64,000 nucleotides of DNA, from positions 62,001 through 126,000 of the forward strand of contig CAMDSH010000004.1 of the NCBI GenBank assembly GCA_945907045.1, written 5' to 3'. The first letter of the stretch is position 1; each line of letters starts with the position of its first letter. This stretch comes from Rhizobium sp. Q54. Lineage in GTDB: Bacteria > Pseudomonadota > Alphaproteobacteria > Rhizobiales > Xanthobacteraceae. The notes under the pieces were generated by a model that made no database searches, was not told the DNA's origin, and saw only the letters and a list, made by a program, of their open reading frames with translations. Of the stretch, positions 1-64,000 are shown piece by piece. The translations under genes were made by a program, and so were the position numbers.

Positions 1-1437
<1,437 letters not shown>

Positions 1438-1538
1438 TGCCCTGAATATGGGACGAGTCAGGGCGCGGGAAAAGGGCGCTTGCTGCTAGTGTTTGAGCCT
1501 TGTGGAACACCACGCCGCCGGCTTTTCAGGAGACTGCG

Positions 1539-1835
1539 ATGGACCAGACACCCAGCATCAAGAAGCCCTTGCCGGTGGCCAGCAAGATCGGATTGGGGCT
1601 GATGGTGATCGCGTTGCTGTGGTGGTTTGCCTACTATTCCAATTACAGCGGGGCCTTCGGCCTGCTCGACCTCAAGTTCATGTGCATCAGCGGCGCGACC
1701 AGGGAGTGCCTGTTCTTCCAGGAGCGCATGGGCCCGACAGCTGTGCCGGTTTACTACCCGGTGTTCTGGTATGCGGCTTTGATCGCGCTGGCGATCGGCG
1801 CCTATCAGTCCTGGAAGGCACGCAAGGCGAAGTGA
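1539..1835 (+). CDS. Small two-helix membrane protein of unknown function
   Basis: 98 residues. I do not recognise a named family. Two hydrophobic segments (about residues 17-35 and 72-90) flank a loop containing two cysteines (FMCISG and REC, about 15 residues apart) that would sit on one side of the membrane, and the protein ends in a basic tail (WKARKAK). The ATG at 1539 is chosen over the track start at 1500 because AGGAG lies 7 bases upstream. The gene is divergent from uvrB across about 100 bases and stands alone. Confidence 0.75.
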   Translation: MDQTPSIKKPLPVASKIGLGLMVIALLWWFAYYSNYSGAFGLLDLKFMCISGATRECLFFQERMGPTAVPVYYPVFWYAALIALAIGAYQSWKARKAK

Positions 1836-1842
1836 CGGCCCG

Positions 1843-2142
1843 CTAAAAGCCCTTCACCGCCTGTTTGGTGTGCTCCACTTCGGGCGGTGAAGCGAAGCAA
1901 TGCCCGACGCAGGCGCGCCATTCCTGGAAATCCGGAGAGCCGCGGAAATCGACGGTGTGGTTCTCCACCGTGTCCCATTTGACGAACAGCCGGTAACGGC
2001 CGGGCTTCTCATGCGAGCGTTGCAATTCCATGCCCTTGCAGCCCTTCGCGCGCTGGAACAGCGGCGTGGCCTTTTTCACGCCGGCTTCGAAGTCGCTTTC
2101 CATCCCCGGCTTGATGTCGATCTGCGCGATTTCCAAAATCAT
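1843..2142 (-). CDS. Antibiotic biosynthesis monooxygenase (ABM)-fold protein
   Basis: 99 residues, the full length of a single ABM (dimeric alpha-beta barrel) domain. It begins with the typical first strand ILEIAQIDIKPG, followed by a helix (ESDFEAGVKKATPLFQ) and the mid-domain KGCKGMELQRSHEKPGRYRLFVKW. Known members are small heme-degrading or quinol mono-oxygenases, or stress-related proteins with no firm substrate. It lies 24 bases downstream of the YeeE-type permease on the same strand, so the two are probably co-transcribed; a link to sulfur chemistry is only an inference from that. Confidence 0.8.
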   Translation of the reverse strand: MILEIAQIDIKPGMESDFEAGVKKATPLFQRAKGCKGMELQRSHEKPGRYRLFVKWDTVENHTVDFRGSPDFQEWRACVGHCFASPPEVEHTKQAVKGF

Positions 2143-2166
2143 GTCGTCTCCCTCAGATGAGCGCGT

Positions 2167-3222
2167 TCAGGCTGACAAAGGTTTTACCTGCAGCGGCCCG
2201 CGCAATCCGGCGGCGGTGCCGAAAAGAATGCCGATGAATGCCACCGCGGAAGCGAACGCCAGCGTCGACATCCCGGTGAGGCCTTGTCCGATGGTACAGC
2301 CGAACGCCATCGCGCCGCCGATGCCCATCAGCGCCGCGCCCGACATCGAGCGCAGCATGTGGCGCGGCGACGAATAGCCTTCGAGCGAGAAACGCCCCGT
2401 GGCGATCGCAGTGAGGAAACTGCCGAGCAGCACGCCGGTGATCGTGACGACGCCGAAGCTCAGCGACAGTCCCGTGGAGAGCATGATGTATTGCACCGTG
2501 TCGGCGAGCGGCGCGACGAAGGTAAGCGAGGTGACCGGCACCGGCTTGAAATCGTCTGCGCCGATGTAGCCAGTGGTGAACCATCCGGCGGCGATCAGCA
2601 GTCCCATGCCGAGGCCCGCAGCGAGTTGGCCGCGCGCTTGCCTGAACGCAGGATGCGATAACTCGAAAAGAATGAGAGCGCCGGCAACCAGAATGACGGC
2701 GGCCGCGCGGCCTGCACCGCTTCCAAGCCCAACGGCATTGAGCAGTGCGGGCAGCGAGTTGGCGGACGGCGTGATGCTTGACCATTGCAGGAATTCAACG
2801 CGCGGCGGCGCCAGCAGGCCGCGCAATGTCGCCTGCGCCGTGATGCCGAGCGTGACGACGACGACGAAAGAACGGAGATTGCCGCGCCCGAGCAGTACGG
2901 TGGCGCGCGAGCCGCAGCCGTTCGCCAGCACCATGCCGTAACCGAAGATCAATCCGCCCGCGAACATCAGCGGCACGGAGAACGACGGCTGCAGATAAAT
3001 CGATGTGCCGAGATCGACGAGACCGGCGGCGGCGAGCGCCTGCGCCGTCACCATCGCGGTCGCCATCGCCAGCGCGTAGCTGCGGATGCGGCGGCTGTCG
3101 CCGTCGTTCCACCAGTTGCGCAAGCTGGTGAGCAGGCAGAAGCCGCTCAGCAGTCCGATCACGCCGTAAGCGAGGCCGATCAGGAATCCGCAAACCAGAA
3201 CGAGAGTGGCGCCGGTAAGCAA
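2167..3222 (-). CDS. YeeE/YedE family (TsuA-like) sulfur-compound permease
   Basis: 351-residue integral membrane protein with about ten hydrophobic segments. It carries the three cysteine signatures of the YeeE/TsuA family: GFC (Cys29), NGCGSR (Cys103) and GCTIGQG (Cys309). In Spirochaeta thermophila TsuA the matching cysteines line the thiosulfate path across the inner membrane. By family knowledge it may import thiosulfate or a related sulfur compound. Many TsuA genes lie beside a tusA/TsuB gene encoding a small sulfur carrier; none is present here, so the acceptor is unknown. The ABM-fold gene follows in the same direction. Confidence 0.85.
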   Translation of the reverse strand: MLTGATLVLVCGFLIGLAYGVIGLLSGFCLLTSLRNWWNDGDSRRIRSYALAMATAMVTAQALAAAGLVDLGTSIYLQPSFSVPLMFAGGLIFGYGMVLANGCGSRATVLLGRGNLRSFVVVVTLGITAQATLRGLLAPPRVEFLQWSSITPSANSLPALLNAVGLGSGAGRAAAVILVAGALILFELSHPAFRQARGQLAAGLGMGLLIAAGWFTTGYIGADDFKPVPVTSLTFVAPLADTVQYIMLSTGLSLSFGVVTITGVLLGSFLTAIATGRFSLEGYSSPRHMLRSMSGAALMGIGGAMAFGCTIGQGLTGMSTLAFASAVAFIGILFGTAAGLRGPLQVKPLSA

Positions 3223-3319
3223 GGCGATGCTCCAAAAATGTCAGGCGCTGATGTGAAGCATCCGCCGGGAGCCGGGAAACTAAGCTGCGCGGCCGCTTTT
3301 GTGAAGCCCGCCGCCGCGC

Positions 3320-4561
3320 TTATTCCGAACGCGGAAGTTCTTTCAGCCGCATCAGCACGTAGAGCGCGAACGCGGGCGCGATCAGCGCCGGGCCCGGAAT
3401 GTGCAAGGTGCCGAGCCCGATTTGCAGCAGCGGTAGCCAGTAGACCAGCCGCGCCAGCACGCGCCCGTGCGTGTCGAGTTTGTCCGAGGCCAGCAGGCCG
3501 AGTACGGCGAAAGTGAGCGCCAGCGTGTCGTAAGCCAGCAGATACGGCACGGCGGCAATCGAGCATGCCAGAAACAGCGCCGTCAGCATTTGCGGATCGG
3601 CGTTACGGCGACAGCGATAAGCCCAGATCACCGCACCGATCGTGGCAGCGGTGACGCAAAGCTGGGCGGCCATTGCAACTGTGTAGTTCGCGCCGATGCC
3701 GCGCAGATTCATGAAGATCGTCGGATAATACGGCGTTGCGATCCCCTCCGGGTCGGCAAGCACCAGCGCTTGCGTCGGGATACCGAGCCGCACGAAATCG
3801 ATCCACACATGCGGCCCGAACAGCCCTGCGGTGATCGCAGAGATGGCAAGCGCCGTGGCGGCTGCTGCGAAAAATACGCGCCAGCGCATGGATGCGATCA
3901 GCAAGATGGGAAACAGAACGCCGAGTTGCGGCTTCAAGGTGAGCAGGCCGATCAGCATGCCGGCGATGAGCGGTCTGCTGTCGAGGAACGCAAAGATGCC
4001 GATCAGCATCGCCGCCGTAACCAGCGAGCTTTGTCCCGAGATCAGGCAGAAAATAGCGGCGGGCGACAAAATCAACGCAACGAGAATGCGCGCATCGTTG
4101 AAATGACGCTGCGCCGTCGCGATGAAAATCGCGAGGCCGAAGGCGGTCCACAGCAGCAGCGCTTGCAAATAGGTCAGCAGACCAAACGGCGCCGCAACGA
4201 TCAGCAGGCTTGGCGGGTATGACCAGTTCTGTCCGGGGTAATCCGCACCGAGAAGGTTTGCGAGTTCGCGCTGATAGGCGAGCACGTCATACCAGCGGGC
4301 GGGGTCCGGCATCGCCGCTGCGCGGCCGTACATCCAGAAATTGAGAAAGTCGCGTCCGACCACGAGTGTCGAGCCGTCGCGCGGGATTGGTGCAACCCAG
4401 GCGATCGAATAAAAATAGGCGGCGGCGGTGGCAACGAAGAAGAATGCGCCGAGGATCGCGAACGCGCGGACAACGTCGCGGTTTGCCTGCGCGCCGTCGT
4501 CTCTCAAAATGCCGCCGGTAGGTGATGAGGTCATGGGCTGGTGTCCGGGCCGGTCATCCAA
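3320..4561 (-). CDS. GT87-type membrane glycosyltransferase (DUF2029)
   Basis: 413 residues with a short cytoplasmic N-terminus, about ten membrane helices and the GT87/DUF2029 hallmarks: a first periplasmic loop with GRDFLNFWMYGRAA (the acidic residue expected to be catalytic) and the conserved NWSYPPSLL segment near residue 125. Family members use polyprenyl-phosphate-linked sugars such as mannose to modify lipids or glycans on the outer face of the inner membrane. A second copy of the same family lies at 14.8-16.0 kb. The start used is the track ATG; Met10 (4534) is possible. Substrate is unknown. Confidence 0.82.
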   Translation of the reverse strand: MDDRPGHQPMTSSPTGGILRDDGAQANRDVVRAFAILGAFFFVATAAAYFYSIAWVAPIPRDGSTLVVGRDFLNFWMYGRAAAMPDPARWYDVLAYQRELANLLGADYPGQNWSYPPSLLIVAAPFGLLTYLQALLLWTAFGLAIFIATAQRHFNDARILVALILSPAAIFCLISGQSSLVTAAMLIGIFAFLDSRPLIAGMLIGLLTLKPQLGVLFPILLIASMRWRVFFAAAATALAISAITAGLFGPHVWIDFVRLGIPTQALVLADPEGIATPYYPTIFMNLRGIGANYTVAMAAQLCVTAATIGAVIWAYRCRRNADPQMLTALFLACSIAAVPYLLAYDTLALTFAVLGLLASDKLDTHGRVLARLVYWLPLLQIGLGTLHIPGPALIAPAFALYVLMRLKELPRSE

Positions 4562-4686
4562 AATGACGGCCCCGCATTGCTATTTCCTTACTGTGGCATT
4601 CAGCCGCCCTTGCCGCGCTATGGAAGAGCGGGCATTTTCCGCCCACAATCGCCCACCAATAGAAAAATCCCAGGGACACGATCTCC

Positions 4687-5199
4687 ATGAACGCACCGGC
4701 CAAGCCGCTTATCGTCGCTTCGACACCCGAGGAGCAGGCCAATATCCGCCTGTCGATCGAGCATTTCGCGGCGGAAAGCGCGCACGACAACGAACGCACG
4801 CTCAAGACCCTGTCGGATGACGTGATGTACCGCGTCGTGGCATCGGGTGAGATCGTTTACGGCAAGGAAGCCGTGTCGAAATATTACGACGTGTGGTGGA
4901 CGGCGTTTCCGGATGTGCACATCGAAATCCGCCGCATGGTGGCGGTGGGTGAGTGGGTATTCGCGGAAAATTTCGTCACCGCGACGCATCTCGGTCCCTG
5001 GCTCGGCCTTGCGCCGACCGGCAAAAAAGCCGTGCAGCATCTATGCGCGGTGATCCGCTGCCGTGATGGGCTGATGACCGAAGAGTCGGTCTATTACGAT
5101 CAGCTCGAGCGGCTGCGCCAGATCGGCTCCGACTTCACGATGGACGGCAAGCCGATCAACGTGCCGAAATGGAAGACGCCGCCGGTCCCGCGCGCCTAG
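4687..5199 (+). CDS. SnoaL-like / NTF2-fold protein
   Basis: 170 residues. The pattern matches the SnoaL-like ester cyclase/limonene-epoxide-hydrolase superfamily: helix with IEHFAAESAHD, strand LSDDVMYRVVASGEIVYGKEAVSKYY, then WWTAFPDVHIEIRRMVAVGEWV and HLGPWLGLAPTGK. Such proteins form a cone-shaped pocket for small hydrophobic molecules, and many catalyse cyclisations or have no assigned reaction. It stands alone on the plus strand. Its stop codon overlaps that of the convergent Bug receptor gene by 4 bases (CTAG). Confidence 0.75.
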   Translation: MNAPAKPLIVASTPEEQANIRLSIEHFAAESAHDNERTLKTLSDDVMYRVVASGEIVYGKEAVSKYYDVWWTAFPDVHIEIRRMVAVGEWVFAENFVTATHLGPWLGLAPTGKKAVQHLCAVIRCRDGLMTEESVYYDQLERLRQIGSDFTMDGKPINVPKWKTPPVPRA

Positions 5200-6188
5200 T
5201 TCACCTGAATGCCGGCGGCCTTCACCAGCGCGGCGCTGGATTCGATCTCTTTCTTCACATAGGCGCGGAATTGATCCGTCGTCATCGGCATCGGTTCGGC
5301 GCCGAGCCGCGCCAGCCGCTCTTTCACCACCGGATTTTGCAGCGCCTTCGCGACTTCATCATGCAGCCGGCGCATGATCGCGGGGGGCGTGCCGCCAGTG
5401 GCGAAGACGCCGATCCAGAAATTATATTCGGAGTTGGCATAACCGGCTTCCGTTGTCGTCGGCACGTCGGGTAGCGCAGAAGCGCGTTTGCTGCCGCTTA
5501 CGGCCAGCGCGGAAAGCTGGCTCTCCTTGATCAGCGGCAGCGCCGGCAGGATCGGACAGAAATAAAAATCGACGCGGCCGGCGACAATCTCGCGCATCGC
5601 TTCGGGCGCGCCCTTGAACGGGACGTGCACGGCGTCGAATTTCGCGCTCAACTTGAAGCGTTCGGCGTTGAGATGAGCTGCGCTGCCGGGGCCGGCAGAG
5701 GCATAATTCATCTTGCCCGGATTGGCTTTCGCCGCGGCGACGAGATCCTTGACCGACTTGTAGCCCTTGGACGAGGCGGCGATGAGCACGTTGGGAAGAT
5801 TGCCGAGCGGAATGATCGGGGGCAGGTCCTTCGCGGTGTCGTAGGTCAGATTGGTGTAGGTCACCGCCGAAACGGTGTGCGAGGACGAATGCACGAGGAT
5901 CGTGTAGCCGTCGGGCTCGGCTTTCGCGACCGCGGCCGCGCCGATGGTTCCGCCCGCGCCGACGCGGTTCTCGATCACGACCGGCTGGCCGATTTGCGTT
6001 GAGACCTGATCGAACACCGCGCGCGCGATGATGTCGGTGGCGCTGCCGGCGGAAAACGGCACGACGGCGCGCAACGGTTTGGAGGGCCAGGTGTCCGCGA
6101 GCGATACGCCTGCGTGGAGGCTGGCCGCCGCCAATCCCAATATCAGGCAACGAAATCCAGAACGTCCCGCCTTTGCCGCCCCGCGCAT
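5196..6188 (-). CDS. Bug/TctC family periplasmic solute-binding protein (orphan receptor)
   Basis: 330 residues from the chosen ATG at 6188, which has GGGAGG 6 bases upstream; the track start at 6275 lacks this. An N-terminal signal peptide (GFRCLILGLAAASLHAGVSLA) is followed by the mature Bug fold: WPSKPLRAVVPFSAGSATD, the NRVGAGGTIGA loop and EPDGYTIL. Bug proteins bind carboxylates or small organic acids in the periplasm for tripartite tricarboxylate transporters. No tctA or tctB is adjacent, as is common for this family, so it must share a permease elsewhere (perhaps the one at 21.6-23.6 kb) or act as a sensor. Ligand unknown. Confidence 0.9.
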   Translation of the reverse strand: MRGAAKAGRSGFRCLILGLAAASLHAGVSLADTWPSKPLRAVVPFSAGSATDIIARAVFDQVSTQIGQPVVIENRVGAGGTIGAAAVAKAEPDGYTILVHSSSHTVSAVTYTNLTYDTAKDLPPIIPLGNLPNVLIAASSKGYKSVKDLVAAAKANPGKMNYASAGPGSAAHLNAERFKLSAKFDAVHVPFKGAPEAMREIVAGRVDFYFCPILPALPLIKESQLSALAVSGSKRASALPDVPTTTEAGYANSEYNFWIGVFATGGTPPAIMRRLHDEVAKALQNPVVKERLARLGAEPMPMTTDQFRAYVKKEIESSAALVKAAGIQVN

Positions 6189-6305
6189 GGCCGCCTCCCG
6201 ATTGTCGTTTCTTGGGCGCCGTCGAGGGCGCAGGCCAAGATTGTACAAGCGCCGGAGCGATGGGCAATGTCTCACGGCAGACGAGCGGCAATAAGTAGCG
6301 CTGGG

Positions 6306-6509
6306 CTAGTTCTGCGCCGCCCGTGCCGCCGCCTTTCGCAGGCAGCCGGGGCACAGGCAATCTTCGGTCGCCGGATCGGTCTTTATGTCAGGCACCGGCA
6401 GCCGGTAGGGCTCGTCAGCGCACCAGCAGCCGCCACCGAGGCTGCAATCGAAAGCGGTGCCGCAGCGCGCGCACGTCACGCGCCGCGACAGTTTACTGGT
6501 CTGCGTCAT
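6306..6509 (-). CDS. Cysteine-rich CWC family mini-protein
   Basis: 67 residues, found as the C-terminal part of a longer spurious track ORF (6306-6767). From Met at 6509 it reads CARCGTAFDC, then GGCWC and CLCPGCL: the pattern of the Cysteine-rich CWC family, with seven cysteines that could bind zinc. Function of the family is unknown. The start codon is 4 bases after the stop of the upstream gene (6514-7302), so it is very likely translated from the same message. Confidence 0.75.
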   Translation of the reverse strand: MTQTSKLSRRVTCARCGTAFDCSLGGGCWCADEPYRLPVPDIKTDPATEDCLCPGCLRKAAARAAQN

Positions 6510-6513
6510 TCCG

Positions 6514-7302
6514 CTATTGCGCGTCACCCGCGCCGATATAGCCGCCGATCTTCCAGCCACTCGCGTCCTTGACGTAGCAAAGCTGGTCGTTGCCGAGCGG
6601 GACAATGATGTCGGACGAGACGAAGCCGGTTTTGCCGGACGGCGTGGCGACGCGTAAAGATGTCGCGGCCCCGGGGCCGCTTTCGGGCAGCACGCGGACG
6701 AAGTGCAAGCCGAGCTTCTCCACCACCGGCGAATTCGCTTGCGCGGTCGCGCGCACATCGACGCCATCGGTGAGCAAGTAGCCCCATTCCGACAGGTCGG
6801 TTTGCGTTTCCTTCAGCAGCGCCTCGAAAGCCTTTTCGTTGAAAGCCGGATCGGCCGGTGCACAGAGCGCGGTCTTGTGGTCGTTCGCGGGCGCGGCGGT
6901 CGGCTCGCCGGCATATCCGCTCAGCATGTCCCAGCCGGGCGCTTCCTTGCTTTTCAGGCCGAGCGTGACGGCGAGATTGTCGATGCCGGATTTTTTCTTG
7001 TCGGCGCCGTCGCCGTTCTCGCGATCCCAGAAGAAGCCCTGCGCGACCACGAGCTTGGCGAGGGCGGCGCGGTCTTTCTTTTGCGCCACGTCGCCGAGCT
7101 GCTTGCGGAAAGCCTCCAGGCTTGCATCGGTTGTCGGCTTGGCCGGCGTGATCGCCACCGCCTTGTAGGGTTTAACGGGCGCCGATGCCGGCGCGCCCGG
7201 CGCAGGCTTTGCCGGCTGCGATTGCGCCACAACGGGCGCGGAGCACAAAGCGGCGGCGGACAGCACAACGGCGGCGAAAGTCGAAATCGAATGAATACGC
7301 AT
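6514..7302 (-). CDS. Secreted hypothetical protein, paralogue 1 (SH3-like C-terminal domain)
   Basis: 262 residues. A Sec signal peptide (about 1-26, ending PVVAQ) is followed by an Ala/Pro-rich linker, then a domain with KLVVAQGFFWDRENG, a Cys-containing middle section (ALCAPADPAF) and a C-terminal section that reads like a bacterial SH3-type domain (VDVRATAQANSPVVEKLG ... PSGKTGFV ... LCYVKDASGWKIGGYIG). It is clearly paralogous to the gene immediately upstream (7378-8175), sharing the GFFWDR, EKLG and CYxKD..GxW.I.GYIG motifs. Probably periplasmic; role unknown. It sits in a likely operon with that paralogue and the CWC mini-protein. Confidence 0.8.
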   Translation of the reverse strand: MRIHSISTFAAVVLSAAALCSAPVVAQSQPAKPAPGAPASAPVKPYKAVAITPAKPTTDASLEAFRKQLGDVAQKKDRAALAKLVVAQGFFWDRENGDGADKKKSGIDNLAVTLGLKSKEAPGWDMLSGYAGEPTAAPANDHKTALCAPADPAFNEKAFEALLKETQTDLSEWGYLLTDGVDVRATAQANSPVVEKLGLHFVRVLPESGPGAATSLRVATPSGKTGFVSSDIIVPLGNDQLCYVKDASGWKIGGYIGAGDAQ

Positions 7303-7377
7303 CGCGATTCTCCGGAAGTTCCATTCAAATGTGTGTGGCAGACCGCGCAGGCGGTTGCCGGGAAGTCATCTTAGCAT

Positions 7378-8175
7378 TTAGTCGCCGCCGCCGATATATC
7401 CGGCGATGCGCCAGCGGCCGGTGATGTCCTTGGCGTAGCAAATCTGCTCGCCGTTCAAGATCGACAGACCGCCCGGCGCGACGAATCCTGTCCTGCCGGA
7501 TGGCGCGGCGACGCGCGTCCAGCCGTCCGGCAACACGGCTGCTTCGTCGGAAAGCGCGCGCACGAGATGGCGGCCAAGCTTCTCGGTAACCGGCGCGTTC
7601 AGGCGCGGCGCCGCCCGCATCTCCACGGCGTCGCTGAGCGGATATCGCCAGTCAATTGGTTCGCTGCCCGTGGTTTCCATCAGCCGGTCGAACTTGATGT
7701 CGTCGAATTCCGGCCGCGCCGGCACGCAGACGACGCCTGGGCGCGCCGGAACTTTTGCCGCCACGGTTTCCGACGCGAGCGCCAGCAGCGCGTTCCATCC
7801 GGCGTTCTGAGCGCGTTCGAGCCGGATGGCGGTGGCAAAATTCTCAGCCCCCGGTCTTTTAGGGTCGAAAGCTCCGCCGAAATCCCGATCCCAGAAAAAC
7901 CCGCGCGGCACCACCAGCCGCGCCAGGTCCGAGAAAACGCGGCCCTTGGCTGCTGCGACGAGTTCATTGCGAAACGCTGTGAGGCTTGGGTCGTCTGGCG
8001 CGTTGCGCATGGTCAGCGCCAGCGGCGCGTAAGGTTTTTCAGCCGGCAGCGCCGCCGGTTTCGGCGCGGATGGTTTTGCGGCAGGCGGATTTGGCGCCTG
8101 CGCCGGGGCGGGCGCGGCGCATAGCAAGACCGCGAAGACGAGCGCTGCGGTTGTGGCCGATGTCGCGGGACGCAT
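7378..8175 (-). CDS. Secreted hypothetical protein, paralogue 2 (SH3-like C-terminal domain)
   Basis: 265 residues from the ATG at 8175 (GGGAA upstream); the track start is 9 codons earlier. Signal peptide ALVFAVLLCAAPAPAQA, a Pro/Ala linker, then the same architecture as its neighbour: RLVVPRGFFWDRDF, VVCVPARPEF, and an SH3-like end with RAAPRLNAPVTEKLGRHLVRAL, APSGRTGFV and ICYAKDITGRWRIAGYIGGGD. The pair arose by tandem duplication and has diverged substantially. Function not known; the SH3-like fold suggests binding to cell wall or protein, which is inference. Confidence 0.8.
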   Translation of the reverse strand: MRPATSATTAALVFAVLLCAAPAPAQAPNPPAAKPSAPKPAALPAEKPYAPLALTMRNAPDDPSLTAFRNELVAAAKGRVFSDLARLVVPRGFFWDRDFGGAFDPKRPGAENFATAIRLERAQNAGWNALLALASETVAAKVPARPGVVCVPARPEFDDIKFDRLMETTGSEPIDWRYPLSDAVEMRAAPRLNAPVTEKLGRHLVRALSDEAAVLPDGWTRVAAPSGRTGFVAPGGLSILNGEQICYAKDITGRWRIAGYIGGGD

Positions 8176-8290
8176 GAGCGGTTCCCGAATCGAATGCAGC
8201 ATTGCGTCAGTTTATCATTGCGCACCGCGCCTGCGCATAACCACTATGTTAAAAGCGAAGGTTCTCGATTCCTCCAACACTGGCTGCGCC

Positions 8291-8647
8291 ATGCCCACAT
8301 TCATCTCGCCTTATCTGTCGCCAATCCTGTTGCTCATCGGCTCCAACATTTTCATGACGCTGGCCTGGTACGGGCATCTGCGTTTCAAGGAAACGCCGCT
8401 GTTCGCCGCCATTCTGGTGAGCTGGGGCATCGCGCTGGTTGAATATTGCATGGCGGTGCCGGCTAACCGCTTCGGCAACGCGGTCTATACCACCGCGCAG
8501 CTCAAGACGATGCAGGAGGTCATTACGCTCGTGGTGTTCGCGGCGTTTTCGGTGCTCTACTTGAAAGAGTCGCTCAACTGGAATCATGCGGTCGGGTTCG
8601 CGTTGATCGCATCGGGAGCTTTTTTTGTATTCCGCGGCCCGCTCTGA
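8291..8647 (+). CDS. DMT-superfamily small membrane protein (DUF486)
   Basis: 118 residues from the ATG at 8291, which gives the family-typical N-terminus MPTFISPYLSPILLLIGSN; the track ORF begins far upstream in the leader of the divergent gene. Four hydrophobic helices with the DUF486 signature FMTLAWYGHLRF, ANRFG and LKTMQEV. DUF486 is a half-size drug/metabolite-transporter-like family, probably acting as a dimer; the substrate is unknown. No clear Shine-Dalgarno was seen for either possible start. It is followed 33 bases later by an MFS gene on the same strand. Confidence 0.82.
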   Translation: MPTFISPYLSPILLLIGSNIFMTLAWYGHLRFKETPLFAAILVSWGIALVEYCMAVPANRFGNAVYTTAQLKTMQEVITLVVFAAFSVLYLKESLNWNHAVGFALIASGAFFVFRGPL

Positions 8648-8680
8648 TTTTGTTTCGCCACGCGGCGAGGATGTCGGCTG

Positions 8681-9883
8681 ATGAACGCCTCCTTGAGCGC
8701 GCTGAACGCCGTCAATTTCTTCATGGCCGATGTACGCGACGGCCTCGGGCCCTATCTCGGCGTTTTCCTGCAACAGAAGAATTGGTCGCCGTCGCAGATC
8801 GGCGTCGTGATGACCATCGGCGGTCTGGCCGGGATGGCCGCGACCGCGCCGCTTGGCGCGCTGGTCGATCATCTGCGTGCCAAGCGTTTCATGATGGTGG
8901 TGGCGGCGGCCGCAACCGTCGCGGCGTCGCTGGTGATCCTGTTCGTACCGACGTTTTGGGCTACCGCGATCGCGCAGGCTTCGATTGGTATTGCTGGCGC
9001 TGCGATTCCACCCGCAATCGCAGGCATCACGCTCGGGCTGGTGCGTCAGAAGGGCTTCACGCATCAGATCGGACGCAATGAGGCGTTCAATCACGCCGGC
9101 AACGTGACGGCGGCGCTGCTGTGCGGCGTGCTCGGTTATGCATTCGGCTTGAGCGCCGTGTTCGTGGTGATGTCGATGCTCGCTGTCATTTCGCTGATCG
9201 CGCTCGTTTACATCAATCCGAAAGAGATTGACTACGATGCGGCGCGCGGGGCCTCCAGCAAGCCGGGAGAAAAGGTGCAGGCATTCTCCGTTCTGATCCG
9301 ATGCAAACCGCTGATCGTTCTGGCGGTCACGTTGCTGCTGTTCCATCTCGGCAACGCGGCGATGCTTCCGCTGCTCGGGCAGTCGCTGGCGGCGCAAGGC
9401 GCCGACCCCAGCGCCTACACCAGCGCGACCATCATCGTCGCGCAGTTGACGATGATCCCGATGGCGCTGCTGGCGGCATGGCTTGCGCTTAAGCGTGGAT
9501 TTTGGCTCGTCTTCATGCTGGCGCTGGTTGCGCTGCCGGTACGCGGAATAATTGCCGCTCTTGTCACCGGTCCGGCGGGACTGGCGCCGGTGCAAATCTT
9601 AGACGGCGTTGGCGCCGGCATGCTCGGCGTTGCGGTACCGGGCCTGGTCGCGCGCATCATGGCCGGCACCGGCCGGGTGAACGCAGGCCTCGGGGCGGTG
9701 ATGACCGTGCAAGGCATCGGTGCCGCGTCCAGCGCCACATTGGGCGGCTTTGTTGCCGAGCACTTCGGCTACTCGGCGTCGTTTTTTGCGCTCGGCGGCG
9801 TTGCGCTGGCTGCGCTCACGCTCTGGAGCATCGCGACACCGCTCATGAAGGAATCCTGCGGAGCGAAGCCCGCGTCGGCCTGA
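8681..9883 (+). CDS. Major facilitator superfamily transporter
   Basis: 400 residues with about twelve predicted helices in two halves separated by a polar loop (ARGASSKPGEKVQ, near residue 190). The N-half contains a GxLaDhlraKR-like loop between helices 2 and 3 (GALVDHLRAKRFMM), the position of the MFS A-motif. Members of this group are usually efflux or metabolite exporters; no substrate can be deduced. It follows the DUF486 gene closely and may be co-transcribed with it. Confidence 0.85.
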   Translation: MNASLSALNAVNFFMADVRDGLGPYLGVFLQQKNWSPSQIGVVMTIGGLAGMAATAPLGALVDHLRAKRFMMVVAAAATVAASLVILFVPTFWATAIAQASIGIAGAAIPPAIAGITLGLVRQKGFTHQIGRNEAFNHAGNVTAALLCGVLGYAFGLSAVFVVMSMLAVISLIALVYINPKEIDYDAARGASSKPGEKVQAFSVLIRCKPLIVLAVTLLLFHLGNAAMLPLLGQSLAAQGADPSAYTSATIIVAQLTMIPMALLAAWLALKRGFWLVFMLALVALPVRGIIAALVTGPAGLAPVQILDGVGAGMLGVAVPGLVARIMAGTGRVNAGLGAVMTVQGIGAASSATLGGFVAEHFGYSASFFALGGVALAALTLWSIATPLMKESCGAKPASA

Positions 9884-9888
9884 AGGTC

Positions 9889-10533
9889 TTACGGCGTCTC
9901 GCCGAGTTTTTTCAGCGCGTCGATGGCCGGCCGAAAATTTGCATCGAACTTCAGCGATTGCCGGTAGTCTGCGATGGCGCGCGCCTTGTCGCCTTGTTTT
10001 TCACGGGCCAGACCACGGTTGAAAAATGCGGTGCCGTATTGCGGATTGAGGCTTATGGCCTGGTCGTAATCGGAAATCGCGCGGTCGATATCGGCTTTGT
10101 CCAGCCAGACGTTGCCACGGTTGCCATAAGCCGTGGCGTATTTCGGATCGAGCTTGATAGCCTCGCTGTGATCGGCAAGCGCGCGGTCGTATTGTTTCTT
10201 CCCGCGCCAGGCATTGCCACGGCTGGTGTAAGTCGGCGCGGCGCGCGGATCGAGCCGCAGCGACTCGTTGTAGTCTGTGAGCGCGCGATCGAATTGGCCC
10301 TGACGGCGGTACATATTGCCACGCCCGAGGAGCGCGCCGGCCTGGCTGCGGTCGCTTGCCCGGCCGGATTTGATCACCAGCGTGCAGGACTTGATCACTT
10401 CTTCCATGCGGGTGAGGTCGGGCTCGATGCAGTGGTTATAGGCTTGTTTGACGGCATCGAGCTTTTGCGCCGGGGCCGGAGCCGCATGAACTAAAAAAAC
10501 CGCGGCGGTGGCTGCAATGATGGCAATTCGCAT
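9889..10533 (-). CDS. Secreted tetratricopeptide repeat protein
   Basis: 214 residues. Signal peptide AIIAATAAVFLVHAAPAPAQ (cleavage near residue 23), two cysteines early in the mature part (NHC and KSC), then four tandem TPR units from about residue 66 to 201, each with the pattern G-N-x-(W/Y)-x(8)-A-x-x-D-(Y/H)-x-x-A-(I/L)-x-L-(D/N)-P. TPR arrays act as protein-protein scaffolds; here probably in the periplasm. Partner unknown. It converges with the MFS gene, with only 5 bases between stops. Confidence 0.88.
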   Translation of the reverse strand: MRIAIIAATAAVFLVHAAPAPAQKLDAVKQAYNHCIEPDLTRMEEVIKSCTLVIKSGRASDRSQAGALLGRGNMYRRQGQFDRALTDYNESLRLDPRAAPTYTSRGNAWRGKKQYDRALADHSEAIKLDPKYATAYGNRGNVWLDKADIDRAISDYDQAISLNPQYGTAFFNRGLAREKQGDKARAIADYRQSLKFDANFRPAIDALKKLGETP

Positions 10534-10623
10534 TCGCTTATCCCCCGTGTCCGCATTTGATGCGGAGCAGATCCAGCCTAAAGCAAAGCAGGATTTCAGT
10601 CATGTGCGTGAGTTCGATACGAG

Positions 10624-11751
10624 TCATTTTGCCGGGGTGATGCGCAAAATCCGCCCCGCGGAATTGTCGGTGAGCAGCCAGATCGCGCCGTCAGGGCCAG
10701 CCCGCACGTCGCGGATGCGCTCGCGCAAATCATTCAACAGGCGCTCTTCCTTCACGACTTTCTCGCCGTCGAGTTCGAGCCGCACCAGCATCTGGCCGGC
10801 GAGCGCGCCGATAAACAGATTGCCCTTCCACGCCGGGAACAGGTTGCCGGTGTAAAACGCCATGCCGGAAGGCGCGATCGACGGAACCCAGTATTTGATC
10901 GGCTGCTCCATGCCCGGTTTGGACGTGCTCTCGTGGATTTTCGCTCCGCTGTAATCGATGCCGTAACCGATCACCGGCCAGCCGTAATTTTTCCCCGCCT
11001 GCGGAATGTTGATCTCGTCGCCGCCGCGCGGGCCGTGCTCGTGCTCCCACAGTTTTCCGCTGGCGGGATTGATCGCCGCGCCCTGCGCGTTGCGGTGGCC
11101 GTAGGACCAGATTTCCGGTTTCACATCAGGCCTGCCGATAAAGGGATTATCCTTCGGCACCGCGCCGTCGGGCGTAATGCGCACGATCTTTCCGAGGTGG
11201 TTGGACAAGTTTTGCGCTTCGTCACGCGTGCTGGAATGCTCGCCCATTGTGAGGAACAGATTGCCCTCCGGCATTTGCACGATGCGGCAACCGTAGTGAT
11301 AGCCAAACGACGCCGGGCCTTCCTGCCGGAAGATTACTTTCACATCATCGAGCCGCGGCGTGGTGTCATCGACGAATTTCGCCCGCGCCATCGCCGTGCG
11401 CGAGCCAGAAGCGAGCGGTTCGGCGAAACAGAAATAGATCGTGCTGTTCTGCGCAAAATTGCGGTCGATCGTCACGTCGAGCAATCCGCCCTGACCCGAC
11501 GCATATACGCGCGGCACGCCGGCGAGCGGCTGCGATAATTTTCCATCGCGGGTGACGACGCGCAGGCGGCCGGGGCGCTCGGTCACCAGCATCCGCCCGT
11601 CGGGCAGGAAGGCGAGGCTCCACGGATTTGCCAATCCACCGGCGATGGTTTCGACATTGATGTTGCCGGCTTCCGAGCGGAATGTTTGTGCGGTGGCAGA
11701 GCCGCCAAACAGGAGCAGCGCCGCCGCGCATGCCAGCGATGATTTTTTCAT
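10624..11751 (-). CDS. PQQ-dependent sugar dehydrogenase (soluble aldose dehydrogenase family)
   Basis: 375 residues from ATG 11751 (GGAG upstream; signal peptide [18 protein letters not shown]). A single GDSH-type six-bladed beta-propeller: [20 protein letters not shown] at the first blade, YGHRNAQG (the conserved His) and [13 protein letters not shown] around the PQQ/Ca site, ending with [16 protein letters not shown]. Family members such as E. coli YliI oxidise aldoses in the periplasm using PQQ and pass electrons to the respiratory chain. No PQQ biosynthesis gene is in the window. It appears monocistronic. Confidence 0.9.
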
Positions 11752-11840
11752 GAGGGCTCCGGCTTCGAAGGCTCGATTGCCGGAACTATAACAGCATTTG
11801 GAGGGTGCAGGTTCCGCCGGACGATGCAGCAATGAAAAGT

Positions 11841-11885
11841 CCCGGACGCCGTGGCTACAGACAGCGCGGCGTCCGGGGAGTTTTC
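11841..11885 (-). terminator. Strong hairpin, probable bidirectional terminator
   Basis: The arms CCCGGACGCCG and CGGCGTCCGGG (11841-11851 and 11867-11877) pair perfectly over 11 bases around a 15-base loop. GAGTTTTC follows on the plus strand and ACTTTTC on the minus strand. It lies about 40 bases past the stop of the minus-strand gene 11918-12205, which it most likely terminates. Confidence 0.7.
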
Positions 11886-11917
11886 ACAACGCTGCGTACG
11901 CAACCTTACGCGTCGCC

Positions 11918-12205
11918 TTACTCGCGCCGGGAGCCGGGCAGCATCAGCACGCCGATGCCGCTCATGCCGATGAAGACGAGGCCGAGCAGCAGCGCGATGG
12001 CGAACACGCTGCCTTCGTTTTCGAGCAGGGCGCCTGCGGCACTAGCGCGCGCGATGCCGATCGACACCACGGTGGCGGCGACGATGGTAGAAAGGGCGAG
12101 CGCGGCGGTCGCGATCAGCTCGGCGAGCGCGCCGGAGCGGCGCTCATCCCGTAGCTGGCGGCGGGTCGGGTGCTCGAACCCGGTCCGCTCATAAGGCTGT
12201 GTCAT
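11918..12205 (-). CDS. Small membrane protein of unknown function
   Basis: 95 residues from Met at 12205. A hydrophilic basic N-terminus (PTRRQLRDERRSG) is followed by two hydrophobic helices (about 30-55 and 67-88) and a short basic tail. No recognised family. The track extends the start to 12253, but the upstream residues look non-native; an AGG lies 8 bases before the chosen ATG. Single gene with its own terminator hairpin. Confidence 0.6.
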   Translation of the reverse strand: MTQPYERTGFEHPTRRQLRDERRSGALAELIATAALALSTIVAATVVSIGIARASAAGALLENEGSVFAIALLLGLVFIGMSGIGVLMLPGSRRE

Positions 12206-12352
12206 GTCGGGCCTGCAATGCATTACTTTGTCCATGCTGGCATCATGCGGCATGAAGCGGGCGCGCGTTCGACCGGACTGCGGCGAAGCCCGTGAGGAAT
12301 AGCGGCGCTTTCGTGACTATGGTTAACGAAACGTGAACGGCTTATTGCCATC

Positions 12353-12465
12353 GCCCGGCTTGACCGGGTGATCCAGTAATCACCGGCTTAAACGATAAGA
12401 CCGGCAGCAATGCCCGGATCGGATGTCCGGCGGCTACTGGATGCCCCGCCTTCGCGGGGCATGAC
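12353..12465. repeat. BIME-like pair of inverted palindromic (REP-type) repeats
   Basis: The left unit is a short hairpin (CCCGG-CTTGA-CCGGG) followed by TGATCCAGTA. The right unit is TACTGG followed by the perfect hairpin ATGCCCCGC-CT-TCGCGGGGCAT. The CCAGTA and TACTGG cores face each other about 55 bases apart, so the two units are inverted copies of one design. A second member of the same family is at 56670-56788. The element lies 3' of the GST gene. Confidence 0.75.
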
Positions 12466-12474
12466 AGAGAGAGC

Positions 12475-13107
12475 CTACTCCGCCACCGCCAGCGACTCCG
12501 CCTGCCAGTCCATCGCCACATGACCGGGTTCGGCTTCGATCCGCGCCAGCCAGTCGCGGATGGCGGGAAAGCGGGTGAGGTCGAAGTCGCACTCGTGAGC
12601 GACGTGGGTGTAAGCGTAGAGCGCGATGTCCGCGATGGTGTAGCGGCCGGCGGCGAAATAACGGTTCTTGGCGATGTGGTTTTCCATCACACCGAGTGCG
12701 CGAAAGCCGCTTTCCATCCAGTCTTCCAGCGCGTGCTGCTGCAGCTCGCGGCCTCCCTTGATCAGCGCCAGCCAGAAGAACGCCGCGCCGATATTCGGCT
12801 CCAGACTGTGCTGTTCGAAGAACATCCATTGCAGCGCTTCGGCGCGGTCGATGCGGTCGTCGGGCGCGAGCGTGGTGCCGCCCGCGACGTACCAGAGAAT
12901 GGCGTTGGATTCGGCGAGATAGCGGCCGGGCGCGACTTTCAGCAGCGGCACCTGGCCGTTCGGATTCTTGGTGAGGAATTCCGGCGTGCGGCTCTCGCCC
13001 TTGAGGATGTCGACCTCGACAAGTTCGTAAGGCGCGCCGAGATGCGCGAGCGCGAGACGCACTTTATAGGCATTGCCCGAACGCTGCATGGAATAGAGCG
13101 TGTACAT
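12475..13107 (-). CDS. Glutathione S-transferase family protein
   Basis: 210 residues from Met at 13107 (MYTLYSMQRSGN); the track start is 12 codons upstream. N-terminal thioredoxin-like domain with SGNAYKVRLAL, NPNGQVPLL (cis-Pro) and AESNAIL (glutathione-binding Glu-Ser), then an all-helical C-terminal domain with the N-capping motif TIADIALYAYTHVAHE near residue 155. Cytosolic GSH-conjugating or thiol-transfer enzyme; the substrate is unknown. Ser10 or Tyr5 could be the catalytic residue. Single gene; the REP-type element follows it. Confidence 0.87.
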   Translation of the reverse strand: MYTLYSMQRSGNAYKVRLALAHLGAPYELVEVDILKGESRTPEFLTKNPNGQVPLLKVAPGRYLAESNAILWYVAGGTTLAPDDRIDRAEALQWMFFEQHSLEPNIGAAFFWLALIKGGRELQQHALEDWMESGFRALGVMENHIAKNRYFAAGRYTIADIALYAYTHVAHECDFDLTRFPAIRDWLARIEAEPGHVAMDWQAESLAVAE

Positions 13108-13275
13108 TCCAACCCCTCGTGCGTATGCGATTATTCCCACCACCCACGCGCCCGATAAGGACGAAGTCAGGCGATAACAAGGCCGGCAGATTAGGCCGAT
13201 TCAAAAAGACGTGAGCGGTTCTCCGCCGCGCGATTTGAAGCGATATTTCCTCCCGTCAAGCACGGGAAGGAAAAA

Positions 13276-14094
13276 TCATTCCGCCGCTTCGCGGTGCGCG
13301 CGGGCATATTCCACCAGCGCGTCGTCATCCACCATTTCGATCGGCGTGAAATCGCGGTGCGCGATCCATTCCTCGCGCGTGAACTTGGTAATGTGGTTGG
13401 AGACGGCGCAGAGCGTGAGATAAACGATCTTGCGCGGGTAGGGCGTGATGTTCGGCGGCGAGGCGTGCACCAAGTTGCCGTGGAACATCAGCACCGAGCC
13501 GGCTTTGCCGGTCGGCGCCACGATGCCGACGCCGTCGGGACCGGCGGCGTCCTTTGCGAGTTTCGTCACGGTGTCCTTGTCGAGCGTCCACAGCGGATAG
13601 GACGTCGTGGTCGTGTCATGGCCGGCTTTGAGCACGCCCTGCTTGTGACTCTTCGGAATGATCATCAACGCGCCGTTGATCGGCAGCACGTCGTCCAGGA
13701 AAATCGCGATGTTCATCGCGCGCGGCTCCGGCATGCCGTCGTCGCGCGCCCATGTGCCGTAATCCTGATGCCACTGCCAGACATCGCCCTCGAACGCGGC
13801 TTTGGCATTCAATTTGAACTGATGGACGTAAACGCTTTCGCCGAATAGCTGCATCAGCGGCGCGACCAGCCGCGGATGCCGCGACATGATCTCGAACACC
13901 TTGTTGAATTTGTGCGCGGCAAAGGCGGTGCGCGGCGCGCCGGATTTCTCGCGCCAGACTTCCTTGCGCTCAAGCTTGAGGATGTTGTCAGCTTCGATGC
14001 GCAGCAGTTCGATTTCTTCCTCCGAGAAGCAATTGGGGAAGAAGACGTAGCCCTGCTCGTCGAAGGCCTTGAGCTGCTCGGCGTTGAGCTTCAT
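13276..14094 (-). CDS. Phytanoyl-CoA dioxygenase (PhyH) family Fe(II)/2-oxoglutarate oxygenase
   Basis: 272 residues from ATG 14094 (GGAG 8 bases upstream). The double-stranded beta-helix metal triad is complete: His109-x-Asp111 (WQWHQDYGTW) and His210 (NLVHASPPN), with Arg221 positioned for 2-oxoglutarate. PhyH-type enzymes hydroxylate or demethylate small molecules and lipids in the cytosol. The HQDYGTW context resembles bacterial members acting on small acids, but the substrate cannot be named. It is divergent from the small metalloprotease-like gene at 14315. Confidence 0.85.
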   Translation of the reverse strand: MKLNAEQLKAFDEQGYVFFPNCFSEEEIELLRIEADNILKLERKEVWREKSGAPRTAFAAHKFNKVFEIMSRHPRLVAPLMQLFGESVYVHQFKLNAKAAFEGDVWQWHQDYGTWARDDGMPEPRAMNIAIFLDDVLPINGALMIIPKSHKQGVLKAGHDTTTTSYPLWTLDKDTVTKLAKDAAGPDGVGIVAPTGKAGSVLMFHGNLVHASPPNITPYPRKIVYLTLCAVSNHITKFTREEWIAHRDFTPIEMVDDDALVEYARAHREAAE

Positions 14095-14314
14095 GGGCGG
14101 CGCTCCCTTGGATTTCGGCGGCCGGGTAACCCGGCTCTGTCTTGCCGCTATTTTAGGCTGCACCCCGCAAAAAGCCACAGGCCCGGCATCTTCTGGTGGT
14201 TCGGAGTTTTGCCCATAAACGGCACATAACGGCTTCATATTCTGCCGCGTTCACGGTTTCTAAATCGGCCTGCCGTATTTTGTTAACCGTGAGTGTTGTT
14301 GGAGGGTGTTGCGT

Positions 14315-14695
14315 ATGAAGCGCGTTCTGGTTGTCATTTCCCTGCTCGCGGTCTGCTGCTTCAGCACCAGTGCGGTGAGCGGCTCGAGCGGCACCTACGT
14401 CTGGCTCCCGCCCGCGCAATACGACCACAAGCCCAAAATTCGCGTCATCGAGAAGACGGCCGATTACTGGTCGGTGGATCAGGTTTGCCGCAGCCACATG
14501 GGCGTTGCATTCGCTCAGATGGGCCGGGGCTCGAACGGCCGGTTCGAGGCCTGCGCGATCCAATCGAAGAAAACCTGCACGATCATCATTCCGCGCGTCG
14601 ATGCCAACGTCGATGCCGAGACGCAGGCGCGCTTGCGGCGGCATGAGATCGGGCATTGCAACGGCTGGCCGAACGATCACGCCGACGGCGTGTAA
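14315..14695 (+). CDS. Small secreted protein with HExxH zinc-peptidase-like motif
   Basis: 126 residues from ATG 14315, which has GGAGGG 8 bases upstream; the track uses a GTG at 14306. Signal peptide VLVVISLLAVCCFSTSAVSG, then a 100-residue domain ending in RRHEIGHCNGWPNDHADG. HEIGH is a canonical zinc-binding HExxH; the following HCNGW and a further His (NDHAD, about 7 residues on) could supply the third ligand. Four cysteines are in the mature part (VC, AC, TC, HC). Similar short proteins occur in Bradyrhizobium-like genomes; activity has not been shown as far as I know. Confidence 0.75.
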   Translation: MKRVLVVISLLAVCCFSTSAVSGSSGTYVWLPPAQYDHKPKIRVIEKTADYWSVDQVCRSHMGVAFAQMGRGSNGRFEACAIQSKKTCTIIIPRVDANVDAETQARLRRHEIGHCNGWPNDHADGV

Positions 14696-14710
14696 ACCGC
14701 GCGCCGCGGA

Positions 14711-14761
14711 TCATTTCTCGTCGTAAGCCTGTTGCAATTTTTTGATGTCGAGCTTGGTCAT
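14711..14761 (-). pseudogene. Probable 3' remnant of a PhnB-like (VOC) gene
   Basis: A 16-codon reading frame, MTKLDIKKLQQAYDEK, ends in TGA at 14711. The sequence resembles the last helix of PhnB-type VOC proteins, which typically end in (M)xKLDIxxLxxAYxG. No upstream coding body exists, since the GT87 gene stops at 14789. It is best read as a deletion scar; a genuine 16-residue peptide cannot be excluded. Confidence 0.4.
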
Positions 14762-14788
14762 CTGCGTGTCCTCTGTCCCCTTTTCTTA

Positions 14789-16003
14789 TTAACCGGTGGC
14801 GGCCGATTTTGTTCGTGCCGCATTTGACCGCAACAGGATCATCACGAACGCGCAGAGCATCGCCGGCACCGCCAGCGGTATCAACGTTGCCTCCGCGATG
14901 GCGCGCGTGATCAACGGCACGATCCACAGTATAGCGAGCAGTGATTTCTCGTAACTGCCGAAGCCGCGCGCAAATCCATCGGCGGCGAGAAAACCGATGG
15001 CGGGCGCCAGCAGCATGAGATCGTAATCGAGGCTGTAAGGCGTTGCCAGCAGCGTGCCGATCAGCAACGCAGCGGCTTTGCGCGGGAAACTCGCGTTGCC
15101 GCGCCAGAGCCAGATGAGCGCGGCTGCGACGACAAGCGTCACCGCGCCCTGCAGGGTGTAAGCGAGCGTCACCGGCCCGCCCCACATTCGCACCCAGGAG
15201 AACACGCTCTGAATTTTGTACCAGCCGGTATCGCCCGATTCCAAGATGACGGTGCGGGTGAAGTCGGTCGAATCTAAAAATGCGAGCCAGATATCCAATC
15301 CAAAAGCGAGCGTGGTTGCGAGCACGCACAGCACGACGGTTGCCGCCGCCGCCGCAAAAGTCCGCCAGCGTCCGTCAGCCGCCAGTGCCAGCGGAATCAG
15401 CAAGCCGAATTGCGGCTTGTAGGCGAGGCAGCCGAACAGAATGCCGGCGAGGACCGGCTTCCGGTCGAGTGCGAGCAGCGCGGCGGCGAACAAGGCGGCG
15501 GTGAGGAAGCCGTTATGACCGTGGCCGAGATTGATGAATACGGCGGGAAACGCGAGCGCGAGAAGCAGCCAGAGCCTGTCATTCGTACCAACGACGGCAC
15601 GCATCGCCCATAGATAAAGCGCCAGCGTCACGCCCTGCCACAGTGCGAGCGCCAGCGGGTACGGCAGCAGCGCCAGCAGCGCCGCCAGCCCGAGGAAAAA
15701 CGGCGGATAGTGCCAGCCGTAAAACGGCGTGGCCGCTCCGAAGATCGCCAGCTCGCGGGCGTATTGCAGCTTCGGGTCGAACGGCGCCGAGGGGAGGCCT
15801 TCGAGCACATAAGTCCCGGCGGCGTAGACATTGGTGAAGTCGGTGCCGATCGGGTGGCCGAACCGGTCGATCAGTCCATCCGCGGTGGCGATGAGATAGA
15901 TGGCGCCGATAGCCGAGGCCACCAGCACGGCGAGCGCCACCAGCCGCATCCGCTCGCGGGTCAGCCAGCCGCCCGTGCTTAGAGTGTTGAGGAAGGCGCC
16001 CAT
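14789..16003 (-). CDS. GT87-type membrane glycosyltransferase (DUF2029), second copy
   Basis: 404 residues with about ten membrane helices and the GT87 pattern: first loop PIGTDFTNVYAAGTYVLEG with the conserved Asp, then FYGWHYPPFFLGLAALLALLPY. It parallels the 3.3-4.6 kb gene (WxYPP, helices, loop spacing) but the two are clearly divergent paralogues. Expected to transfer a sugar from a polyprenyl-phosphate donor at the periplasmic face. Neither copy is near other glycan genes, so the acceptor is unknown. Confidence 0.82.
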   Translation of the reverse strand: MGAFLNTLSTGGWLTRERMRLVALAVLVASAIGAIYLIATADGLIDRFGHPIGTDFTNVYAAGTYVLEGLPSAPFDPKLQYARELAIFGAATPFYGWHYPPFFLGLAALLALLPYPLALALWQGVTLALYLWAMRAVVGTNDRLWLLLALAFPAVFINLGHGHNGFLTAALFAAALLALDRKPVLAGILFGCLAYKPQFGLLIPLALAADGRWRTFAAAAATVVLCVLATTLAFGLDIWLAFLDSTDFTRTVILESGDTGWYKIQSVFSWVRMWGGPVTLAYTLQGAVTLVVAAALIWLWRGNASFPRKAAALLIGTLLATPYSLDYDLMLLAPAIGFLAADGFARGFGSYEKSLLAILWIVPLITRAIAEATLIPLAVPAMLCAFVMILLRSNAARTKSAATG

Positions 16004-16138
16004 GCGGACCCCGGAAAAGGCCGGTTTAGCAGGGGCGGATTAAGAGAGGGTTAGACCATCAACAGTCTTGATGATTGCATCACCGAATAGCGTCTTGCCG
16101 ACGCCATTTTGGCGTTTTACGACATGCTCCGCGCCTAA

Positions 16139-17368
<1,230 letters not shown>

Positions 17369-17402
17369 GAGAAATCACACGCGGCTTGGATAGAGTCGCT
17401 GG

Positions 17403-18449
17403 ATGCAAATTTTCAATTTTCTTCAACTTCTACGCATCGTTGCCATCGCTTCTGCGCTTGCGGGCCTTACCGGCTCCGCCGCCGCGCAGGAGCGCGTTAC
17501 CGTCGGCGCGACGAGGGCTGCCAGCAATGGTGCGCTGTTCCTCGCCGCGGGCAAAGGCTACTTCAAGGAAGAAGGGCTCGACGTCGAATTGAAGTTCTAC
17601 ACGGCACAACAGGCTGTGTCGGCGCTTGCAACGGGAGAAGCCGATCTCGCCGCGGCCGAATTCACGCCGGCGGCATTCAATTTTGCGGGCAAGGGCGCGT
17701 TCAAGGCGATTGCCGCGCAGGCGCGGGAATTCAACGGTTTTGAGGGCAATGAAATTGTCGCCTCGAACGCGGCCTACGCCAAGGGCCTGCGTAAATTAGA
17801 GGACCTGTCCGGCAAGACCGTCGGTATCACGCAGTTAGGCTCAGTCTATCACTACCAGATCGCGCAGATCGCCAGGCTCAAGCGTTTCGATTTCAAGAAC
17901 GTTCTTCTCAAGACCTATCCATCGCTCGATGCGCTGGCGGCCGCGGTGAGCAAGGATCAGCTCGACGCCGCGATTCTTCCGGCGACGCTCGCGCGCGATA
18001 TCCTCACCGCGAGCCAGGCCAAGCTGGTCGGCTGGTATTCGGATGTCGATCAGCAGCAAGTCGGCGCATTGTTCGCCTCGGCAAAAATGATCGCCGGGCG
18101 GCGCGCAAGCGTGGAGAAATTCGTTCGCGCCTATCAGCGCGGCGCCGCCGATTTCGCCGCCGCGTTGTTACGCAAGGACCGTTACGCCAAGCGCGTCTCC
18201 GACGCCAATTCGCGTTCCGCCGCGCTCATCGTCGCGAAATATATTTATCCTTCTGAATCGTCCGACCGCGCGGCCTCGCTGATTGAGGGCACGGCTTATT
18301 ACACGGACCCGCAGGGTAGGTTCGATGTCGGCGATATTTACGATCAAGTCACCTGGTTCAAATCGCAGGGATTGATCGAGGCCGGAACCGATGCACGCGA
18401 CATCCTCGACCTGAGTTTCGTCAAAGGACATACCAACAGCCCGAAATAA
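17403..18449 (+). CDS. NMT1/THI5-like ABC transporter substrate-binding protein
   Basis: 348 residues: a signal peptide (LRIVAIASALAGLTGSAAAQ), then a type II periplasmic binding fold of the SsuA/NMT1 family, with LFLAAGKGYFKEEGLDVELKFY, a repeated-domain hinge and GKTVGITQLGSVYHYQ. Such receptors bind sulfonates, nitrate, pyrimidines or other small molecules and deliver them to an ABC permease. No permease or ATPase is adjacent, so it is an orphan receptor here. It lies 34 bases after the aminotransferase on the same strand. Confidence 0.85.
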   Translation: MQIFNFLQLLRIVAIASALAGLTGSAAAQERVTVGATRAASNGALFLAAGKGYFKEEGLDVELKFYTAQQAVSALATGEADLAAAEFTPAAFNFAGKGAFKAIAAQAREFNGFEGNEIVASNAAYAKGLRKLEDLSGKTVGITQLGSVYHYQIAQIARLKRFDFKNVLLKTYPSLDALAAAVSKDQLDAAILPATLARDILTASQAKLVGWYSDVDQQQVGALFASAKMIAGRRASVEKFVRAYQRGAADFAAALLRKDRYAKRVSDANSRSAALIVAKYIYPSESSDRAASLIEGTAYYTDPQGRFDVGDIYDQVTWFKSQGLIEAGTDARDILDLSFVKGHTNSPK

Positions 18450-18539
18450 CGGCCCTTGCCAGCCTTGGCTTTGCCTGAGACGATATCTCACGGGCCGGTT
18501 TAAGAGGTCCAACTCCCGGCCACAGCAAGGGAGGTTGCG

Positions 18540-20603
18540 ATGGGACAGAGTGGTGCGAGTCCCAATGCCATAAGTACGGTGGGTCCCCGGTGCATCGCGC
18601 TGGTAGGCCCGTTCCAGAGTGGCAAGACGACTCTGTTAGAGGCGATCCTCGCACGCACCGGCGCGATCCAGCGTCAGGGCGCGGTGGAAGCGGGGACCAC
18701 CATCGGCGACGCCAGCAAAGAAGCGCGCCACCATAAAATGAGCGTCGAAGTTTCCGTCGCCACCACCAATTTCATGGGCGGCAGCTACACTTTCGTCGAT
18801 TGTCCCGGCTCCGTCGAATTCGTCCAGGATATGCGCGCGACTCTGCCCGCCGTCGATGCGGCCATCGTCGTCTGCGAGATGGACGAGAAGAAGGTGCCGC
18901 AGCTCCAGCTCATTTTGCGGGAGCTTGAAGAGCAGAAGATTCCGCACTTTCTGTTCGTCAACAAGATCGACAAGGCGGACGCGAACATTCACGACGTGCT
19001 CAATTTGTTGCAACCGGCTTCGCGCTGCAAGCTTCTGCTGCGCCAGATTCCCACCTTCTCCGGCGAGCTGATCACTGGCTTCGTCGATCTCGCGCTCGAA
19101 CGCGCGTTTGTTTACAAGGAGCACGCGGCTTCCGAAGTGGTCGAACTTGCGGGCGATTTGCTCGATCGCAAGAAGACGGCGCGTTTCTCCATGCTGGAGA
19201 CGCTGGCCGATCACGACGACGAACTGATGGAGCAACTGCTCGAAGACATCCAGCCGCCGCGCGACAAGGTGTTCGACGATCTCGCCAAGGAATTGCGCGA
19301 GGGTCTTGTTTGCCCGGTGCTGATGGGCGTCGCCAACCGCACCAACGGCGTGCTGCGGCTGATGAAGGCGCTGCGCCACGAGGCTCCCGGCGTTGCCGAT
19401 ACGGCCAAGCGGCTCGGCGTTAAAGCGGGCAGCGAGACGGTCGCGGTAGTGCTGAAAACTTTTCACACCGGTCACGGAGGCAAGATGTCGGTGGTACGCG
19501 TGCTCGCGGGGCAAGCGGGCGACGGCACAACTTTCAGCACGCCGGAGCGGGAAGCTGGACGCGTTGCCGGCGTATTCAAATTGATGGGCCAGCAAACCGA
19601 AAAGCGCGGGGCTGCCGCAGCCGGCGAAACCATCGCCCTCGGCAAGCTCGATCACGCCAGAACCGGAGACACGCTCTCTACCGGCAAGCAGGCGCATACC
19701 CCGGTGGTCAAGGTCGCGCCGCATTCGCCGGTGCTTGCCATCGCGGTGTCGGCGAAGGAGCGCAAGGACGATGTCAAACTCGGTCAGGCGTTTGCCAAGC
19801 TCACGGAAGAAGATCCCTCGCTCACCATCGTCCACAACGCCGAAAGCCATGAAGTGGTGATGTGGGGGCAGGGCGAGATGCACCTGCGCGTCGCGGGCGA
19901 GCGGCTCGCCGACCGCTTCGGCGTTTCGATCATGACCCGCCCGCCCGCCGTCGGCTATCGCGAAAGCATCCGCAAGCCGATCCAGATTCGCGGGCGGCAC
20001 AAGAAGCAGTCCGGCGGGCACGGCCAGTTCGGCGATGTGGTGCTCGACATCAAGCCGCTGCCGCGCGGTTCCGGTTTCAAGTTTGAGGAAAAAATCACCG
20101 GCGGCGTGGTGCCGCGCAATTACATTCCGTCGGTGGAGGAGGGCGTCATCGAGACGCTCAAGCACGGGCCACTCGGGTTCCCGGTGGTGGATATTTCCGT
20201 CACGCTGATCGACGGTTCCTATCACACGGTGGATTCCTCCGACATGGCGTTCCGCGCCGCCGGCCGCCTTGCCATCGTCGAGGGTCTGCCGCAGTGCCAG
20301 CCGGTGCTGCTGGAGCCGATCCACATCGTTGAGATCGTCTGTCCATCGGAAGCGACCGCGAAGATCAACGCCATCCTGTCGGGCCGGCGCGGGCAAATCC
20401 TTGGTTTTGATACCCGCGAAGGATGGCAGGGCTGGGACGCGGTGCGCGCGATGATCCCGGAGACGGAAATCGGCAATCTCATCGTCGAGGTACGCTCGGC
20501 CACCGCCGGCGTCGGCGGTTTCACCGCCAAATTCGACCACATGGCGGAGCTGACCGGCCGCACCGCCGAGCAGATCGTCGCGGCGAAAAAAGCGGCGGCG
20601 TGA
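18540..20603 (+). CDS. Elongation factor G paralogue with altered switch regions
   Basis: 687 residues, the size of EF-G, with five translation-factor domains. GTPase motifs: P-loop GPFQSGKT (23-30) and NKID (141-144) are kept. The switch I Thr-containing RGITI motif is not recognisable (EARHHKMSVEVSVATTNF), and DTPGH is DCPGS (87-91), so the catalytic His is Ser91. Domain II has the HGGKMSVVRVLAG stretch; domain IV keeps KKQSGGHGQFGDVVLDI. This matches the known class of EF-G-like proteins found beside a normal fusA in alphaproteobacteria; their role is not established and may be ribosome-related but not standard translocation. AGGGAGG lies just upstream of the ATG. Confidence 0.88.
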   Translation: MGQSGASPNAISTVGPRCIALVGPFQSGKTTLLEAILARTGAIQRQGAVEAGTTIGDASKEARHHKMSVEVSVATTNFMGGSYTFVDCPGSVEFVQDMRATLPAVDAAIVVCEMDEKKVPQLQLILRELEEQKIPHFLFVNKIDKADANIHDVLNLLQPASRCKLLLRQIPTFSGELITGFVDLALERAFVYKEHAASEVVELAGDLLDRKKTARFSMLETLADHDDELMEQLLEDIQPPRDKVFDDLAKELREGLVCPVLMGVANRTNGVLRLMKALRHEAPGVADTAKRLGVKAGSETVAVVLKTFHTGHGGKMSVVRVLAGQAGDGTTFSTPEREAGRVAGVFKLMGQQTEKRGAAAAGETIALGKLDHARTGDTLSTGKQAHTPVVKVAPHSPVLAIAVSAKERKDDVKLGQAFAKLTEEDPSLTIVHNAESHEVVMWGQGEMHLRVAGERLADRFGVSIMTRPPAVGYRESIRKPIQIRGRHKKQSGGHGQFGDVVLDIKPLPRGSGFKFEEKITGGVVPRNYIPSVEEGVIETLKHGPLGFPVVDISVTLIDGSYHTVDSSDMAFRAAGRLAIVEGLPQCQPVLLEPIHIVEIVCPSEATAKINAILSGRRGQILGFDTREGWQGWDAVRAMIPETEIGNLIVEVRSATAGVGGFTAKFDHMAELTGRTAEQIVAAKKAAA

Positions 20604-20780
20604 TTATTTTTTCTGCGGTTCCCGCGATATGCGGGAGCGGCGATTAAGATTTTCTAGGTCCCCGTTACCATTTGAAAAGCATGATTCCGGCGGCAGTCCC
20701 GGCATTAACCGGGCTGCTGTATTTGGCACTGTAAACCCGCATATCTGCGCGATGTTCCGCGCGATAACGCGAGTTGCACG

Positions 20781-21644
20781 ATGCTCATGGCGATGCGGAA
20801 TATGTTCGGCGGCGGGGCGGACGATTATTCCGACCCGAAGTCCAAGATTCCGCTCGGCGAAGTGCTTCGCCGCGGCTGGTTCGAACTTTTCTATCAGCCC
20901 AAAATCGAATTGAAGACCATGCGGCTGATCGGTGCCGAAGCGCTGGTGCGCGCGCGCCACCCCGAACGCGGCGTTCTGCCGCCGGCCGTATTCCTTCCCG
21001 GAGCCAGCGAAGAAGAACTGCTCGCGCTCACCGAGCGCGTGATCATGAGCGCGCTCGGCGATTGGGAATTGTTCTCCGACAACGGCGTCTCGATGAAATT
21101 CGCGGTCAACGTGCCGGTCTCGGCTTTCGTCAAACTTCCCATCGCGGACATGTTGCGCGAGGGCCGCCCGAAAGCCGCCAACTGGCCGGGTCTCGTGCTG
21201 GAGGTGACCGAGGACGAGATCATCAACGACCTCACGCTCGCCAACGATGTCGCCACCGCTTTGCAGGATCATAATTGCAGCCTCGCGCTTGACGATTTTG
21301 GCGCCGGCTATTCATCGCTCGCGCGTCTGCGGCAGTTGCCGTTCAGCGAACTCAAGATCGACCGCAGCTATGTAATGAATTGCGACTCCGACCGCCTCAA
21401 CGGCGGTCTGTGCGAAACCATCGTCGATCTCGGCAAGCGGTTCGGCCTGAAAACCGTCGCCGAAGGCATCGAGACCACGCACGAAAGTCACAAATTGCAG
21501 GGCATCGGCTGCAACGTCGGGCAGGGCTACCTGTTCGCAAAGCCAATGCCGAAAGGCCAGCTTATCGGCCTGATGCGCCGGCGCCTGATGAAGGAAGCGC
21601 CGGTGGCGCAGCCGGTTCGCGGCATGGGATACGCGCGCGCCTAA
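20781..21644 (+). CDS. EAL-domain cyclic-di-GMP phosphodiesterase
   Basis: 287 residues, a stand-alone EAL domain with no visible sensor. All catalytic positions are present: Glu53 in EALVR, Asn109 in FAVNVP, Glu140 in EVTE, Asp170-Asp171 in LDDFGAGYSS, Lys191 in LKIDR and Glu227 in VAEGIE. It should hydrolyse c-di-GMP to pGpG in the cytosol, favouring motility over sessile growth. Three further ATGs follow the first, so the exact start is uncertain. Its stop overlaps that of the convergent tctA gene by 3 bases. Confidence 0.9.
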   Translation: MLMAMRNMFGGGADDYSDPKSKIPLGEVLRRGWFELFYQPKIELKTMRLIGAEALVRARHPERGVLPPAVFLPGASEEELLALTERVIMSALGDWELFSDNGVSMKFAVNVPVSAFVKLPIADMLREGRPKAANWPGLVLEVTEDEIINDLTLANDVATALQDHNCSLALDDFGAGYSSLARLRQLPFSELKIDRSYVMNCDSDRLNGGLCETIVDLGKRFGLKTVAEGIETTHESHKLQGIGCNVGQGYLFAKPMPKGQLIGLMRRRLMKEAPVAQPVRGMGYARA

Positions 21645-23167
21645 CTTTCCGCCGTTTCCGCTTCAGCCAGTTTCGCGCGCCAGTCCTTGCGTTTGAGCAC
21701 GAAGGAAATGGCCGAGAGCGTGAGCAGGACTGCGCTCACGATAACGAGCCCAAGCGCGATCGGACGGCTCAGGAAAATCAGATAATTTCCATTCGACATG
21801 ATGAGCGATTGCCGCAGGCTTTGCTCGAAGATCGGCGCGATCACGAGGCCGAGCACAAGCGGTGCCGGATCGAAGCTGAACTTTCGCAGGCCGTAACCGA
21901 GCACGCCCATGATCAGCATGATCCAGACATCGACGATGGAGTGGCTCACTTCATAGACGCCGATGATGCAGAACATGATGATCATCGGATAGAGATAAGT
22001 ATAAGGGATCCGCAGCACGCTCACGAAAATGCCGACCAGCGGCAGATTGAGCGCGAGCAGCATCAGGTTGCCGACATACATCGAGGCGACGAAGCCCCAG
22101 AACACGTCGGGATGTTCGCTCACCAGTTGCGGTCCGACCGAAACGCCATGCACCATCAGCGCTCCGATCAGCACAGCGGTGATCGGTCCGGTCGGGATGC
22201 CGAGCGCGAGCATCGGCACGAAAGCGCCGGTCGAGGCCGAATTGTTCGCCGACTCCGGCCCCGCGACGCCGGCCACGGCGCCCTTGCCGAATTGCTCCGG
22301 ATGCTTGGAGACCTTCTTTTCCAGCGCATAGGAAAGGAAGCTGGAAATGATGTGCGCCGAGCCAGGAATGATGCCGATGATGAACCCGAGCACGCTGCCG
22401 CGCGCAATCGGCATTGCCGCCTCGCGCCACTCCTGACGGTTCGGCAGAAGTTCGCGCAGTTTCGGGGTGATGACTTCGCCGACGACCTTATGGCTCGGCG
22501 TCGCCAGGATTTCCCCCAAGCCGAACAGCCCGACCGCGACCGGCACGATGCCGATTCCGTCGCCTAACTCAGCCAGATCGAAGCTGTAGCGAAAGTGCCC
22601 GGTCATGTTGTCGATGCCGATCATGCCGAGCATCAGGCCGAGGCACGCCATCAGCAGTGTTCGCACCAGCGATGTCGATGACATGTAAGCGAGAAAAATA
22701 AGCCCGAGCACGAGCAGCGCGGTGTATTCCGGCGGCCCGAAGCGCAGCGCCAACGTGGCGAGCGGCGGTGCGATCAGCGTCAACATGATGATGCCGAAGG
22801 TACCCGCGATCCATGAGCCGACGGCGGCGATGCAGAGCGCAGCCCCGGCGCGGCCCTTCTTTGCCATTGCGTTGCCGTCGATACAGGTCATGACCGACGA
22901 TGCTTCGCCTGGAATTCGCATCAGGATGGACGTCGTCGAGCCGCCGTATTGCGAGCCGTAATAAATACCGGCGAGCATGATGACGGCTTGCGTGGCGTTG
23001 AGCCCGAACGTGACGGGAAGAAGAATACTTATCCCCGAGAGCGGCCCGATGCCGGGCAGCACGCCGACCAGTGTTCCTACCAGACAGCCGAGGAAGGCGT
23101 ACCAGAGGTTGGCGGGCTGCAACGCGACTTCGAATCCGTGCAGCAGGCTGATGAAAGTTGTTTCCAA
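21641..23167 (-). CDS. tctA: Tripartite tricarboxylate transporter large permease (TctA)
   Basis: 508 residues, standard TctA length, with about eleven to twelve helices and the family signature VGVLPGIGPLSGISILLPVTFG near residue 35, repeated in shorter form in the second half (GIIPGSAHIISSFLSYALEKK). The ESANNSASTGAFVPMLALGIPTGP loop is also typical. It forms the cation-driven channel that takes up a carboxylate handed over by a TctC receptor. Order on the minus strand is tctC-tctC-tctB-tctA, with 10 bases from tctB. Confidence 0.93.
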   Translation of the reverse strand: METTFISLLHGFEVALQPANLWYAFLGCLVGTLVGVLPGIGPLSGISILLPVTFGLNATQAVIMLAGIYYGSQYGGSTTSILMRIPGEASSVMTCIDGNAMAKKGRAGAALCIAAVGSWIAGTFGIIMLTLIAPPLATLALRFGPPEYTALLVLGLIFLAYMSSTSLVRTLLMACLGLMLGMIGIDNMTGHFRYSFDLAELGDGIGIVPVAVGLFGLGEILATPSHKVVGEVITPKLRELLPNRQEWREAAMPIARGSVLGFIIGIIPGSAHIISSFLSYALEKKVSKHPEQFGKGAVAGVAGPESANNSASTGAFVPMLALGIPTGPITAVLIGALMVHGVSVGPQLVSEHPDVFWGFVASMYVGNLMLLALNLPLVGIFVSVLRIPYTYLYPMIIMFCIIGVYEVSHSIVDVWIMLIMGVLGYGLRKFSFDPAPLVLGLVIAPIFEQSLRQSLIMSNGNYLIFLSRPIALGLVIVSAVLLTLSAISFVLKRKDWRAKLAEAETAES

Positions 23168-23177
23168 AAGATCGGTC

Positions 23178-23624
23178 CTAAAAGCCGAGCGGCCCGGTTA
23201 GCAACGGTGCCTTGAGCACCAAAACGAAGACGGCGTAGGTGACCATCACGGTGCATACGCTATAGAGCGCGGCGCGCAGCACGTTTCGGCGTTCGACGAT
23301 GACAAGCAGACCGATCATCATCAGCATCATGGTGGTGATGAAGCCGAGCGATGTGTAGAGAGCGGTCGCCGCCGCGGTGATGGCGATCACCAGCGCGGCG
23401 TGCTTGCCGTCGCTCCAGCCGAGCGTGGAGAGCGGCTCGCTTTCGCGCGCGCGGAAAAACAAGGCCAGCCCGAAAATGATGGTGAACGCGGCGATCAGCT
23501 TGGGGAGGAAACCAGCGCCCGGCATGGACAATTGTCCAGTCGGCAAATCTCCGCTGAGCGCCAGCACAAGAACGCCGAAACCGACAAACGCGCCGCCGCC
23601 TACATGATCGGACCGGAGATTCAT
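23178..23624 (-). CDS. tctB: Tripartite tricarboxylate transporter small permease (TctB)
   Basis: 148 residues with four hydrophobic helices and the TctB features: an initial helix with GGGAFVGFGVLVLALSGDLPTGQ, then GAGFLPKLIAAFTIIFGLALFFRAR. TctB proteins are poorly conserved; the position between tctC and tctA makes the call firm. It is the small membrane subunit needed for transport. Gap to tctC is 16 bases. Confidence 0.9.
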   Translation of the reverse strand: MNLRSDHVGGGAFVGFGVLVLALSGDLPTGQLSMPGAGFLPKLIAAFTIIFGLALFFRARESEPLSTLGWSDGKHAALVIAITAAATALYTSLGFITTMMLMMIGLLVIVERRNVLRAALYSVCTVMVTYAVFVLVLKAPLLTGPLGF

Positions 23625-23640
23625 TCTATGCTTGTGCTCT

Positions 23641-24624
23641 CTATCCCTGCACTTTGCCGATCGTCTTCACCGCTTCGTCGGAGCGCTTGGCATCGGCATC
23701 CCAGAATGCGGCGAAGTTCTTCGCATTGAGATACCCGGGCTCCAGGCCGAGATTGGTGACCGCGGTCTTGAACTGATCGGAGTTGGCGGCCTTTTCGATG
23801 GCCGGGCTCAGGATGGACACGATTTGCGGCGGCGTTCCTTTCGGAGCGAAGATGCCGACCCACAAATAATATTCGACATTGTAGCCAAGCTCTTTCAGCG
23901 TCGGCACGTCGGGCAAAATCTTCGAGCGCGTCCCGCCGAACGACGCCAGTGCGCGCAACTTCCCGGCCTTGATGTGCTGAAGCGTGGCCGAGGTCGCCTG
24001 CGTGCTCGCCTGCGCGTTATTGCCGAGCAACGCGGTAATCGCCGGCCCGCCGCCATTCGTTGGCAGGTGGCGAAGCTTCGGCACGCCAGTTGCCTTTTCC
24101 AGGAGCGCCACCGGCAAGTGGGTTGCGCCATAGAGGCCGCCCGAACTGTAGACGATCGTATCCGGGCGTTTCTTGGCGTCGTCGACGAAATCCTTCAGCG
24201 TTTTGTAGGGCTGTTGATCGTTGACGACCAGCAGGATCGGGTCGGCAACCAGCCGCGCCAGTGGAATGAAATCGGCGCGGGTGGTCTTCGGCGCCCGGCC
24301 GAATAGCTTGTCCACTTCGGCGTAACCGGAAATTCCGTTGTTGTGCGAGAGCAGCGTGTAGCCATCCGGCTTGGAGCTGGCGGCAACCTGCGCGCCGACC
24401 TGCCCTCCGGCGCCGGCTTTGGTCTCGACCACCACCGGCTGCTTGAGGATCGGTTCAAGCGCCGCGGCCAGCGGCCGCGTCACGGCATCGTTGGCGCCGC
24501 CGGGAGGAAACGCGTTGATGATCGTGACGGCATGCGAGGGAAAAGTCTCTTGTGCGAATGCCGGGCCGGCCGCGAGAGCTGCGGCCGAAGCGGTCGTGCC
24601 GATGACGAAACGACGCCGGTCCAT
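23641..24624 (-). CDS. tctC: Bug/TctC periplasmic solute receptor (second of tandem pair)
   Basis: 327 residues from ATG 24624, with GGGGAGGA upstream; the track starts 7 codons earlier. The N-terminus MDRRRFVIGTTASAAALAAGPAFA is Tat-like with an RR motif. The mature part shows ITFxxxxPPGGANDAVTRPLAAAL-type start, ETKAGAGGQVGAQVA and PDGYTLL, and the late PDVPTLKELGY loop. It is closely related to the next gene upstream over its whole length. It captures a carboxylate in the periplasm for TctAB. Two receptors for one permease would widen or tune the ligand range. Confidence 0.92.
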   Translation of the reverse strand: MDRRRFVIGTTASAAALAAGPAFAQETFPSHAVTIINAFPPGGANDAVTRPLAAALEPILKQPVVVETKAGAGGQVGAQVAASSKPDGYTLLSHNNGISGYAEVDKLFGRAPKTTRADFIPLARLVADPILLVVNDQQPYKTLKDFVDDAKKRPDTIVYSSGGLYGATHLPVALLEKATGVPKLRHLPTNGGGPAITALLGNNAQASTQATSATLQHIKAGKLRALASFGGTRSKILPDVPTLKELGYNVEYYLWVGIFAPKGTPPQIVSILSPAIEKAANSDQFKTAVTNLGLEPGYLNAKNFAAFWDADAKRSDEAVKTIGKVQG

Positions 24625-24683
24625 GTGTTCCTCCCCAAATGACAATGTGCCGGTTTGCTCCGGCCTATTTTAAAAGGCGAAAG

Positions 24684-24714
24684 CCGCGCGATCACCGAAT
24701 GGTGAGACGCGCGG
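24684..24714 (-). promoter_or_regulatory. Intercistronic hairpin between the two tctC genes
   Basis: CCGCGCG and CGCGCGG arms enclose an inner TCACC-GAAT-GGTGA stem, giving a long stable hairpin 30 bases after the first tctC stop. There is no T-run. It may be an mRNA-stabilising or attenuating element that sets receptor levels above the membrane genes. Confidence 0.4.
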
Positions 24715-24743
24715 CGCCGCGCAATTCCGGAGCGCCCGCTCCG

Positions 24744-25751
24744 TTACCCCTGTACTTTGCCGATCGCGTTGACGGCGGCCTCGATCCGCTTGGCATCCGC
24801 GTCCCAGAACTTGGCGAAGTCGGGCCCGTCGAGATAACCCATGTCCTGTCCGAGATTCGTGATGGCGGTCTTGAACTGCTCGGTGACGACGGCTTTCTTT
24901 ACGGCATCGCGCATAAAGTTGGTGACGTTTGCCGGCGTGCCTTTCGGCGCGAACAGTCCGACCCAGAGATAATATTCGATGTCGTAGCCGAGCTGCTTCA
25001 TGGTCGGCACATCCGGCAACGCCTTGGAGCGTTGCGAGCCGAACAGAGCGAGCGGGCGCAGTTTACCGGCCTTGACCTGCGCCAGGCAGGCTGAGACCGA
25101 AGACACCAGCGCCTGCGAATTGTTGCCGAGGATCGCGGTGAGCGCCGGGCCGCCGCCGTTGGTCGGCAGATGGCGCAGCTTCAGGCCCCCCGCGGCCTTC
25201 ATATAAAGCGCCATCGGGATGTGCAGCGCGCCGTAGAGTCCGGAGGACGAATAGATGATCTCATCCGGACGCTTCTTGGCATCGTCGGTGAATTCCTTCA
25301 GCGTCTTGTGAGGCTGCTGGTCGTTGACCAAGAGCACGCAAGGATCGGCGACGAAACGCGCGAGCGGAATGAAGTCGGCGCGAGTGAACTTCGGCTGCCG
25401 TCCGAACAACTTGTCGACCTCGGCGAAGCCGGAGATCGAAGTGATGTGCAGCAGCATCGTGTAGCCGTCCGGCTTGGCGGAAGCGGCGACCTGCGCGCCA
25501 ACGGCGCCGGCAGCGCCCGCCTTGGTGTCGATCACGACCGGCTGCTTGACGATGGGCTCCAGCACCGCGGCGAGCGGGCGGCCGACAACGTCGGCGGCGC
25601 CACCGGGCGGGAACGGATTGATGAACGTGATGGCGTGGTCGGGATAAGCGCCTTGCGCGAACGACGGATGGATGCCGAGCGCGGCAGCCGCCGCGGCGGT
25701 ACCGGCGACGAATTTGCGCCTGTCCAAATGATTGTCCGAATGGTCCGTCAT
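24744..25751 (-). CDS. tctC: Bug/TctC periplasmic solute receptor (first of tandem pair)
   Basis: 335 residues from ATG 25751 (GGGAGGATCAC upstream); the track start lies 30 codons earlier in the leader. Twin-arginine-like signal: DRRKFVAGTAAAAAALGIHPSFA. Mature Bug fold with FINPFPPGGAADVVGRPLAA, DTKAGAAGAVGAQVA, KPDGYTML and PDVPTMKQLGYD. It shares nearly every motif with the downstream tctC (for example KLFGRxPKxTRADFIPLAR), so the pair is a tandem duplication. First gene of the tctCCBA operon. Ligand unknown. Confidence 0.92.
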   Translation of the reverse strand: MTDHSDNHLDRRKFVAGTAAAAAALGIHPSFAQGAYPDHAITFINPFPPGGAADVVGRPLAAVLEPIVKQPVVIDTKAGAAGAVGAQVAASAKPDGYTMLLHITSISGFAEVDKLFGRQPKFTRADFIPLARFVADPCVLLVNDQQPHKTLKEFTDDAKKRPDEIIYSSSGLYGALHIPMALYMKAAGGLKLRHLPTNGGGPALTAILGNNSQALVSSVSACLAQVKAGKLRPLALFGSQRSKALPDVPTMKQLGYDIEYYLWVGLFAPKGTPANVTNFMRDAVKKAVVTEQFKTAITNLGQDMGYLDGPDFAKFWDADAKRIEAAVNAIGKVQG

Positions 25752-25778
25752 GTGATCCTCCCTGGAAGCCTTGTTTAA

Positions 25779-25802
25779 CCGGCCTGTTGCCGGCCTTTTT
25801 TT
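25779..25802 (+). terminator. Hairpin with T-run on the plus strand, in the tctC leader
   Basis: CCGGC-CTGTT-GCCGG followed by seven Ts on the plus strand has terminator shape in that direction, but no plus-strand gene ends here. On the minus strand it is the leader hairpin of the first tctC. A similar hairpin with flanking A/T tract is in the leader of the second tctC (about 24650-24672). Confidence 0.45.
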
Positions 25803-25837
25803 AATGGGGCGATGGTATCGCCCGGCGGCGTCACGGA

Positions 25838-26614
25838 TCAAGCATCAATGATCGCCACCGCCCGCGTCCAGCCGGCGGAGCCGCCGCGCACTTTCACCGG
25901 AAAGCAGCTCACCGTGAAGCCTTTCGGCGGCAATGCTTCGAGATTGTGCAGCTTCTCGATGTGGCAATAGCCGATCTCGCGGCCGGCACGGTGGCCCTCC
26001 CAGATCAGCTTGGCGTTGCGCGTTGCCGCGTATTTTTCTTTTGTATGGACAAAAGGCGCGTCCCAGCTCCAGCCGTCGATGCCGGTCACGCGCACGCCGC
26101 GCTCCAGCAGATACAGCGTCGCCTCCCGCCCCATGCCGCATCCTTTGGCGACGTAGTTGGGTTGGCCGTAAGCCATGCCCGCGCTCGTGTTCACCACCAC
26201 GATTTCAAGCGGCGAAAGTGTGTGGCCGATGCGTTTAAGTTCCGCTTCGACGTCAGCGGCGGTCGCCACATAGCCATCGGGGAATTTGCGGAAGTCGAGT
26301 TTCACCGCGGGCTGCAGGCACCACTCCAGCGGGACCTCGTCGATGGTGATGGCGCGCTTGCCGCCATCCATGGTCGAGGCGAAATGATAGGGCGCATCGA
26401 GATGCGTGGTGTTGTGCGTGGAGAGCTTGATCCATTCGATCGCCCAGCCCTCGCGGTCCGGCAGATCGTCTTCCGTGAGACCGGGGAAAAATTTCACCAC
26501 TTCCGGCGCGGTCTGCCGGTGCGTTTGATATTCGATCGCCGGGGCGTAGCCGGGCGGGTCGGCGTGCACGGTATTTTCCAGCGGCACCGAAATGTCGATC
26601 AGCTTGCGCGGCAT
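25838..26614 (-). CDS. Cyclase-family (kynurenine formamidase-like) metal hydrolase
   Basis: 258 residues from ATG 26614; the 567-aa track ORF is an artefact that runs through the upstream gene in another frame. The cyclase family metal motif is [14 protein letters not shown] (His67, His71, Asp73, His77), a variant of HxGTHxDxPxH. Members are Zn or Mn hydrolases acting on amide or lactone bonds, such as N-formylkynurenine. Two bases after the stop of the VOC gene, so translation is probably coupled. Together they suggest breakdown of a ring-derived intermediate; the actual substrate is unknown. Confidence 0.88.
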
Positions 26615-26616
26615 GC

Positions 26617-27084
26617 TTAGTTCGGCGCGGCGTTGAGATCGGCTGCCATCACCGGCGCCTTGCGGCCCTTGGCCTCGGAAGCTGGGAAATTCAGCTCGAC
26701 CTTGATGCCGTTGGGATCGAACAGGAACAACTGATAGAGGCCCTGATCGTCCACCTGCCGCTCCTTGAACGCGACACCGCGCTTTTGCAGGTGCGCGATC
26801 ATCTCGCTCAGGCCATTTGCGCGGAAGGCGATGTGGTCGATCACGCCGGAGCCTTGCGTCGCCTGCGACTGCTGGCCGGCATATTTCAGCCGCGCTTCCG
26901 GCACGTTGGCGCCGCCCTCGGCGATGTGCAGCACGTCGCGCTCGCCGATGTAGAGCCAGTAAACCGGAATCTTGAAATCGGGATGCGGGCCGACCTTCAT
27001 GCCTAGCATGTCGCAATACCAGTCCTTGGTCGCCTCGATGTCGGCGGACTGGATGAGGATGTGTTCCATGAACGAAACCGGCAT
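26617..27084 (-). CDS. VOC (glyoxalase/dioxygenase-fold) protein
   Basis: 155 residues, one VOC module of two paired beta-alpha-beta-beta-beta units. Metal-ligand candidates are His8 ([11 protein letters not shown]), a mid-chain His in DHIAFRA and Glu in IKVELNFP, in keeping with a metal-dependent lyase, isomerase or dioxygenase. First gene of a two-gene operon with the cyclase. The start MPVSFMEH may use Met1 or Met6. Reaction unknown. Confidence 0.85.
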
Positions 27085-27128
27085 GACGCGTTTCCCCGTT
27101 CAAATTTTTTGCCGTCCCGCATGATGGG

Positions 27129-27142
27129 ACAACATTTGTTGT
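27129..27142. promoter_or_regulatory. Palindrome in a divergent intergenic region, candidate operator
   Basis: ACAACA-TT-TGTTGT has perfect 6-base arms. It lies midway between the divergent VOC-cyclase operon and the DUF1330 gene, and is directly preceded by a second inverted repeat, GTCCC-GCATGAT-GGGAC (27114-27130). The design fits a GntR- or TetR-type operator, but no regulator gene is adjacent. Confidence 0.35.
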
Positions 27143-27181
27143 AGTCTTAGCCAAGACGAAAATGCTGTCCAGGAGAGAAGC

Positions 27182-27472
27182 ATGGCTGCTTATTGGGTTG
27201 CTCGTTCCAAAATCAACGATCCGGCCGAATACAAGAAATACACCGACCAAATCCCCGGCATCATCGCCAAATTCGGCGGCAAGGTGCTGGCGCGCGGCGG
27301 GCGCTTTCAGATCATGGAGGGGCCGGACAAATTCCACCGCTTCATCGTCATCGAATTCCCCACGCTGGAGCAGGGCGTGGCGTGTTTCACATCGCCGGAA
27401 TACGACCGCGCCGCGGCGTTCCGGCGCGGCGGCGCCGGCGAGGTCGAAACCATCATGGTCGAAGGCGTTTAA
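27182..27472 (+). CDS. DUF1330 family protein
   Basis: 96 residues, the usual DUF1330 length. It has the family pattern [42 protein letters not shown] and [12 protein letters not shown], a dimeric ferredoxin-like fold related to ABM domains. Biochemical role unknown. AGGAGAG precedes the ATG. It lies 89 bases before the Liv-type receptor gene on the same strand. Confidence 0.88.
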
Positions 27473-27561
27473 GCAGGCGCTATTGGTGGAATCTGCCACT
27501 AGCGTGGCTGCGCGTAATGCGGGTAATATGCCGCAAAACAACAGTTAATCGGGAGGAGAAC

Positions 27562-28842
27562 ATGCTGAAATATCTCAAAACAAAAACGTTCGCTTGCATT
27601 GCCGGGACACTTTCCGTCCTCGCGGTGTGCGCGATGGCTATCGTCTCGGCGACCGCGCAAACCAAGGAGCCGATCAAGGTCGGCTACAGCATGGCGATGA
27701 CCGGCGGACTTGGTCCGAACGGGAAATCCGCTCTGCTCGCCCAGAAGATCTGGGAAGAGGACATCAACGCCAAGGGCGGGCTGCTCGGCCGTCCGGTCAA
27801 GCTGATCTACTACGATGACCAGAGCAATCCTTCGACCGTTCCCGGCATCTACACCAAGCTGCTGGAAGTCGACAAAGTCGACATCGTGATCGGCGGTTAC
27901 GCCACCGCGCTGCTCGCGCCGGCGATGCCGATCGTGATGCAGAAAGGCAAGCTCTTCATCGGCCTGCTCGGCCTCGGCGTGAACACCGAGTTCAAGTACG
28001 ACAAGTACTTCGTGATGATCCCGTCCGGCCCGGATCCGAAGCCGTCCTTCACCAAGGGCTTCCTCGAACTCGCCATGCAGCAGAATCCGAAGCCGACGAC
28101 AGTGGCGATCGTCGCCGCCGACCAGGAGTTCTCACGTAACGCCTCCGACGGCGCGCGCACGAACGCCCAGAAGCTTGGTCTCAAGATCGTCTATGACAAG
28201 ACCTATCCGCCGGGCACCACCGACTACGCCCCGATCGTCCGCGCCATCGCGGCGACCAATCCGGACATAGTCGTGATCTGCTCGTATCCGCCGGATTCGG
28301 TCGGCATGGTGCGTGCGGTGAACGAAATCGGCTTCAAGCCGAAAATGATCGGCGGCGCCATGGTCGGTCCGCAGAACACCGCGATGAAGGCGCAGTTGGG
28401 CCCGCTGCTCAACGGCTTCACCAACTATGACTTCTGGCTGCCGGTGGCGAAGATGCAGTTCCCCGGCGTCGCCGATCTGATCAAGAAGTATCAGGGCCGC
28501 GCCGCTGCCGAAGGCGTCGATCCGCTCGGCTACTACATGGCGCCGCAGGCCTACGCCCAGATGCAGGTTCTGCAGCAGGCAATCGAAGGCACCAAGAGCC
28601 TGGACGACAAGAAACTCGCCGACTTCATCCGCACCAGCACGTTCAAGACCGTGCTGGGCGACGTGAAGTTCGACAAGTCGGGTGAATGGGCGCAGTCGCG
28701 CGTTCTTCAGGTTCAGTTCCAGAACGTGAAGGGCAACACCGTCGACCAGTTCAAGGAAATGGGCACCCAGGTGGTGGTCGATCCGCCGGCTTATGCGTCC
28801 GGCAAGGTCGTCTATCCCTACGAGAAGGCAAAAACGCAGTAA
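27562..28842 (+). CDS. Branched-chain-amino-acid-type ABC substrate-binding protein (LivK-like), system 1
   Basis: 426 residues from ATG 27562 (GGGAGGAG upstream); the 549-aa track ORF is an extension through DUF1330 in another frame. Signal peptide FACIAGTLSVLAVCAMAIVSATAQ, then a type I periplasmic fold: IKVGYSMAMTGGLGPNGK, LLGRPVKLIYYDDQSNP, KVDIVIGGYATA and a conserved late FQNVKGN. Liv-type receptors in this group often bind aromatic or aliphatic acids and not leucine. Convergent with the livFGMH operon, with a terminator between them. Confidence 0.92.
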   Translation: MLKYLKTKTFACIAGTLSVLAVCAMAIVSATAQTKEPIKVGYSMAMTGGLGPNGKSALLAQKIWEEDINAKGGLLGRPVKLIYYDDQSNPSTVPGIYTKLLEVDKVDIVIGGYATALLAPAMPIVMQKGKLFIGLLGLGVNTEFKYDKYFVMIPSGPDPKPSFTKGFLELAMQQNPKPTTVAIVAADQEFSRNASDGARTNAQKLGLKIVYDKTYPPGTTDYAPIVRAIAATNPDIVVICSYPPDSVGMVRAVNEIGFKPKMIGGAMVGPQNTAMKAQLGPLLNGFTNYDFWLPVAKMQFPGVADLIKKYQGRAAAEGVDPLGYYMAPQAYAQMQVLQQAIEGTKSLDDKKLADFIRTSTFKTVLGDVKFDKSGEWAQSRVLQVQFQNVKGNTVDQFKEMGTQVVVDPPAYASGKVVYPYEKAKTQ

Positions 28843-28862
28843 TCGCCGTCTCGTCCAAACAC

Positions 28863-28894
28863 AACGCCGCGCGGGTCACCCGCGCGGCGTTTTT
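28863..28894. terminator. Perfect bidirectional Rho-independent terminator
   Basis: AACGCCGCGCGGGT and ACCCGCGCGGCGTT form a 14-base perfect stem around a single C, followed by a T-run on the plus strand. It lies 20 bases past the receptor stop and 21 bases from the livF stop on the other strand; the AA at the left edge gives a shorter T-run for minus-strand transcripts. Confidence 0.9.
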
Positions 28895-28914
28895 GTTTTA
28901 AATGAAGAGGGCGT

Positions 28915-29646
28915 TCACAGCCCGAGATAAAATTTCTTGATCAGATCGTTGTCGTTGAGCGCCGCCATGCTCTCGCCGGTGAACGCGATCTTGCCGTGCA
29001 CGATGACGTAGCCGCGGTCGGCGATGCGGATCGCCTGGTTGAAATTCTGCTCCGCCATCAGCACCGTGAGCTGATAGCTGTCCTTGAGCTCCTTGATCTT
29101 GTCGATGGTGCGGCTGACCAGGATCGGCGCCAGGCCGACGGAGGGCTCGTCGATCAGCAGGATTTTCGGCGCCGACATCAACGCGCGCGCCAGCGCCACC
29201 ATCTGCTGCTCGCCGCCGCTCATGCTTCCGGCAAGCTGCGATTTGCGCTCGGCGAGGCGCGGGAAGCACTCATAGCAAAATTCGAGATTTTTCTTCATCT
29301 GCGCGCGCGCTTTGGCCCGGAAGGCGCCGAGCAGAAGGTTCTCCTCCACGGTCAGGCGGGGGAACAGGCGGCGGCCCTCCGGCACGACGCCGATGCCGAG
29401 GTCGATGATGTCCTCGGTCTTCATGCCGACGAGGTTGTGCTTTTCGCCGTCAATTTCGGCCACCACGCTGCCGGTTTCAGGGCGCACGATGCCGAGCACG
29501 CATTTGAGCAAGGTGCTCTTACCGTTGCCGTTGGTGCCGAGCAGCACGGCGGTCTGGCCGGACGGAACGGCAAGCGAGACGTCGTGCAGCACATGCACTG
29601 CGCCATAGCCGGCGTGGACGTTCGTGATGGTGAGACTATTGCCCAA
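28915..29646 (-). CDS. livF: ABC transporter ATP-binding protein (LivF), system 1
   Basis: 243 residues. Walker A LGTNGNGKST, signature MSGGEQQMVALARAL and Walker B ILLIDEPSVGLAP are all intact. LivF-type short ATPase of a branched-chain-type importer. The insertion DGEKHNLVGMKTEDIIDLG is slightly longer than usual. Its start overlaps the livG stop by 11 bases; it is the last gene of livHMGF. Confidence 0.94.
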   Translation of the reverse strand: MGNSLTITNVHAGYGAVHVLHDVSLAVPSGQTAVLLGTNGNGKSTLLKCVLGIVRPETGSVVAEIDGEKHNLVGMKTEDIIDLGIGVVPEGRRLFPRLTVEENLLLGAFRAKARAQMKKNLEFCYECFPRLAERKSQLAGSMSGGEQQMVALARALMSAPKILLIDEPSVGLAPILVSRTIDKIKELKDSYQLTVLMAEQNFNQAIRIADRGYVIVHGKIAFTGESMAALNDNDLIKKFYLGL

Positions 29647-30370
29647 GGTAAGCCCTCTCGACCTCGGGATTGCGGATCACCTCGTCCGGCTTGCCGTCGG
29701 CGATCTTCTTGCCGGAATCGAGAACGACGAGGCGCTGCGAGAAGCTCATCACGGCGCGCATGATGTGCTCGATCATGATGATGGTGATGCCGCTTTCATT
29801 GAGCTTGATCAGCATGTTCACGATTTCGCCGACCTCGGAGTCGGACAGGCCGGCCATCGACTCGTCGGCGATCAGGAGCTTGGGGTCGGTCGCCATCGCG
29901 CGCGCCAGCTCGAGCTTGCGCATCTCGATCTGCGTGAGATCCTTCGGCGATTTGTTGCACTTGTCGCCAAGCCCGACGAGGTCGGCGAGCTCGTGGCAGC
30001 GTGCGTCGGCCTCCTCGACGGTGAGATGCCGGCCGCTGCGGGTGTGAACGGTGTAGAGCAGCGGAACGCGCAGATTGTCGGCGACGCTCATGGTGACGAA
30101 GGGGCGCGGAAGCTGAAAGCTGCGCGCGATTCCACGGTGGGTGCGCTCGTGCGCGGCAAGCCCATCGACGGTCTGGCCGTTGAAATGCACGGTGCCTTTT
30201 TCATTGTGCAGTGTGCCGCAGATGCAATTGACCAGCGTGCTCTTGCCCGAGCCGTTCGGCCCGATCAGCCCGACCCGCTCACCCTGTGCGACCGTCAGGT
30301 CGATGCCTTCGAGCGCGATGAAACCGCCAAATTGCTTGCCGACTCCTGCGACGTTCAGAAGTGCGCTCAT
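29636..30370 (-). CDS. livG: ABC transporter ATP-binding protein (LivG), system 1
   Basis: 244 residues from ATG 30370, which overlaps the livM stop as ATGA; the track extends it to 30760 in error. Walker A GPNGSGKST is normal. The signature loop is degenerate (LTQIEMRKLELARAM instead of LSYGQQR) and Walker B is LLIADESMAGLS, with Ser replacing the usual Pro after Asp-Glu; the catalytic Glu remains. C-terminus ends in the LivG-typical VERAYLGQ. Second ATPase of the importer. Confidence 0.93.
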   Translation of the reverse strand: MSALLNVAGVGKQFGGFIALEGIDLTVAQGERVGLIGPNGSGKSTLVNCICGTLHNEKGTVHFNGQTVDGLAAHERTHRGIARSFQLPRPFVTMSVADNLRVPLLYTVHTRSGRHLTVEEADARCHELADLVGLGDKCNKSPKDLTQIEMRKLELARAMATDPKLLIADESMAGLSDSEVGEIVNMLIKLNESGITIIMIEHIMRAVMSFSQRLVVLDSGKKIADGKPDEVIRNPEVERAYLGQ

Positions 30371-31356
30371 GGTCCGATCCGATCGATGCGGCGGCGCCCG
30401 ACGAAATCGGTCTTGCCGCGGAAATATTTGTGGAACAGGCCGAGGATTCCGTTCGGCGCGATGATGACGAATCCGGTGAGCAGCAAGCCGACGATCAGCA
30501 GGTTCACCGCCGAGGAAATCGTCACGGTGGCGACCTGTTGCAGTGTGCCGAGCAGGACGGCGCCGATCAGCGGTCCGACCCAGCTGGTGGCGCCGCCGAT
30601 CATCGGCATGGCGATGGCGTTGACGGCGTATTCCAGCCCGAAGGCAGAGGATGGCTGCAGATAACCGATGTAGTAGGGGAACGGCGCGCCGGCCATGCCC
30701 ATCAGCGCGCCGCACAGCGTGGTGGCGATCAGCTTGAGCTTGAGCGTCGGGACGCCGCAAGCCTCTGCCGCCACTTCGTCGTCGCGGATGGTGGCAAAGC
30801 CATAGCCGAGCCGGGAGCGCTCAACCATGCGCGCAACGGTGAGCGAGAGCACCGCCAGCACCATCATGGTGAAAAAGAGATACTGGATATATCCGATCTC
30901 GTAATCGAAAATCTCCAGGTGGTGGGGCCGGATGATGTAGGCGCCGCGCGAGCCGCCGACGAAATCCCAGTTCACGATCAGCGTCTGCAGCACCACCGCC
31001 AAAGCCAAGGTTGCGATCGAGAAAAACGCGCCGCGCAGACGCAGTGTGAGATAGCCCATGCCGAAACCGACCAGGCCGGAGACAATGCCGCCGACCAGCA
31101 TCAAGACCGGGATCGGCATCGGAAACGCCTTATGCAGCACGACCGTGCTGTAGGCGCCGAGCGCGAAGAACGCGGCCGAGCCGAAGTTCACGTAGCCGGT
31201 ATAGCCGCCGAGAATGTTCCAGCCGGTCGCCAGCACGATGTATTGCAGCACCGTGTAGCCGGCGAAGAACAAATAATCGTTGTCGAGCATGCGCGCGAGC
31301 ACGAACACGACGAGGCCGACCGCGAATGAGACGAGGAAGAATGCGGGTGATCGCAC
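30367..31356 (-). CDS. livM: Branched-chain-type ABC permease (LivM), system 1
   Basis: 329 residues with about nine helices. It starts at a GTG and has LivM signatures: GWNILGGYTGYVNFGSAAFFALGAY and MGYLTLRLRGAFFSIATLA, then ATIRDDEVAAEACGV in the cytoplasmic loop that contacts the ATPase. Inner-membrane half of the transport channel, paired with LivH, 10 bases downstream of livH. Confidence 0.94.
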   Translation of the reverse strand: MRSPAFFLVSFAVGLVVFVLARMLDNDYLFFAGYTVLQYIVLATGWNILGGYTGYVNFGSAAFFALGAYSTVVLHKAFPMPIPVLMLVGGIVSGLVGFGMGYLTLRLRGAFFSIATLALAVVLQTLIVNWDFVGGSRGAYIIRPHHLEIFDYEIGYIQYLFFTMMVLAVLSLTVARMVERSRLGYGFATIRDDEVAAEACGVPTLKLKLIATTLCGALMGMAGAPFPYYIGYLQPSSAFGLEYAVNAIAMPMIGGATSWVGPLIGAVLLGTLQQVATVTISSAVNLLIVGLLLTGFVIIAPNGILGLFHKYFRGKTDFVGRRRIDRIGP

Positions 31357-31366
31357 GGCAGTGTTC

Positions 31367-32242
31367 CTAGCGCCCGAGGAGGCCGGCTGGCCTGAACGCC
31401 AGCGTGAGAAGCAGCAGTCCGAACGACACCGCTGGTGCCCAGGACGGGCCGTAGAACGTCGCGGTGATGCTCTCGACGATGCCGAGCAGCATGGCGGCGA
31501 TCACCATTCCGGGCAGGCTCTGCAGCCCGCCGAGCACGCAGATGGCAAAGATGCGGCCGATATATTCGCGGCCGACCGACGGCTCGACCGGCTGGATGAC
31601 GATGAGCAGCGCACCGGCGATCGAGGCGCTGGCGATCGAAATCCCAAAGGCGATGCGCTTGATGCTCACCGGGTTCACGCCCATCAGCTGCAACGCAAGC
31701 TGATCCTGCGACACCGCCATGATCGCGCGGCCGATGAAGGTGCGCGCGAGATAGATCAGCAGCAGCCCCACCATCAGCAGCGCCACGATGCAGGGGATCA
31801 GCATGCGCAGCGGGATGTCGAACGCGTCGAAATGAAGCGTGTGATCGGTGTAGGCGGAATTCACATAGCGGTAGTCCACTCCGAACACCAAAATCAGCAG
31901 CACTTCGGTGATGAACAGCAGCCCGAAGAAAAACGCGAGCCCGCGCAGCGCTTCCTGTCCATGCTTTTCGAACGACTGGTAATAAAGCTCATAAACTGCG
32001 GCGCCGAGCGCGTAGAACGCCGGCAGCACGACGATGCTCGCCACGATCGGATCGATGCCGAAGGTGACGTTCATGATGTAGGCGATGTAGGAGCCGAGGA
32101 TGATGAAGGCCGGGTGCGCGATGTTGACGATGTCGAGAATGCCGAACGAGATCGAAATGCCGACCGTCACGGCGGCATAAAAGCCGCCGAGCAAAATCCC
32201 CGCGATCAATGCGTTGATGAAAAGTTCGGCCGTTATGCCCAT
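31367..32242 (-). CDS. livH: Branched-chain-type ABC permease (LivH), system 1
   Basis: 291 residues, about eight helices. LivH signatures: GILLGGFYAAVTVGISISFGILDIVNIAHPAF at the start, the ATPase-contact loop GRAIMAVSQDQLALQLMGVN, and the final LTLAFRPAGLLGR. First gene of livHMGF. Upstream lie 250 bases without a gene before the cupin, so its promoter is probably there. Confidence 0.94.
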   Translation of the reverse strand: MGITAELFINALIAGILLGGFYAAVTVGISISFGILDIVNIAHPAFIILGSYIAYIMNVTFGIDPIVASIVVLPAFYALGAAVYELYYQSFEKHGQEALRGLAFFFGLLFITEVLLILVFGVDYRYVNSAYTDHTLHFDAFDIPLRMLIPCIVALLMVGLLLIYLARTFIGRAIMAVSQDQLALQLMGVNPVSIKRIAFGISIASASIAGALLIVIQPVEPSVGREYIGRIFAICVLGGLQSLPGMVIAAMLLGIVESITATFYGPSWAPAVSFGLLLLTLAFRPAGLLGR

Positions 32243-32440
32243 GCTGATCTCAACCGGCGAGGTCGCCGCGCGCGGCGCGCAATATCGGAGCCAATAATGC
32301 CGGCATATCCCTCAAGTTCCCCCAACGCGTTTTTTCGTTCTGGCCCGCCAGGCGAGCCGGCGTTTGTTGAGCGTGAGTGTGCAGGAAGGGCGGCTGCTTG
32401 GCTAGTCCATTGACCGCCGCGCATGCCCGTGGAATCGGCA

Positions 32441-32465
32441 CGGCCGCGAAAAGCTTTCGCGGCCG
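32441..32465 (-). terminator. Hairpin downstream of the cupin gene
   Basis: CGGCCGCGAAA-AGC-TTTCGCGGCCG is a perfect 11-base stem, 32 bases past the stop of the cupin gene. It lacks a T-run on either strand, so termination would be weak or Rho-assisted. The rest of 32243-32496 holds no gene that I can see; it should carry the livH promoter. Confidence 0.4.
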
Positions 32466-32496
32466 CGCCAATCTGGCAGGTGGGCAGCGCGGTAGA

Positions 32497-32946
32497 TCAG
32501 GCGGCAGCGTTCGCGCGCACCCCTTCGGGCAGCGCCATCGGCTTATTGGCGCTCTGCTTGAACTCGACGGTCATGAAGATCATCTCGCGATCGCCGAGAT
32601 TTTCAAGATCGTGCACCTTGAACTGTCCCGCTCCGTAGGTCTCGTGCCGGGTCTCGCCCGGCTGATAGGTGTATTCCACGGTGGTGCCGTCGTGCACGTG
32701 CTGACGGCCGCGGCCGCCATTCACCGAGGTCCAGAAATAATCCAGAACGTGGCGGTGGAACCCGATGCGCTCGCCCGGCGCCAGACGGATCATCCACACG
32801 CGCGTGCGCTCGTTTTCCGAGAGCAGCATCGAACCGACGCAAGGGTTGGGATTCTTCGCCTCACGCTCGAATTCTGCGGCAATGTCGGGCGCCCATTTCG
32901 ACTTGTCGGAACGGACGGCGGCTTTATCCAGCATGGTCATCGCCAT
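32497..32946 (-). CDS. Cupin-domain protein
   Basis: 149 residues. Single cupin barrel from about residue 48 to 130: RLAPGERIGFHRHVLDYFWTSVNGG matches cupin motif 1, with the His-x-His but without the usual Glu (Asp is present), and motif 2 is ETYGAGQFKVHDLENLG with a further His. Small cupins bind a metal and act as dioxygenases, isomerases or sensors. It is divergent from the FAD monooxygenase at 33001, 54 bases apart, and might act in the same pathway. Confidence 0.82.
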   Translation of the reverse strand: MAMTMLDKAAVRSDKSKWAPDIAAEFEREAKNPNPCVGSMLLSENERTRVWMIRLAPGERIGFHRHVLDYFWTSVNGGRGRQHVHDGTTVEYTYQPGETRHETYGAGQFKVHDLENLGDREMIFMTVEFKQSANKPMALPEGVRANAAA

Positions 32947-33000
32947 GGCATTTCTCCAGCGAATGTTGGCACAGTATAGCGCAAAACGAATTAATGAGAA

Positions 33001-34236
33001 ATGGCGGGAGAAATGGCTTTGCGCAAGGCTTCTTCGCGGCGGGCTCTGGTGATCGGCGGTTCGATGAGCGGCCTGCTGGCGGGATTATTGCTGCGTCGCG
33101 CAGGCTGGGAGGTGGATGTTTTCGAGCGGGTGGAGAGCGAACTGTCGGGCCGCGGGGCCGGCATCGTCGCCCAGCCGGAACTGATCGAAAACCTGCGCGG
33201 ACTTGGGCTGGACGTGAGCGAGCTTGGCGTCGAAGTGACGACGCGGCGGATTTTCGACGGCGAGGGCAAGCAGTCCGGCGAAATCGAATGCCGGCAGACG
33301 CTCACCGCCTGGGAGCGGGTTTACCGCATCCTGCGCGATGCCTTTCCGCCGGAGCGCTATCACCGCGGTAAGGGACTTAAATCGTTTGAGCAGACGGCGG
33401 GCGGTGTCGCCGCGCATTTTTCAAATGGCGAAAAGGTAGAGGGCGATCTGCTGGTCGGCGCAGATGGTTTGCGTTCCACCGTGCGGCAGCAATCTTTGCC
33501 CGATCTCGCGCCGCGCTATGCCGGTTATGTCGCCTGGCGCGCGCTGTTGCGCGAGGACGCGATGTCGCCGGCAACGCACCGCGACTTGTTCGCTTACATG
33601 TCGTTCCGCCTGCCGCCGGGCGAGCAGTTCCTCGGCTATCCGGTTGCGGGACCCGACAACGACCTGCGCCCCGGCCAGCGCCGCTACAATGTGGTGTGGT
33701 ACCGCCCTGTCGAGGAGACCACCGGATTGGTGCGGCTGCTCACCGACGAGAGCGGCGTCACCCACACGATCTCGATTCCGCCGCCGCTGATCCGGCGCGA
33801 GGCGATCGACGCCATGCGCGCCGCCGCCGAGCGGCTGCTGGGACCGCAATTCCGCGAGATCGTGCGGCTGATCGATGAGCCGATCCTGCAGCCGATCTAC
33901 GATCTGGAAACTCCGCGCATGGCATTCGGTCGTGTCGCGATTCTCGGTGACGCCGCGTTCGTCGCACGTCCGCACGTTGCCGCCGGTGTGTCGAAGGCGG
34001 CGGACGATGCCAAGGCGTTGGCGCTTGCCATGCAGGACGGCGACGTGGAATCTGGGCTCAAGCGTTTCGAGGCTGAGCGGCTTCCCGTGGGCCGCCGCAT
34101 CATCGAGCGCGCGCGGCATCTCGGCGCCTACTTACAGGCAACCAAGACGCAAGAAGAGGAAGCGCGCGCCGGACGCCACAGCACCGACGGCGCCGTGATC
34201 GCGGAGACCGCGGTGCTGGATTTCCTCTACGCCTGA
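33001..34236 (+). CDS. FAD-dependent monooxygenase, 2,6-dihydroxypyridine 3-monooxygenase type (paralogue 1)
   Basis: 411 residues, class A flavoprotein hydroxylase. N-terminal FAD site ALVIGGSMSGLLAGLLLRRAGWEVDVFER, the DG motif LLVGADGLRSTVR, and the GD motif AILGDAAFVARPHVAAGVSKAADDAKALA. RGAGIVAQPELI, ERYHRGK and YAGYVAWRALL resemble 2,6-dihydroxypyridine hydroxylase of Paenarthrobacter nicotinovorans more than salicylate or p-hydroxybenzoate hydroxylases. It would use NAD(P)H and O2 to hydroxylate an electron-rich ring. The paralogue at 41308-42540 shares these motifs. Met5 (33013) is an alternative start. Confidence 0.87.
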   Translation: MAGEMALRKASSRRALVIGGSMSGLLAGLLLRRAGWEVDVFERVESELSGRGAGIVAQPELIENLRGLGLDVSELGVEVTTRRIFDGEGKQSGEIECRQTLTAWERVYRILRDAFPPERYHRGKGLKSFEQTAGGVAAHFSNGEKVEGDLLVGADGLRSTVRQQSLPDLAPRYAGYVAWRALLREDAMSPATHRDLFAYMSFRLPPGEQFLGYPVAGPDNDLRPGQRRYNVVWYRPVEETTGLVRLLTDESGVTHTISIPPPLIRREAIDAMRAAAERLLGPQFREIVRLIDEPILQPIYDLETPRMAFGRVAILGDAAFVARPHVAAGVSKAADDAKALALAMQDGDVESGLKRFEAERLPVGRRIIERARHLGAYLQATKTQEEEARAGRHSTDGAVIAETAVLDFLYA

Positions 34237-35304
34237 TTATTTCAGCCCGAGCAGCTTCTTCGCATTGCCGCCTGCAATCGCCGCACGCGTGGCGTCGTCG
34301 AAACTTTCCACCGACGCCACATGTCCGACCGGATCATATTCGATCATGTCGAAGGGAAAATCCGTGCCCATCACGATGTGATCGGTGCCGAAGGTCTTTG
34401 CTAGCGTCTCCAGTTGCAACGGCGTGAACACCACTGTGTCGAAATAGACCTTTTTCAGGTAGCTCGTCGGCGGGTTCGGCAGATCGACATGACAATCCGA
34501 GCGTGCGCCCCAGGCATGGTCGATGCGGCCCGAATATGCGCCGAGATAACCGCCGCCGTGCACCGCCAGGATTTTCAAATTCGGGTGCCGCTCCAACACG
34601 CCGTCGAAAATGAGGTTATGCAGCGCCAGCGTGGTTTCGAACGGATTGCCGATGACGTTGTTGAAGTAATGCTTCGACAGCCGCTTGCCCTCGGTAAAGC
34701 CGTTCGGGTGCAGCACGACCAGCGCGCCGAGTTCCTCGGCCTTTTTCCAGAACGGCGCGAAGGCGTCGTCGGAGAGTTCACGCCCCGCGACGTTGGTGAG
34801 AATTTCGACGCCCTTGAAGCCGAGTTTCTTGACGCAGTGTTCAAGCTCCTTGGCGGCCTCGTGTCCGTCCTGCATCGGCACCGTGCCGCAGGGGATCAGG
34901 CGATCCTTGTGACGCACGGTGTATTCGGCGATGCCTTCGTTGACCATGCGCGCGGCCGGCACGGCGATCTCTGCTTTAAGCGTATGGTAGCACTGCGGCG
35001 GCGGCGGCATGACGAACTGCATGTCGACGCCCATGCGGTCCATGTCGGCGAGCCGCTCGTCGTATTCGGTCATGCGCGAGCGGATGTCGCCTTCCTGCTT
35101 TGCGTTGAGTTCCTTGGTGTGCGCCGAGGCAAAATGCGCGAGCGGAATGGTGGAAACATCGAGATGCGGCGCGACGAACTTCGCCGCCGCTGGCACAGCC
35201 GCATGCGCGTGGATGTCGATGGTCGTGCTTTTCGGGCGTAGTTCGCGCCCCGGCTTGCCATGTTTGCGCGCCGCGGTGTTCGCGTATTTGTTCCACACGT
35301 CCAT
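34237..35304 (-). CDS. ACMSD-like amidohydrolase (amidohydrolase family 2)
   Basis: 355 residues from ATG 35304 (AAGGA upstream). TIM-barrel metal site: IDIHAHAAVP with His32 and His34, VLHPNGF, VHGGGYLG and GTDFPFDM for the final Asp. Relatives are 2-amino-3-carboxymuconate 6-semialdehyde decarboxylase and gamma-resorcylate decarboxylase, which are non-oxidative decarboxylases or hydratases of ring-derived or ring acids. It lies between the monooxygenase and livF of system 2, 16 bases after livF's stop direction start; probably the last gene read from the liv system 2 operon or its own unit. The two genes converge with the monooxygenase stop without a gap. Confidence 0.88.
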   Translation of the reverse strand: MDVWNKYANTAARKHGKPGRELRPKSTTIDIHAHAAVPAAAKFVAPHLDVSTIPLAHFASAHTKELNAKQEGDIRSRMTEYDERLADMDRMGVDMQFVMPPPPQCYHTLKAEIAVPAARMVNEGIAEYTVRHKDRLIPCGTVPMQDGHEAAKELEHCVKKLGFKGVEILTNVAGRELSDDAFAPFWKKAEELGALVVLHPNGFTEGKRLSKHYFNNVIGNPFETTLALHNLIFDGVLERHPNLKILAVHGGGYLGAYSGRIDHAWGARSDCHVDLPNPPTSYLKKVYFDTVVFTPLQLETLAKTFGTDHIVMGTDFPFDMIEYDPVGHVASVESFDDATRAAIAGGNAKKLLGLK

Positions 35305-35320
35305 TTCAGATGTCCTTGCT

Positions 35321-36040
35321 TTAGAAAACGCCGAGATGCTGCGCCAGATCAGTGCTGCCGTCACGCAATTTGGCCGCGCTCTCGGTTACTGCGATGCGTC
35401 CGCTGTTGAGGATGACGATATCGTCGGCAATGTCGAACACCAGTTTCGGGCTCTGTTCCACCAGCACGATGGAAAGCCCGCTCTCTTTCAGCTTGCGGAT
35501 GGTGGCCATCACCTCGGCGACGATTTGCGGCGCCAATCCTTCGGACGGCTCGTCCATCAGCAGCACGCGAGGATTTCCCATCAGTGCGCGGCCGATGGCG
35601 AGCATCTGCTGCTCGCCGCCGGACAGATGCGCGGCCATCTGGTGCTTGCGCTCGGAGAGGCGCGGGAACATCGAAAAAACCGTCTCGGTGGTCCATGGAG
35701 CGTGTTTATTGTCGCGCGGCTTCTGCGCGGCGACGATCAAGTTCTCCCGCACCGTGAGACTTTTGAAGATGCGGCGGCCCTGAGGGACGAGCGCGACGCC
35801 GCGAGCGGAAATCATTTCCGGCGGCAAAGTTGTCACCGGTTCGCCGAAAAGCTCGATGCTGCCGCCGCGTGGCGAGAGCAGGCCGACGCTGACGTTCATG
35901 CAGGTGGATTTGCCGGCGCCGTTGCGCCCTAACAATCCGAGCATGCGCGCTTCGCCAAGTTCGAACGACACCTTTTGCAGGACGTGGCTGTCGCCGTAAT
36001 AGGCATCGACGTTGTGGAGAGTGAGCGCCTTAGTGGCCAA
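35321..36040 (-). CDS. livF: ABC transporter ATP-binding protein (LivF), system 2
   Basis: 239 residues. Walker A LGRNGAGKST, signature LSGGEQQMLAIGRAL, Walker B VLLMDEPSEGLAP are intact. LivF type. It overlaps livG by 11 bases. The amidohydrolase starts 16 bases after its stop, so the two are likely co-transcribed. Confidence 0.94.
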   Translation of the reverse strand: MATKALTLHNVDAYYGDSHVLQKVSFELGEARMLGLLGRNGAGKSTCMNVSVGLLSPRGGSIELFGEPVTTLPPEMISARGVALVPQGRRIFKSLTVRENLIVAAQKPRDNKHAPWTTETVFSMFPRLSERKHQMAAHLSGGEQQMLAIGRALMGNPRVLLMDEPSEGLAPQIVAEVMATIRKLKESGLSIVLVEQSPKLVFDIADDIVILNSGRIAVTESAAKLRDGSTDLAQHLGVF

Positions 36041-36779
36041 GATAGACCTCCCGCGTGCGCGGATCGGCGACGACTTCGCTGCGCGTGCCCTCGACGATCA
36101 CCTCGCCGAAATGCAGCAGCGTGATCCGTTCTGCGAACTCCAGTGCGACATCCATGTTGTGCTCGATCATCACGATGGTCACGTCGCGCGGAATGCCGGC
36201 GATCAATTTTTGCACGTCGCGGCGCTCGTCGATTGAGAGTCCGGCGTAAGGCTCATCGAGCAGCAGCACTTTCGGATTTTGCGCCAGCGCCATCGCGATC
36301 TCGACGCGGCGGCGCTCGCCGTAGGATGTCTGCGACAGCGGACGCTCGGCGATATGGCTCAGGCCGACGCGCGCCAGCGCGGCGCTTGCCGCTTCGACAA
36401 GATGGTGTTCCTGCTCAAGATCGATGAACGGATTCCAGCGCAGCTGCGAGAGCCCGAGCAGCGCAAGCGTGACGTTGCGCATGATGGTGTCTCTGCCGAA
36501 CAACGTGATGATCTGATAGGTGCGCGCCATGCCGAGATGCGGTCGCTTGCGGCTCGCCACTTTGGTGATGTCGTTGCCGAGCAGCGTGACCGAGCCGCTG
36601 TCGGGCGTCAGCTCGCCGGTGATCAGATTGAACAGCGTGGTCTTGCCCGCGCCGTTCGGGCCGATGATCAGCCGCCGCTCGCCCGGTTCGACGGCGAGAT
36701 TGACGTTGGCGGTGACGCGAAGTCCGCCGAACGACTTGCATAAGGCATTGACGCCAAGTGCGGTCTGTTGCGCGCTCAT
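36030..36779 (-). CDS. livG: ABC transporter ATP-binding protein (LivG), system 2
   Basis: 249 residues from ATG 36779, overlapping the livM stop as ATGA (track start is 20 codons too early). Walker A GPNGAGKTT, signature TSYGERRRVEIAMAL and Walker B VLLLDEPYAGLS, with the LivG C-terminal tail TREVYLGH. Second ATPase of a Liv-type importer; closer to consensus than its system 1 counterpart. Confidence 0.94.
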   Translation of the reverse strand: MSAQQTALGVNALCKSFGGLRVTANVNLAVEPGERRLIIGPNGAGKTTLFNLITGELTPDSGSVTLLGNDITKVASRKRPHLGMARTYQIITLFGRDTIMRNVTLALLGLSQLRWNPFIDLEQEHHLVEAASAALARVGLSHIAERPLSQTSYGERRRVEIAMALAQNPKVLLLDEPYAGLSIDERRDVQKLIAGIPRDVTIVMIEHNMDVALEFAERITLLHFGEVIVEGTRSEVVADPRTREVYLGH

Positions 36780-37759
36780 GCGGACGGCTCCGCTGCTTTG
36801 GCCGGACGTCCGCGCATCGCGCGCCAGGCGAGCTTCCACAGCCGCACGGAGCCCGGAACCAGACCTTCGGGCATGAAGGTGATGATGGCGACGAAAATCA
36901 CGCCCAGCACCAGGTTCCAGCGCTCGACATAGGCGCTCACCACGTTCTTCATGATGACGACGATGGCGGCGCCCGCAATGGGGCCGAGCAGCGTCGCGGT
37001 GCCGCCGGATATCACCATCAGCAGCGCCTCGGCGGAAGTCTGCAGCGCGGCGACCTGCGGGCTGATGAACTGGTTGTAGTAGATGAACAACAGGCCGGCG
37101 ACGCCCGTCCAGAATCCCGAAAACAGAAATGCGACCAGCCGGATCAGCCAGACATTGTAGCCGAGCGCGTTCATGCGCCGCGCCTGATCGCGCGTACCGC
37201 GCAATGACGCGCCGAACGGCGAGCGCACGAACAGCGCCATCGTTATCAACGCGACGAGGAACACCAATAGCGTCGCGAAGTAGAAATTATCGGCGCTTGC
37301 AAGGCTGATGCCGAACGGGGCGGGCCGGGTGGTGACGTTCACGCCATTGTCGCCGTTCGTCAGGCTCTGCCAGCGATAGGCGATGCCCCAGACGATCTGC
37401 CCGAGCGCGAGCGTGATCATCAGAAAGCCGATGCCTGTGGAGCGCAGCGCCAGCACGCCGAACACGGCGGAAGCGAGCACCGTGACGGCAATGGCGGTGA
37501 GATCGGCCGCCAGGTGTCCGTGGCCGGCATCCAGCATCAACGCGCCGGCATAGCCCGCCATCGCAAACAGTCCGGCATGGCCGAGCGAGACGAGGCCGCC
37601 GTAGCCGACAAGCACGTTGAGCGCGAGCGCGAACACCGCGAACAGCAGGATCTGGCTGGCGACGTTGATGTAGTAGGGATTGCCGACCCAGAACGGCAGC
37701 GTGATGAGCAAAGCGATGGCGACGCCGGTGGCCCAGCGCGGCGCGTTCATCCAGCTCAT
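36776..37759 (-). CDS. livM: Branched-chain-type ABC permease (LivM), system 2
   Basis: 327 residues, about nine helices: ALNVLVGYGGLVSLGHAGLFAMAGYAGA and RSTGIGFLMITLALGQIVWG are LivM signatures, with the ATPase contact loop SLRGTRDQARRMNALGYN. The ATG overlaps the livH stop (ATGA). It ends in a basic cytoplasmic tail. Confidence 0.94.
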   Translation of the reverse strand: MSWMNAPRWATGVAIALLITLPFWVGNPYYINVASQILLFAVFALALNVLVGYGGLVSLGHAGLFAMAGYAGALMLDAGHGHLAADLTAIAVTVLASAVFGVLALRSTGIGFLMITLALGQIVWGIAYRWQSLTNGDNGVNVTTRPAPFGISLASADNFYFATLLVFLVALITMALFVRSPFGASLRGTRDQARRMNALGYNVWLIRLVAFLFSGFWTGVAGLLFIYYNQFISPQVAALQTSAEALLMVISGGTATLLGPIAGAAIVVIMKNVVSAYVERWNLVLGVIFVAIITFMPEGLVPGSVRLWKLAWRAMRGRPAKAAEPSA

Positions 37760-38622
37760 GTCATCACCCGGCCGAACAGGCCCTGCGGGCGCAGCACGAG
37801 CACAAGCAGCATCGGCAGGAACAAAATGACGTAAGCGAGATCGGGAAACATCGCCTGGCCGAAATTATAGAGAAAGCCGATCAGGAAACTTCCCACCAGC
37901 GCGCCGAGCAAGCTGCCGGTGCCGCCCAGGATCACGACGATCAGCGCGAGCGGCAGCATTTCGGCGTCGAGGCCGGGATAGACCGACAAGTATGGCGCAC
38001 CGATCACGCCGCCGAAGGCCGCGAGCGCCGCGCCGAGCGCGAATACCAGCGTGAACAGTTGCGACACCTTGATGCCGACGACGCGCGCAATCGGCGCGTC
38101 ATCGACGCCGGCGCGGATCATGGCGCCAAGCCGCGTCCAGTCCACCATCAGCCATAATGCGACGGCGATCACCACTGCGACGAGAACGATCACCAGCCGG
38201 AAGTAAGGAAAGTACACGCCCGCCACTTGCAGCACGCCGCGCAGGTGATCCGGCGTCGGCGGTTGCCAGGGATCGCCGGTCCAGATCATCAGGCAGACGT
38301 CGGCGATGATGAAAGAAAGACCAAGCGTGAGCAGAACCTGCGGCAGTTCCTGGCCGTTGAGCCGGCGCAGCAGAAAGCGTTCCACCAATCCGCCGATGAC
38401 CGCCATCGCCAGCGCGCTCACCAGTGCGGCGGCCCAAAAATTCATGCCGATGCGATTGTCGAGCAGCGTGACGCCGAAATAGGCCCCCAGCATGAAGAAG
38501 GAACCATGCATCAAGTTCGGAATCCGCATCAAGCCGAAGATCAGAGAAAAACCGGCGGAGAGCAGGAACAACAGCCCGCCGAGGGCAATGCTGTTCACGG
38601 CCAGGGTAAGCCACAGGGTCAT
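37756..38622 (-). CDS. livH: Branched-chain-type ABC permease (LivH), system 2
   Basis: 288 residues, about eight helices: SAGFSLIFGLMRIPNLMHGSFFMLGAYF, a contact loop TRLGAMIRAGVDDAPIARVVGIK, then PYLSVYPGLDAEMLPLALIVVILGGTGSLLGALVG. Partner of LivM in the channel. It lies 93 bases after the receptor gene; a strong hairpin fills that gap. Confidence 0.94.
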   Translation of the reverse strand: MTLWLTLAVNSIALGGLLFLLSAGFSLIFGLMRIPNLMHGSFFMLGAYFGVTLLDNRIGMNFWAAALVSALAMAVIGGLVERFLLRRLNGQELPQVLLTLGLSFIIADVCLMIWTGDPWQPPTPDHLRGVLQVAGVYFPYFRLVIVLVAVVIAVALWLMVDWTRLGAMIRAGVDDAPIARVVGIKVSQLFTLVFALGAALAAFGGVIGAPYLSVYPGLDAEMLPLALIVVILGGTGSLLGALVGSFLIGFLYNFGQAMFPDLAYVILFLPMLLVLVLRPQGLFGRVMT

Positions 38623-38650
38623 ACGCGTAATCTCGGGTGCCGAGTCATAA

Positions 38651-38674
38651 CCCTCCCCCGCAAGCGGGGGAGGG
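38651..38674 (-). terminator. Hairpin between receptor gene and livH
   Basis: CCCTCCCCCGC-AA-GCGGGGGAGGG is a perfect 11-base stem with a two-base loop, no T-run. In this position it is likely a 3' mRNA stabiliser or partial terminator that makes the receptor more abundant than the membrane and ATPase subunits. It may also be a mobile REP-type palindrome. Confidence 0.5.
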
Positions 38675-38715
38675 TCAGAAGTGCCGTGCGCCGCTTCGTA
38701 ACGGCGGTGATAGCT

Positions 38716-39975
38716 TTACTGCTCCAGGTTTTTCGCCGGAGGAGCATCGCGGCCATATACCGGCTGCGCCAGGAACGCCGCTTCCTGATAGGTCCAGAAC
38801 TGGCTGACGCTCGGATAGCGCTTGACGATCGTGTTGACGAGCTTGCCGTCCTTCTTCTCGACCTTGCGGATGAAGACGTCGCCGATCACGTTGCCAAGCT
38901 TGTCGAACTTCACCGGCCCGCGTGGCGTGTCGGCGAGCGACACGGCGTGCAGGGCCTCGGCCAAGGCGACGCGGTCGTCGGATTTTCCGCCGAGCTTCTG
39001 GATGGCGGCCTCGACGCACTGGCCCGCGACGTACATGCCGGCGGAGTAGCCGCCGGGCAGCACGTTGAACTCCTTCGCCATCGCGGCGACGAAGCGCTTG
39101 TTGCTGGCGGTGGGGCCGTCAGCCGAATACCAGGCCGCCGACAACACGCCGATGGCTTCATCGCCGACGCTGCGCAGCAGCGCATCGTCCATCGCGGTCC
39201 AGCCCGAGAGCAGCGGAATTTTGGCCTTCAGGCCGAGATCCGCGTAGGCGCGCATGAATTTCACCGGGTTCGATCCGGCAAAACCGTTGAACACGCAATC
39301 GACGTCCTTAATCTGCGCGATGTAGGGCGTGTAGTCGGGCGTGACCAGCGGCGGCCACAGCTTCTTCACCACCTTGCCGCCGTTGTCCTCGAACACGCGC
39401 TGGAAGCCGGACATCTGCTCGTAGCCGAAGGCGAAGTCCTCGGAGATCGTCGCGGCGCGCTTGTACTTGAGATCCTTCGAGGCGTAGTCGCCCATGACGT
39501 GGCAGCATTGCGCCGAAGTCGCGGAGGGGCGGATCACGAACGGATTGGCCTTGCGCTGCGTCACGTCTTCCGCCGCCGCGATGCTGAGCAGCGGCGTCTT
39601 GTTATCACGTACGTAATCGGTGATCGCCAGCAGTTCGAACGCGGCGAGCGGCCCGAGAATGACGTTGACCTTGTCGCGCTCGATCACTTCCTGCGCCTTG
39701 GTCTTGGCGCCGGCCGGATTGCCGCCGGTGTCGGCGACGATCAGTTCGATCTTGCGCCCGCCGAGCGTGTTGTTCTTTTCCTTCAGGAAGACGGAGAGGC
39801 CCTGCTCCATCTGGATGCCGCCCTGAGCGAGCGGGCCGGTCTTCACGGTGAGCAGGCCGATCTTGAACGGCGCACCCTGCGCGATGGCGGGGGCCGGGAA
39901 ATTGAACGTGGTCGCGGCAGCGCCGGCGGCAGCGGTGCCGGCCATGAATGTGCGACGGCTTAGCTTGCGAGACAT
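38716..39975 (-). CDS. Branched-chain-amino-acid-type ABC substrate-binding protein, system 2
   Basis: 419 residues from ATG 39975 (GGGAGGA upstream); the track start is 47 codons too early. Tat-type signal SRRTFMAGTAAAGAAATTF. Type I periplasmic fold: KIGLLTVKTGPLAQGGIQMEQG, LGGRKIELIVADTGGNP and EVIERDKVNVILGP. First gene of a receptor-livHMGF set. A leader hairpin (GCCCT-TTTTC-AGGGC, 39994-40008) lies near the start. Its relatives are often found in aromatic-acid degradation clusters; ligand not known. Confidence 0.92.
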   Translation of the reverse strand: MSRKLSRRTFMAGTAAAGAAATTFNFPAPAIAQGAPFKIGLLTVKTGPLAQGGIQMEQGLSVFLKEKNNTLGGRKIELIVADTGGNPAGAKTKAQEVIERDKVNVILGPLAAFELLAITDYVRDNKTPLLSIAAAEDVTQRKANPFVIRPSATSAQCCHVMGDYASKDLKYKRAATISEDFAFGYEQMSGFQRVFEDNGGKVVKKLWPPLVTPDYTPYIAQIKDVDCVFNGFAGSNPVKFMRAYADLGLKAKIPLLSGWTAMDDALLRSVGDEAIGVLSAAWYSADGPTASNKRFVAAMAKEFNVLPGGYSAGMYVAGQCVEAAIQKLGGKSDDRVALAEALHAVSLADTPRGPVKFDKLGNVIGDVFIRKVEKKDGKLVNTIVKRYPSVSQFWTYQEAAFLAQPVYGRDAPPAKNLEQ

Positions 39976-40051
39976 TGCAGTCCTCCCATTGTCGCCCTTT
40001 TTCAGGGCCGTTCTGGCTAAAAATACCATCCCGTGAGGGCGGTTGCGTCCA

Positions 40052-41311
40052 TCATCGGCCAATGTATTCCATGATGTAAAGCCCAGCGTTGTAGTCGGTG
40101 CAGTACACAAGCCCATTCCGGTCGACGAATACGTCGGTGGACTGCACGACGCGCGCGCGATTGGGCCGATGATCGACCAGCCGGGCCGGCTGCGGCGGCA
40201 CCAGCGCGCCGACTTCGACGGGATGAAATTGATCGCGGATATCGAAAACGCGCACCCCGGCGTTCTGATAAGTGGCGAAAATCAGGTCCGAGCTTACGAA
40301 ACTGTCGGGGCGGTTCTCATGAATGTTGTGTGGGCCGAAATGCCCTCCCTTGGCCACGTAGTCGTGCTCGCCGGGTGTGGGCAACGTCGCGATGCTCACG
40401 GAGTTCGTGGGCACGCGAATATCGAAAACCCAAATCAGTTTGAGCCCGTCTTCCTGATGATCGAGCACGGCTTCGTCGAGCACGATGAGCAAATCCCGAT
40501 CGGGAAGCGGCAGGCAATTATGCGTGCCGCCGCCAAACGGCGGCGACCAGTTGCGGTGGGTGATTAATTTTGGGGCAGCGCGGTCGGCGACGTCGATCAT
40601 CACCAGCCCGGCATCGCGCCACGCCGCGTATGCGGTATCACCGTTGATGATGGCGTGATGCAATCCATAACGGCTGGTTGGCGGCCAGGTGATTTGCTCG
40701 CCGGATGCCTGGTTCATGCCGGGCAGCCAATAGCGCCCGGCTTCGCGTGGATTGGCCGGATTGGCCATGTCGATAGTGATGAAGATGTAGTCGGTGAAGC
40801 CGTCGATCAGCGCGGATGCGTAGGCCCAGCGCCCGCCCGTGTACCAGACGCGATGAATGCCGCCGCCTTCGACACTCATGAAGCCGATGCGGCGCGGTGC
40901 CGCAGGCTGCGAAATATCGTAGACCGCGAGACCGGCGGTCCAGTCGCGGGCCGTGTTTTTCGGCGCAGCGGCGGTGCCGACAACTTTGCCGAGTTGCCCG
41001 CGATAATAAGCGTGCTCGTCGGCGAATTCGGCGGCGGCGAACATGTCCTTGGCGTTGATCACCAGCAGCAGATTTTCGTGCGTTTGGAGGTGAATGTTCC
41101 AGGTGCCGGGCGGCGCGGCGATGTAATTCACTGCGCGTGGATTGCGCGGATCGCGCACGTCGATGACGCTAAAGCCCTTCGAGAACATATGGCCGATAAA
41201 AGCGTGGCCATTCTCGACCATGATCTGCACGCCGTCGGGCCGTCCGCCCTGATCGGAATAACCGATGAGACGCATATTGCGCGCATGATCGGGTTTCGGA
41301 AGGTCGCTCAT
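40052..41311 (-). CDS. LVIVD-repeat beta-propeller protein
   Basis: 419 residues with no signal peptide. At least five LVIVD-type repeats are visible: FSVIDVRDPRNPRAV, LAVYDISQPAAPRRIG, ITIDMANPANPREAG, LVMIDVADRAAPKLI and VRVFDIRDQFHPVEVG, the pattern of a single beta-propeller. Several conserved His residues (THNCLP, GPHNIHEN) could bind a metal. Function of the family is unknown. Its ATG overlaps the stop of the upstream FAD monooxygenase (ATGA), so the two are translationally coupled. Confidence 0.85.
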   Translation of the reverse strand: MSDLPKPDHARNMRLIGYSDQGGRPDGVQIMVENGHAFIGHMFSKGFSVIDVRDPRNPRAVNYIAAPPGTWNIHLQTHENLLLVINAKDMFAAAEFADEHAYYRGQLGKVVGTAAAPKNTARDWTAGLAVYDISQPAAPRRIGFMSVEGGGIHRVWYTGGRWAYASALIDGFTDYIFITIDMANPANPREAGRYWLPGMNQASGEQITWPPTSRYGLHHAIINGDTAYAAWRDAGLVMIDVADRAAPKLITHRNWSPPFGGGTHNCLPLPDRDLLIVLDEAVLDHQEDGLKLIWVFDIRVPTNSVSIATLPTPGEHDYVAKGGHFGPHNIHENRPDSFVSSDLIFATYQNAGVRVFDIRDQFHPVEVGALVPPQPARLVDHRPNRARVVQSTDVFVDRNGLVYCTDYNAGLYIMEYIGR

Positions 41312-42540
41312 TCGTAAGCTTTCAGGAAATCCGGCACCGCGATCCAGTCCATCATGGCGCGGTAGTCCTGCAACAGCAGGTGCATGTCGCGGTCTTCCTT
41401 CGTCTGCAAATTGACGCCCATGTGAGTGCCGAGCTTGCGCGCATGCAGCACGATCTTCTCGCCAATCGGCTGGCGGATGCGGTTGTATTCGCTGAGAGCT
41501 TTGTCGATGTCATCGTGATCGCGCAACGCGGCGGCGAGCGCTTGCGCGTCGGTACCGGCTTTCGAGACACCGAAGCCCATGTGCGGGCGTGCATTCGAAG
41601 CCGCATCTCCGACCAGTGCGACGCGGCCATGCACAATCGACGGCGCGATAAAATCGTAGATCGGCGTGAAGAACGGTTGATCGATGGCGTTAAGGCAATC
41701 GAGCAATGCGGGCGGCAACTCGGCTTCGGCGTCAGCACGCATCTGCGCGATCAAGTTTTTTCGAATGAGCGGCGGCGGCACCGAATGTTCGTGCTGCTGT
41801 CCGTTCTCGTCGATGCACATTTCCTTGAGCAGCGCGGCGTCGGCGACGCGATACCAGATGAAATTGAATCGCCGGTGGCCGGGCCGCAAATCGTTGTTAA
41901 AGCCGGAAATCGGATAGCAGATGATCTCCTGCCGCTCCGGTAAGTAGAAGGAGAAATACGGAAACACAGTTTTCAACGCGAGCGGCGACAAATCGGATTC
42001 GTTCGGCGCGCCACGCCAGATGTAATAACCGGCATAGATCGGCTGTACGTCAGGCGCGATTTGCGCGCGCACGCCGGAGCGCAAGCCGTCGCCGCCGATC
42101 AGCAGGTCGGCTTCTTCGACGCGGCCTTTGGAAAAATGGACGCGCACGCCGCTGCCATCCTGCTCGAGGCGCTCGAAGTTGCAGCCAAGATGGTAATGCG
42201 CGGGGTCGATGGTTTCGCGCAGCAGGCGCTGCAGCCGGTCCCATGACGTGAGGATTTGCGGAAGGTGCTTTTCGCCAATGACGCGGCCCTTGCGGTCGAT
42301 GGCGATGCGTCTTTCAACCGTAATGCCGAGGTCCTGCGTGCCGGCACCACTCGCTTCCAGCGCCTGCAGCAGTTCGGGATGCGTGGTGATGCCGGCGCCG
42401 CGGCCGACCAGTTCGACGCTTGAGCGCTCGAACACGTCCACCTGCCAGCCGATCTGGCGCAGGAATGCCGCGGTGAAAAGACCGGACATCGAGCCGCCGA
42501 TCACGACCGCGCGGCGGCCGTTCGATTTTCCCGTTGTCAA
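41308..42540 (-). CDS. FAD-dependent monooxygenase, 2,6-dihydroxypyridine 3-monooxygenase type (paralogue 2)
   Basis: 410 residues, class A flavoprotein hydroxylase. FAD site AVVIGGSMSGLFTAAFLRQIGWQVDVFER, DG motif LLIGGDGLRSGVR, GD motif ALVGDAASNARPHMGFGVSKAGTDAQALA. GRGAGITTHPEL, YAGYYIWRG and NDLRPGHRRFNFIWYR align with the paralogue at 33001-34236. Likely hydroxylates a phenolic or hydroxypyridine-like ring. Heads a likely operon with the LVIVD protein and, 76 bases on, the system 2 receptor and importer. Divergent from the EamA gene. Confidence 0.87.
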   Translation of the reverse strand: MTTGKSNGRRAVVIGGSMSGLFTAAFLRQIGWQVDVFERSSVELVGRGAGITTHPELLQALEASGAGTQDLGITVERRIAIDRKGRVIGEKHLPQILTSWDRLQRLLRETIDPAHYHLGCNFERLEQDGSGVRVHFSKGRVEEADLLIGGDGLRSGVRAQIAPDVQPIYAGYYIWRGAPNESDLSPLALKTVFPYFSFYLPERQEIICYPISGFNNDLRPGHRRFNFIWYRVADAALLKEMCIDENGQQHEHSVPPPLIRKNLIAQMRADAEAELPPALLDCLNAIDQPFFTPIYDFIAPSIVHGRVALVGDAASNARPHMGFGVSKAGTDAQALAAALRDHDDIDKALSEYNRIRQPIGEKIVLHARKLGTHMGVNLQTKEDRDMHLLLQDYRAMMDWIAVPDFLKAYE

Positions 42541-42655
42541 AGAATTCCCCCGGCAGGCGCAAGCGCGGGGATGATTGTCGGCTCAGCTATGCGCGTCAAG
42601 CGCTGGTGGCGTACGGCGTCCCGTGCCACGACAGCGCCGCAGGAGCAGCGCAGCA

Positions 42656-43489
42656 ATGAGCGGAACGGCTTACGCGATCGCCTCGATGGCTTTTTTCGGT
42701 CTGGTGGACTTCGCGCTCAAGCGCGCGTCCGACATGGGCGTGAAGCCGCATCATTCGATCATGGTGCAGGGCTGGACCTTCTCGACCTCGATGATGACCT
42801 ATGCGCTGCTGACGGGAACGCTCGTTCCGGTACCTGCCGCGTTGTGGGGTTCGGCCGCGGGGCTGTTCATGCTGATCGGCTACACGGCGTTCGTGCGCAG
42901 CCTGACCGGCGAGCCGGTGAGCATCCAGGCGCCGGTGTTCCGGCTCAATTTCATCGTCACAGTTGTTATCGCCATCGTGTGGCTCGGCGAGGCGCTTACG
43001 CTCTACAAAATCCTCGCGCTTGCGTTCGCGCTGGCCGCCGTGTGGCTGCTGCTCGGCGGCGCGCGGGTTCCGATTACGCGGCGCGCGTTGATCTACGTTT
43101 TCATCGCGACGGTCTCGGTCGGCCTCGGCAACATCTTGCACAAGGTCGGATTGCAGCAGGGTGTCGTGCCGGAAACGATGGCGGTGGCGCAGGCCGCTGT
43201 TTTTGTCACGCTCGCCACGTTGCAGACGTTCTGGCTGGAAGGACGCATCGCACCGCCGAAAGCGGCGTTCCGTTTTCCGCCGGTTGCGGCGCTGCTGCTG
43301 GTGGGTGCCTTCGTGTGTCTGCTGAACGGCTTGTCCAAAGGCGAGGCAAGCGTTCTGGTGCCGATCTCGCAGATGGGCTTCATCATCACCGCCGCGCTCG
43401 GTGTCGCCGTGCTAGGCGAGCGCCTCACCGCCCGCAAGCTCATTGGACTACTGGCGGCTTTCGCGGCGCTGGCGGTGTTCGCGCTCTAG
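42656..43489 (+). CDS. EamA/DMT-superfamily transporter
   Basis: 277 residues from ATG 42656 (AGGAG upstream; the track start is 27 codons earlier). Ten hydrophobic helices as two EamA repeats: the first starts AYAIASMAFFGLVDFALKRAS, the second ALIYVFIATVSVGLGNILHKVGL, and each ends in the repeat-typical GE-containing segment (WLGEALTLYKI, LGERLTARKLIGL). Probable metabolite exporter. Convergent with the CocE gene, with a 4-base CTAG overlap. Confidence 0.88.
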   Translation: MSGTAYAIASMAFFGLVDFALKRASDMGVKPHHSIMVQGWTFSTSMMTYALLTGTLVPVPAALWGSAAGLFMLIGYTAFVRSLTGEPVSIQAPVFRLNFIVTVVIAIVWLGEALTLYKILALAFALAAVWLLLGGARVPITRRALIYVFIATVSVGLGNILHKVGLQQGVVPETMAVAQAAVFVTLATLQTFWLEGRIAPPKAAFRFPPVAALLLVGAFVCLLNGLSKGEASVLVPISQMGFIITAALGVAVLGERLTARKLIGLLAAFAALAVFAL

Positions 43490-45243
43490 CGTTTCTTCGG
43501 CGGGATCACCGGCAGCAAAACGTAAGGCGCGCGGCGGTCGCCAAAGTGCAATGTCGTCTCGCCGCCGAACTCATCCATCGGGCGGTCTTTCGGATCGTTG
43601 TGCAAAAACGGCCCGCAGCCTTTGAGTTCATTCTTGAAGTTGGAGAGCTTACCGCCGCTGCCGCCGCCATATTCATAATCCTTGCCGCGCACCGATACGG
43701 CCACGCGATAGCCCTTCGACACGACGATGGAAGACGGCCACAACTCGATGTCGAGTTCGACGACTTCGCCCTTTTTCAGCGGCTGCTTCTGGTCGTGCGT
43801 GTGATAGGGCCGGTACGGCGTTGACAGTTTCTTGTCGAGCTTGCGGTGCGAGGCGCGCAGCCAACCCTGCGCGATGGGCGTGTGCGGGTCGATCGCGCCC
43901 TGGAACACGATCTCCTTCATGTCGCCGGAGAACACGCGCAGCACAATGAACAGATCGGCGTCCCTGGTGGAGGACGAGACGAATAATTTCAGCGCCGACG
44001 GCCCGGTGATCTCGGTTTCCTTTTCCATCGGCGCGGTGAGGAAGGTGAGCCCGTCGCCCATCGCCTCGAACTTCAGCTTGGCGGCTTTTGAGGATTTCTT
44101 GCCGCTCAGCACCATGCTGACGGGATCGAGATAAAATTTCGTCCACTTGGTGCGCTTGAGCGGCCATTCGCTTTCCGCGCGCGGAACGAATTTCTCGCCC
44201 GGATGGCGCACCTGCAACAGAACCTTCGGCTGCTTCTCCCATCCGGCTTTCTTGCCGTGCAGGAAATAATCGAAGAAGCGAAGCTGCTGCTCGCGGCCAT
44301 AGTCGGTGTAGAAATGAGTCCAGTGCTCGATGCCGTGCGCTTCAAGCCATTTTTGTTTCGAGGCGGCGCGCACGAAGCCTTCGAAATTGCCGCGCGGGTG
44401 CAAACCCTGTCCACCCCAGTTGGCGGCGGTGAACAGCGGCACTGTTACCTTCGACCACACGGCGGCGCGTGCCTTGTGATAATCGTCGTCAAGCGGATGC
44501 GCGCGGATAGCGTTGCCGAAATCAGTGCGGTTCTTCGCCAATTCGCTGTCGGATAAAAGTTCCGGGCCGCACACCAGTTCGCCGTGCACGCGCGAACGCT
44601 TGCCGCGCTCGCCGCAGCCGTATTGCACGGTCTTCACCTGCATGTCGTACCAGTTTTCCCAGAACGTGCAGACGATGCCGCCGTGGTGCGTCATGTCGCG
44701 ATACCAGTCGGCGGCGCCTTCCCAGATGCACATGGCGGCGAGGTGCGGCGGCTGCAGTGAAGCAACGTGCCACTGGTTGATGCCGTAATAGGAAATGCCG
44801 TTCAGGCCGACTTTGCCGTTCGACCAGTGCTGCACGCCGGCCCATTCGATGCAGTCGTAAAAATCTTTCGTCTCGCGCGGCGAGAAATGATCGATAAATC
44901 CGGGCGAGCATCCCGCGCCGCGCGAATCCACGCGCACGCAGACGTAATCGTGCGGCACCCATTTTTCCGGATCGACGACTTCCCAGCTTTGATAAAGATT
45001 GCTCGATCCTGCGGTGACATCGGGATGCTTTGTCGCCATGCGCTCCCACGCGCTCGGGTAGCCGTCCTGAAAGGCGAGACCCTTGGCGTAGGGCCCGTAG
45101 CTGAGGATGCCGGGATATTTTCCCTCTTTCACAGGGCGAAAAATGTCGGCGCGGAGGACGACGCCGTCGTCCATCTTGATCGGGATATCCCAATCGACGT
45201 GCATTCCGTCGCGGGTTTCGGTCCGCTGTTGCAGCGAAGACAT
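43486..45243 (-). CDS. CocE/NonD-family alpha/beta hydrolase
   Basis: 585 residues, three-part X-Pro dipeptidyl-peptidase S15/CocE architecture: N-terminal alpha/beta hydrolase, helical insert and a C-terminal jelly-roll (from about 365). Nucleophile Ser151 in GLNGISYYGINQ; VDSRGAGCSPG is the oxyanion strand loop; a candidate His is in IEHWTHFYTDYG. The usual catalytic Asp site (GWYD in CocE) reads NWGGQGLHPRGNFEGF, so the acid may be supplied elsewhere. It cleaves an ester or amide. Neighbouring beta-hydroxyacid dehydrogenase is read in the same direction, 17 bases upstream. Confidence 0.88.
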   Translation of the reverse strand: MSSLQQRTETRDGMHVDWDIPIKMDDGVVLRADIFRPVKEGKYPGILSYGPYAKGLAFQDGYPSAWERMATKHPDVTAGSSNLYQSWEVVDPEKWVPHDYVCVRVDSRGAGCSPGFIDHFSPRETKDFYDCIEWAGVQHWSNGKVGLNGISYYGINQWHVASLQPPHLAAMCIWEGAADWYRDMTHHGGIVCTFWENWYDMQVKTVQYGCGERGKRSRVHGELVCGPELLSDSELAKNRTDFGNAIRAHPLDDDYHKARAAVWSKVTVPLFTAANWGGQGLHPRGNFEGFVRAASKQKWLEAHGIEHWTHFYTDYGREQQLRFFDYFLHGKKAGWEKQPKVLLQVRHPGEKFVPRAESEWPLKRTKWTKFYLDPVSMVLSGKKSSKAAKLKFEAMGDGLTFLTAPMEKETEITGPSALKLFVSSSTRDADLFIVLRVFSGDMKEIVFQGAIDPHTPIAQGWLRASHRKLDKKLSTPYRPYHTHDQKQPLKKGEVVELDIELWPSSIVVSKGYRVAVSVRGKDYEYGGGSGGKLSNFKNELKGCGPFLHNDPKDRPMDEFGGETTLHFGDRRAPYVLLPVIPPKKR

Positions 45244-45260
45244 CTCGCCTCCCAGTTGGG

Positions 45261-46190
45261 CTAGCGCGGCTTTGCGCGCGCTTTGCCCCGCTTAAATCCT
45301 GCCATCGCTTCGAGCACGGCGCAAACCGATGCGGTGTCTTCTTCGGCGTATTTGCCCGCCAATGCCTTTTCGTAAATCGGTTTGGTTGCGGTCAGCAGCG
45401 GCGTCGGCACGCCTATTTTTTTCGCGAAATCTCCGATCACCTGCATGTCTTTTTGCCAGACGGAGACTTTCATCGTCACGCCGGTGTAGTCGTTCTTCAC
45501 CATCTTCGCCCCGCGCAATTCGAAGATGCGCGATGTGCCGACGCCGGCGCTGATGAGATCGTAGATCATCTGCGGATCAAGGCCGGACTTCATGCCGAGC
45601 ACCATCGCTTCGGCGCTGGCGACGTTGTGGATTGCGACCAGCAGATTGGCGACGTATTTCATCCGGCTGCCGTTGCCGAAGGCGCCGAGATCATAAGAGG
45701 CGCGGCCGAAATCCTTGAACAGCGGGCGCAGCTTCGCGATGCTGCGGCGATCTCCGCTGGCATAGAAAACAAGGTCTTTCGTTTTGGCCTGCGCGCCGGT
45801 GCCGCTCACCGGGGCATCGAGCATCACGTGCCCGGCTTTTTGTAGAATGCGTTCGGCGCTTTCCTTATCCTCAAGCGTGAAGGTGCTCATCTCGACAATG
45901 ACGCGGCGCGGCAGCTTCGCCTTCGCAATGGCGCGCACGGTAGCGTCGAGCGCTTTTGGCTTCGGCAGGCTGGTGATGATGGTGGGCACCATTGCAGCAA
46001 GTTCCGCGGCGCTGCCGGCGATCTCGACGCCCGCGCGCCTGGCTTGTTTGCAGGCAGCGGCGCTCATGTCGTATCCAGCGACGTGCCATCCGGCTTCACT
46101 GAGATTTTTCGCGAACGCGCCGCCCATAATGCCGAGGCCGATGATGCCGACGCGGCCTTTGCTGCGTTTTTTGTTTGGTTTTTTGCTCAT
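45261..46190 (-). CDS. NAD(P)-dependent beta-hydroxyacid dehydrogenase (3-hydroxyisobutyrate dehydrogenase family)
   Basis: 309 residues from Met at 46190; the track start is 45 codons upstream and would overlap the divergent gene's leader. Basic start KKPNKKRSKGR, Rossmann motif IIGLGIMGGAFA, substrate motif LDAPVSGTGAQAK and the catalytic Lys in GNGSRMKYVANLL. Reduces or oxidises a short beta-hydroxyacid in the cytosol. It precedes the CocE hydrolase in the same direction by 17 bases, suggesting ester hydrolysis and acid oxidation are linked. Confidence 0.88.
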   Translation of the reverse strand: MSKKPNKKRSKGRVGIIGLGIMGGAFAKNLSEAGWHVAGYDMSAAACKQARRAGVEIAGSAAELAAMVPTIITSLPKPKALDATVRAIAKAKLPRRVIVEMSTFTLEDKESAERILQKAGHVMLDAPVSGTGAQAKTKDLVFYASGDRRSIAKLRPLFKDFGRASYDLGAFGNGSRMKYVANLLVAIHNVASAEAMVLGMKSGLDPQMIYDLISAGVGTSRIFELRGAKMVKNDYTGVTMKVSVWQKDMQVIGDFAKKIGVPTPLLTATKPIYEKALAGKYAEEDTASVCAVLEAMAGFKRGKARAKPR

Positions 46191-46323
46191 GCTTTTTGCC
46201 CGGGTCTTGCGAGGAGTGGGATGATGGGACGCATATCGTAACACGCGCCGCCGCGCCGACAAATCAGCGGACGCGGCCGCGGGCGGCATGCTATGATTGG
46301 CCGAAATGAGGATCGAGGGCGTC

Positions 46324-46857
46324 ATGCGTCGTACCGCTTTAATCGCGGCCTGGGTTGCGCTCCTGGCGTTCGGCGCGCAGGCAGAAGAGCGCTGGACCTA
46401 TTTCAGCATTCCGGGCGCGGATTTTGTCGTCACGATGCCGGGCTCGCCGAAGGCGGTGAGCGATACGACGGACCCCAAGGGCGTGGTCGCCAAGATTTAC
46501 CTCTCCGAGACCGAGGAGAGGGGCTACGTCTCTGACTACGCGTTTTTTCCGCGCGGCGTCATTCCCGATACGGTGACCCCCGAACAGTTCATCGAGCACG
46601 GCCTGCGCAATGGCGTGGCGAAGGATCTCAAAATTCTGAGCGAGCGAAAATTCAAGTTTGCCAATGCGTCGGCGGCCGAATTTGTCGCCGAGAAAAGCGG
46701 CGTCAAGCCGGCCATCCTCAAGGTGCGGATGTACGCGCGCCGCGACGATGACGGCAATTTGCGCGTCTATCAAAGCACCGTAGGCGGCCCTCCGGGCTCC
46801 GAGAACAGCGCGGATTCGCTCCGTTTTCTGGATTCCTTTAAGTTAGTTCCGAAGTAA
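46324..46857 (+). CDS. Secreted hypothetical protein
   Basis: 177 residues from Met at 46324 (Met at 46306 also possible). Signal peptide TALIAAWVALLAFGAQA, then a single small domain: RWTYFSIPGADFVVTMPGSPKAV, LSETEERGYVSDYAFFP and YQSTVGGPPGSENSADSLRFLDSFKLV. The end resembles small lipoprotein-like domains that appear in rhizobial genomes, with no known role. It opens a plus-strand run that includes two dehydrogenases, with 11 bases to the next gene. Confidence 0.75.
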   Translation: MRRTALIAAWVALLAFGAQAEERWTYFSIPGADFVVTMPGSPKAVSDTTDPKGVVAKIYLSETEERGYVSDYAFFPRGVIPDTVTPEQFIEHGLRNGVAKDLKILSERKFKFANASAAEFVAEKSGVKPAILKVRMYARRDDDGNLRVYQSTVGGPPGSENSADSLRFLDSFKLVPK

Positions 46858-46868
46858 CGGGGACCGCC

Positions 46869-47756
46869 ATGCAGATCGGAATTGCCGGCGTTGGCCGGAT
46901 GGGCGCGGCGATCGCGGAGCGGCTGATGGAAGTCGGCCACCAGGTCACGGTCTGGAACCGTTCGGCGGAGAAGACCAAGCCGCTGGCCGCCGCGGGTGCC
47001 AAGGTTGCCGCCACGCCGGGCGAACTCGCTCGTGCATGCGAGGCGATCATCACTATCCTCACCGATCCCGCCGCCATCGATACGGTTTTCGGCGGTTCGT
47101 CCGGTCTGCTGTCCGTTGACGTGAAGGGCAAGCTGTTCATCGAGATGAGCACCGTGCAGCCCACGGTCATCACCGTGCTCGCTGAAAAAGTGCGCGCCAA
47201 AGGCGGCGTCTTCGTCGAGTGCCCGGTCGGCGGCACCATCGGTCCCGCGCGTCAGGGCAAGCTGTTCGGCCTGATGGGCGCCGAGCCCGCCGACGCCGCG
47301 CGCGCCAGGCCGATCCTCGATCAGATGTGCCGGCGCGTGGAGCACTGCGGGCCGGTCGGTTCCGGCGCGGTGATGAAGCTTGCGATCAATCTGCCGCTGA
47401 TGATTTCCTGGCAGGCCTATGGCGAAGCCTTCGCGCTCTGCCGCAGTCTCGGCTTCGACGGCAAGCGCCTGATGGATCTGTTCACCGACACCTCCGGCGC
47501 CAACAACGCGCTGAAAAACCGCGCGCCGATGATTGCAGCATTGTTCGATGGCGGCGATCCGGGACCGGTTACATTCGATATCGATTCCGCCCGCAAGGAT
47601 TTGCGCAGTATGGTGGCGGAAGGAAAAGCTCGCGGCGTTGAGCTGCCACTCATTGAACGCACCTTGGCGAGTTTTGATGAAGCCAGCCGCAACGGCCTTG
47701 GTGCGCGCGACGGATCGAACGTCGCTGTCTACTGGGCCACCCGCAAAAAATCCTGA
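46869..47756 (+). CDS. NAD(P)-dependent beta-hydroxyacid dehydrogenase, second family member
   Basis: 295 residues. Rossmann start IGIAGVGRMGAAIAERL, substrate motif VECPVGGTIGPARQGKLFGLMG (the family consensus is DAPVSGG), catalytic Lys in GSGAVMKLAINLPLM. It differs from the 45.3 kb gene, so the two probably use different acids. Part of a plus-strand set with the GlcG-like, MaiA-like and Gfo/Idh genes, all within 41 bases of one another. Confidence 0.9.
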   Translation: MQIGIAGVGRMGAAIAERLMEVGHQVTVWNRSAEKTKPLAAAGAKVAATPGELARACEAIITILTDPAAIDTVFGGSSGLLSVDVKGKLFIEMSTVQPTVITVLAEKVRAKGGVFVECPVGGTIGPARQGKLFGLMGAEPADAARARPILDQMCRRVEHCGPVGSGAVMKLAINLPLMISWQAYGEAFALCRSLGFDGKRLMDLFTDTSGANNALKNRAPMIAALFDGGDPGPVTFDIDSARKDLRSMVAEGKARGVELPLIERTLASFDEASRNGLGARDGSNVAVYWATRKKS

Positions 47757-47793
47757 ACATGATATCCTAATCCTGGAAAATCTGGAGCCGATA

Positions 47794-48234
47794 ATGTCCG
47801 TCACACTCGTTCAAGCCACCGCCATCGTCGATGCCGCGCTCAAAAAAGCGCGCGATGCCAAGCAAATGCCGCAGACCGTAGTCGTTCTCGATCCCGGCGG
47901 GCACGTCGTTTGCGCCAAACGCGAAGACAATTCCGGCATTATCCGTTTCGAGATTGCTGTCGGCAAAGCCTATGGTGCGCTTGGCATGGGCTGGGGCTCG
48001 CGCACGATGATGGAACGTGCGGCACAGAACCCGAACTTTCTCACCGCCATTGTGGCGGCGAGCGGCGGGCGCATGGTTCCCAATCCGGCGGGCGTGCTGA
48101 TCCGCGATGCGGGCAACAAAGTGCTCGGCGCGGTCGGCGTTTCCGGCGACACCGGCGACAACGACGAAATCATCGCGATTGCCGGCATTGAAGCGGCGGG
48201 GCTGAAGGCCGATCCGGGCGGCGCGAAGAAATAG
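47794..48234 (+). CDS. GlcG/HbpS-family heme- or corrinoid-binding-fold protein
   Basis: 146 residues from ATG 47794 (GGAG upstream); the longer track ORF begins inside the upstream gene in another frame. Family pattern: ALKKARDAKQMPQTVVVLDPGGHVVCAKRED, AVGKAYGALGMGWGSR and GVLIRDAGNKVLGAVGVSGDTGDNDE. GlcG/HbpS proteins form octamers; some bind heme, others accompany glycolate or propanediol metabolism with no known reaction. Context with hydroxyacid dehydrogenases fits the GlcG side. Confidence 0.88.
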   Translation: MSVTLVQATAIVDAALKKARDAKQMPQTVVVLDPGGHVVCAKREDNSGIIRFEIAVGKAYGALGMGWGSRTMMERAAQNPNFLTAIVAASGGRMVPNPAGVLIRDAGNKVLGAVGVSGDTGDNDEIIAIAGIEAAGLKADPGGAKK

Positions 48235-48275
48235 CTGCAAGAAATAGTCGCAGAAAATATTCGGAGGAAACAACA

Positions 48276-48929
48276 ATGAAATTCTTTTCGTTCTGGCGCT
48301 CGCTGGCGGCCTATCGCGTGCGTATCGCGCTCAATCTGAAAAACATCACGCCGTCCGAAATCATCATCGTCGATCTGATGAAGGGACATCAGCGCGATCC
48401 GAAATTCCGCGCGGTCAATCCGATGATGGCGCTGCCTGCGCTGATCGACGGCGACGGCCCGGTGCTCTACGAGTCGCTCGCGATCCTGGAATACATCGAC
48501 GAGACACATCCGAAGCCGCCGCTGCTTCCCTCCGATCCGCGCGGGCGTGCGCGGGCGCGCGGGCTGGCGCAGATCGTCGCCTGCGATTCGCACCCGCTGG
48601 TAGTGCCGCGCGTGCGCGAATATCTGGAAAAGGAATTCAACATCGCGGAGCCGGAGCGAATGAAATGGTGCCGGCACTGGATCGCCACCGCGCTCGGCGC
48701 GCTGGAGGAGCATCTTGCGAACGAGAAGGAAACCGGGCGCTACTGCCATGGCGACAACGTCACCATCGCCGATCTTTGCCTGGTCAGTCAGGCGGCGGGC
48801 GCGAAATTCTTCCAGGTCGATACCGGGCCCTATCCGACGGTGATGCGCATCGCGGACGAGTGCAACAAGATCGAGGCGTTCGCGAAGGCGCATCCGCTCA
48901 AGCAGCCGGGCGCGCCCGCGTCCACCTGA
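48276..48929 (+). CDS. maiA: Zeta-class GST, maleylacetoacetate isomerase-like
   Basis: 217 residues. Start MKFFSFWRSLAAYRVRIALNLKNI matches bacterial maleylacetoacetate/maleylpyruvate isomerases (RSSxxYRVRIALN, with Leu here for the second Ser). NPMMALPALI and YESLAILEYIDE follow, and the helical C-terminal domain has NVTIADLCLVSQAAGA. It isomerises a cis-double bond with glutathione in ring-cleavage routes such as gentisate or homogentisate. AGGAGG-like GGAGGA precedes the ATG. No fumarylacetoacetase is adjacent, so the route is open. Confidence 0.85.
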   Translation: MKFFSFWRSLAAYRVRIALNLKNITPSEIIIVDLMKGHQRDPKFRAVNPMMALPALIDGDGPVLYESLAILEYIDETHPKPPLLPSDPRGRARARGLAQIVACDSHPLVVPRVREYLEKEFNIAEPERMKWCRHWIATALGALEEHLANEKETGRYCHGDNVTIADLCLVSQAAGAKFFQVDTGPYPTVMRIADECNKIEAFAKAHPLKQPGAPAST

Positions 48930-48936
48930 ACGCCGC

Positions 48937-49908
48937 ATGCTCAACGCCGCGATTATCGGCCTCGGCTGGTGGGGCCAGAAATTGGCGCAAGCCGCGCAAG
49001 GCTCGCCGTTAATCCGCTTTACGCGCGGCGTGACGCTGGAGCCCGAGCTTGTGGCGGAGTTCGCCACCAGCATGAAGCTCAAGATCGGCACGTCCTATGA
49101 GGAGGTGCTGACCGATCCGGCAATCGACGCGGTGGTGCTGGCGACGCCACACACCACGCATCGCACGCTGGTGGAAAAAGCCGCCGCGGCGCGCAAGCAC
49201 GTATTCTGCGAGAAGCCGTTCGCGATGTCGAAGGCGGATGCGCAAGCTGCGCTCAAGGCCGTCGAGCGCGCGGGCGTCACGGTCGGCGTCGGGCAGAATT
49301 TCCGCTTTCTTCCATCGATTGCCGCCATGCGTGTGCTGATCGATGAAGGCATGCTTGGAACGCTGATGCATGCGGAGGGCAATTACAGCCACGACTGGCT
49401 GGCCGGGCAGGGCAGCGAGCATTGGCGCACAGCGCCGGAACAGAGCCGGGCCGGCGGCATGACCGGCATGGGCATTCACGTGCTCGATTGTTTTAGTTAT
49501 CTCGCCGGCCCAATGAAGCGCATTTCGGCACTCTCCCGCAAGCGTGCGCTCGATTTGCCGACGGGCGACACCACCGCGGCGTTTGTCGAGTTCGCCAATG
49601 GTGCGACCGGCACCTTGGCGACGACGTTGAAGACGCCGTACATCTGGCGCATCGCGCTGTTCGGTTCAGATGTATGGCTGGAAAGTACCAATGAGAACCA
49701 GCTAGTGATTCATCGCTCCAAAGGCGATCCGGAAATACGGGAGTTCCCGGCCGCCAATCATCAGCGCATCAATCTGGAATCTTTCGCCGCCGCCGCATTG
49801 GGACGTGGAAAATTCCACATCGGCAACGACGGCATCGTGCACACGGTTGCGGCGCTGGAGGCGGTGTTCAAATCGGTTGATGCGGACGGCGCGTGGATGG
49901 TGATGTAA
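48937..49908 (+). CDS. Gfo/Idh/MocA-family oxidoreductase
   Basis: 323 residues. N-terminal Rossmann: AAIIGLGWWGQKLAQAAQG, then LATPHTTHRTLVEKAA and the signature CEKPFAMSKADA; the second domain carries SHDWLAGQ and GGMTGMGIHVLDCFSYLAG, with the usual catalytic His (IHVLD). It oxidises or reduces a sugar or other hydroxy compound with NAD(P). 7 bases from maiA-like gene; last gene of this plus-strand run. Confidence 0.9.
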   Translation: MLNAAIIGLGWWGQKLAQAAQGSPLIRFTRGVTLEPELVAEFATSMKLKIGTSYEEVLTDPAIDAVVLATPHTTHRTLVEKAAAARKHVFCEKPFAMSKADAQAALKAVERAGVTVGVGQNFRFLPSIAAMRVLIDEGMLGTLMHAEGNYSHDWLAGQGSEHWRTAPEQSRAGGMTGMGIHVLDCFSYLAGPMKRISALSRKRALDLPTGDTTAAFVEFANGATGTLATTLKTPYIWRIALFGSDVWLESTNENQLVIHRSKGDPEIREFPAANHQRINLESFAAAALGRGKFHIGNDGIVHTVAALEAVFKSVDADGAWMVM

Positions 49909-49916
49909 GCGCCGCG

Positions 49917-50906
49917 TTATACGGACTGCATGCGGGGAGAAGGCACCCGCTTCGGCTCGCCGATCGCCGCGTCCCACACATCGTGGATATGCGCGACTTC
50001 CGCCTCGAAGCGTTCGAGGAACATGCGTGCGTGCGCGCTCAACGTGCGGCGCGTTGGCTGGATGACGACAAACTCGGCGTGCAGTTGCGGATCGACGATC
50101 GGATTCACCACAAGTTCGGTGCGGCCGATGTCGTTCACCGAGATTACACTTGGCAGCACGGTCGTCCAGTCCGAGCGCGCGATGAATTCCAGCGTCGCGA
50201 TCATCGCGTCCATTTCCAGCATGGCCGAGATCTCGACGCCGTGAGTCTGGAAATAAGTATCGAGGTTACGGCGGCGGATGTTGTGCGGGCCGGGCACCAC
50301 GATTTTCAGCGGCGTCAAATCCCGCAGACGCACGGGCGCGAGCGGCAAGAGGCCGCGCTGCGGACCCGAAATGAGCATCTCGCGGTCGCGGACCAGCAAC
50401 CTCGATTTGAGCCCGACCGTGCCTTCGAACGACGGCACCACGGCGAAGTCGAGATCACCGCCCAGCACCATCTCGGTGAGCAGGCCGCTGTAGCCTTCGA
50501 CGATGTGCAGCCGCACTTCCGGGCAGCGCGGCACGAAGTATTCCATCACCGGCGCGAGCACGGCACGGGTGAAGGTCGGCATCAGCCCGATGCGAAGATC
50601 CCCAGTGAGCTGCCCGGCCACCGAGCGCGCCTCTTCGGCTGCGTATTCCAAGGTACCCACAGCCTCGACGCAGCTCTTGTAGTAGCGCAGGCCCGCCGGG
50701 GTGGCCGCGACGCCGCCGGCGGAACGTTCAAATAGTTTCACCCCCAGCGCGCGCTCGACCGCCGCAACGTGCTGGGAAATGCCTGATTGCGTGGCGTTTT
50801 CGCGCTCCGCCGCGCGGGTGAAAGAGCCTTCCTCGCAGACGGCGATGACGGCCCTAATCTGGCGGAGCGGGATGTTTTGCATACAAACAACTTCACAAGA
50901 GGACAT
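49917..50906 (-). CDS. LysR-family transcriptional regulator
   Basis: 329 residues. Winged helix-turn-helix at about 10-70 with GSFTRAAERENATQSGISQHVAAVERALG, then an effector-binding type II periplasmic-like domain. Met9 (50882) is an alternative start. It is divergent from the M24/phosphotransferase/dehydrogenase operon across 117 bases and is the likely regulator, acting through binding in that gap and responding to a pathway compound. The convergent Gfo/Idh gene ends 8 bases away. Confidence 0.93.
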   Translation of the reverse strand: MSSCEVVCMQNIPLRQIRAVIAVCEEGSFTRAAERENATQSGISQHVAAVERALGVKLFERSAGGVAATPAGLRYYKSCVEAVGTLEYAAEEARSVAGQLTGDLRIGLMPTFTRAVLAPVMEYFVPRCPEVRLHIVEGYSGLLTEMVLGGDLDFAVVPSFEGTVGLKSRLLVRDREMLISGPQRGLLPLAPVRLRDLTPLKIVVPGPHNIRRRNLDTYFQTHGVEISAMLEMDAMIATLEFIARSDWTTVLPSVISVNDIGRTELVVNPIVDPQLHAEFVVIQPTRRTLSAHARMFLERFEAEVAHIHDVWDAAIGEPKRVPSPRMQSV

Positions 50907-51023
50907 TAGAAAAACTGATTACACAGGGCAGAATATATTATTTCGGTACGGCACGCCATCCGCATAGGCTTTCTCCCAGTGAAACATCAGGGCGCGGTCA
51001 ACGCGCCAGGCGGGGAGGACACC
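50907..51023. promoter_or_regulatory. Divergent promoter region between lysR and the M24 operon
   Basis: 117 bases. AT-rich GAATATATTATTT (50931-50943) is the best -10-like stretch. Several T-N11-A candidate positions exist in CACAAGAGGACATTAGAAAA, but no clear palindrome could be chosen. It ends with GGGGAGGACACC before the ATG at 51024. Confidence 0.5.
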
Positions 51024-52292
51024 ATGGGAGCGAATTTCGGCACCGTCGGCCTTGATTGGCAACAGCGCGTCAATTGGGACCGGCTGCGGACGTATCGAAC
51101 CGAACGCGCGCGAGCGATGATGAAGAAGCACGGCCTTGGCGCCGTGCTCTGCATGTACGACGAGAACGTGCGCTACATCACCGGCACGCTCACGCCCGGC
51201 TGGAACCGGCTCAAGCCCGGCCTTCGCTACGCGATGTTGTGCGGCGACGGCGCACCCATTCTGTTCGAGCAGGGCGATCTCGGTTTCCAGATCGAGCGCC
51301 ACTCGCCGTGGATCCCGAAAGACAACGTCCGTCATTCCTTCGCATGGATCAAAGGCGCTGCCGGTCCCGCCTCGACCCAGCAGGTCAACAAATTCGCCAA
51401 CGCCGTCATTCAGGCGATGAAGGACAATGGCGTCGCCGGACAAAAGCTCGGCGTCGACTTCGTCGACATCAACATGATTCAGGTTTTCAAGGAAAAGAAC
51501 ATCAACTGGGTCGATGGCATGACCCCGATGATGGAAGCGCGCGCGGTGAAGAACGTCGATGAGCAGGAATGTTTCCGCATCGTCGGCGCCATCGGTGATG
51601 CCACGCACTGGGAGTGCATGAAGTTCCTGCGCCCCGGGATCACTGAAAATCAGGTGACTGCGCATCTGATGAAGTATCTCTACGACATTCCGGGCATGGA
51701 AGACGTCGAGGATGTGATCGTGTCGTCCGGCCCGAACACTTGGCCGAACTGGCGCAACTTCTCCGACCGCATCATCCAGCCCGGCGACATCGTGTTCATG
51801 GATTTGGCCGCGCTCACCTGGAACGGCTACAAGTCCTGCTATTACCGCACTTACTGCGTCGGCAAGGAGCCTTCACAAGAACAGAAGGACACCTACAACA
51901 CCGCGTACAAGTGGCTGTACGATTCCATCGGTGCGGTTAAGGCCGGCGCCACTACGCGCGACATTGCGCTGAAGTGGCCGTCCGCGATGGAGACCTGGGG
52001 CTACGAGGATGAAGATCAGGCAGCCGCGAACCTGTGGGGCCACGGCCTCGGTCTCGCGCAATACGACCCCCCGGTGATTTCGCGCATCTGGTCTCTCGAC
52101 CATCCGATCGAAATCAAGGAAGGCATGACCTTCGCGCTCGAGACGCAGCACGGTAAACGTTTCCGCTACGGCGTGCGCATCGAGGAAATGCTGATCGTGC
52201 ACAAGAACGAGATCGAGATCGTTTCGAATTTCCCGGTCAAGCAGATCACGGTTGTCGATCCCATTCCGGGCTACGGTGACCACGTCAAATGA
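51024..52292 (+). CDS. M24-family (pita-bread fold) hydrolase with an altered metal site
   Basis: 422 residues from ATG 51024 (GGGGAGGA 7 bases upstream). N-terminal creatinase-like domain (1-170) and the C-terminal M24 pita-bread domain. The five metal ligands of M24 metallopeptidases would be Asp, Asp, His, Glu, Glu. Here they read Asp260 (IVFMDLAAL), Cys272 in NGYKSCYYRTYCVG where GYxxD is expected, His340 (LWGHGLGL), Glu373 (FALETQHG) and Glu387 (VRIEEML). So the second Asp is Cys. Relatives in catabolic operons (DddP lyase, creatinase, DoeA) are non-peptidases, so a C-N or C-S bond-cleaving role is possible. First gene of the LysR-linked operon. Confidence 0.88.
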   Translation: MGANFGTVGLDWQQRVNWDRLRTYRTERARAMMKKHGLGAVLCMYDENVRYITGTLTPGWNRLKPGLRYAMLCGDGAPILFEQGDLGFQIERHSPWIPKDNVRHSFAWIKGAAGPASTQQVNKFANAVIQAMKDNGVAGQKLGVDFVDINMIQVFKEKNINWVDGMTPMMEARAVKNVDEQECFRIVGAIGDATHWECMKFLRPGITENQVTAHLMKYLYDIPGMEDVEDVIVSSGPNTWPNWRNFSDRIIQPGDIVFMDLAALTWNGYKSCYYRTYCVGKEPSQEQKDTYNTAYKWLYDSIGAVKAGATTRDIALKWPSAMETWGYEDEDQAAANLWGHGLGLAQYDPPVISRIWSLDHPIEIKEGMTFALETQHGKRFRYGVRIEEMLIVHKNEIEIVSNFPVKQITVVDPIPGYGDHVK

Positions 52293-52296
52293 TCCG

Positions 52297-53580
52297 ATGA
52301 GCACGTTTGTTATTCCGCTTGGCGCTCCGGAGGCGGCCTTCGCCGAATATGTCGGCCCGAAGGCTGCCAATCTGGCGGCGCTCAGCCGTGCCGGATTGCC
52401 GACGCCGGGTGGGTTCTGTCTCACGGCAGCCGCCTATTGGCGGCAAATTCACGCACTCGGACTTGCCAAGGACGTTGCGCGCTACAACGCGGCGGAACTG
52501 CCAGAGCAGCGCAAGCTTTCCATCACCATCCGCATCGCGCTTTATGAGCAGCCGATCGCGCCGGAAATCCTGACGCCGCTGCTCGCCGCATGGCGCGTGC
52601 AGATGCTCAATCCCGGCACGCGCGGCGTGGTGCGCTCATCGGCGCTGATCGAGGATCGCAAGGGCGCGAACTTCGCCGGGCAGTTCGAAAGCTTTCTCGG
52701 GCTCACCGACGAAACTGAATTCCTCGTCGCCGTGCGCGCTTGCTGGGCGGCGCTGTGGACATCGCATGCCCGGCGCTACATGGAAAATCATGCGCTCAGC
52801 CCCGCCGACACGGCGATGGCGGTGCTCATTCAGCCGCTGGTGGCGGCGCTCGCATCCGGCGGCGGTTTGAGCGAAACCGCCGAAGGCCACATGTTGCTGA
52901 GCGCGACCTGGGGGCTTGGCTCGGCGATCGCGCAAGGCGAGGTGGTGCCGGACCGCATTCTGCTCGGCAAGAACGGTTTCATTCGCAAGGTGGACGCCGG
53001 CCGCAAAGGCCATCGCGACACCTGCGAGCATGGCGCGATGGTCGCGCCGCAACTGGTGCCGACCGATCTGGTGAGCAAGCCTTGTCTGCATCCGGGGCAG
53101 GCGGTTGCGCTCGGGCGCATGTTGCGCAAGGCGGAAGGCGTCGTCGGCGGCCCGGTCGAGATCGAATGGGCGCTGGATGACGCGGGTTTCAAACTGCTGC
53201 AGGCGCGCCCGTTGCATGTAGAGCCCGCGGTGGTGCCTGACGCGATCTGGCTCAAGCATCCCGGCCTCAACGGCCATCCTGCCGGCATCGGCTGGGGTGC
53301 GGGCCGCGCGGTGGTGGTGAATTGCGAATGCGAACTATCGCGCGTTGCGCCGGGCGACATCCTGGTGACCAAGGTGGCGGGGCCGGCGCTTGTGCATGTG
53401 CTGCAGCGCGTTGCCGGCGTAGTGGCGGAACTCGGTGGCTCGACCTCTCATCTGGCGTCGCTCGCGCGCGAGCGCGGCATTCCGATGGTGCTCGGCGTGC
53501 TCGACGCCACGCAGCATATTCCCGACGGCTCGCAATGCGCGGTCGATGGCGTCGCCGGCATCGTGCGGTGGCTGCGGTGA
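52297..53580 (+). CDS. Two-domain PEP-synthase-like phosphotransferase (ATP-grasp plus phospho-His domain)
   Basis: 427 residues from ATG 52297, 4 bases after the M24 stop. Residues 1-310 match the ATP-binding half of PEP synthase: VGPKAANLAALSRAGLPTPGGF, VVRSSALIEDRKGANFAGQFESFLG, LLSATWGLGSAIAQGEVVPDR and VEIEWALDDAGFKLLQARPL. Residues about 345-427 are the swivelling domain with His385 in AELGGSTSHLASLARERGIP. The PEP/pyruvate TIM-barrel of PEP synthase (about 790 residues) is absent, and so is a middle acceptor domain as in rifampin phosphotransferase. It resembles subunits of phenylphosphate synthase. It may phosphorylate a hydroxyl or carboxyl of a catabolic substrate; the acceptor site would have to be supplied by another protein. 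Confidence 0.85.
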   Translation: MSTFVIPLGAPEAAFAEYVGPKAANLAALSRAGLPTPGGFCLTAAAYWRQIHALGLAKDVARYNAAELPEQRKLSITIRIALYEQPIAPEILTPLLAAWRVQMLNPGTRGVVRSSALIEDRKGANFAGQFESFLGLTDETEFLVAVRACWAALWTSHARRYMENHALSPADTAMAVLIQPLVAALASGGGLSETAEGHMLLSATWGLGSAIAQGEVVPDRILLGKNGFIRKVDAGRKGHRDTCEHGAMVAPQLVPTDLVSKPCLHPGQAVALGRMLRKAEGVVGGPVEIEWALDDAGFKLLQARPLHVEPAVVPDAIWLKHPGLNGHPAGIGWGAGRAVVVNCECELSRVAPGDILVTKVAGPALVHVLQRVAGVVAELGGSTSHLASLARERGIPMVLGVLDATQHIPDGSQCAVDGVAGIVRWLR

Positions 53581-54560
53581 AACGCCCGCGCATTTTCGTC
53601 ACGCAACCCATCGCCGAGAGCGCCCTGAAGCGGCTGCGCGCGGCGGCTGACGTTAAGGTCAATCCGGACTCAAGCAAGATCATCAAAAAGAGCGCGCTGA
53701 TTGCGGCCGTGCGTAAGCATGACATCCTGTTTCCGCTGTTGCACGATGTGGTGGACCGCGCGGTGCTGGCCGCCAATCCGAAGCTGCGCGCGGTCACCGC
53801 GATGGCGATCACGCCGGACAACATCGACGTTGCCGAGGCGACCAAGCGTGGCATTCCGGTCACCGTGGTGCCGCCGATCGTGGCGGAAGCGACCGCCGAT
53901 ATCCATTTCGGACTTTTGATCGCCGTGGCGCGCCGCATGATCGAAGGCGACCGCATGGTGCGCGCGAACAAGTTCCCCGGCTCGCAGTCGAACCATCTCG
54001 CGGGTGCCGCCGTTTACGGCAAGACCATAGGTCTCGTCGGCGGCGGCGGGCGTATCGGCCAGGCGGTGGCGCGGCGCGCGCGCGGCTTTGGCATGCGTAT
54101 TCTCTATTGGAGCCCGCGGCAGAAACCTGAGGCCGAGCGCGAACTGCAGATGGAATTCGTCACGCTTGAGCGGCTGTTCAAGGATTCTGATTTCATCTCG
54201 CTGCATCCGCCGCTCAATGCGCAGACGCATCACATGATTGGCGCCCGCGAATTCGCGCAGATGAAGCCGACGGCCTTCATCGTCAACACCGCGCGCGGCG
54301 CCATCATCGACGAAGCGGCGATGATCCGCGCGCTCATTAAAAAGCAAATTGCCGGCGCGGGTCTCGATGTGTTCGAGCATGAGCCGAAAGTGTCGGACAA
54401 GCTGCGCAAGATGAAGAATGTCGTGCTCACCCCGCATCTCGGCAGCGCGGTGATGTCGGTGCGCGAGGTGATGGCGAACATCGTCGCCGACAACGTGCTG
54501 GCGCTGCTCGATCATCAGAAGCCGCCGAATTGCATCAATCCGGAAGTTCTCAAGCTGTAG
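53577..54560 (+). CDS. D-isomer-specific 2-hydroxyacid dehydrogenase
   Basis: 327 residues from a GTG at 53577 overlapping the upstream TGA (GTGA), which is the best evidence for this start; the track ORF extends 85 codons into the upstream gene. NAD site TIGLVGGGGRIGQAVARRA; catalytic Arg240 (VNTARGA), Glu269 (FEHEP) and His287 (TPHLGS). The family reduces 2-ketoacids or oxidises D-2-hydroxyacids. Third gene of the LysR-linked operon; presumably handles the hydroxyacid made from the two preceding reactions. Confidence 0.9.
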   Translation: MKRPRIFVTQPIAESALKRLRAAADVKVNPDSSKIIKKSALIAAVRKHDILFPLLHDVVDRAVLAANPKLRAVTAMAITPDNIDVAEATKRGIPVTVVPPIVAEATADIHFGLLIAVARRMIEGDRMVRANKFPGSQSNHLAGAAVYGKTIGLVGGGGRIGQAVARRARGFGMRILYWSPRQKPEAERELQMEFVTLERLFKDSDFISLHPPLNAQTHHMIGAREFAQMKPTAFIVNTARGAIIDEAAMIRALIKKQIAGAGLDVFEHEPKVSDKLRKMKNVVLTPHLGSAVMSVREVMANIVADNVLALLDHQKPPNCINPEVLKL

Positions 54561-54563
54561 GCG

Positions 54564-55328
54564 TTACTCCGCCGTCCAGCCGCCGTCGATCACCATCGAC
54601 GCGCCGGTCATCAGCGTGGAGGCATCGCTTGCGAGGAATACGATCGCGCCGGTCAAATCTTCGAGCTGACCGAGGCGGCCTAGCTTGATCTTCGCCAACA
54701 CATCCTTGCGAAACGCCTCGTTCTCGAAAAACGGCCGCGTCATCGGCGTCTCGATGAAAGTCGGCGCCAGCGTGTTGACGCGGATCTTGTGCGGCGCGAG
54801 TTCGATCGCCATCGCCTTGGTGAAGCCTTCCATCGCATGCTTGGTGGCGCAATAAACCGTGCGCGTCGCGCCGCCGACATGTCCCATCTGCGACGACATA
54901 TTGATGATGGAGCCGCCACGCTTGCCTTCGATCATCCGCCGCGCCGCCGCCTGCGCGACGAAATAAGCCGCGCGTACGTTGAGCGAGAAGACAAAATCGA
55001 AATCCTCGGTCTTCACATCGACAAAGGGCGCGGGGCGGTTGGTTCCCGCATTGTTGACGAGAATATCGAACGGTTCCTGTGCCGCGAGCGCGCTGCGCAC
55101 TTCCTCGATCTCGCGCACGTCGAGAGCCAGTGCTTCGGCCTGTTGCCCGCGCTCGCGGATTGCCTGCGCGGCTTCCGCTACTTCCTTTGCGGTACGCGCC
55201 GCAAGTGTTACCTGCGCGCCGGCATCGGCCAGCGCCGAGGCTGCCGCCAGCCCGATGCCGCGTCCCGCTCCGGTGACCAGAGCGCGTTTGCCGTCGAGGC
55301 GGAATGACGGCGTTGTCGTCAATTCCAT
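54564..55328 (-). CDS. Short-chain dehydrogenase/reductase (SDR)
   Basis: 254 residues, classical SDR. Cofactor motif TGAGRGIG (19-26), NNAG (92-95), catalytic Ser145/146-Tyr159-Lys163 (YCATK), and the C-terminal SxMxxGxxxxIDGG form (TGASMVIDGGW). NAD(P)-dependent alcohol or ketone oxidoreductase. 6 bases downstream of the HisD-like gene and probably co-transcribed; the two could act on the same polyol or amino alcohol. Convergent with the dehydrogenase at 53577. Confidence 0.92.
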   Translation of the reverse strand: MELTTTPSFRLDGKRALVTGAGRGIGLAAASALADAGAQVTLAARTAKEVAEAAQAIRERGQQAEALALDVREIEEVRSALAAQEPFDILVNNAGTNRPAPFVDVKTEDFDFVFSLNVRAAYFVAQAAARRMIEGKRGGSIINMSSQMGHVGGATRTVYCATKHAMEGFTKAMAIELAPHKIRVNTLAPTFIETPMTRPFFENEAFRKDVLAKIKLGRLGQLEDLTGAIVFLASDASTLMTGASMVIDGGWTAE

Positions 55329-55334
55329 CGCGCG

Positions 55335-56642
55335 TTACTCCGCCGCCTGCGCGTAGGCGATGTTGCGCCCGCCATAGCGGCGCACGCGGATATTCGCCTG
55401 TTCGGCGTGGCCGGAGAAACCTTCGAGAATGCACAGCCGCGAGCAGTATTCGCCGATCAACGTCGAGGCCTCGTCGGTGAGCACCCTCTGATAAGTGCAG
55501 GTCTTGAGGAATTTTCCGACCCACAGCCCGCCGGTGAAGCGCGCGTTCTTCTTGGTTGGCAGCGTGTGGTTGGTGCCGATCACCTTGTCGCCGTAGGCGA
55601 CGTTGGTGCGGGGGCCGAGAAACAGCGCACCGTAATTCGTCATGTTGTTGAGGAAGAAATCCGGATCGCGCGTCATTACCTGCACGTGCTCGGAGGCAAT
55701 GCGATCCGCCTCGGCGACCATCTCGTCATAGCTGTCGCAAACGATGACCTCGCCGTAATCCTTCCACGCCTGTGCCGCGGCGTCCGCGGTGGGAAGAATG
55801 GTCAGCAGCCGCTCGACTTGCGCCATTGTGTCGCGCGCGAGCTTTTCGGAGTTGGTGAGAAGCACGGCAGGCGAGGTTGGTCCGTGCTCGGCCTGGCCCA
55901 GCAAATCGGTGGCGCAGATTTCGCCGTCTACGCTCTCATCCGCGATGATCAGTGTTTCGGTCGGACCCGCCAGCAGGTCGATGCCGACGCGGCCGAACAG
56001 TTGGCGTTTTGCTTCCGCCACATAGGCGTTGCCGGGGCCGACGATCATGTCGACCGGCTGAATCGTGTCAGTGCCGAGCGCCATCGCGGCCACGGCCTGC
56101 ACGCCGCCCAGCACGTAAATTTCATCCGCGCCGCCGAAATGCATGGCGGCGACGATCGCCGGATGCGGTCCGCCTTTGTGCGGCGGCGCGCAGGCGGCGA
56201 TGCGCTTTACGCCGGCGACGCGCGCGGTGACTATCGACATGTGCGCGGAAGCGACCATTGGATAGCGTCCGCCCGGCACGTAGCAGCCGATGGAATTCAC
56301 AGGAATGTGCCGGTGGCCAAGCACGACGCCGGGGATCGTCTCGACTTCGACGTCGCGCATGCTGTCTTTTTGCTTCTGAGCGAAATTGCGAACTTGCGAT
56401 TGCGCGAACTTGATGTCTTCGAGATCGCGCTTCGGCACTTGGCCGATGGCGCGCTCGATCTCAGTCTCGCTCAGCCGAAAATTCGCCGGCGCCCAGTTGT
56501 CGAACTTTTTCGAGAAGTCCTTCACCGCCGCGTCCTTGCGCGTCTCGATGTCGGCGAGAATGGTCTCGACCGTTTCGCGCACCTTGGCGTCGGCGGCCTT
56601 GATGGCGCCTGCGTCCATTCCGCGTTTGAGGTGACGGGGCAT
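55335..56642 (-). CDS. HisD-like zinc dehydrogenase (histidinol dehydrogenase family, HpsN-like)
   Basis: 435 residues. Zn ligands by alignment to E. coli HisD: Gln250 and His253 in [12 protein letters not shown], Asp352 in [11 protein letters not shown], His412 in FSGHAEQA; the catalytic pair Glu318-His319 (SEHVQV) is also kept. The [32 protein letters not shown] region is that of the non-biosynthetic branch, which includes sulfopropanediol 3-dehydrogenase HpsN, and not that of the biosynthetic HisD. Expected to oxidise an alcohol to an acid by two NAD-dependent steps. Followed by an SDR, as in some HpsN operons, but no sulfonate gene is nearby. Confidence 0.88.
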
Positions 56643-56669
56643 AAGGCATTCTCCGTTCGCAACGCTGTC

Positions 56670-56788
56670 GTCCCCGCGAAGGCGGGGACCCAGTATCCAC
56701 TGAATTTCGATCTTATCGCAAACGCTAGGGCTGATGGCCGCTGAGTTTGCCGCGCGAGATCCCGGATCGGGCTTTGCCCGTCCGGGAT
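56670..56788. repeat. BIME-like palindromic repeat pair
   Basis: Left unit: perfect hairpin GTCCCCGC-GAAG-GCGGGGAC followed by CCAGTA. Right unit: ATCCCGGA-TCGGGCTTTGCCCG-TCCGGGAT (56759-56788), itself with an inner GGGC-TTT-GCCC stem. The left unit is the reverse complement in design of the right unit at 12435-12462 (TACTGG + CCCGCCTTCGCGGG). It fills the gap between the cyclase stop and the HisD-like start, followed at once by GACCGC-TGT-GCGGTC at the cyclase stop. Confidence 0.78.
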
Positions 56789-56801
56789 GACCGCTGTGCG
56801 G

Positions 56802-57761
56802 TCACTTGATGGCCTGCGGATTGATCGGCGAGCCGGTGCCGCCGGTGATGATAAGCGGCGGGCCGCAGAAGAAGAATTCGTAGACGCCGTCGTCCGCGCA
56901 ATCCTCGGCCAGCTCCTTGAGATAGAAGATTTCGCCCATGCACAGGCCCATGGCCGGGATGACGACCCAGTGCCACGGCTGGTTGGCTTCCGTGGTTTCG
57001 TTCGGCCGCACTTCGACGCCCCAGGTGTCGGAGCAGATCGCGGCGACCTGCTTGTCCTGGCACCAGTAGCAATTCTCGAATTTCACGCCGGGCGCGTCGC
57101 CGCCGGCATAGCCGCCCCACTGCTTCTCCTTCAGGCAACGCTCCATCTGGCCGGTGCGCACAATGACGAAATCGCCGCGCCGGATTTCGACGTTCTGGTC
57201 CTTGGCGCATTTATCGAGTTCGTCGTTGGAAATTGCTTCGCCGTCTTTGAGCCAATCGACGCCGCGGAAGCGCGCGATATCGAGCAGCACGCCGCGGCCG
57301 ACCATCTTGCTTTTGGAATGTTCGATGCCGAGCACGGAGAGGCCGCGCGAGTCGATCAGCTTGGCGTCGTGGCCATTGTAGCACTTGTCCTCGTAGAAAA
57401 TGTGCCCGAGGGCATCCCAGTGCGTTGCGCCCTGCACGCAAAGATTCAGCGTGTCGTCGGCATAGCGAATTTTATTCCAGTCCTGCTGGCCGGCGATGGC
57501 GTCGGTGCCGGTCGCCAGCATCTGATGGATGGGATTGAAGCGTCCGCCGAAAAGGCCATTCTGCGGGCCGTCACGATCAAGCGGAATGCCGAGTGCAAAC
57601 ACCTTGCCGGTGCGGATCAGGCTTGCGGCCTTGGCGATGTCTTCCGGGGTGACGTGGTTGAGCGTACCGATGTGATCGTTCTTGCCCCAGCGCCCCCAGT
57701 TGGAAAGTTTTTTGGAGGCCTCCTCGATCGCCTTCTTGCCCACCTTGATGTCCATCGGCAT
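56802..57761 (-). CDS. Cyclase-family metal hydrolase, second copy
   Basis: 319 residues, larger than the 258-residue cyclase at 25.8 kb. Metal motif QGATHWDALGHIF is the family variant in place of HxGTHxDxPxH, and RRGDFVIVRTG is a shared strand. The C-terminal half has several Cys and Trp (FENCYWCQDKQ, ICSDTWG, ATEANQPWHWVV). Probable Zn hydrolase of a ring-derived amide, lactone or hydroxyacid. Met3 (57755) is better spaced from AAGGG and may be the true start. Read after the Mo hydroxylase genes, 98 bases apart. Confidence 0.87.
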   Translation of the reverse strand: MPMDIKVGKKAIEEASKKLSNWGRWGKNDHIGTLNHVTPEDIAKAASLIRTGKVFALGIPLDRDGPQNGLFGGRFNPIHQMLATGTDAIAGQQDWNKIRYADDTLNLCVQGATHWDALGHIFYEDKCYNGHDAKLIDSRGLSVLGIEHSKSKMVGRGVLLDIARFRGVDWLKDGEAISNDELDKCAKDQNVEIRRGDFVIVRTGQMERCLKEKQWGGYAGGDAPGVKFENCYWCQDKQVAAICSDTWGVEVRPNETTEANQPWHWVVIPAMGLCMGEIFYLKELAEDCADDGVYEFFFCGPPLIITGGTGSPINPQAIK

Positions 57762-57859
57762 TTCCCTTCCCAGTTTCTTTTTTCGATCGGATGTAAGCGA
57801 ATGATCGCCGATCGTTCGTCCGATTGTGACGCGGCAAATGTCCGCCGTCTATGCGGTAC

Positions 57860-60256
57860 TTATACCCGTCCCAGCGCCAGTAGAATTTTCCCCGGCGTGA
57901 ACGGCATGTCGGTGAGCGGCTTCGCGCCGAGCGGACGTAATGCGTCATTAATGGCGTTCATGACGCAGCCTGGTGCGCCGGCGGTGCCCGCTTCACCCGC
58001 GCCTTTGGCGCCAAGTTCGCTGTCCGCGGTGGGCGAAACGACGTGGCCCACTTCGATGTCCGGCATCTCCACCGCCATCGGCACCAGATAATCCGCCATG
58101 TTGCCGTTGAGCATTTGCCCGCGTTCGTCATAGAGGCACTGCTCGAACAGCGCGCCGCCGAGGCCCTGCACCACGCCGCCGCGCACCTGCTCATCTACAA
58201 GTTGCGGATTGATGATGGTGCCGCAGTCCTCCACGCACCAATGCTTGAGAAGTTTGACGAAGCCGGTGTCGGTATCGACTTCGAGATAGCTCGCCTGAAT
58301 GCCGTTGGTGAAAGCGAACGGCCACGCACGTGGAACGTAATGGCGCGTCGCCATCAGTTCGGCCTGAAAGCCGGGCGGTAACGTGTCGGGGCGGAAGTAG
58401 GCGACGCGCGCCAGTTCGTCGAGCGGCAGCCGCTCGGTGCCGGTGGATTTATCGACGACGATGCCGCCGCGAATATCGAGGTCTTCGGGCTTGGCCTGCA
58501 AAATGCTGCCCGCAACCGCCAGCACGTTTTGCCGCAGCGCCTTGCCCGCCTGCCACGCCGCTTCGCCGCCGATGCCCGCCGCGCGCGAGGCCCAGGTGCC
58601 GCCGCCGTAAGGCACGTTGTCGGTATCGCCGGTAACAACACGCACCTTGTCGAGCGGGACACCGAAAGCGGAAGCGACGCATTGCGCCATCACCGCTTCC
58701 GCGCCCTGGCCCTGTTCGGTGACGCCGGAGTGAATCGAAATCGCGCCGGTGGCGTCGAGTTTTACAGTGGCGCCGTCCTGCGAGGTGATGCGCGCGCCGC
58801 CGACACCATAGAACGCGGCGGACGGATTCGTCACCTCGATGAAGGACGCAAAGCCGATGCCTCGATAAATGCCCTTTTCACGCAGCTTCGCCTGTTCGGC
58901 GCGAAGGCCTGCGTAATTCATCATCGCGTCGAGATGCGCGAGCGCCTCGTGATGCGATAGCTGTTCGAATTTCAGGCCCGACGCCGAACCGGTGGGATAG
59001 GCGTCGTCGGCGATGAGATTGCGCCGGCGGATTTCCAGCGGGTCCATGCCGATCTTCGCCGCGGCGAGTTCGACCAGCCCCTCGGTCACCGCGCAGGCGA
59101 TGGGATGGCCGACGGCGCGGTACTGGCACATGACGTTTTTATTCTGGAACACCACGCGGGCGCGGGCGCGGTAGTTCGGGCATTTGTACGGCCCGCCGGT
59201 GAGATTGACGATCTGGTTGGCTTCGATGCCGGAGGTGCGCGGATATACCGAATAGGGGCCGATGCCGGTGAGATCGTCGATCTCAAACGCGGTGAAAGTA
59301 CCGTCTTTCTTCACGCCGAGCTTCGCCTTCACGCGATGGTCGCGCGCATGAATGTCGGTGACAAAACTTTCGATGCGGTCGGCGACAAATTTCACCGGCC
59401 GCTTGAGCAACTTTGACAGCGCAACCGTCGCCATCTCGTCGGCATACGTGTGCACCTTGATGCCGAAAGAGCCGCCGACATCCTTGGTCAGCACGCGCAC
59501 CTGGTGCTCCTGCAAAGCAAGATGCTTGGCGAACAAGTTTTGCATCATGTGCGGCGCTTGCGTGCCGTGATAGACGGTCATGCGCTGCTCGCCCGGATTC
59601 CAGTCGGCGACGACGGCGCGCGGCTCATTGGTGACGCCGGTGTGACGGCCGAACACGAATGTAGTTTCGACGATGGCGTCGGATTCGGCGAACGCCTTGT
59701 CCACGGCGCCGGCATCGAGCGAGCGTTCAAAGCATAGATTGTCGCCAAGATCTGGATGGATCACCGGCGTCGCTTTATCGAGCGCGGTTTCGGGGTCGGT
59801 GACAGCTTTGAGCGCCTCATAGGTGACTTCGACCAGCTCGCAGCCATCTTCGGCCTCGGCGCGCGTGCGCGCGACGACGGCGCAGACGGCCTCGCCCTGC
59901 CAGCATGCGCGTTCCGTCGCGATCGGATATTGCGGCGCGGACTTGATGCCCTTGAGATGCGTGAGCACGCCGACCCACGGCGTCATGACTTTGGTGAATT
60001 CCGGGCCGGTGACGACGGCGATGACGCCGGGCGACTTCTTCGCTTTCGCCGCGTCGATTTTTTTGATGCGTGCATGCGCGTGCGGCGAACGCACGAAAGC
60101 AACATGCGCCATCCGTGGCAGCACAACGTCGCTGATGTATTGCCCGCGGCCCTGCGTGAGTCGCGCCAAATTCGGCCGTGGTACCGAGCGGCCGATGTAG
60201 GAATTCGGCCGGTCGAGCGCGCTCAGAACGGGCGGGGAGTCATCGACGATTTTCAT
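57860..60256 (-). CDS. Xanthine dehydrogenase/CO dehydrogenase-family molybdenum hydroxylase, large subunit
   Basis: 798 residues, standard CoxL-type length. Contains RPNSYIGRSVPRPNLARLTQGRGQYI, Moco-binding VGGSFGIK, an RYGVG-like GVTEQGQGAEAVMAQ and the catalytic Glu755 in GAKGAGEAGTAG. The CoxL AYxCSFR active-site loop is absent, so it is not a true CO dehydrogenase; the loop reads VMCQYRAVGHP where many relatives have AYRGAGRP. It hydroxylates an N-heterocycle or aldehyde at the C next to N or at the carbonyl. ATGA overlap with the small subunit gene. Confidence 0.92.
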   Translation of the reverse strand: MKIVDDSPPVLSALDRPNSYIGRSVPRPNLARLTQGRGQYISDVVLPRMAHVAFVRSPHAHARIKKIDAAKAKKSPGVIAVVTGPEFTKVMTPWVGVLTHLKGIKSAPQYPIATERACWQGEAVCAVVARTRAEAEDGCELVEVTYEALKAVTDPETALDKATPVIHPDLGDNLCFERSLDAGAVDKAFAESDAIVETTFVFGRHTGVTNEPRAVVADWNPGEQRMTVYHGTQAPHMMQNLFAKHLALQEHQVRVLTKDVGGSFGIKVHTYADEMATVALSKLLKRPVKFVADRIESFVTDIHARDHRVKAKLGVKKDGTFTAFEIDDLTGIGPYSVYPRTSGIEANQIVNLTGGPYKCPNYRARARVVFQNKNVMCQYRAVGHPIACAVTEGLVELAAAKIGMDPLEIRRRNLIADDAYPTGSASGLKFEQLSHHEALAHLDAMMNYAGLRAEQAKLREKGIYRGIGFASFIEVTNPSAAFYGVGGARITSQDGATVKLDATGAISIHSGVTEQGQGAEAVMAQCVASAFGVPLDKVRVVTGDTDNVPYGGGTWASRAAGIGGEAAWQAGKALRQNVLAVAGSILQAKPEDLDIRGGIVVDKSTGTERLPLDELARVAYFRPDTLPPGFQAELMATRHYVPRAWPFAFTNGIQASYLEVDTDTGFVKLLKHWCVEDCGTIINPQLVDEQVRGGVVQGLGGALFEQCLYDERGQMLNGNMADYLVPMAVEMPDIEVGHVVSPTADSELGAKGAGEAGTAGAPGCVMNAINDALRPLGAKPLTDMPFTPGKILLALGRV

Positions 60257-60741
60257 TTCTTGCCTCCCGCGCGAGCTTGCGCGACGGATTCCATCGCATC
60301 GATGATGGCGTGATAGCCGGTGCAGCGGCAGTAATTACCCGAGATGTGTTCACGAATTTCATCGCGGCTCGGCACGCCGCCTGCTTTGAGAAGTTCCTGC
60401 GCGGTGAGCAGCATCGCCGGTGTACAGAAGCCGCATTGCAAAGCGTTGCGCTGTTCGAACGCGATTTGCAGGTCGGCGATCTCGCCGTTGTCTGAAACGC
60501 CCTCGATGGTCTCCACTTTGGCGCCCTCGCATTGCGCCGCCAGCATCAGGCAGCCGCGTACCACCACGCCATCGACGCGCACGGTGCAGGCGCCGCACAC
60601 GCCATGCTCGCATCCGACATGGCTGCCGGTGAGTGAAAGATTTTCACGCAGGAAATCGACCAGTGTCATGCGCGGTTCGACGCGCTCGTTCACCGCTTCG
60701 CCGTTGACGGTGAGTGAAATGTCCATCGTGTGTGCGCTCAT
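60253..60741 (-). CDS. Molybdenum hydroxylase small subunit, two [2Fe-2S] clusters
   Basis: 162 residues. Plant-ferredoxin-type cluster: Cys44, Cys49, Cys52, Cys64 (GCEHGVCGACTV ... GCLML). Second, helical cluster: Cys103, Cys106 (CGFC), Cys138, Cys140 (CRC). Electron path between Moco and FAD in the CoxS-type subunit. ATGA overlaps at both ends link it to the FAD and large subunit genes. Confidence 0.95.
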   Translation of the reverse strand: MSAHTMDISLTVNGEAVNERVEPRMTLVDFLRENLSLTGSHVGCEHGVCGACTVRVDGVVVRGCLMLAAQCEGAKVETIEGVSDNGEIADLQIAFEQRNALQCGFCTPAMLLTAQELLKAGGVPSRDEIREHISGNYCRCTGYHAIIDAMESVAQARAGGKK

Positions 60742-61595
60742 GTGCGCGTCTCCAGCAGCTGGCGCGCGACGCGTTTGAGCAATACGCCTGCGAGATGTTT
60801 TTTCACCGCAGCGGTAGCCTGCACGTCGTCGGAGGGATCGAGGTCGAGCGCGGCGACGGCGGCATTCAGCCGCTTGTCGTCGATTGTGCCGCCGGTGAGT
60901 GCGGTTTCCGCCTTGCGCGCACGCAGCGGTGTGGCATCGACGCCGAAGAACGCCAGCCGCACGTCGGCAAGACCTTTCGATGTAGTGCGGGCGCTGGCTG
61001 CGAGGCCGACAATGGCGTAGTCGCCGTGGCGGCGCGAGAGTTCGGAAAATCCGTAGCGGTTGTCCTTCGCCGCTGCCGGCACGCGGATGGCGGTGAGCAC
61101 GTCGCGTGGACCGATGGCAGTTTCGAACAATCCCTTGAAGAACGTTTCGGCTTTTACCGTGCGTTTGCCCTTCGGCCCGGTGATCTCGATTTCGCCGTCG
61201 AGCGCCAGCAGGCAGGCCGGCAATTCCGCCGCCGGATCGGCGAAAGCAATCGAGCCGCCGAAGGTACCGCGATTGCGGATGGCAGGATGGCCGATATGCG
61301 GCATGGCGCGTGCAATCAGCGGCGCGTATTGCGCGATCACATCGGAGCGCTCGACATCCACATGCCGCGCCAGCGCGCCGATCTCGACCTTCGCGCCCTT
61401 GCGAGCGATGCGGTCGAGGCCTTTCAGGCCGTTGAGATCGATGAGCAGCGTGGGCGCCGACAGCCGCATGTTGAGCGTGGCGATCAGGCTCTGGCCGCCG
61501 GCGAGCAGCTTGGCGTTGTCCTTGTGCTTGCCGAGCAGCGCGATCGCTTCCTTCAGCGTTCGCGGCTTGGCATAGGCGAATGGCGCCGGCTTCAC
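60738..61595 (-). CDS. Molybdenum hydroxylase FAD-binding medium subunit
   Basis: 285 residues, CoxM type. FAD motifs LLAGGQSLIATLNMRLS and TFGGSIAFADPAAELPACL (the AGGQS and TxGG motifs), with a C-terminal four-helix CO-dehydrogenase-flavoprotein domain. Passes electrons from the [2Fe-2S] subunit to the acceptor. First of the three genes coxM-coxS-coxL; order M-S-L is usual. The stop of the upstream dehydrogenase is 62 bases away. Confidence 0.93.
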   Translation of the reverse strand: MKPAPFAYAKPRTLKEAIALLGKHKDNAKLLAGGQSLIATLNMRLSAPTLLIDLNGLKGLDRIARKGAKVEIGALARHVDVERSDVIAQYAPLIARAMPHIGHPAIRNRGTFGGSIAFADPAAELPACLLALDGEIEITGPKGKRTVKAETFFKGLFETAIGPRDVLTAIRVPAAAKDNRYGFSELSRRHGDYAIVGLAASARTTSKGLADVRLAFFGVDATPLRARKAETALTGGTIDDKRLNAAVAALDLDPSDDVQATAAVKKHLAGVLLKRVARQLLETRT

Positions 61596-61657
61596 GAGAC
61601 GTCTCCCCGAAATTTTTTCTTATTGTGGACGATAACGAGGGGAGAGGGGAAGGGGCG

Positions 61658-62563
61658 TTAGCTCACGATACGGCGCACGATATCGATGGACCGGCGCAGC
61701 AGTGTCATTGAGGCCTCCAGCGTGCGGAAGGCGGCGTGCGCCGTGAGCGTGACGTTTTCCATTTTCGCCAGCGGATGATCGGCTTTCAGCGGTTCGGAGT
61801 GGAACACATCGAGGCCGGCATGACGGATGTGGCCGCTCTTGAGTGCTGCCAGCAGTGCCGCCTCGTCCACCAGCGCGCCGCGGGCGGTGTTGATCAGTAT
61901 GGCGCCCGGCTTCATGCGTGCGATGCGCTCCGCGCTGAGAAAGCCGCGTGTCTCGTCGCCGAGCGTGAGATTCATCGACACCACGTCAGACTTTGCCAGC
62001 AGCGCGTCGAGGTCGATCAGCGGCACATCGGCGTCGGCGTGCCTGGTGCGGTTCCAGGCGACCACGTTCATGCCCATGCCCTTGCCAATGCGTGCCACCT
62101 CACGGCCGATGCCGCCGAGGCCGATCACACCCAGCGTCTTGCCAAGCAGTTGCACGCCCTCATGGGGCGTCCACACACCCTTTCGTACCTCGCGGTCCAT
62201 GCGTGCGATGTCGCGCGAACAGGCCACCATCAGCGCGATGGAATGCTCAGCCACCGCGGTGTCGCCATAGCCCTTGATGATGTGCACCTTGATCCCGCGC
62301 GCTTCCAGCTCGCCGACGTTCATGTAGCTTGCAGGACCGGTGCCGAGAAACACGATGTGCTTGAGTTCCGGGCACTGCGCTATCAGTTCGGTCGGCATAT
62401 AGGAGTGGTCGTCGATCGCGATGTCGTAACCGCCGATGATGCGCGGCAACTCATCGCGCTCGAACGATTTGCGGTTGACGTCGATCTTTGGATCGTCCGG
62501 ACGGATGACGGACGCCCACACCGGCGCAAGCTGGTCGTTGCAGTCGAGAAAGATGGATTTCAT
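61658..62563 (-). CDS. D-isomer-specific 2-hydroxyacid dehydrogenase, second copy
   Basis: 301 residues, slightly short for the family because the N-terminal domain is compact. NAD site GVIGLGGIGREVARIG; catalytic Arg228 (NTARGA), Glu257 (FHSEP) and His276 (TAHAAF, where TPH is usual). Interconverts a 2-hydroxyacid and its ketoacid. 3 bases after hpaD, so the three genes hpaF-hpaD-dehydrogenase form one operon. In the homoprotocatechuate route no such enzyme is standard, so the pathway here differs or the enzyme serves a side product. Confidence 0.9.
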   Translation of the reverse strand: MKSIFLDCNDQLAPVWASVIRPDDPKIDVNRKSFERDELPRIIGGYDIAIDDHSYMPTELIAQCPELKHIVFLGTGPASYMNVGELEARGIKVHIIKGYGDTAVAEHSIALMVACSRDIARMDREVRKGVWTPHEGVQLLGKTLGVIGLGGIGREVARIGKGMGMNVVAWNRTRHADADVPLIDLDALLAKSDVVSMNLTLGDETRGFLSAERIARMKPGAILINTARGALVDEAALLAALKSGHIRHAGLDVFHSEPLKADHPLAKMENVTLTAHAAFRTLEASMTLLRRSIDIVRRIVS

Positions 62564-62566
62564 TTG

Positions 62567-63550
62567 TTACCTTGCCACGATTGGCTGTGCCGCCAGCGCT
62601 GGCTCGCGCATCGCGACTCCGGCGAAAGTAGAACCTTCCTCAAACCACGACTTCGGCGCCGGCTGGCCCCACAGCGTTTGACGCTGTGGATCGCGCAACG
62701 ACCAGCGAAGCGGCTCAAGATCGGGATCGACGGTGAGATAGTCGGAGGTGAACAGTTCGACGCGGTGGCCGTCGGGATCCCGCGTATAGAGAAAGAACGC
62801 GTTGGAGATACCGTGACGTCCGGGCCCGCGCTCCATATTGGCGAGAAAGCCGGACGAGGCCATCACGTCGCAGATATGCAGGATGTCGAGCGCGCTCGCC
62901 GTCCACACACCGATGTGGTGCAACCGCGGGCCGCGCCCGTTCGTGAATGCAAGGTCGTGCACATTGCCCTTGCGATGCATCCATACTGCCCAGAATTTAG
63001 GATCGGGATCGTCGGTCTCGGTATATTCGGTCAGGCGGAAGCCAAGCTCATTGTAGAATTCGTAACTCGCCTGCACGTCCGGCGTGAAGCAGTTGATGTG
63101 GTCGATACGCTGGATGCGCGCGCCTTTGTATTCGGCGTAGCGACGGATCATGCTTTCGCGCTGATCCATGCGCGCGTAAAAATCGAGCGGCATGCCGAAA
63201 GGATCGGCGGTGCGCAGCGTGCGGCCTTGATGCGGCACTTGCGGAAATGAAACAGGCAAGTTCTTGCGCTTGAACCAATCGGCAGCGCGGTCGATGTCTT
63301 CTTCGCTCGCGAGCTTGAAGCCGAGCGCATCGACGCGCGGCTCACTCATCTTGCGCAGCACGAGGGAATGATGATTGCGCTCCTCGACTGCGCGCAGGTA
63401 AAGCGTATCCTTATCCTCATCGGTCACCAGATATCCGAGGCAATCGACGTAGAAGGCACGCGACTTGCCGATATCGCCCACGCCAAATTCCACATGGCTG
63501 GCGCGCACGATATTGAACGGCGGCGAGAAATTCGGTTTGACGAGCGGCAT
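62567..63550 (-). CDS. hpaD: Homoprotocatechuate 2,3-dioxygenase-type extradiol dioxygenase
   Basis: 327 residues, two VOC modules. The active site is in the second: His151 (RIDHINCFTPDV), His212 (PRLHHIG) and Glu265 (HRVELFTSDY) bind Fe(II) or Mn(II); second-shell His198 (RKGNVHDLAFT) and Tyr255 (FFLYTRDPDG) match His200 and Tyr257 of the Brevibacterium enzyme. The RGPGRHGISNAFFLYTRDPDGHRVELFTSDY block and the C-terminal WGQPAPKSWFEE tail are those of HPCD. It opens 3,4-dihydroxyphenylacetate (or a close catechol) at the 2,3 bond. 3 bases after hpaF. Confidence 0.87.
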   Translation of the reverse strand: MPLVKPNFSPPFNIVRASHVEFGVGDIGKSRAFYVDCLGYLVTDEDKDTLYLRAVEERNHHSLVLRKMSEPRVDALGFKLASEEDIDRAADWFKRKNLPVSFPQVPHQGRTLRTADPFGMPLDFYARMDQRESMIRRYAEYKGARIQRIDHINCFTPDVQASYEFYNELGFRLTEYTETDDPDPKFWAVWMHRKGNVHDLAFTNGRGPRLHHIGVWTASALDILHICDVMASSGFLANMERGPGRHGISNAFFLYTRDPDGHRVELFTSDYLTVDPDLEPLRWSLRDPQRQTLWGQPAPKSWFEEGSTFAGVAMREPALAAQPIVAR

Positions 63551-63553
63551 GCG

Positions 63554-63937
63554 TTACGCCGCGCTCGCCCGATCGCGAATGGTGTTGCGGCGGAAGGTCA
63601 TGTGGTCGATTTCGTGGATTTCCACGGTGACGCCGGTTGGGTGCGTCTTGTAGGCGGCCTCAAGGCATTTGTTCGCCGCCGCCAGCAAAGCCTTGCCGAG
63701 CTTTCGGCGTTGTTCTTCCGGGCGGCCAACGCGCATACGCACGACGATATGCACAAAGCCATTGGCCGGATTTCCATCGGCGACTTCAAACAGGTCGCGC
63801 CGTTCCGCGCGCGTGCGGATGGCGGCGACTTCCGCGATGCCGCTCTCGACCATCGTGCGGTGCAATTCGTGCACCAGTGCGCCGATGTCGAGACTGTCGT
63901 CGAGATTGGCGGAATATTCGACGATGACGTGCGGCAT
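63554..63937 (-). CDS. hpaF: 5-carboxymethyl-2-hydroxymuconate isomerase-like protein
   Basis: 127 residues, size of the CHMI family (tautomerase superfamily). The N-terminal Pro2 (MPHVIVEYSANL), catalytic after Met removal, is present. In the homoprotocatechuate pathway it shifts the double bond of 5-carboxymethyl-2-hydroxymuconate after the semialdehyde is oxidised. Next to hpaD (3 bases). GGGGAGAG is placed before the ATG. Genes hpaE, hpaG, hpaH and hpaI are not in the window and may lie beyond the right edge. Confidence 0.85.
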   Translation of the reverse strand: MPHVIVEYSANLDDSLDIGALVHELHRTMVESGIAEVAAIRTRAERRDLFEVADGNPANGFVHIVVRMRVGRPEEQRRKLGKALLAAANKCLEAAYKTHPTGVTVEIHEIDHMTFRRNTIRDRASAA

Positions 63938-63958
63938 CGTTTCTCTCCCCTTGCCGGA

Positions 63959-64000
63959 TTATTGAGCGCCGTTGACGGCGTCTGGCGTGAACCTTAACAT
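63959..64000 (-). CDS. 3' end of an upstream gene, cut by the window edge
   Basis: The minus strand reads MLRFTPDAVNGAQ then TAA at 63959, in phase with a likely open frame entering from the right. The last 13 residues are too few to identify. A 21-base gap with a good ribosome site follows before hpaF, as expected of an operon. Another hpa gene is plausible but unproven. Confidence 0.35.
   Translation of the reverse strand: MLRFTPDAVNGAQ

Follow-up and report, generated by a model that had tools for sequence, protein, structure and literature searches.

Small-molecule dikinases have newly been recognized in aromatic catabolism and antibiotic inactivation. In HpeHI, CreHI and PpsAB, the swivel domain is fused to the acceptor domain and the ATP-grasp domain is a separate protein (PMC12167813). 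VadK (Rv1127c) from Mycobacterium tuberculosis consists of an ATP-grasp and a phosphohistidine domain with the pyruvate/PEP domain missing, and is described as a regulatory kinase acting via protein partners (PMC13400623). The ligands of the DMSP lyase DddP are Asp295, Asp297, Asp307, His371, Glu406 and Glu421 (PMC4108388).

Here, we analyze a 64,000-nucleotide stretch of a Rhizobium sp. Q54 contig (the window), in which a LysR-family gene faces three genes encoding an M24-like protein, a minimal dikinase and a D-2-hydroxyacid dehydrogenase (HADH1), and compare this locus with its relatives in other genomes. The set had been put forward as a candidate for an undescribed system, and a search of an open-access full-text library, with the subscription literature mostly outside it, found no published description of it.

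Organization of the locus

The four genes are arranged as the initial annotation had claimed (Table 1). All Pfam assignments lie above curated cut-offs (LysR; Creatinase_N and Peptidase_M24; PPDK_N and PEP-utilizers; 2-Hacid_dh), the 4-base gap between the M24 and dikinase genes spans exactly 52293-52296, and the GTGA overlap of the dikinase and HADH1 genes falls exactly at 53577-53580. We refined the start of the M24 gene to 51024. For the LysR gene, the second ATG, at 50882, is judged from sequence comparison to be the more likely start, because relatives begin there and because a conserved palindrome overlaps the upstream start; this start, used in most relatives, leaves a divergent promoter of 141 bases.

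Table 1. Coordinates of genes, sites and sequence elements in the window
Feature	Position	Strand	Basis or remark
Gfo/Idh/MocA oxidoreductase	48937-49908	+	Homologues recur beside M24-dikinase in other classes
LysR-family regulator	49917-50882	-	Pfam (HTH_1 + LysR_substrate); start of open reading frame in initial annotation, 50906
LTTR-type box ATTAG-N5-CTGAT (T-N11-A)	50905-50919		Relatives share it between their LysR and M24 genes
Second block AGAATATATTATTT, also conserved, in the LysR/M24 spacer	50930-50943		22-locus alignment
M24-like protein, 422 aa, CYYRT clade, rebuilt peptidase site	51024-52292	+	Pfam, alignments
Cys272 codon (site of DddP Asp307)	51837-51839	+	Alignments
Minimal dikinase, 427 aa	52297-53580	+	ATP-grasp 17-310 and phosphohistidine swivel 351-421; PEP/acceptor domain absent
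His385 codon, predicted phosphohistidine (GGSTSH)	53449-53451	+	Conservation
D-2-hydroxyacid dehydrogenase (HADH1)	53577-54560	+	GTG start overlaps dikinase stop
HpaD, 3,4-dihydroxyphenylacetate 2,3-dioxygenase	62567-63550	-	NCBIfam, 406 bits against a cut-off of 321

A dikinase without an acceptor domain

The dikinase holds only the PPDK_N and PEP-utilizers mobile domains and is devoid of a PEP/pyruvate or any other acceptor domain. Lys22, Arg113 and the motifs E-I-E-W, Q-x-R-P (LQARP) and GGSTSH, with His385, are conserved in 65 dikinase sequences. The GGxTSH phosphohistidine and ATP-site residues place the protein in the PEP synthase/dikinase superfamily, and the conservation of the ATP-site elements and of the GGSTSH His agrees with the earlier view that its phosphotransfer residues are intact. 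By sequence it stands closer to PEP synthase than to PPDK, and PEP synthase, rifampin phosphotransferase and HpeI are among its best fold matches. It falls outside the PEP synthase family proper, scoring 214 bits against 598 and missing the C-terminal PEP/pyruvate-binding domain. The label 'minimal PEP-synthase-like' was right as to affinity and is refined here, in that the acceptor domain is wholly missing; the suggestion that the protein works in the manner of phenylphosphate synthase overlooks the acceptor domain that those enzymes have and this one lacks, and we do not retain it. The layout, an ATP-grasp and a His domain with no acceptor domain, is of the VadK type and is not the two-component layout of HpeHI, since ATP-grasp and swivel share one chain and no acceptor domain is present.

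An M24-like protein with a rebuilt metal site

Four of the five ligands of M24 metallopeptidases (Asp, Asp, His, Glu, Glu) are kept in the M24-like protein, as D260, H340, E373 and E387. The metal-bridging Asp is replaced by Cys272, which is invariant in 80 family sequences and lies inside the motif DLAALTWNGYKSCYYRTY, confirming that the metal-site alteration noticed earlier is real. The catalytic and substrate histidines of prolidase-type enzymes are also both lost, PHH of PepE aligning to PNW and HEEP to YDPP. The loss of both peptidase histidines, together with Cys at the bridging position, supports the earlier reading of this protein as a non-peptidase M24 enzyme.

The closest fold is that of DddP, which is also the best NCBIfam match. 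Membership among DddP DMSP lyases was considered and rejected, because the score of 89 bits falls far below the cut-off of 600 and two DddP ligands are absent: the positions of Asp297 and Asp307 are occupied by Ala262 and Cys272.

A wider 'CYYRT' clade likewise carries Cys for the bridging Asp, with members (L002, L149-L152) in the same genome, in haloarchaea and on Phaeobacter/Tritonibacter plasmids. The relative in the same genome adjoins a MetE-like gene (named by sequence only); the Haloferax and roseobacter genes adjoin 2-oxoacid dehydrogenase E1 subunits and succinate-semialdehyde dehydrogenase, and the roseobacter loci additionally carry sugar ABC transporter genes. That these M24 genes sit in operons without a dikinase indicates that the M24 fold is useful on its own, which speaks against the two-protein reading proposed below. 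A catabolic, non-peptidase role of the clade is likely. Locus L066 has two M24 paralogues (162-1649 and 3954-5219, 40% identical) in one cluster with a HIBDH-like gene.

Conservation of the M24-dikinase pair

A genome scan limited to one genome per species yielded 80 loci in records labeled alpha-, beta- and gammaproteobacteria, whose M24 proteins are 78-96% identical. Among the 75 loci whose sequence extends 400 bases or more beyond the M24 gene, mapping of the window's proteins placed a dikinase gene downstream on the M24 strand, no more than 2.5 kb away, in 73, an adjacency far above chance. A zinc alcohol dehydrogenase (zinc-ADH) gene separates the two in some betaproteobacterial loci, and the L113 contig ends inside this gene, so that a dikinase cannot be seen there. 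In L061 the M24 gene is followed by 990 bases of different coding sequence, and this locus is a true exception or a misassembly. The initial annotation had named an order restricted to this one genome as grounds for giving up its proposal; the order is widespread, and the proposal survives this test.

Both orthologues were found in 21 of 150 same-family genomes, one in 3 (all at contig edges) and neither in about 126, giving a Fisher p of 2e-22 for co-occurrence, a significance that relatedness inflates. Protein distances of M24 and dikinase correlate across 65 loci (r=0.79). The operon was absent from six other sampled genomes of the same genus and rare in class-level and phylum-level samples, which marks the module as accessory and, in all probability, as mobile. 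A plasmid search revealed no copy of the operon among the matches listed, which held only M24 relatives (36-38%) and PEP synthases.

The M24-dikinase pair is the core of the module, and HADH1 is common but replaceable. HADH1 follows in 25 of 26 loci of one group (L034-L070) versus 17 of 34 elsewhere, and LysR accompanies 21 of 37 Xanthobacteraceae-type loci versus 1 of 43 others. On these counts the M24-dikinase part of the originally claimed set stands, and the three genes plus LysR do not form a conserved unit. A second HADH paralogue lies downstream in 14 of 23 loci of the L034-L070 group and in 23 of 28 elsewhere, and outside that group it often replaces or joins HADH1.

Regulation and neighboring genes

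The palindrome ATTAGN5CTAAT occurs within 2 mismatches in 21 of 22 intergenic regions, compared with a mean of 0.84 and a maximum of 4 in shuffles. Because the loci are related, this conservation shows constraint or common descent and not regulation as such. The divergent gene and the conserved T-N11-A box nonetheless make the earlier link to LysR likely, and LysR would control the operon in the Xanthobacteraceae branch.

HADH1 has both 2-Hacid_dh Pfam domains above cut-off and the motifs NTARG, DVFEHEP and TPHLGSA, and with the catalytic Arg, Glu and His it belongs to the D-2-hydroxyacid dehydrogenases. It falls short of the glyoxylate reductase equivalog (PRK13243; 343 bits against 455), and an NCBIfam-based substrate assignment was rejected, as HADH1 lies below every cut-off. 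Recurrent neighbors in relatives are Gfo/Idh oxidoreductases, an FAH-family hydrolase, zinc-ADH and TTT-type transport proteins. The homologues of the 48937-49908 gene beside M24-dikinase in other classes make the Gfo/Idh/MocA gene a probable accessory member. The FAH-family neighbor is closest to 2,4-didehydro-3-deoxy-L-rhamnonate hydrolase, at 459 bits under a cut-off of 500. The pair in marine alphaproteobacteria is accompanied by a UPF0261 (Tm-1-like) protein and an SdhA-like flavoprotein (L086, L089, L093, L103, L104, L107, L108). Some betaproteobacterial loci have an OsmC-related protein (NF041052 domain) in the extended operon (L110:14769-15944, L112:14584-15762).

HpaD lies upstream of minus-strand genes for an HADH, a three-gene Mo-hydroxylase, a cyclase-family hydrolase, a HisD-like protein and an SDR, together a catabolic island. 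We considered HpaD and the Mo-hydroxylase, cyclase and HisD-like genes as the pathway of the operon and set them aside; HisD-like, cyclase and Mo-hydroxylase orthologues lie downstream, within 8 kb of M24, only in Xanthobacteraceae-type loci. The window also contains two PRK07236-family FAD monooxygenase genes, at 41308-42540 (-) and 33001-34236 (+); the former has homologues of 41-45% identity close to M24 in several relatives (L038, L046, L061, L065 and L069). The FAH and Gfo/Idh neighbors suggest a sugar-acid-like substrate, and the HpaD, FAD hydroxylase and Mo-hydroxylase genes of the window itself suggest an aromatic one.

Docking model

M24 enzymes are usually dimers; the M24-like protein was modeled here as a single copy. 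In a number of loci the M24 reading frame continues past its stop into that of the dikinase, so that a natural read-through could be modeled, with 15 in-frame rows concatenated and the M24 stop read as Gly. AlphaFold2 gave this 861-residue read-through a pTM of 0.72, compared with 0.49 for a single control, M24 with its downstream zinc-ADH neighbor from betaproteobacteria, whose alignment was shallower (28 versus 72 rows, 3 versus 15 paired rows). We estimate a pTM of about 0.5 for randomly placed halves. The model suggests with moderate confidence that the two proteins dock; the evidence is weak because the control alignment is shallower and because docking was judged by pTM alone, an indirect measure, rather than from coordinates or PAE.

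Proposed mechanism and alternatives

We tentatively favor, at somewhat short of an even chance, a horizontally spread catabolic module with an M24-dikinase core, in which the dikinase phosphorylates a substrate that the M24 protein binds or produces. M24 adjoins an acceptor-less dikinase in many unrelated proteobacteria, which points to a probable joint and undescribed catabolic step, and as the dikinase has no acceptor domain of its own, the phosphate may be handed to a small molecule of the M24 partner. His385 would take phosphate from ATP, leaving AMP and Pi, and the swivel domain would carry it to a small molecule that the M24-like protein has bound or formed, the acceptor sitting in, or coming from, the rebuilt Cys-containing site. 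The D-2-hydroxyacid and Gfo/Idh enzymes would process the product, with zinc-ADH and FAH-family enzymes taking part in other lineages. Phosphotransfer by the dikinase is suggested by knowledge of its family; the role and docking of the M24 partner, the direction of the reaction, its regulation and its substrate are what we infer, and the order in which M24 action, phosphorylation and dehydrogenation would follow one another is likewise putative. A more specific form, in which the M24 pita-bread protein is the recruited acceptor subunit of a split dikinase and holds the substrate in its ex-peptidase Cys site, seems to us rather unlikely. If true, it would represent a new kind of two-component kinase, with phosphate delivered via a swivelling phosphohistidine.

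It is quite possible, if doubtful, that the enzymes simply act in sequence: an M24 enzyme resembling DddP, creatinase or ectoine hydrolase acts as a lyase or hydrolase, and the dikinase, whose two domains would suffice to bind a small acceptor, phosphorylates the free product. A 2-oxo or hydroxy acid arising later would then be reduced or oxidized by HADH. Non-peptidase M24 enzymes exist, with DddP the closest fold here, the CYYRT relatives function in dikinase-free operons, and the FAH, Gfo/Idh, HADH and ADH neighbors resemble a stepwise catabolic route. However, the small-molecule dikinases characterized in PMC12167813 and in the accessible part of PMC13400623 all carry or recruit an acceptor domain, and the near-obligate M24-dikinase adjacency exceeds what a shared pathway needs, while HADH and other neighbors swap freely.

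VadK sets the precedent of a truncated dikinase that serves as a regulatory protein kinase, which counts against the favored reading, and a VadK-like histidine-type kinase that phosphorylates M24 or another pathway protein and so tunes flux is an improbable but concrete alternative. VadK, which shares the domain layout, is described as autophosphorylating and as binding enzymes from a neighboring pathway (PMC13400623), and the modeled docking signal with M24 would fit such a role; yet the affinity to PEP synthase over PPDK implies a separate derivation, and the dikinase gene nearly always lies in a catabolic operon, even where regulators differ or none is nearby. Finally, it is very improbable that M24 and dikinase are unrelated passengers of one cassette with no common process: the patchy, mobile distribution and a Cys for Asp that might signal a dying M24 are countered by the M24 proteins, which share ~80% identity and an unvarying altered site from one proteobacterial class to another, and by a pair that persists while every other neighbor changes.

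Comparison with known systems

The pair described here adds a third domain split to the small-molecule dikinases, together with a near-obligate partner of unexpected fold, and it opens to direct testing the question of which element stands in for the acceptor domain when a dikinase is truncated. It also draws attention to a widespread Cys-substituted M24 clade whose members are usually annotated as peptidases and probably perform metabolic chemistry.

On the M24 side, DddP (PMC4108388) and the M24-like protein are 24% identical and both non-peptidase; creatinase and ectoine hydrolase DoeA/EutD share the M24 fold and non-peptide substrates and are weaker fold matches. On the dikinase side, PEP synthase is the best sequence and fold match to both domains, and rifampin phosphotransferase matches them by fold; the dikinase lacks the C-terminal PEP domain of the former and the rifampin-binding domain of the latter, and compared with both its SGVMFTxNP loop is shorter and changed. 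HpeHI, CreHI and PpsAB are likewise split dikinases with ATP-grasp and swivel modules in catabolic gene clusters (PMC12167813); the present dikinase differs in joining ATP-grasp to swivel and in having no acceptor domain. VadK has the same layout and its gene lies beside the pathway it serves; in contrast to the present dikinase it derives from PPDK, and among the partners described in the accessible part of its report there is no M24 protein (PMC13400623).
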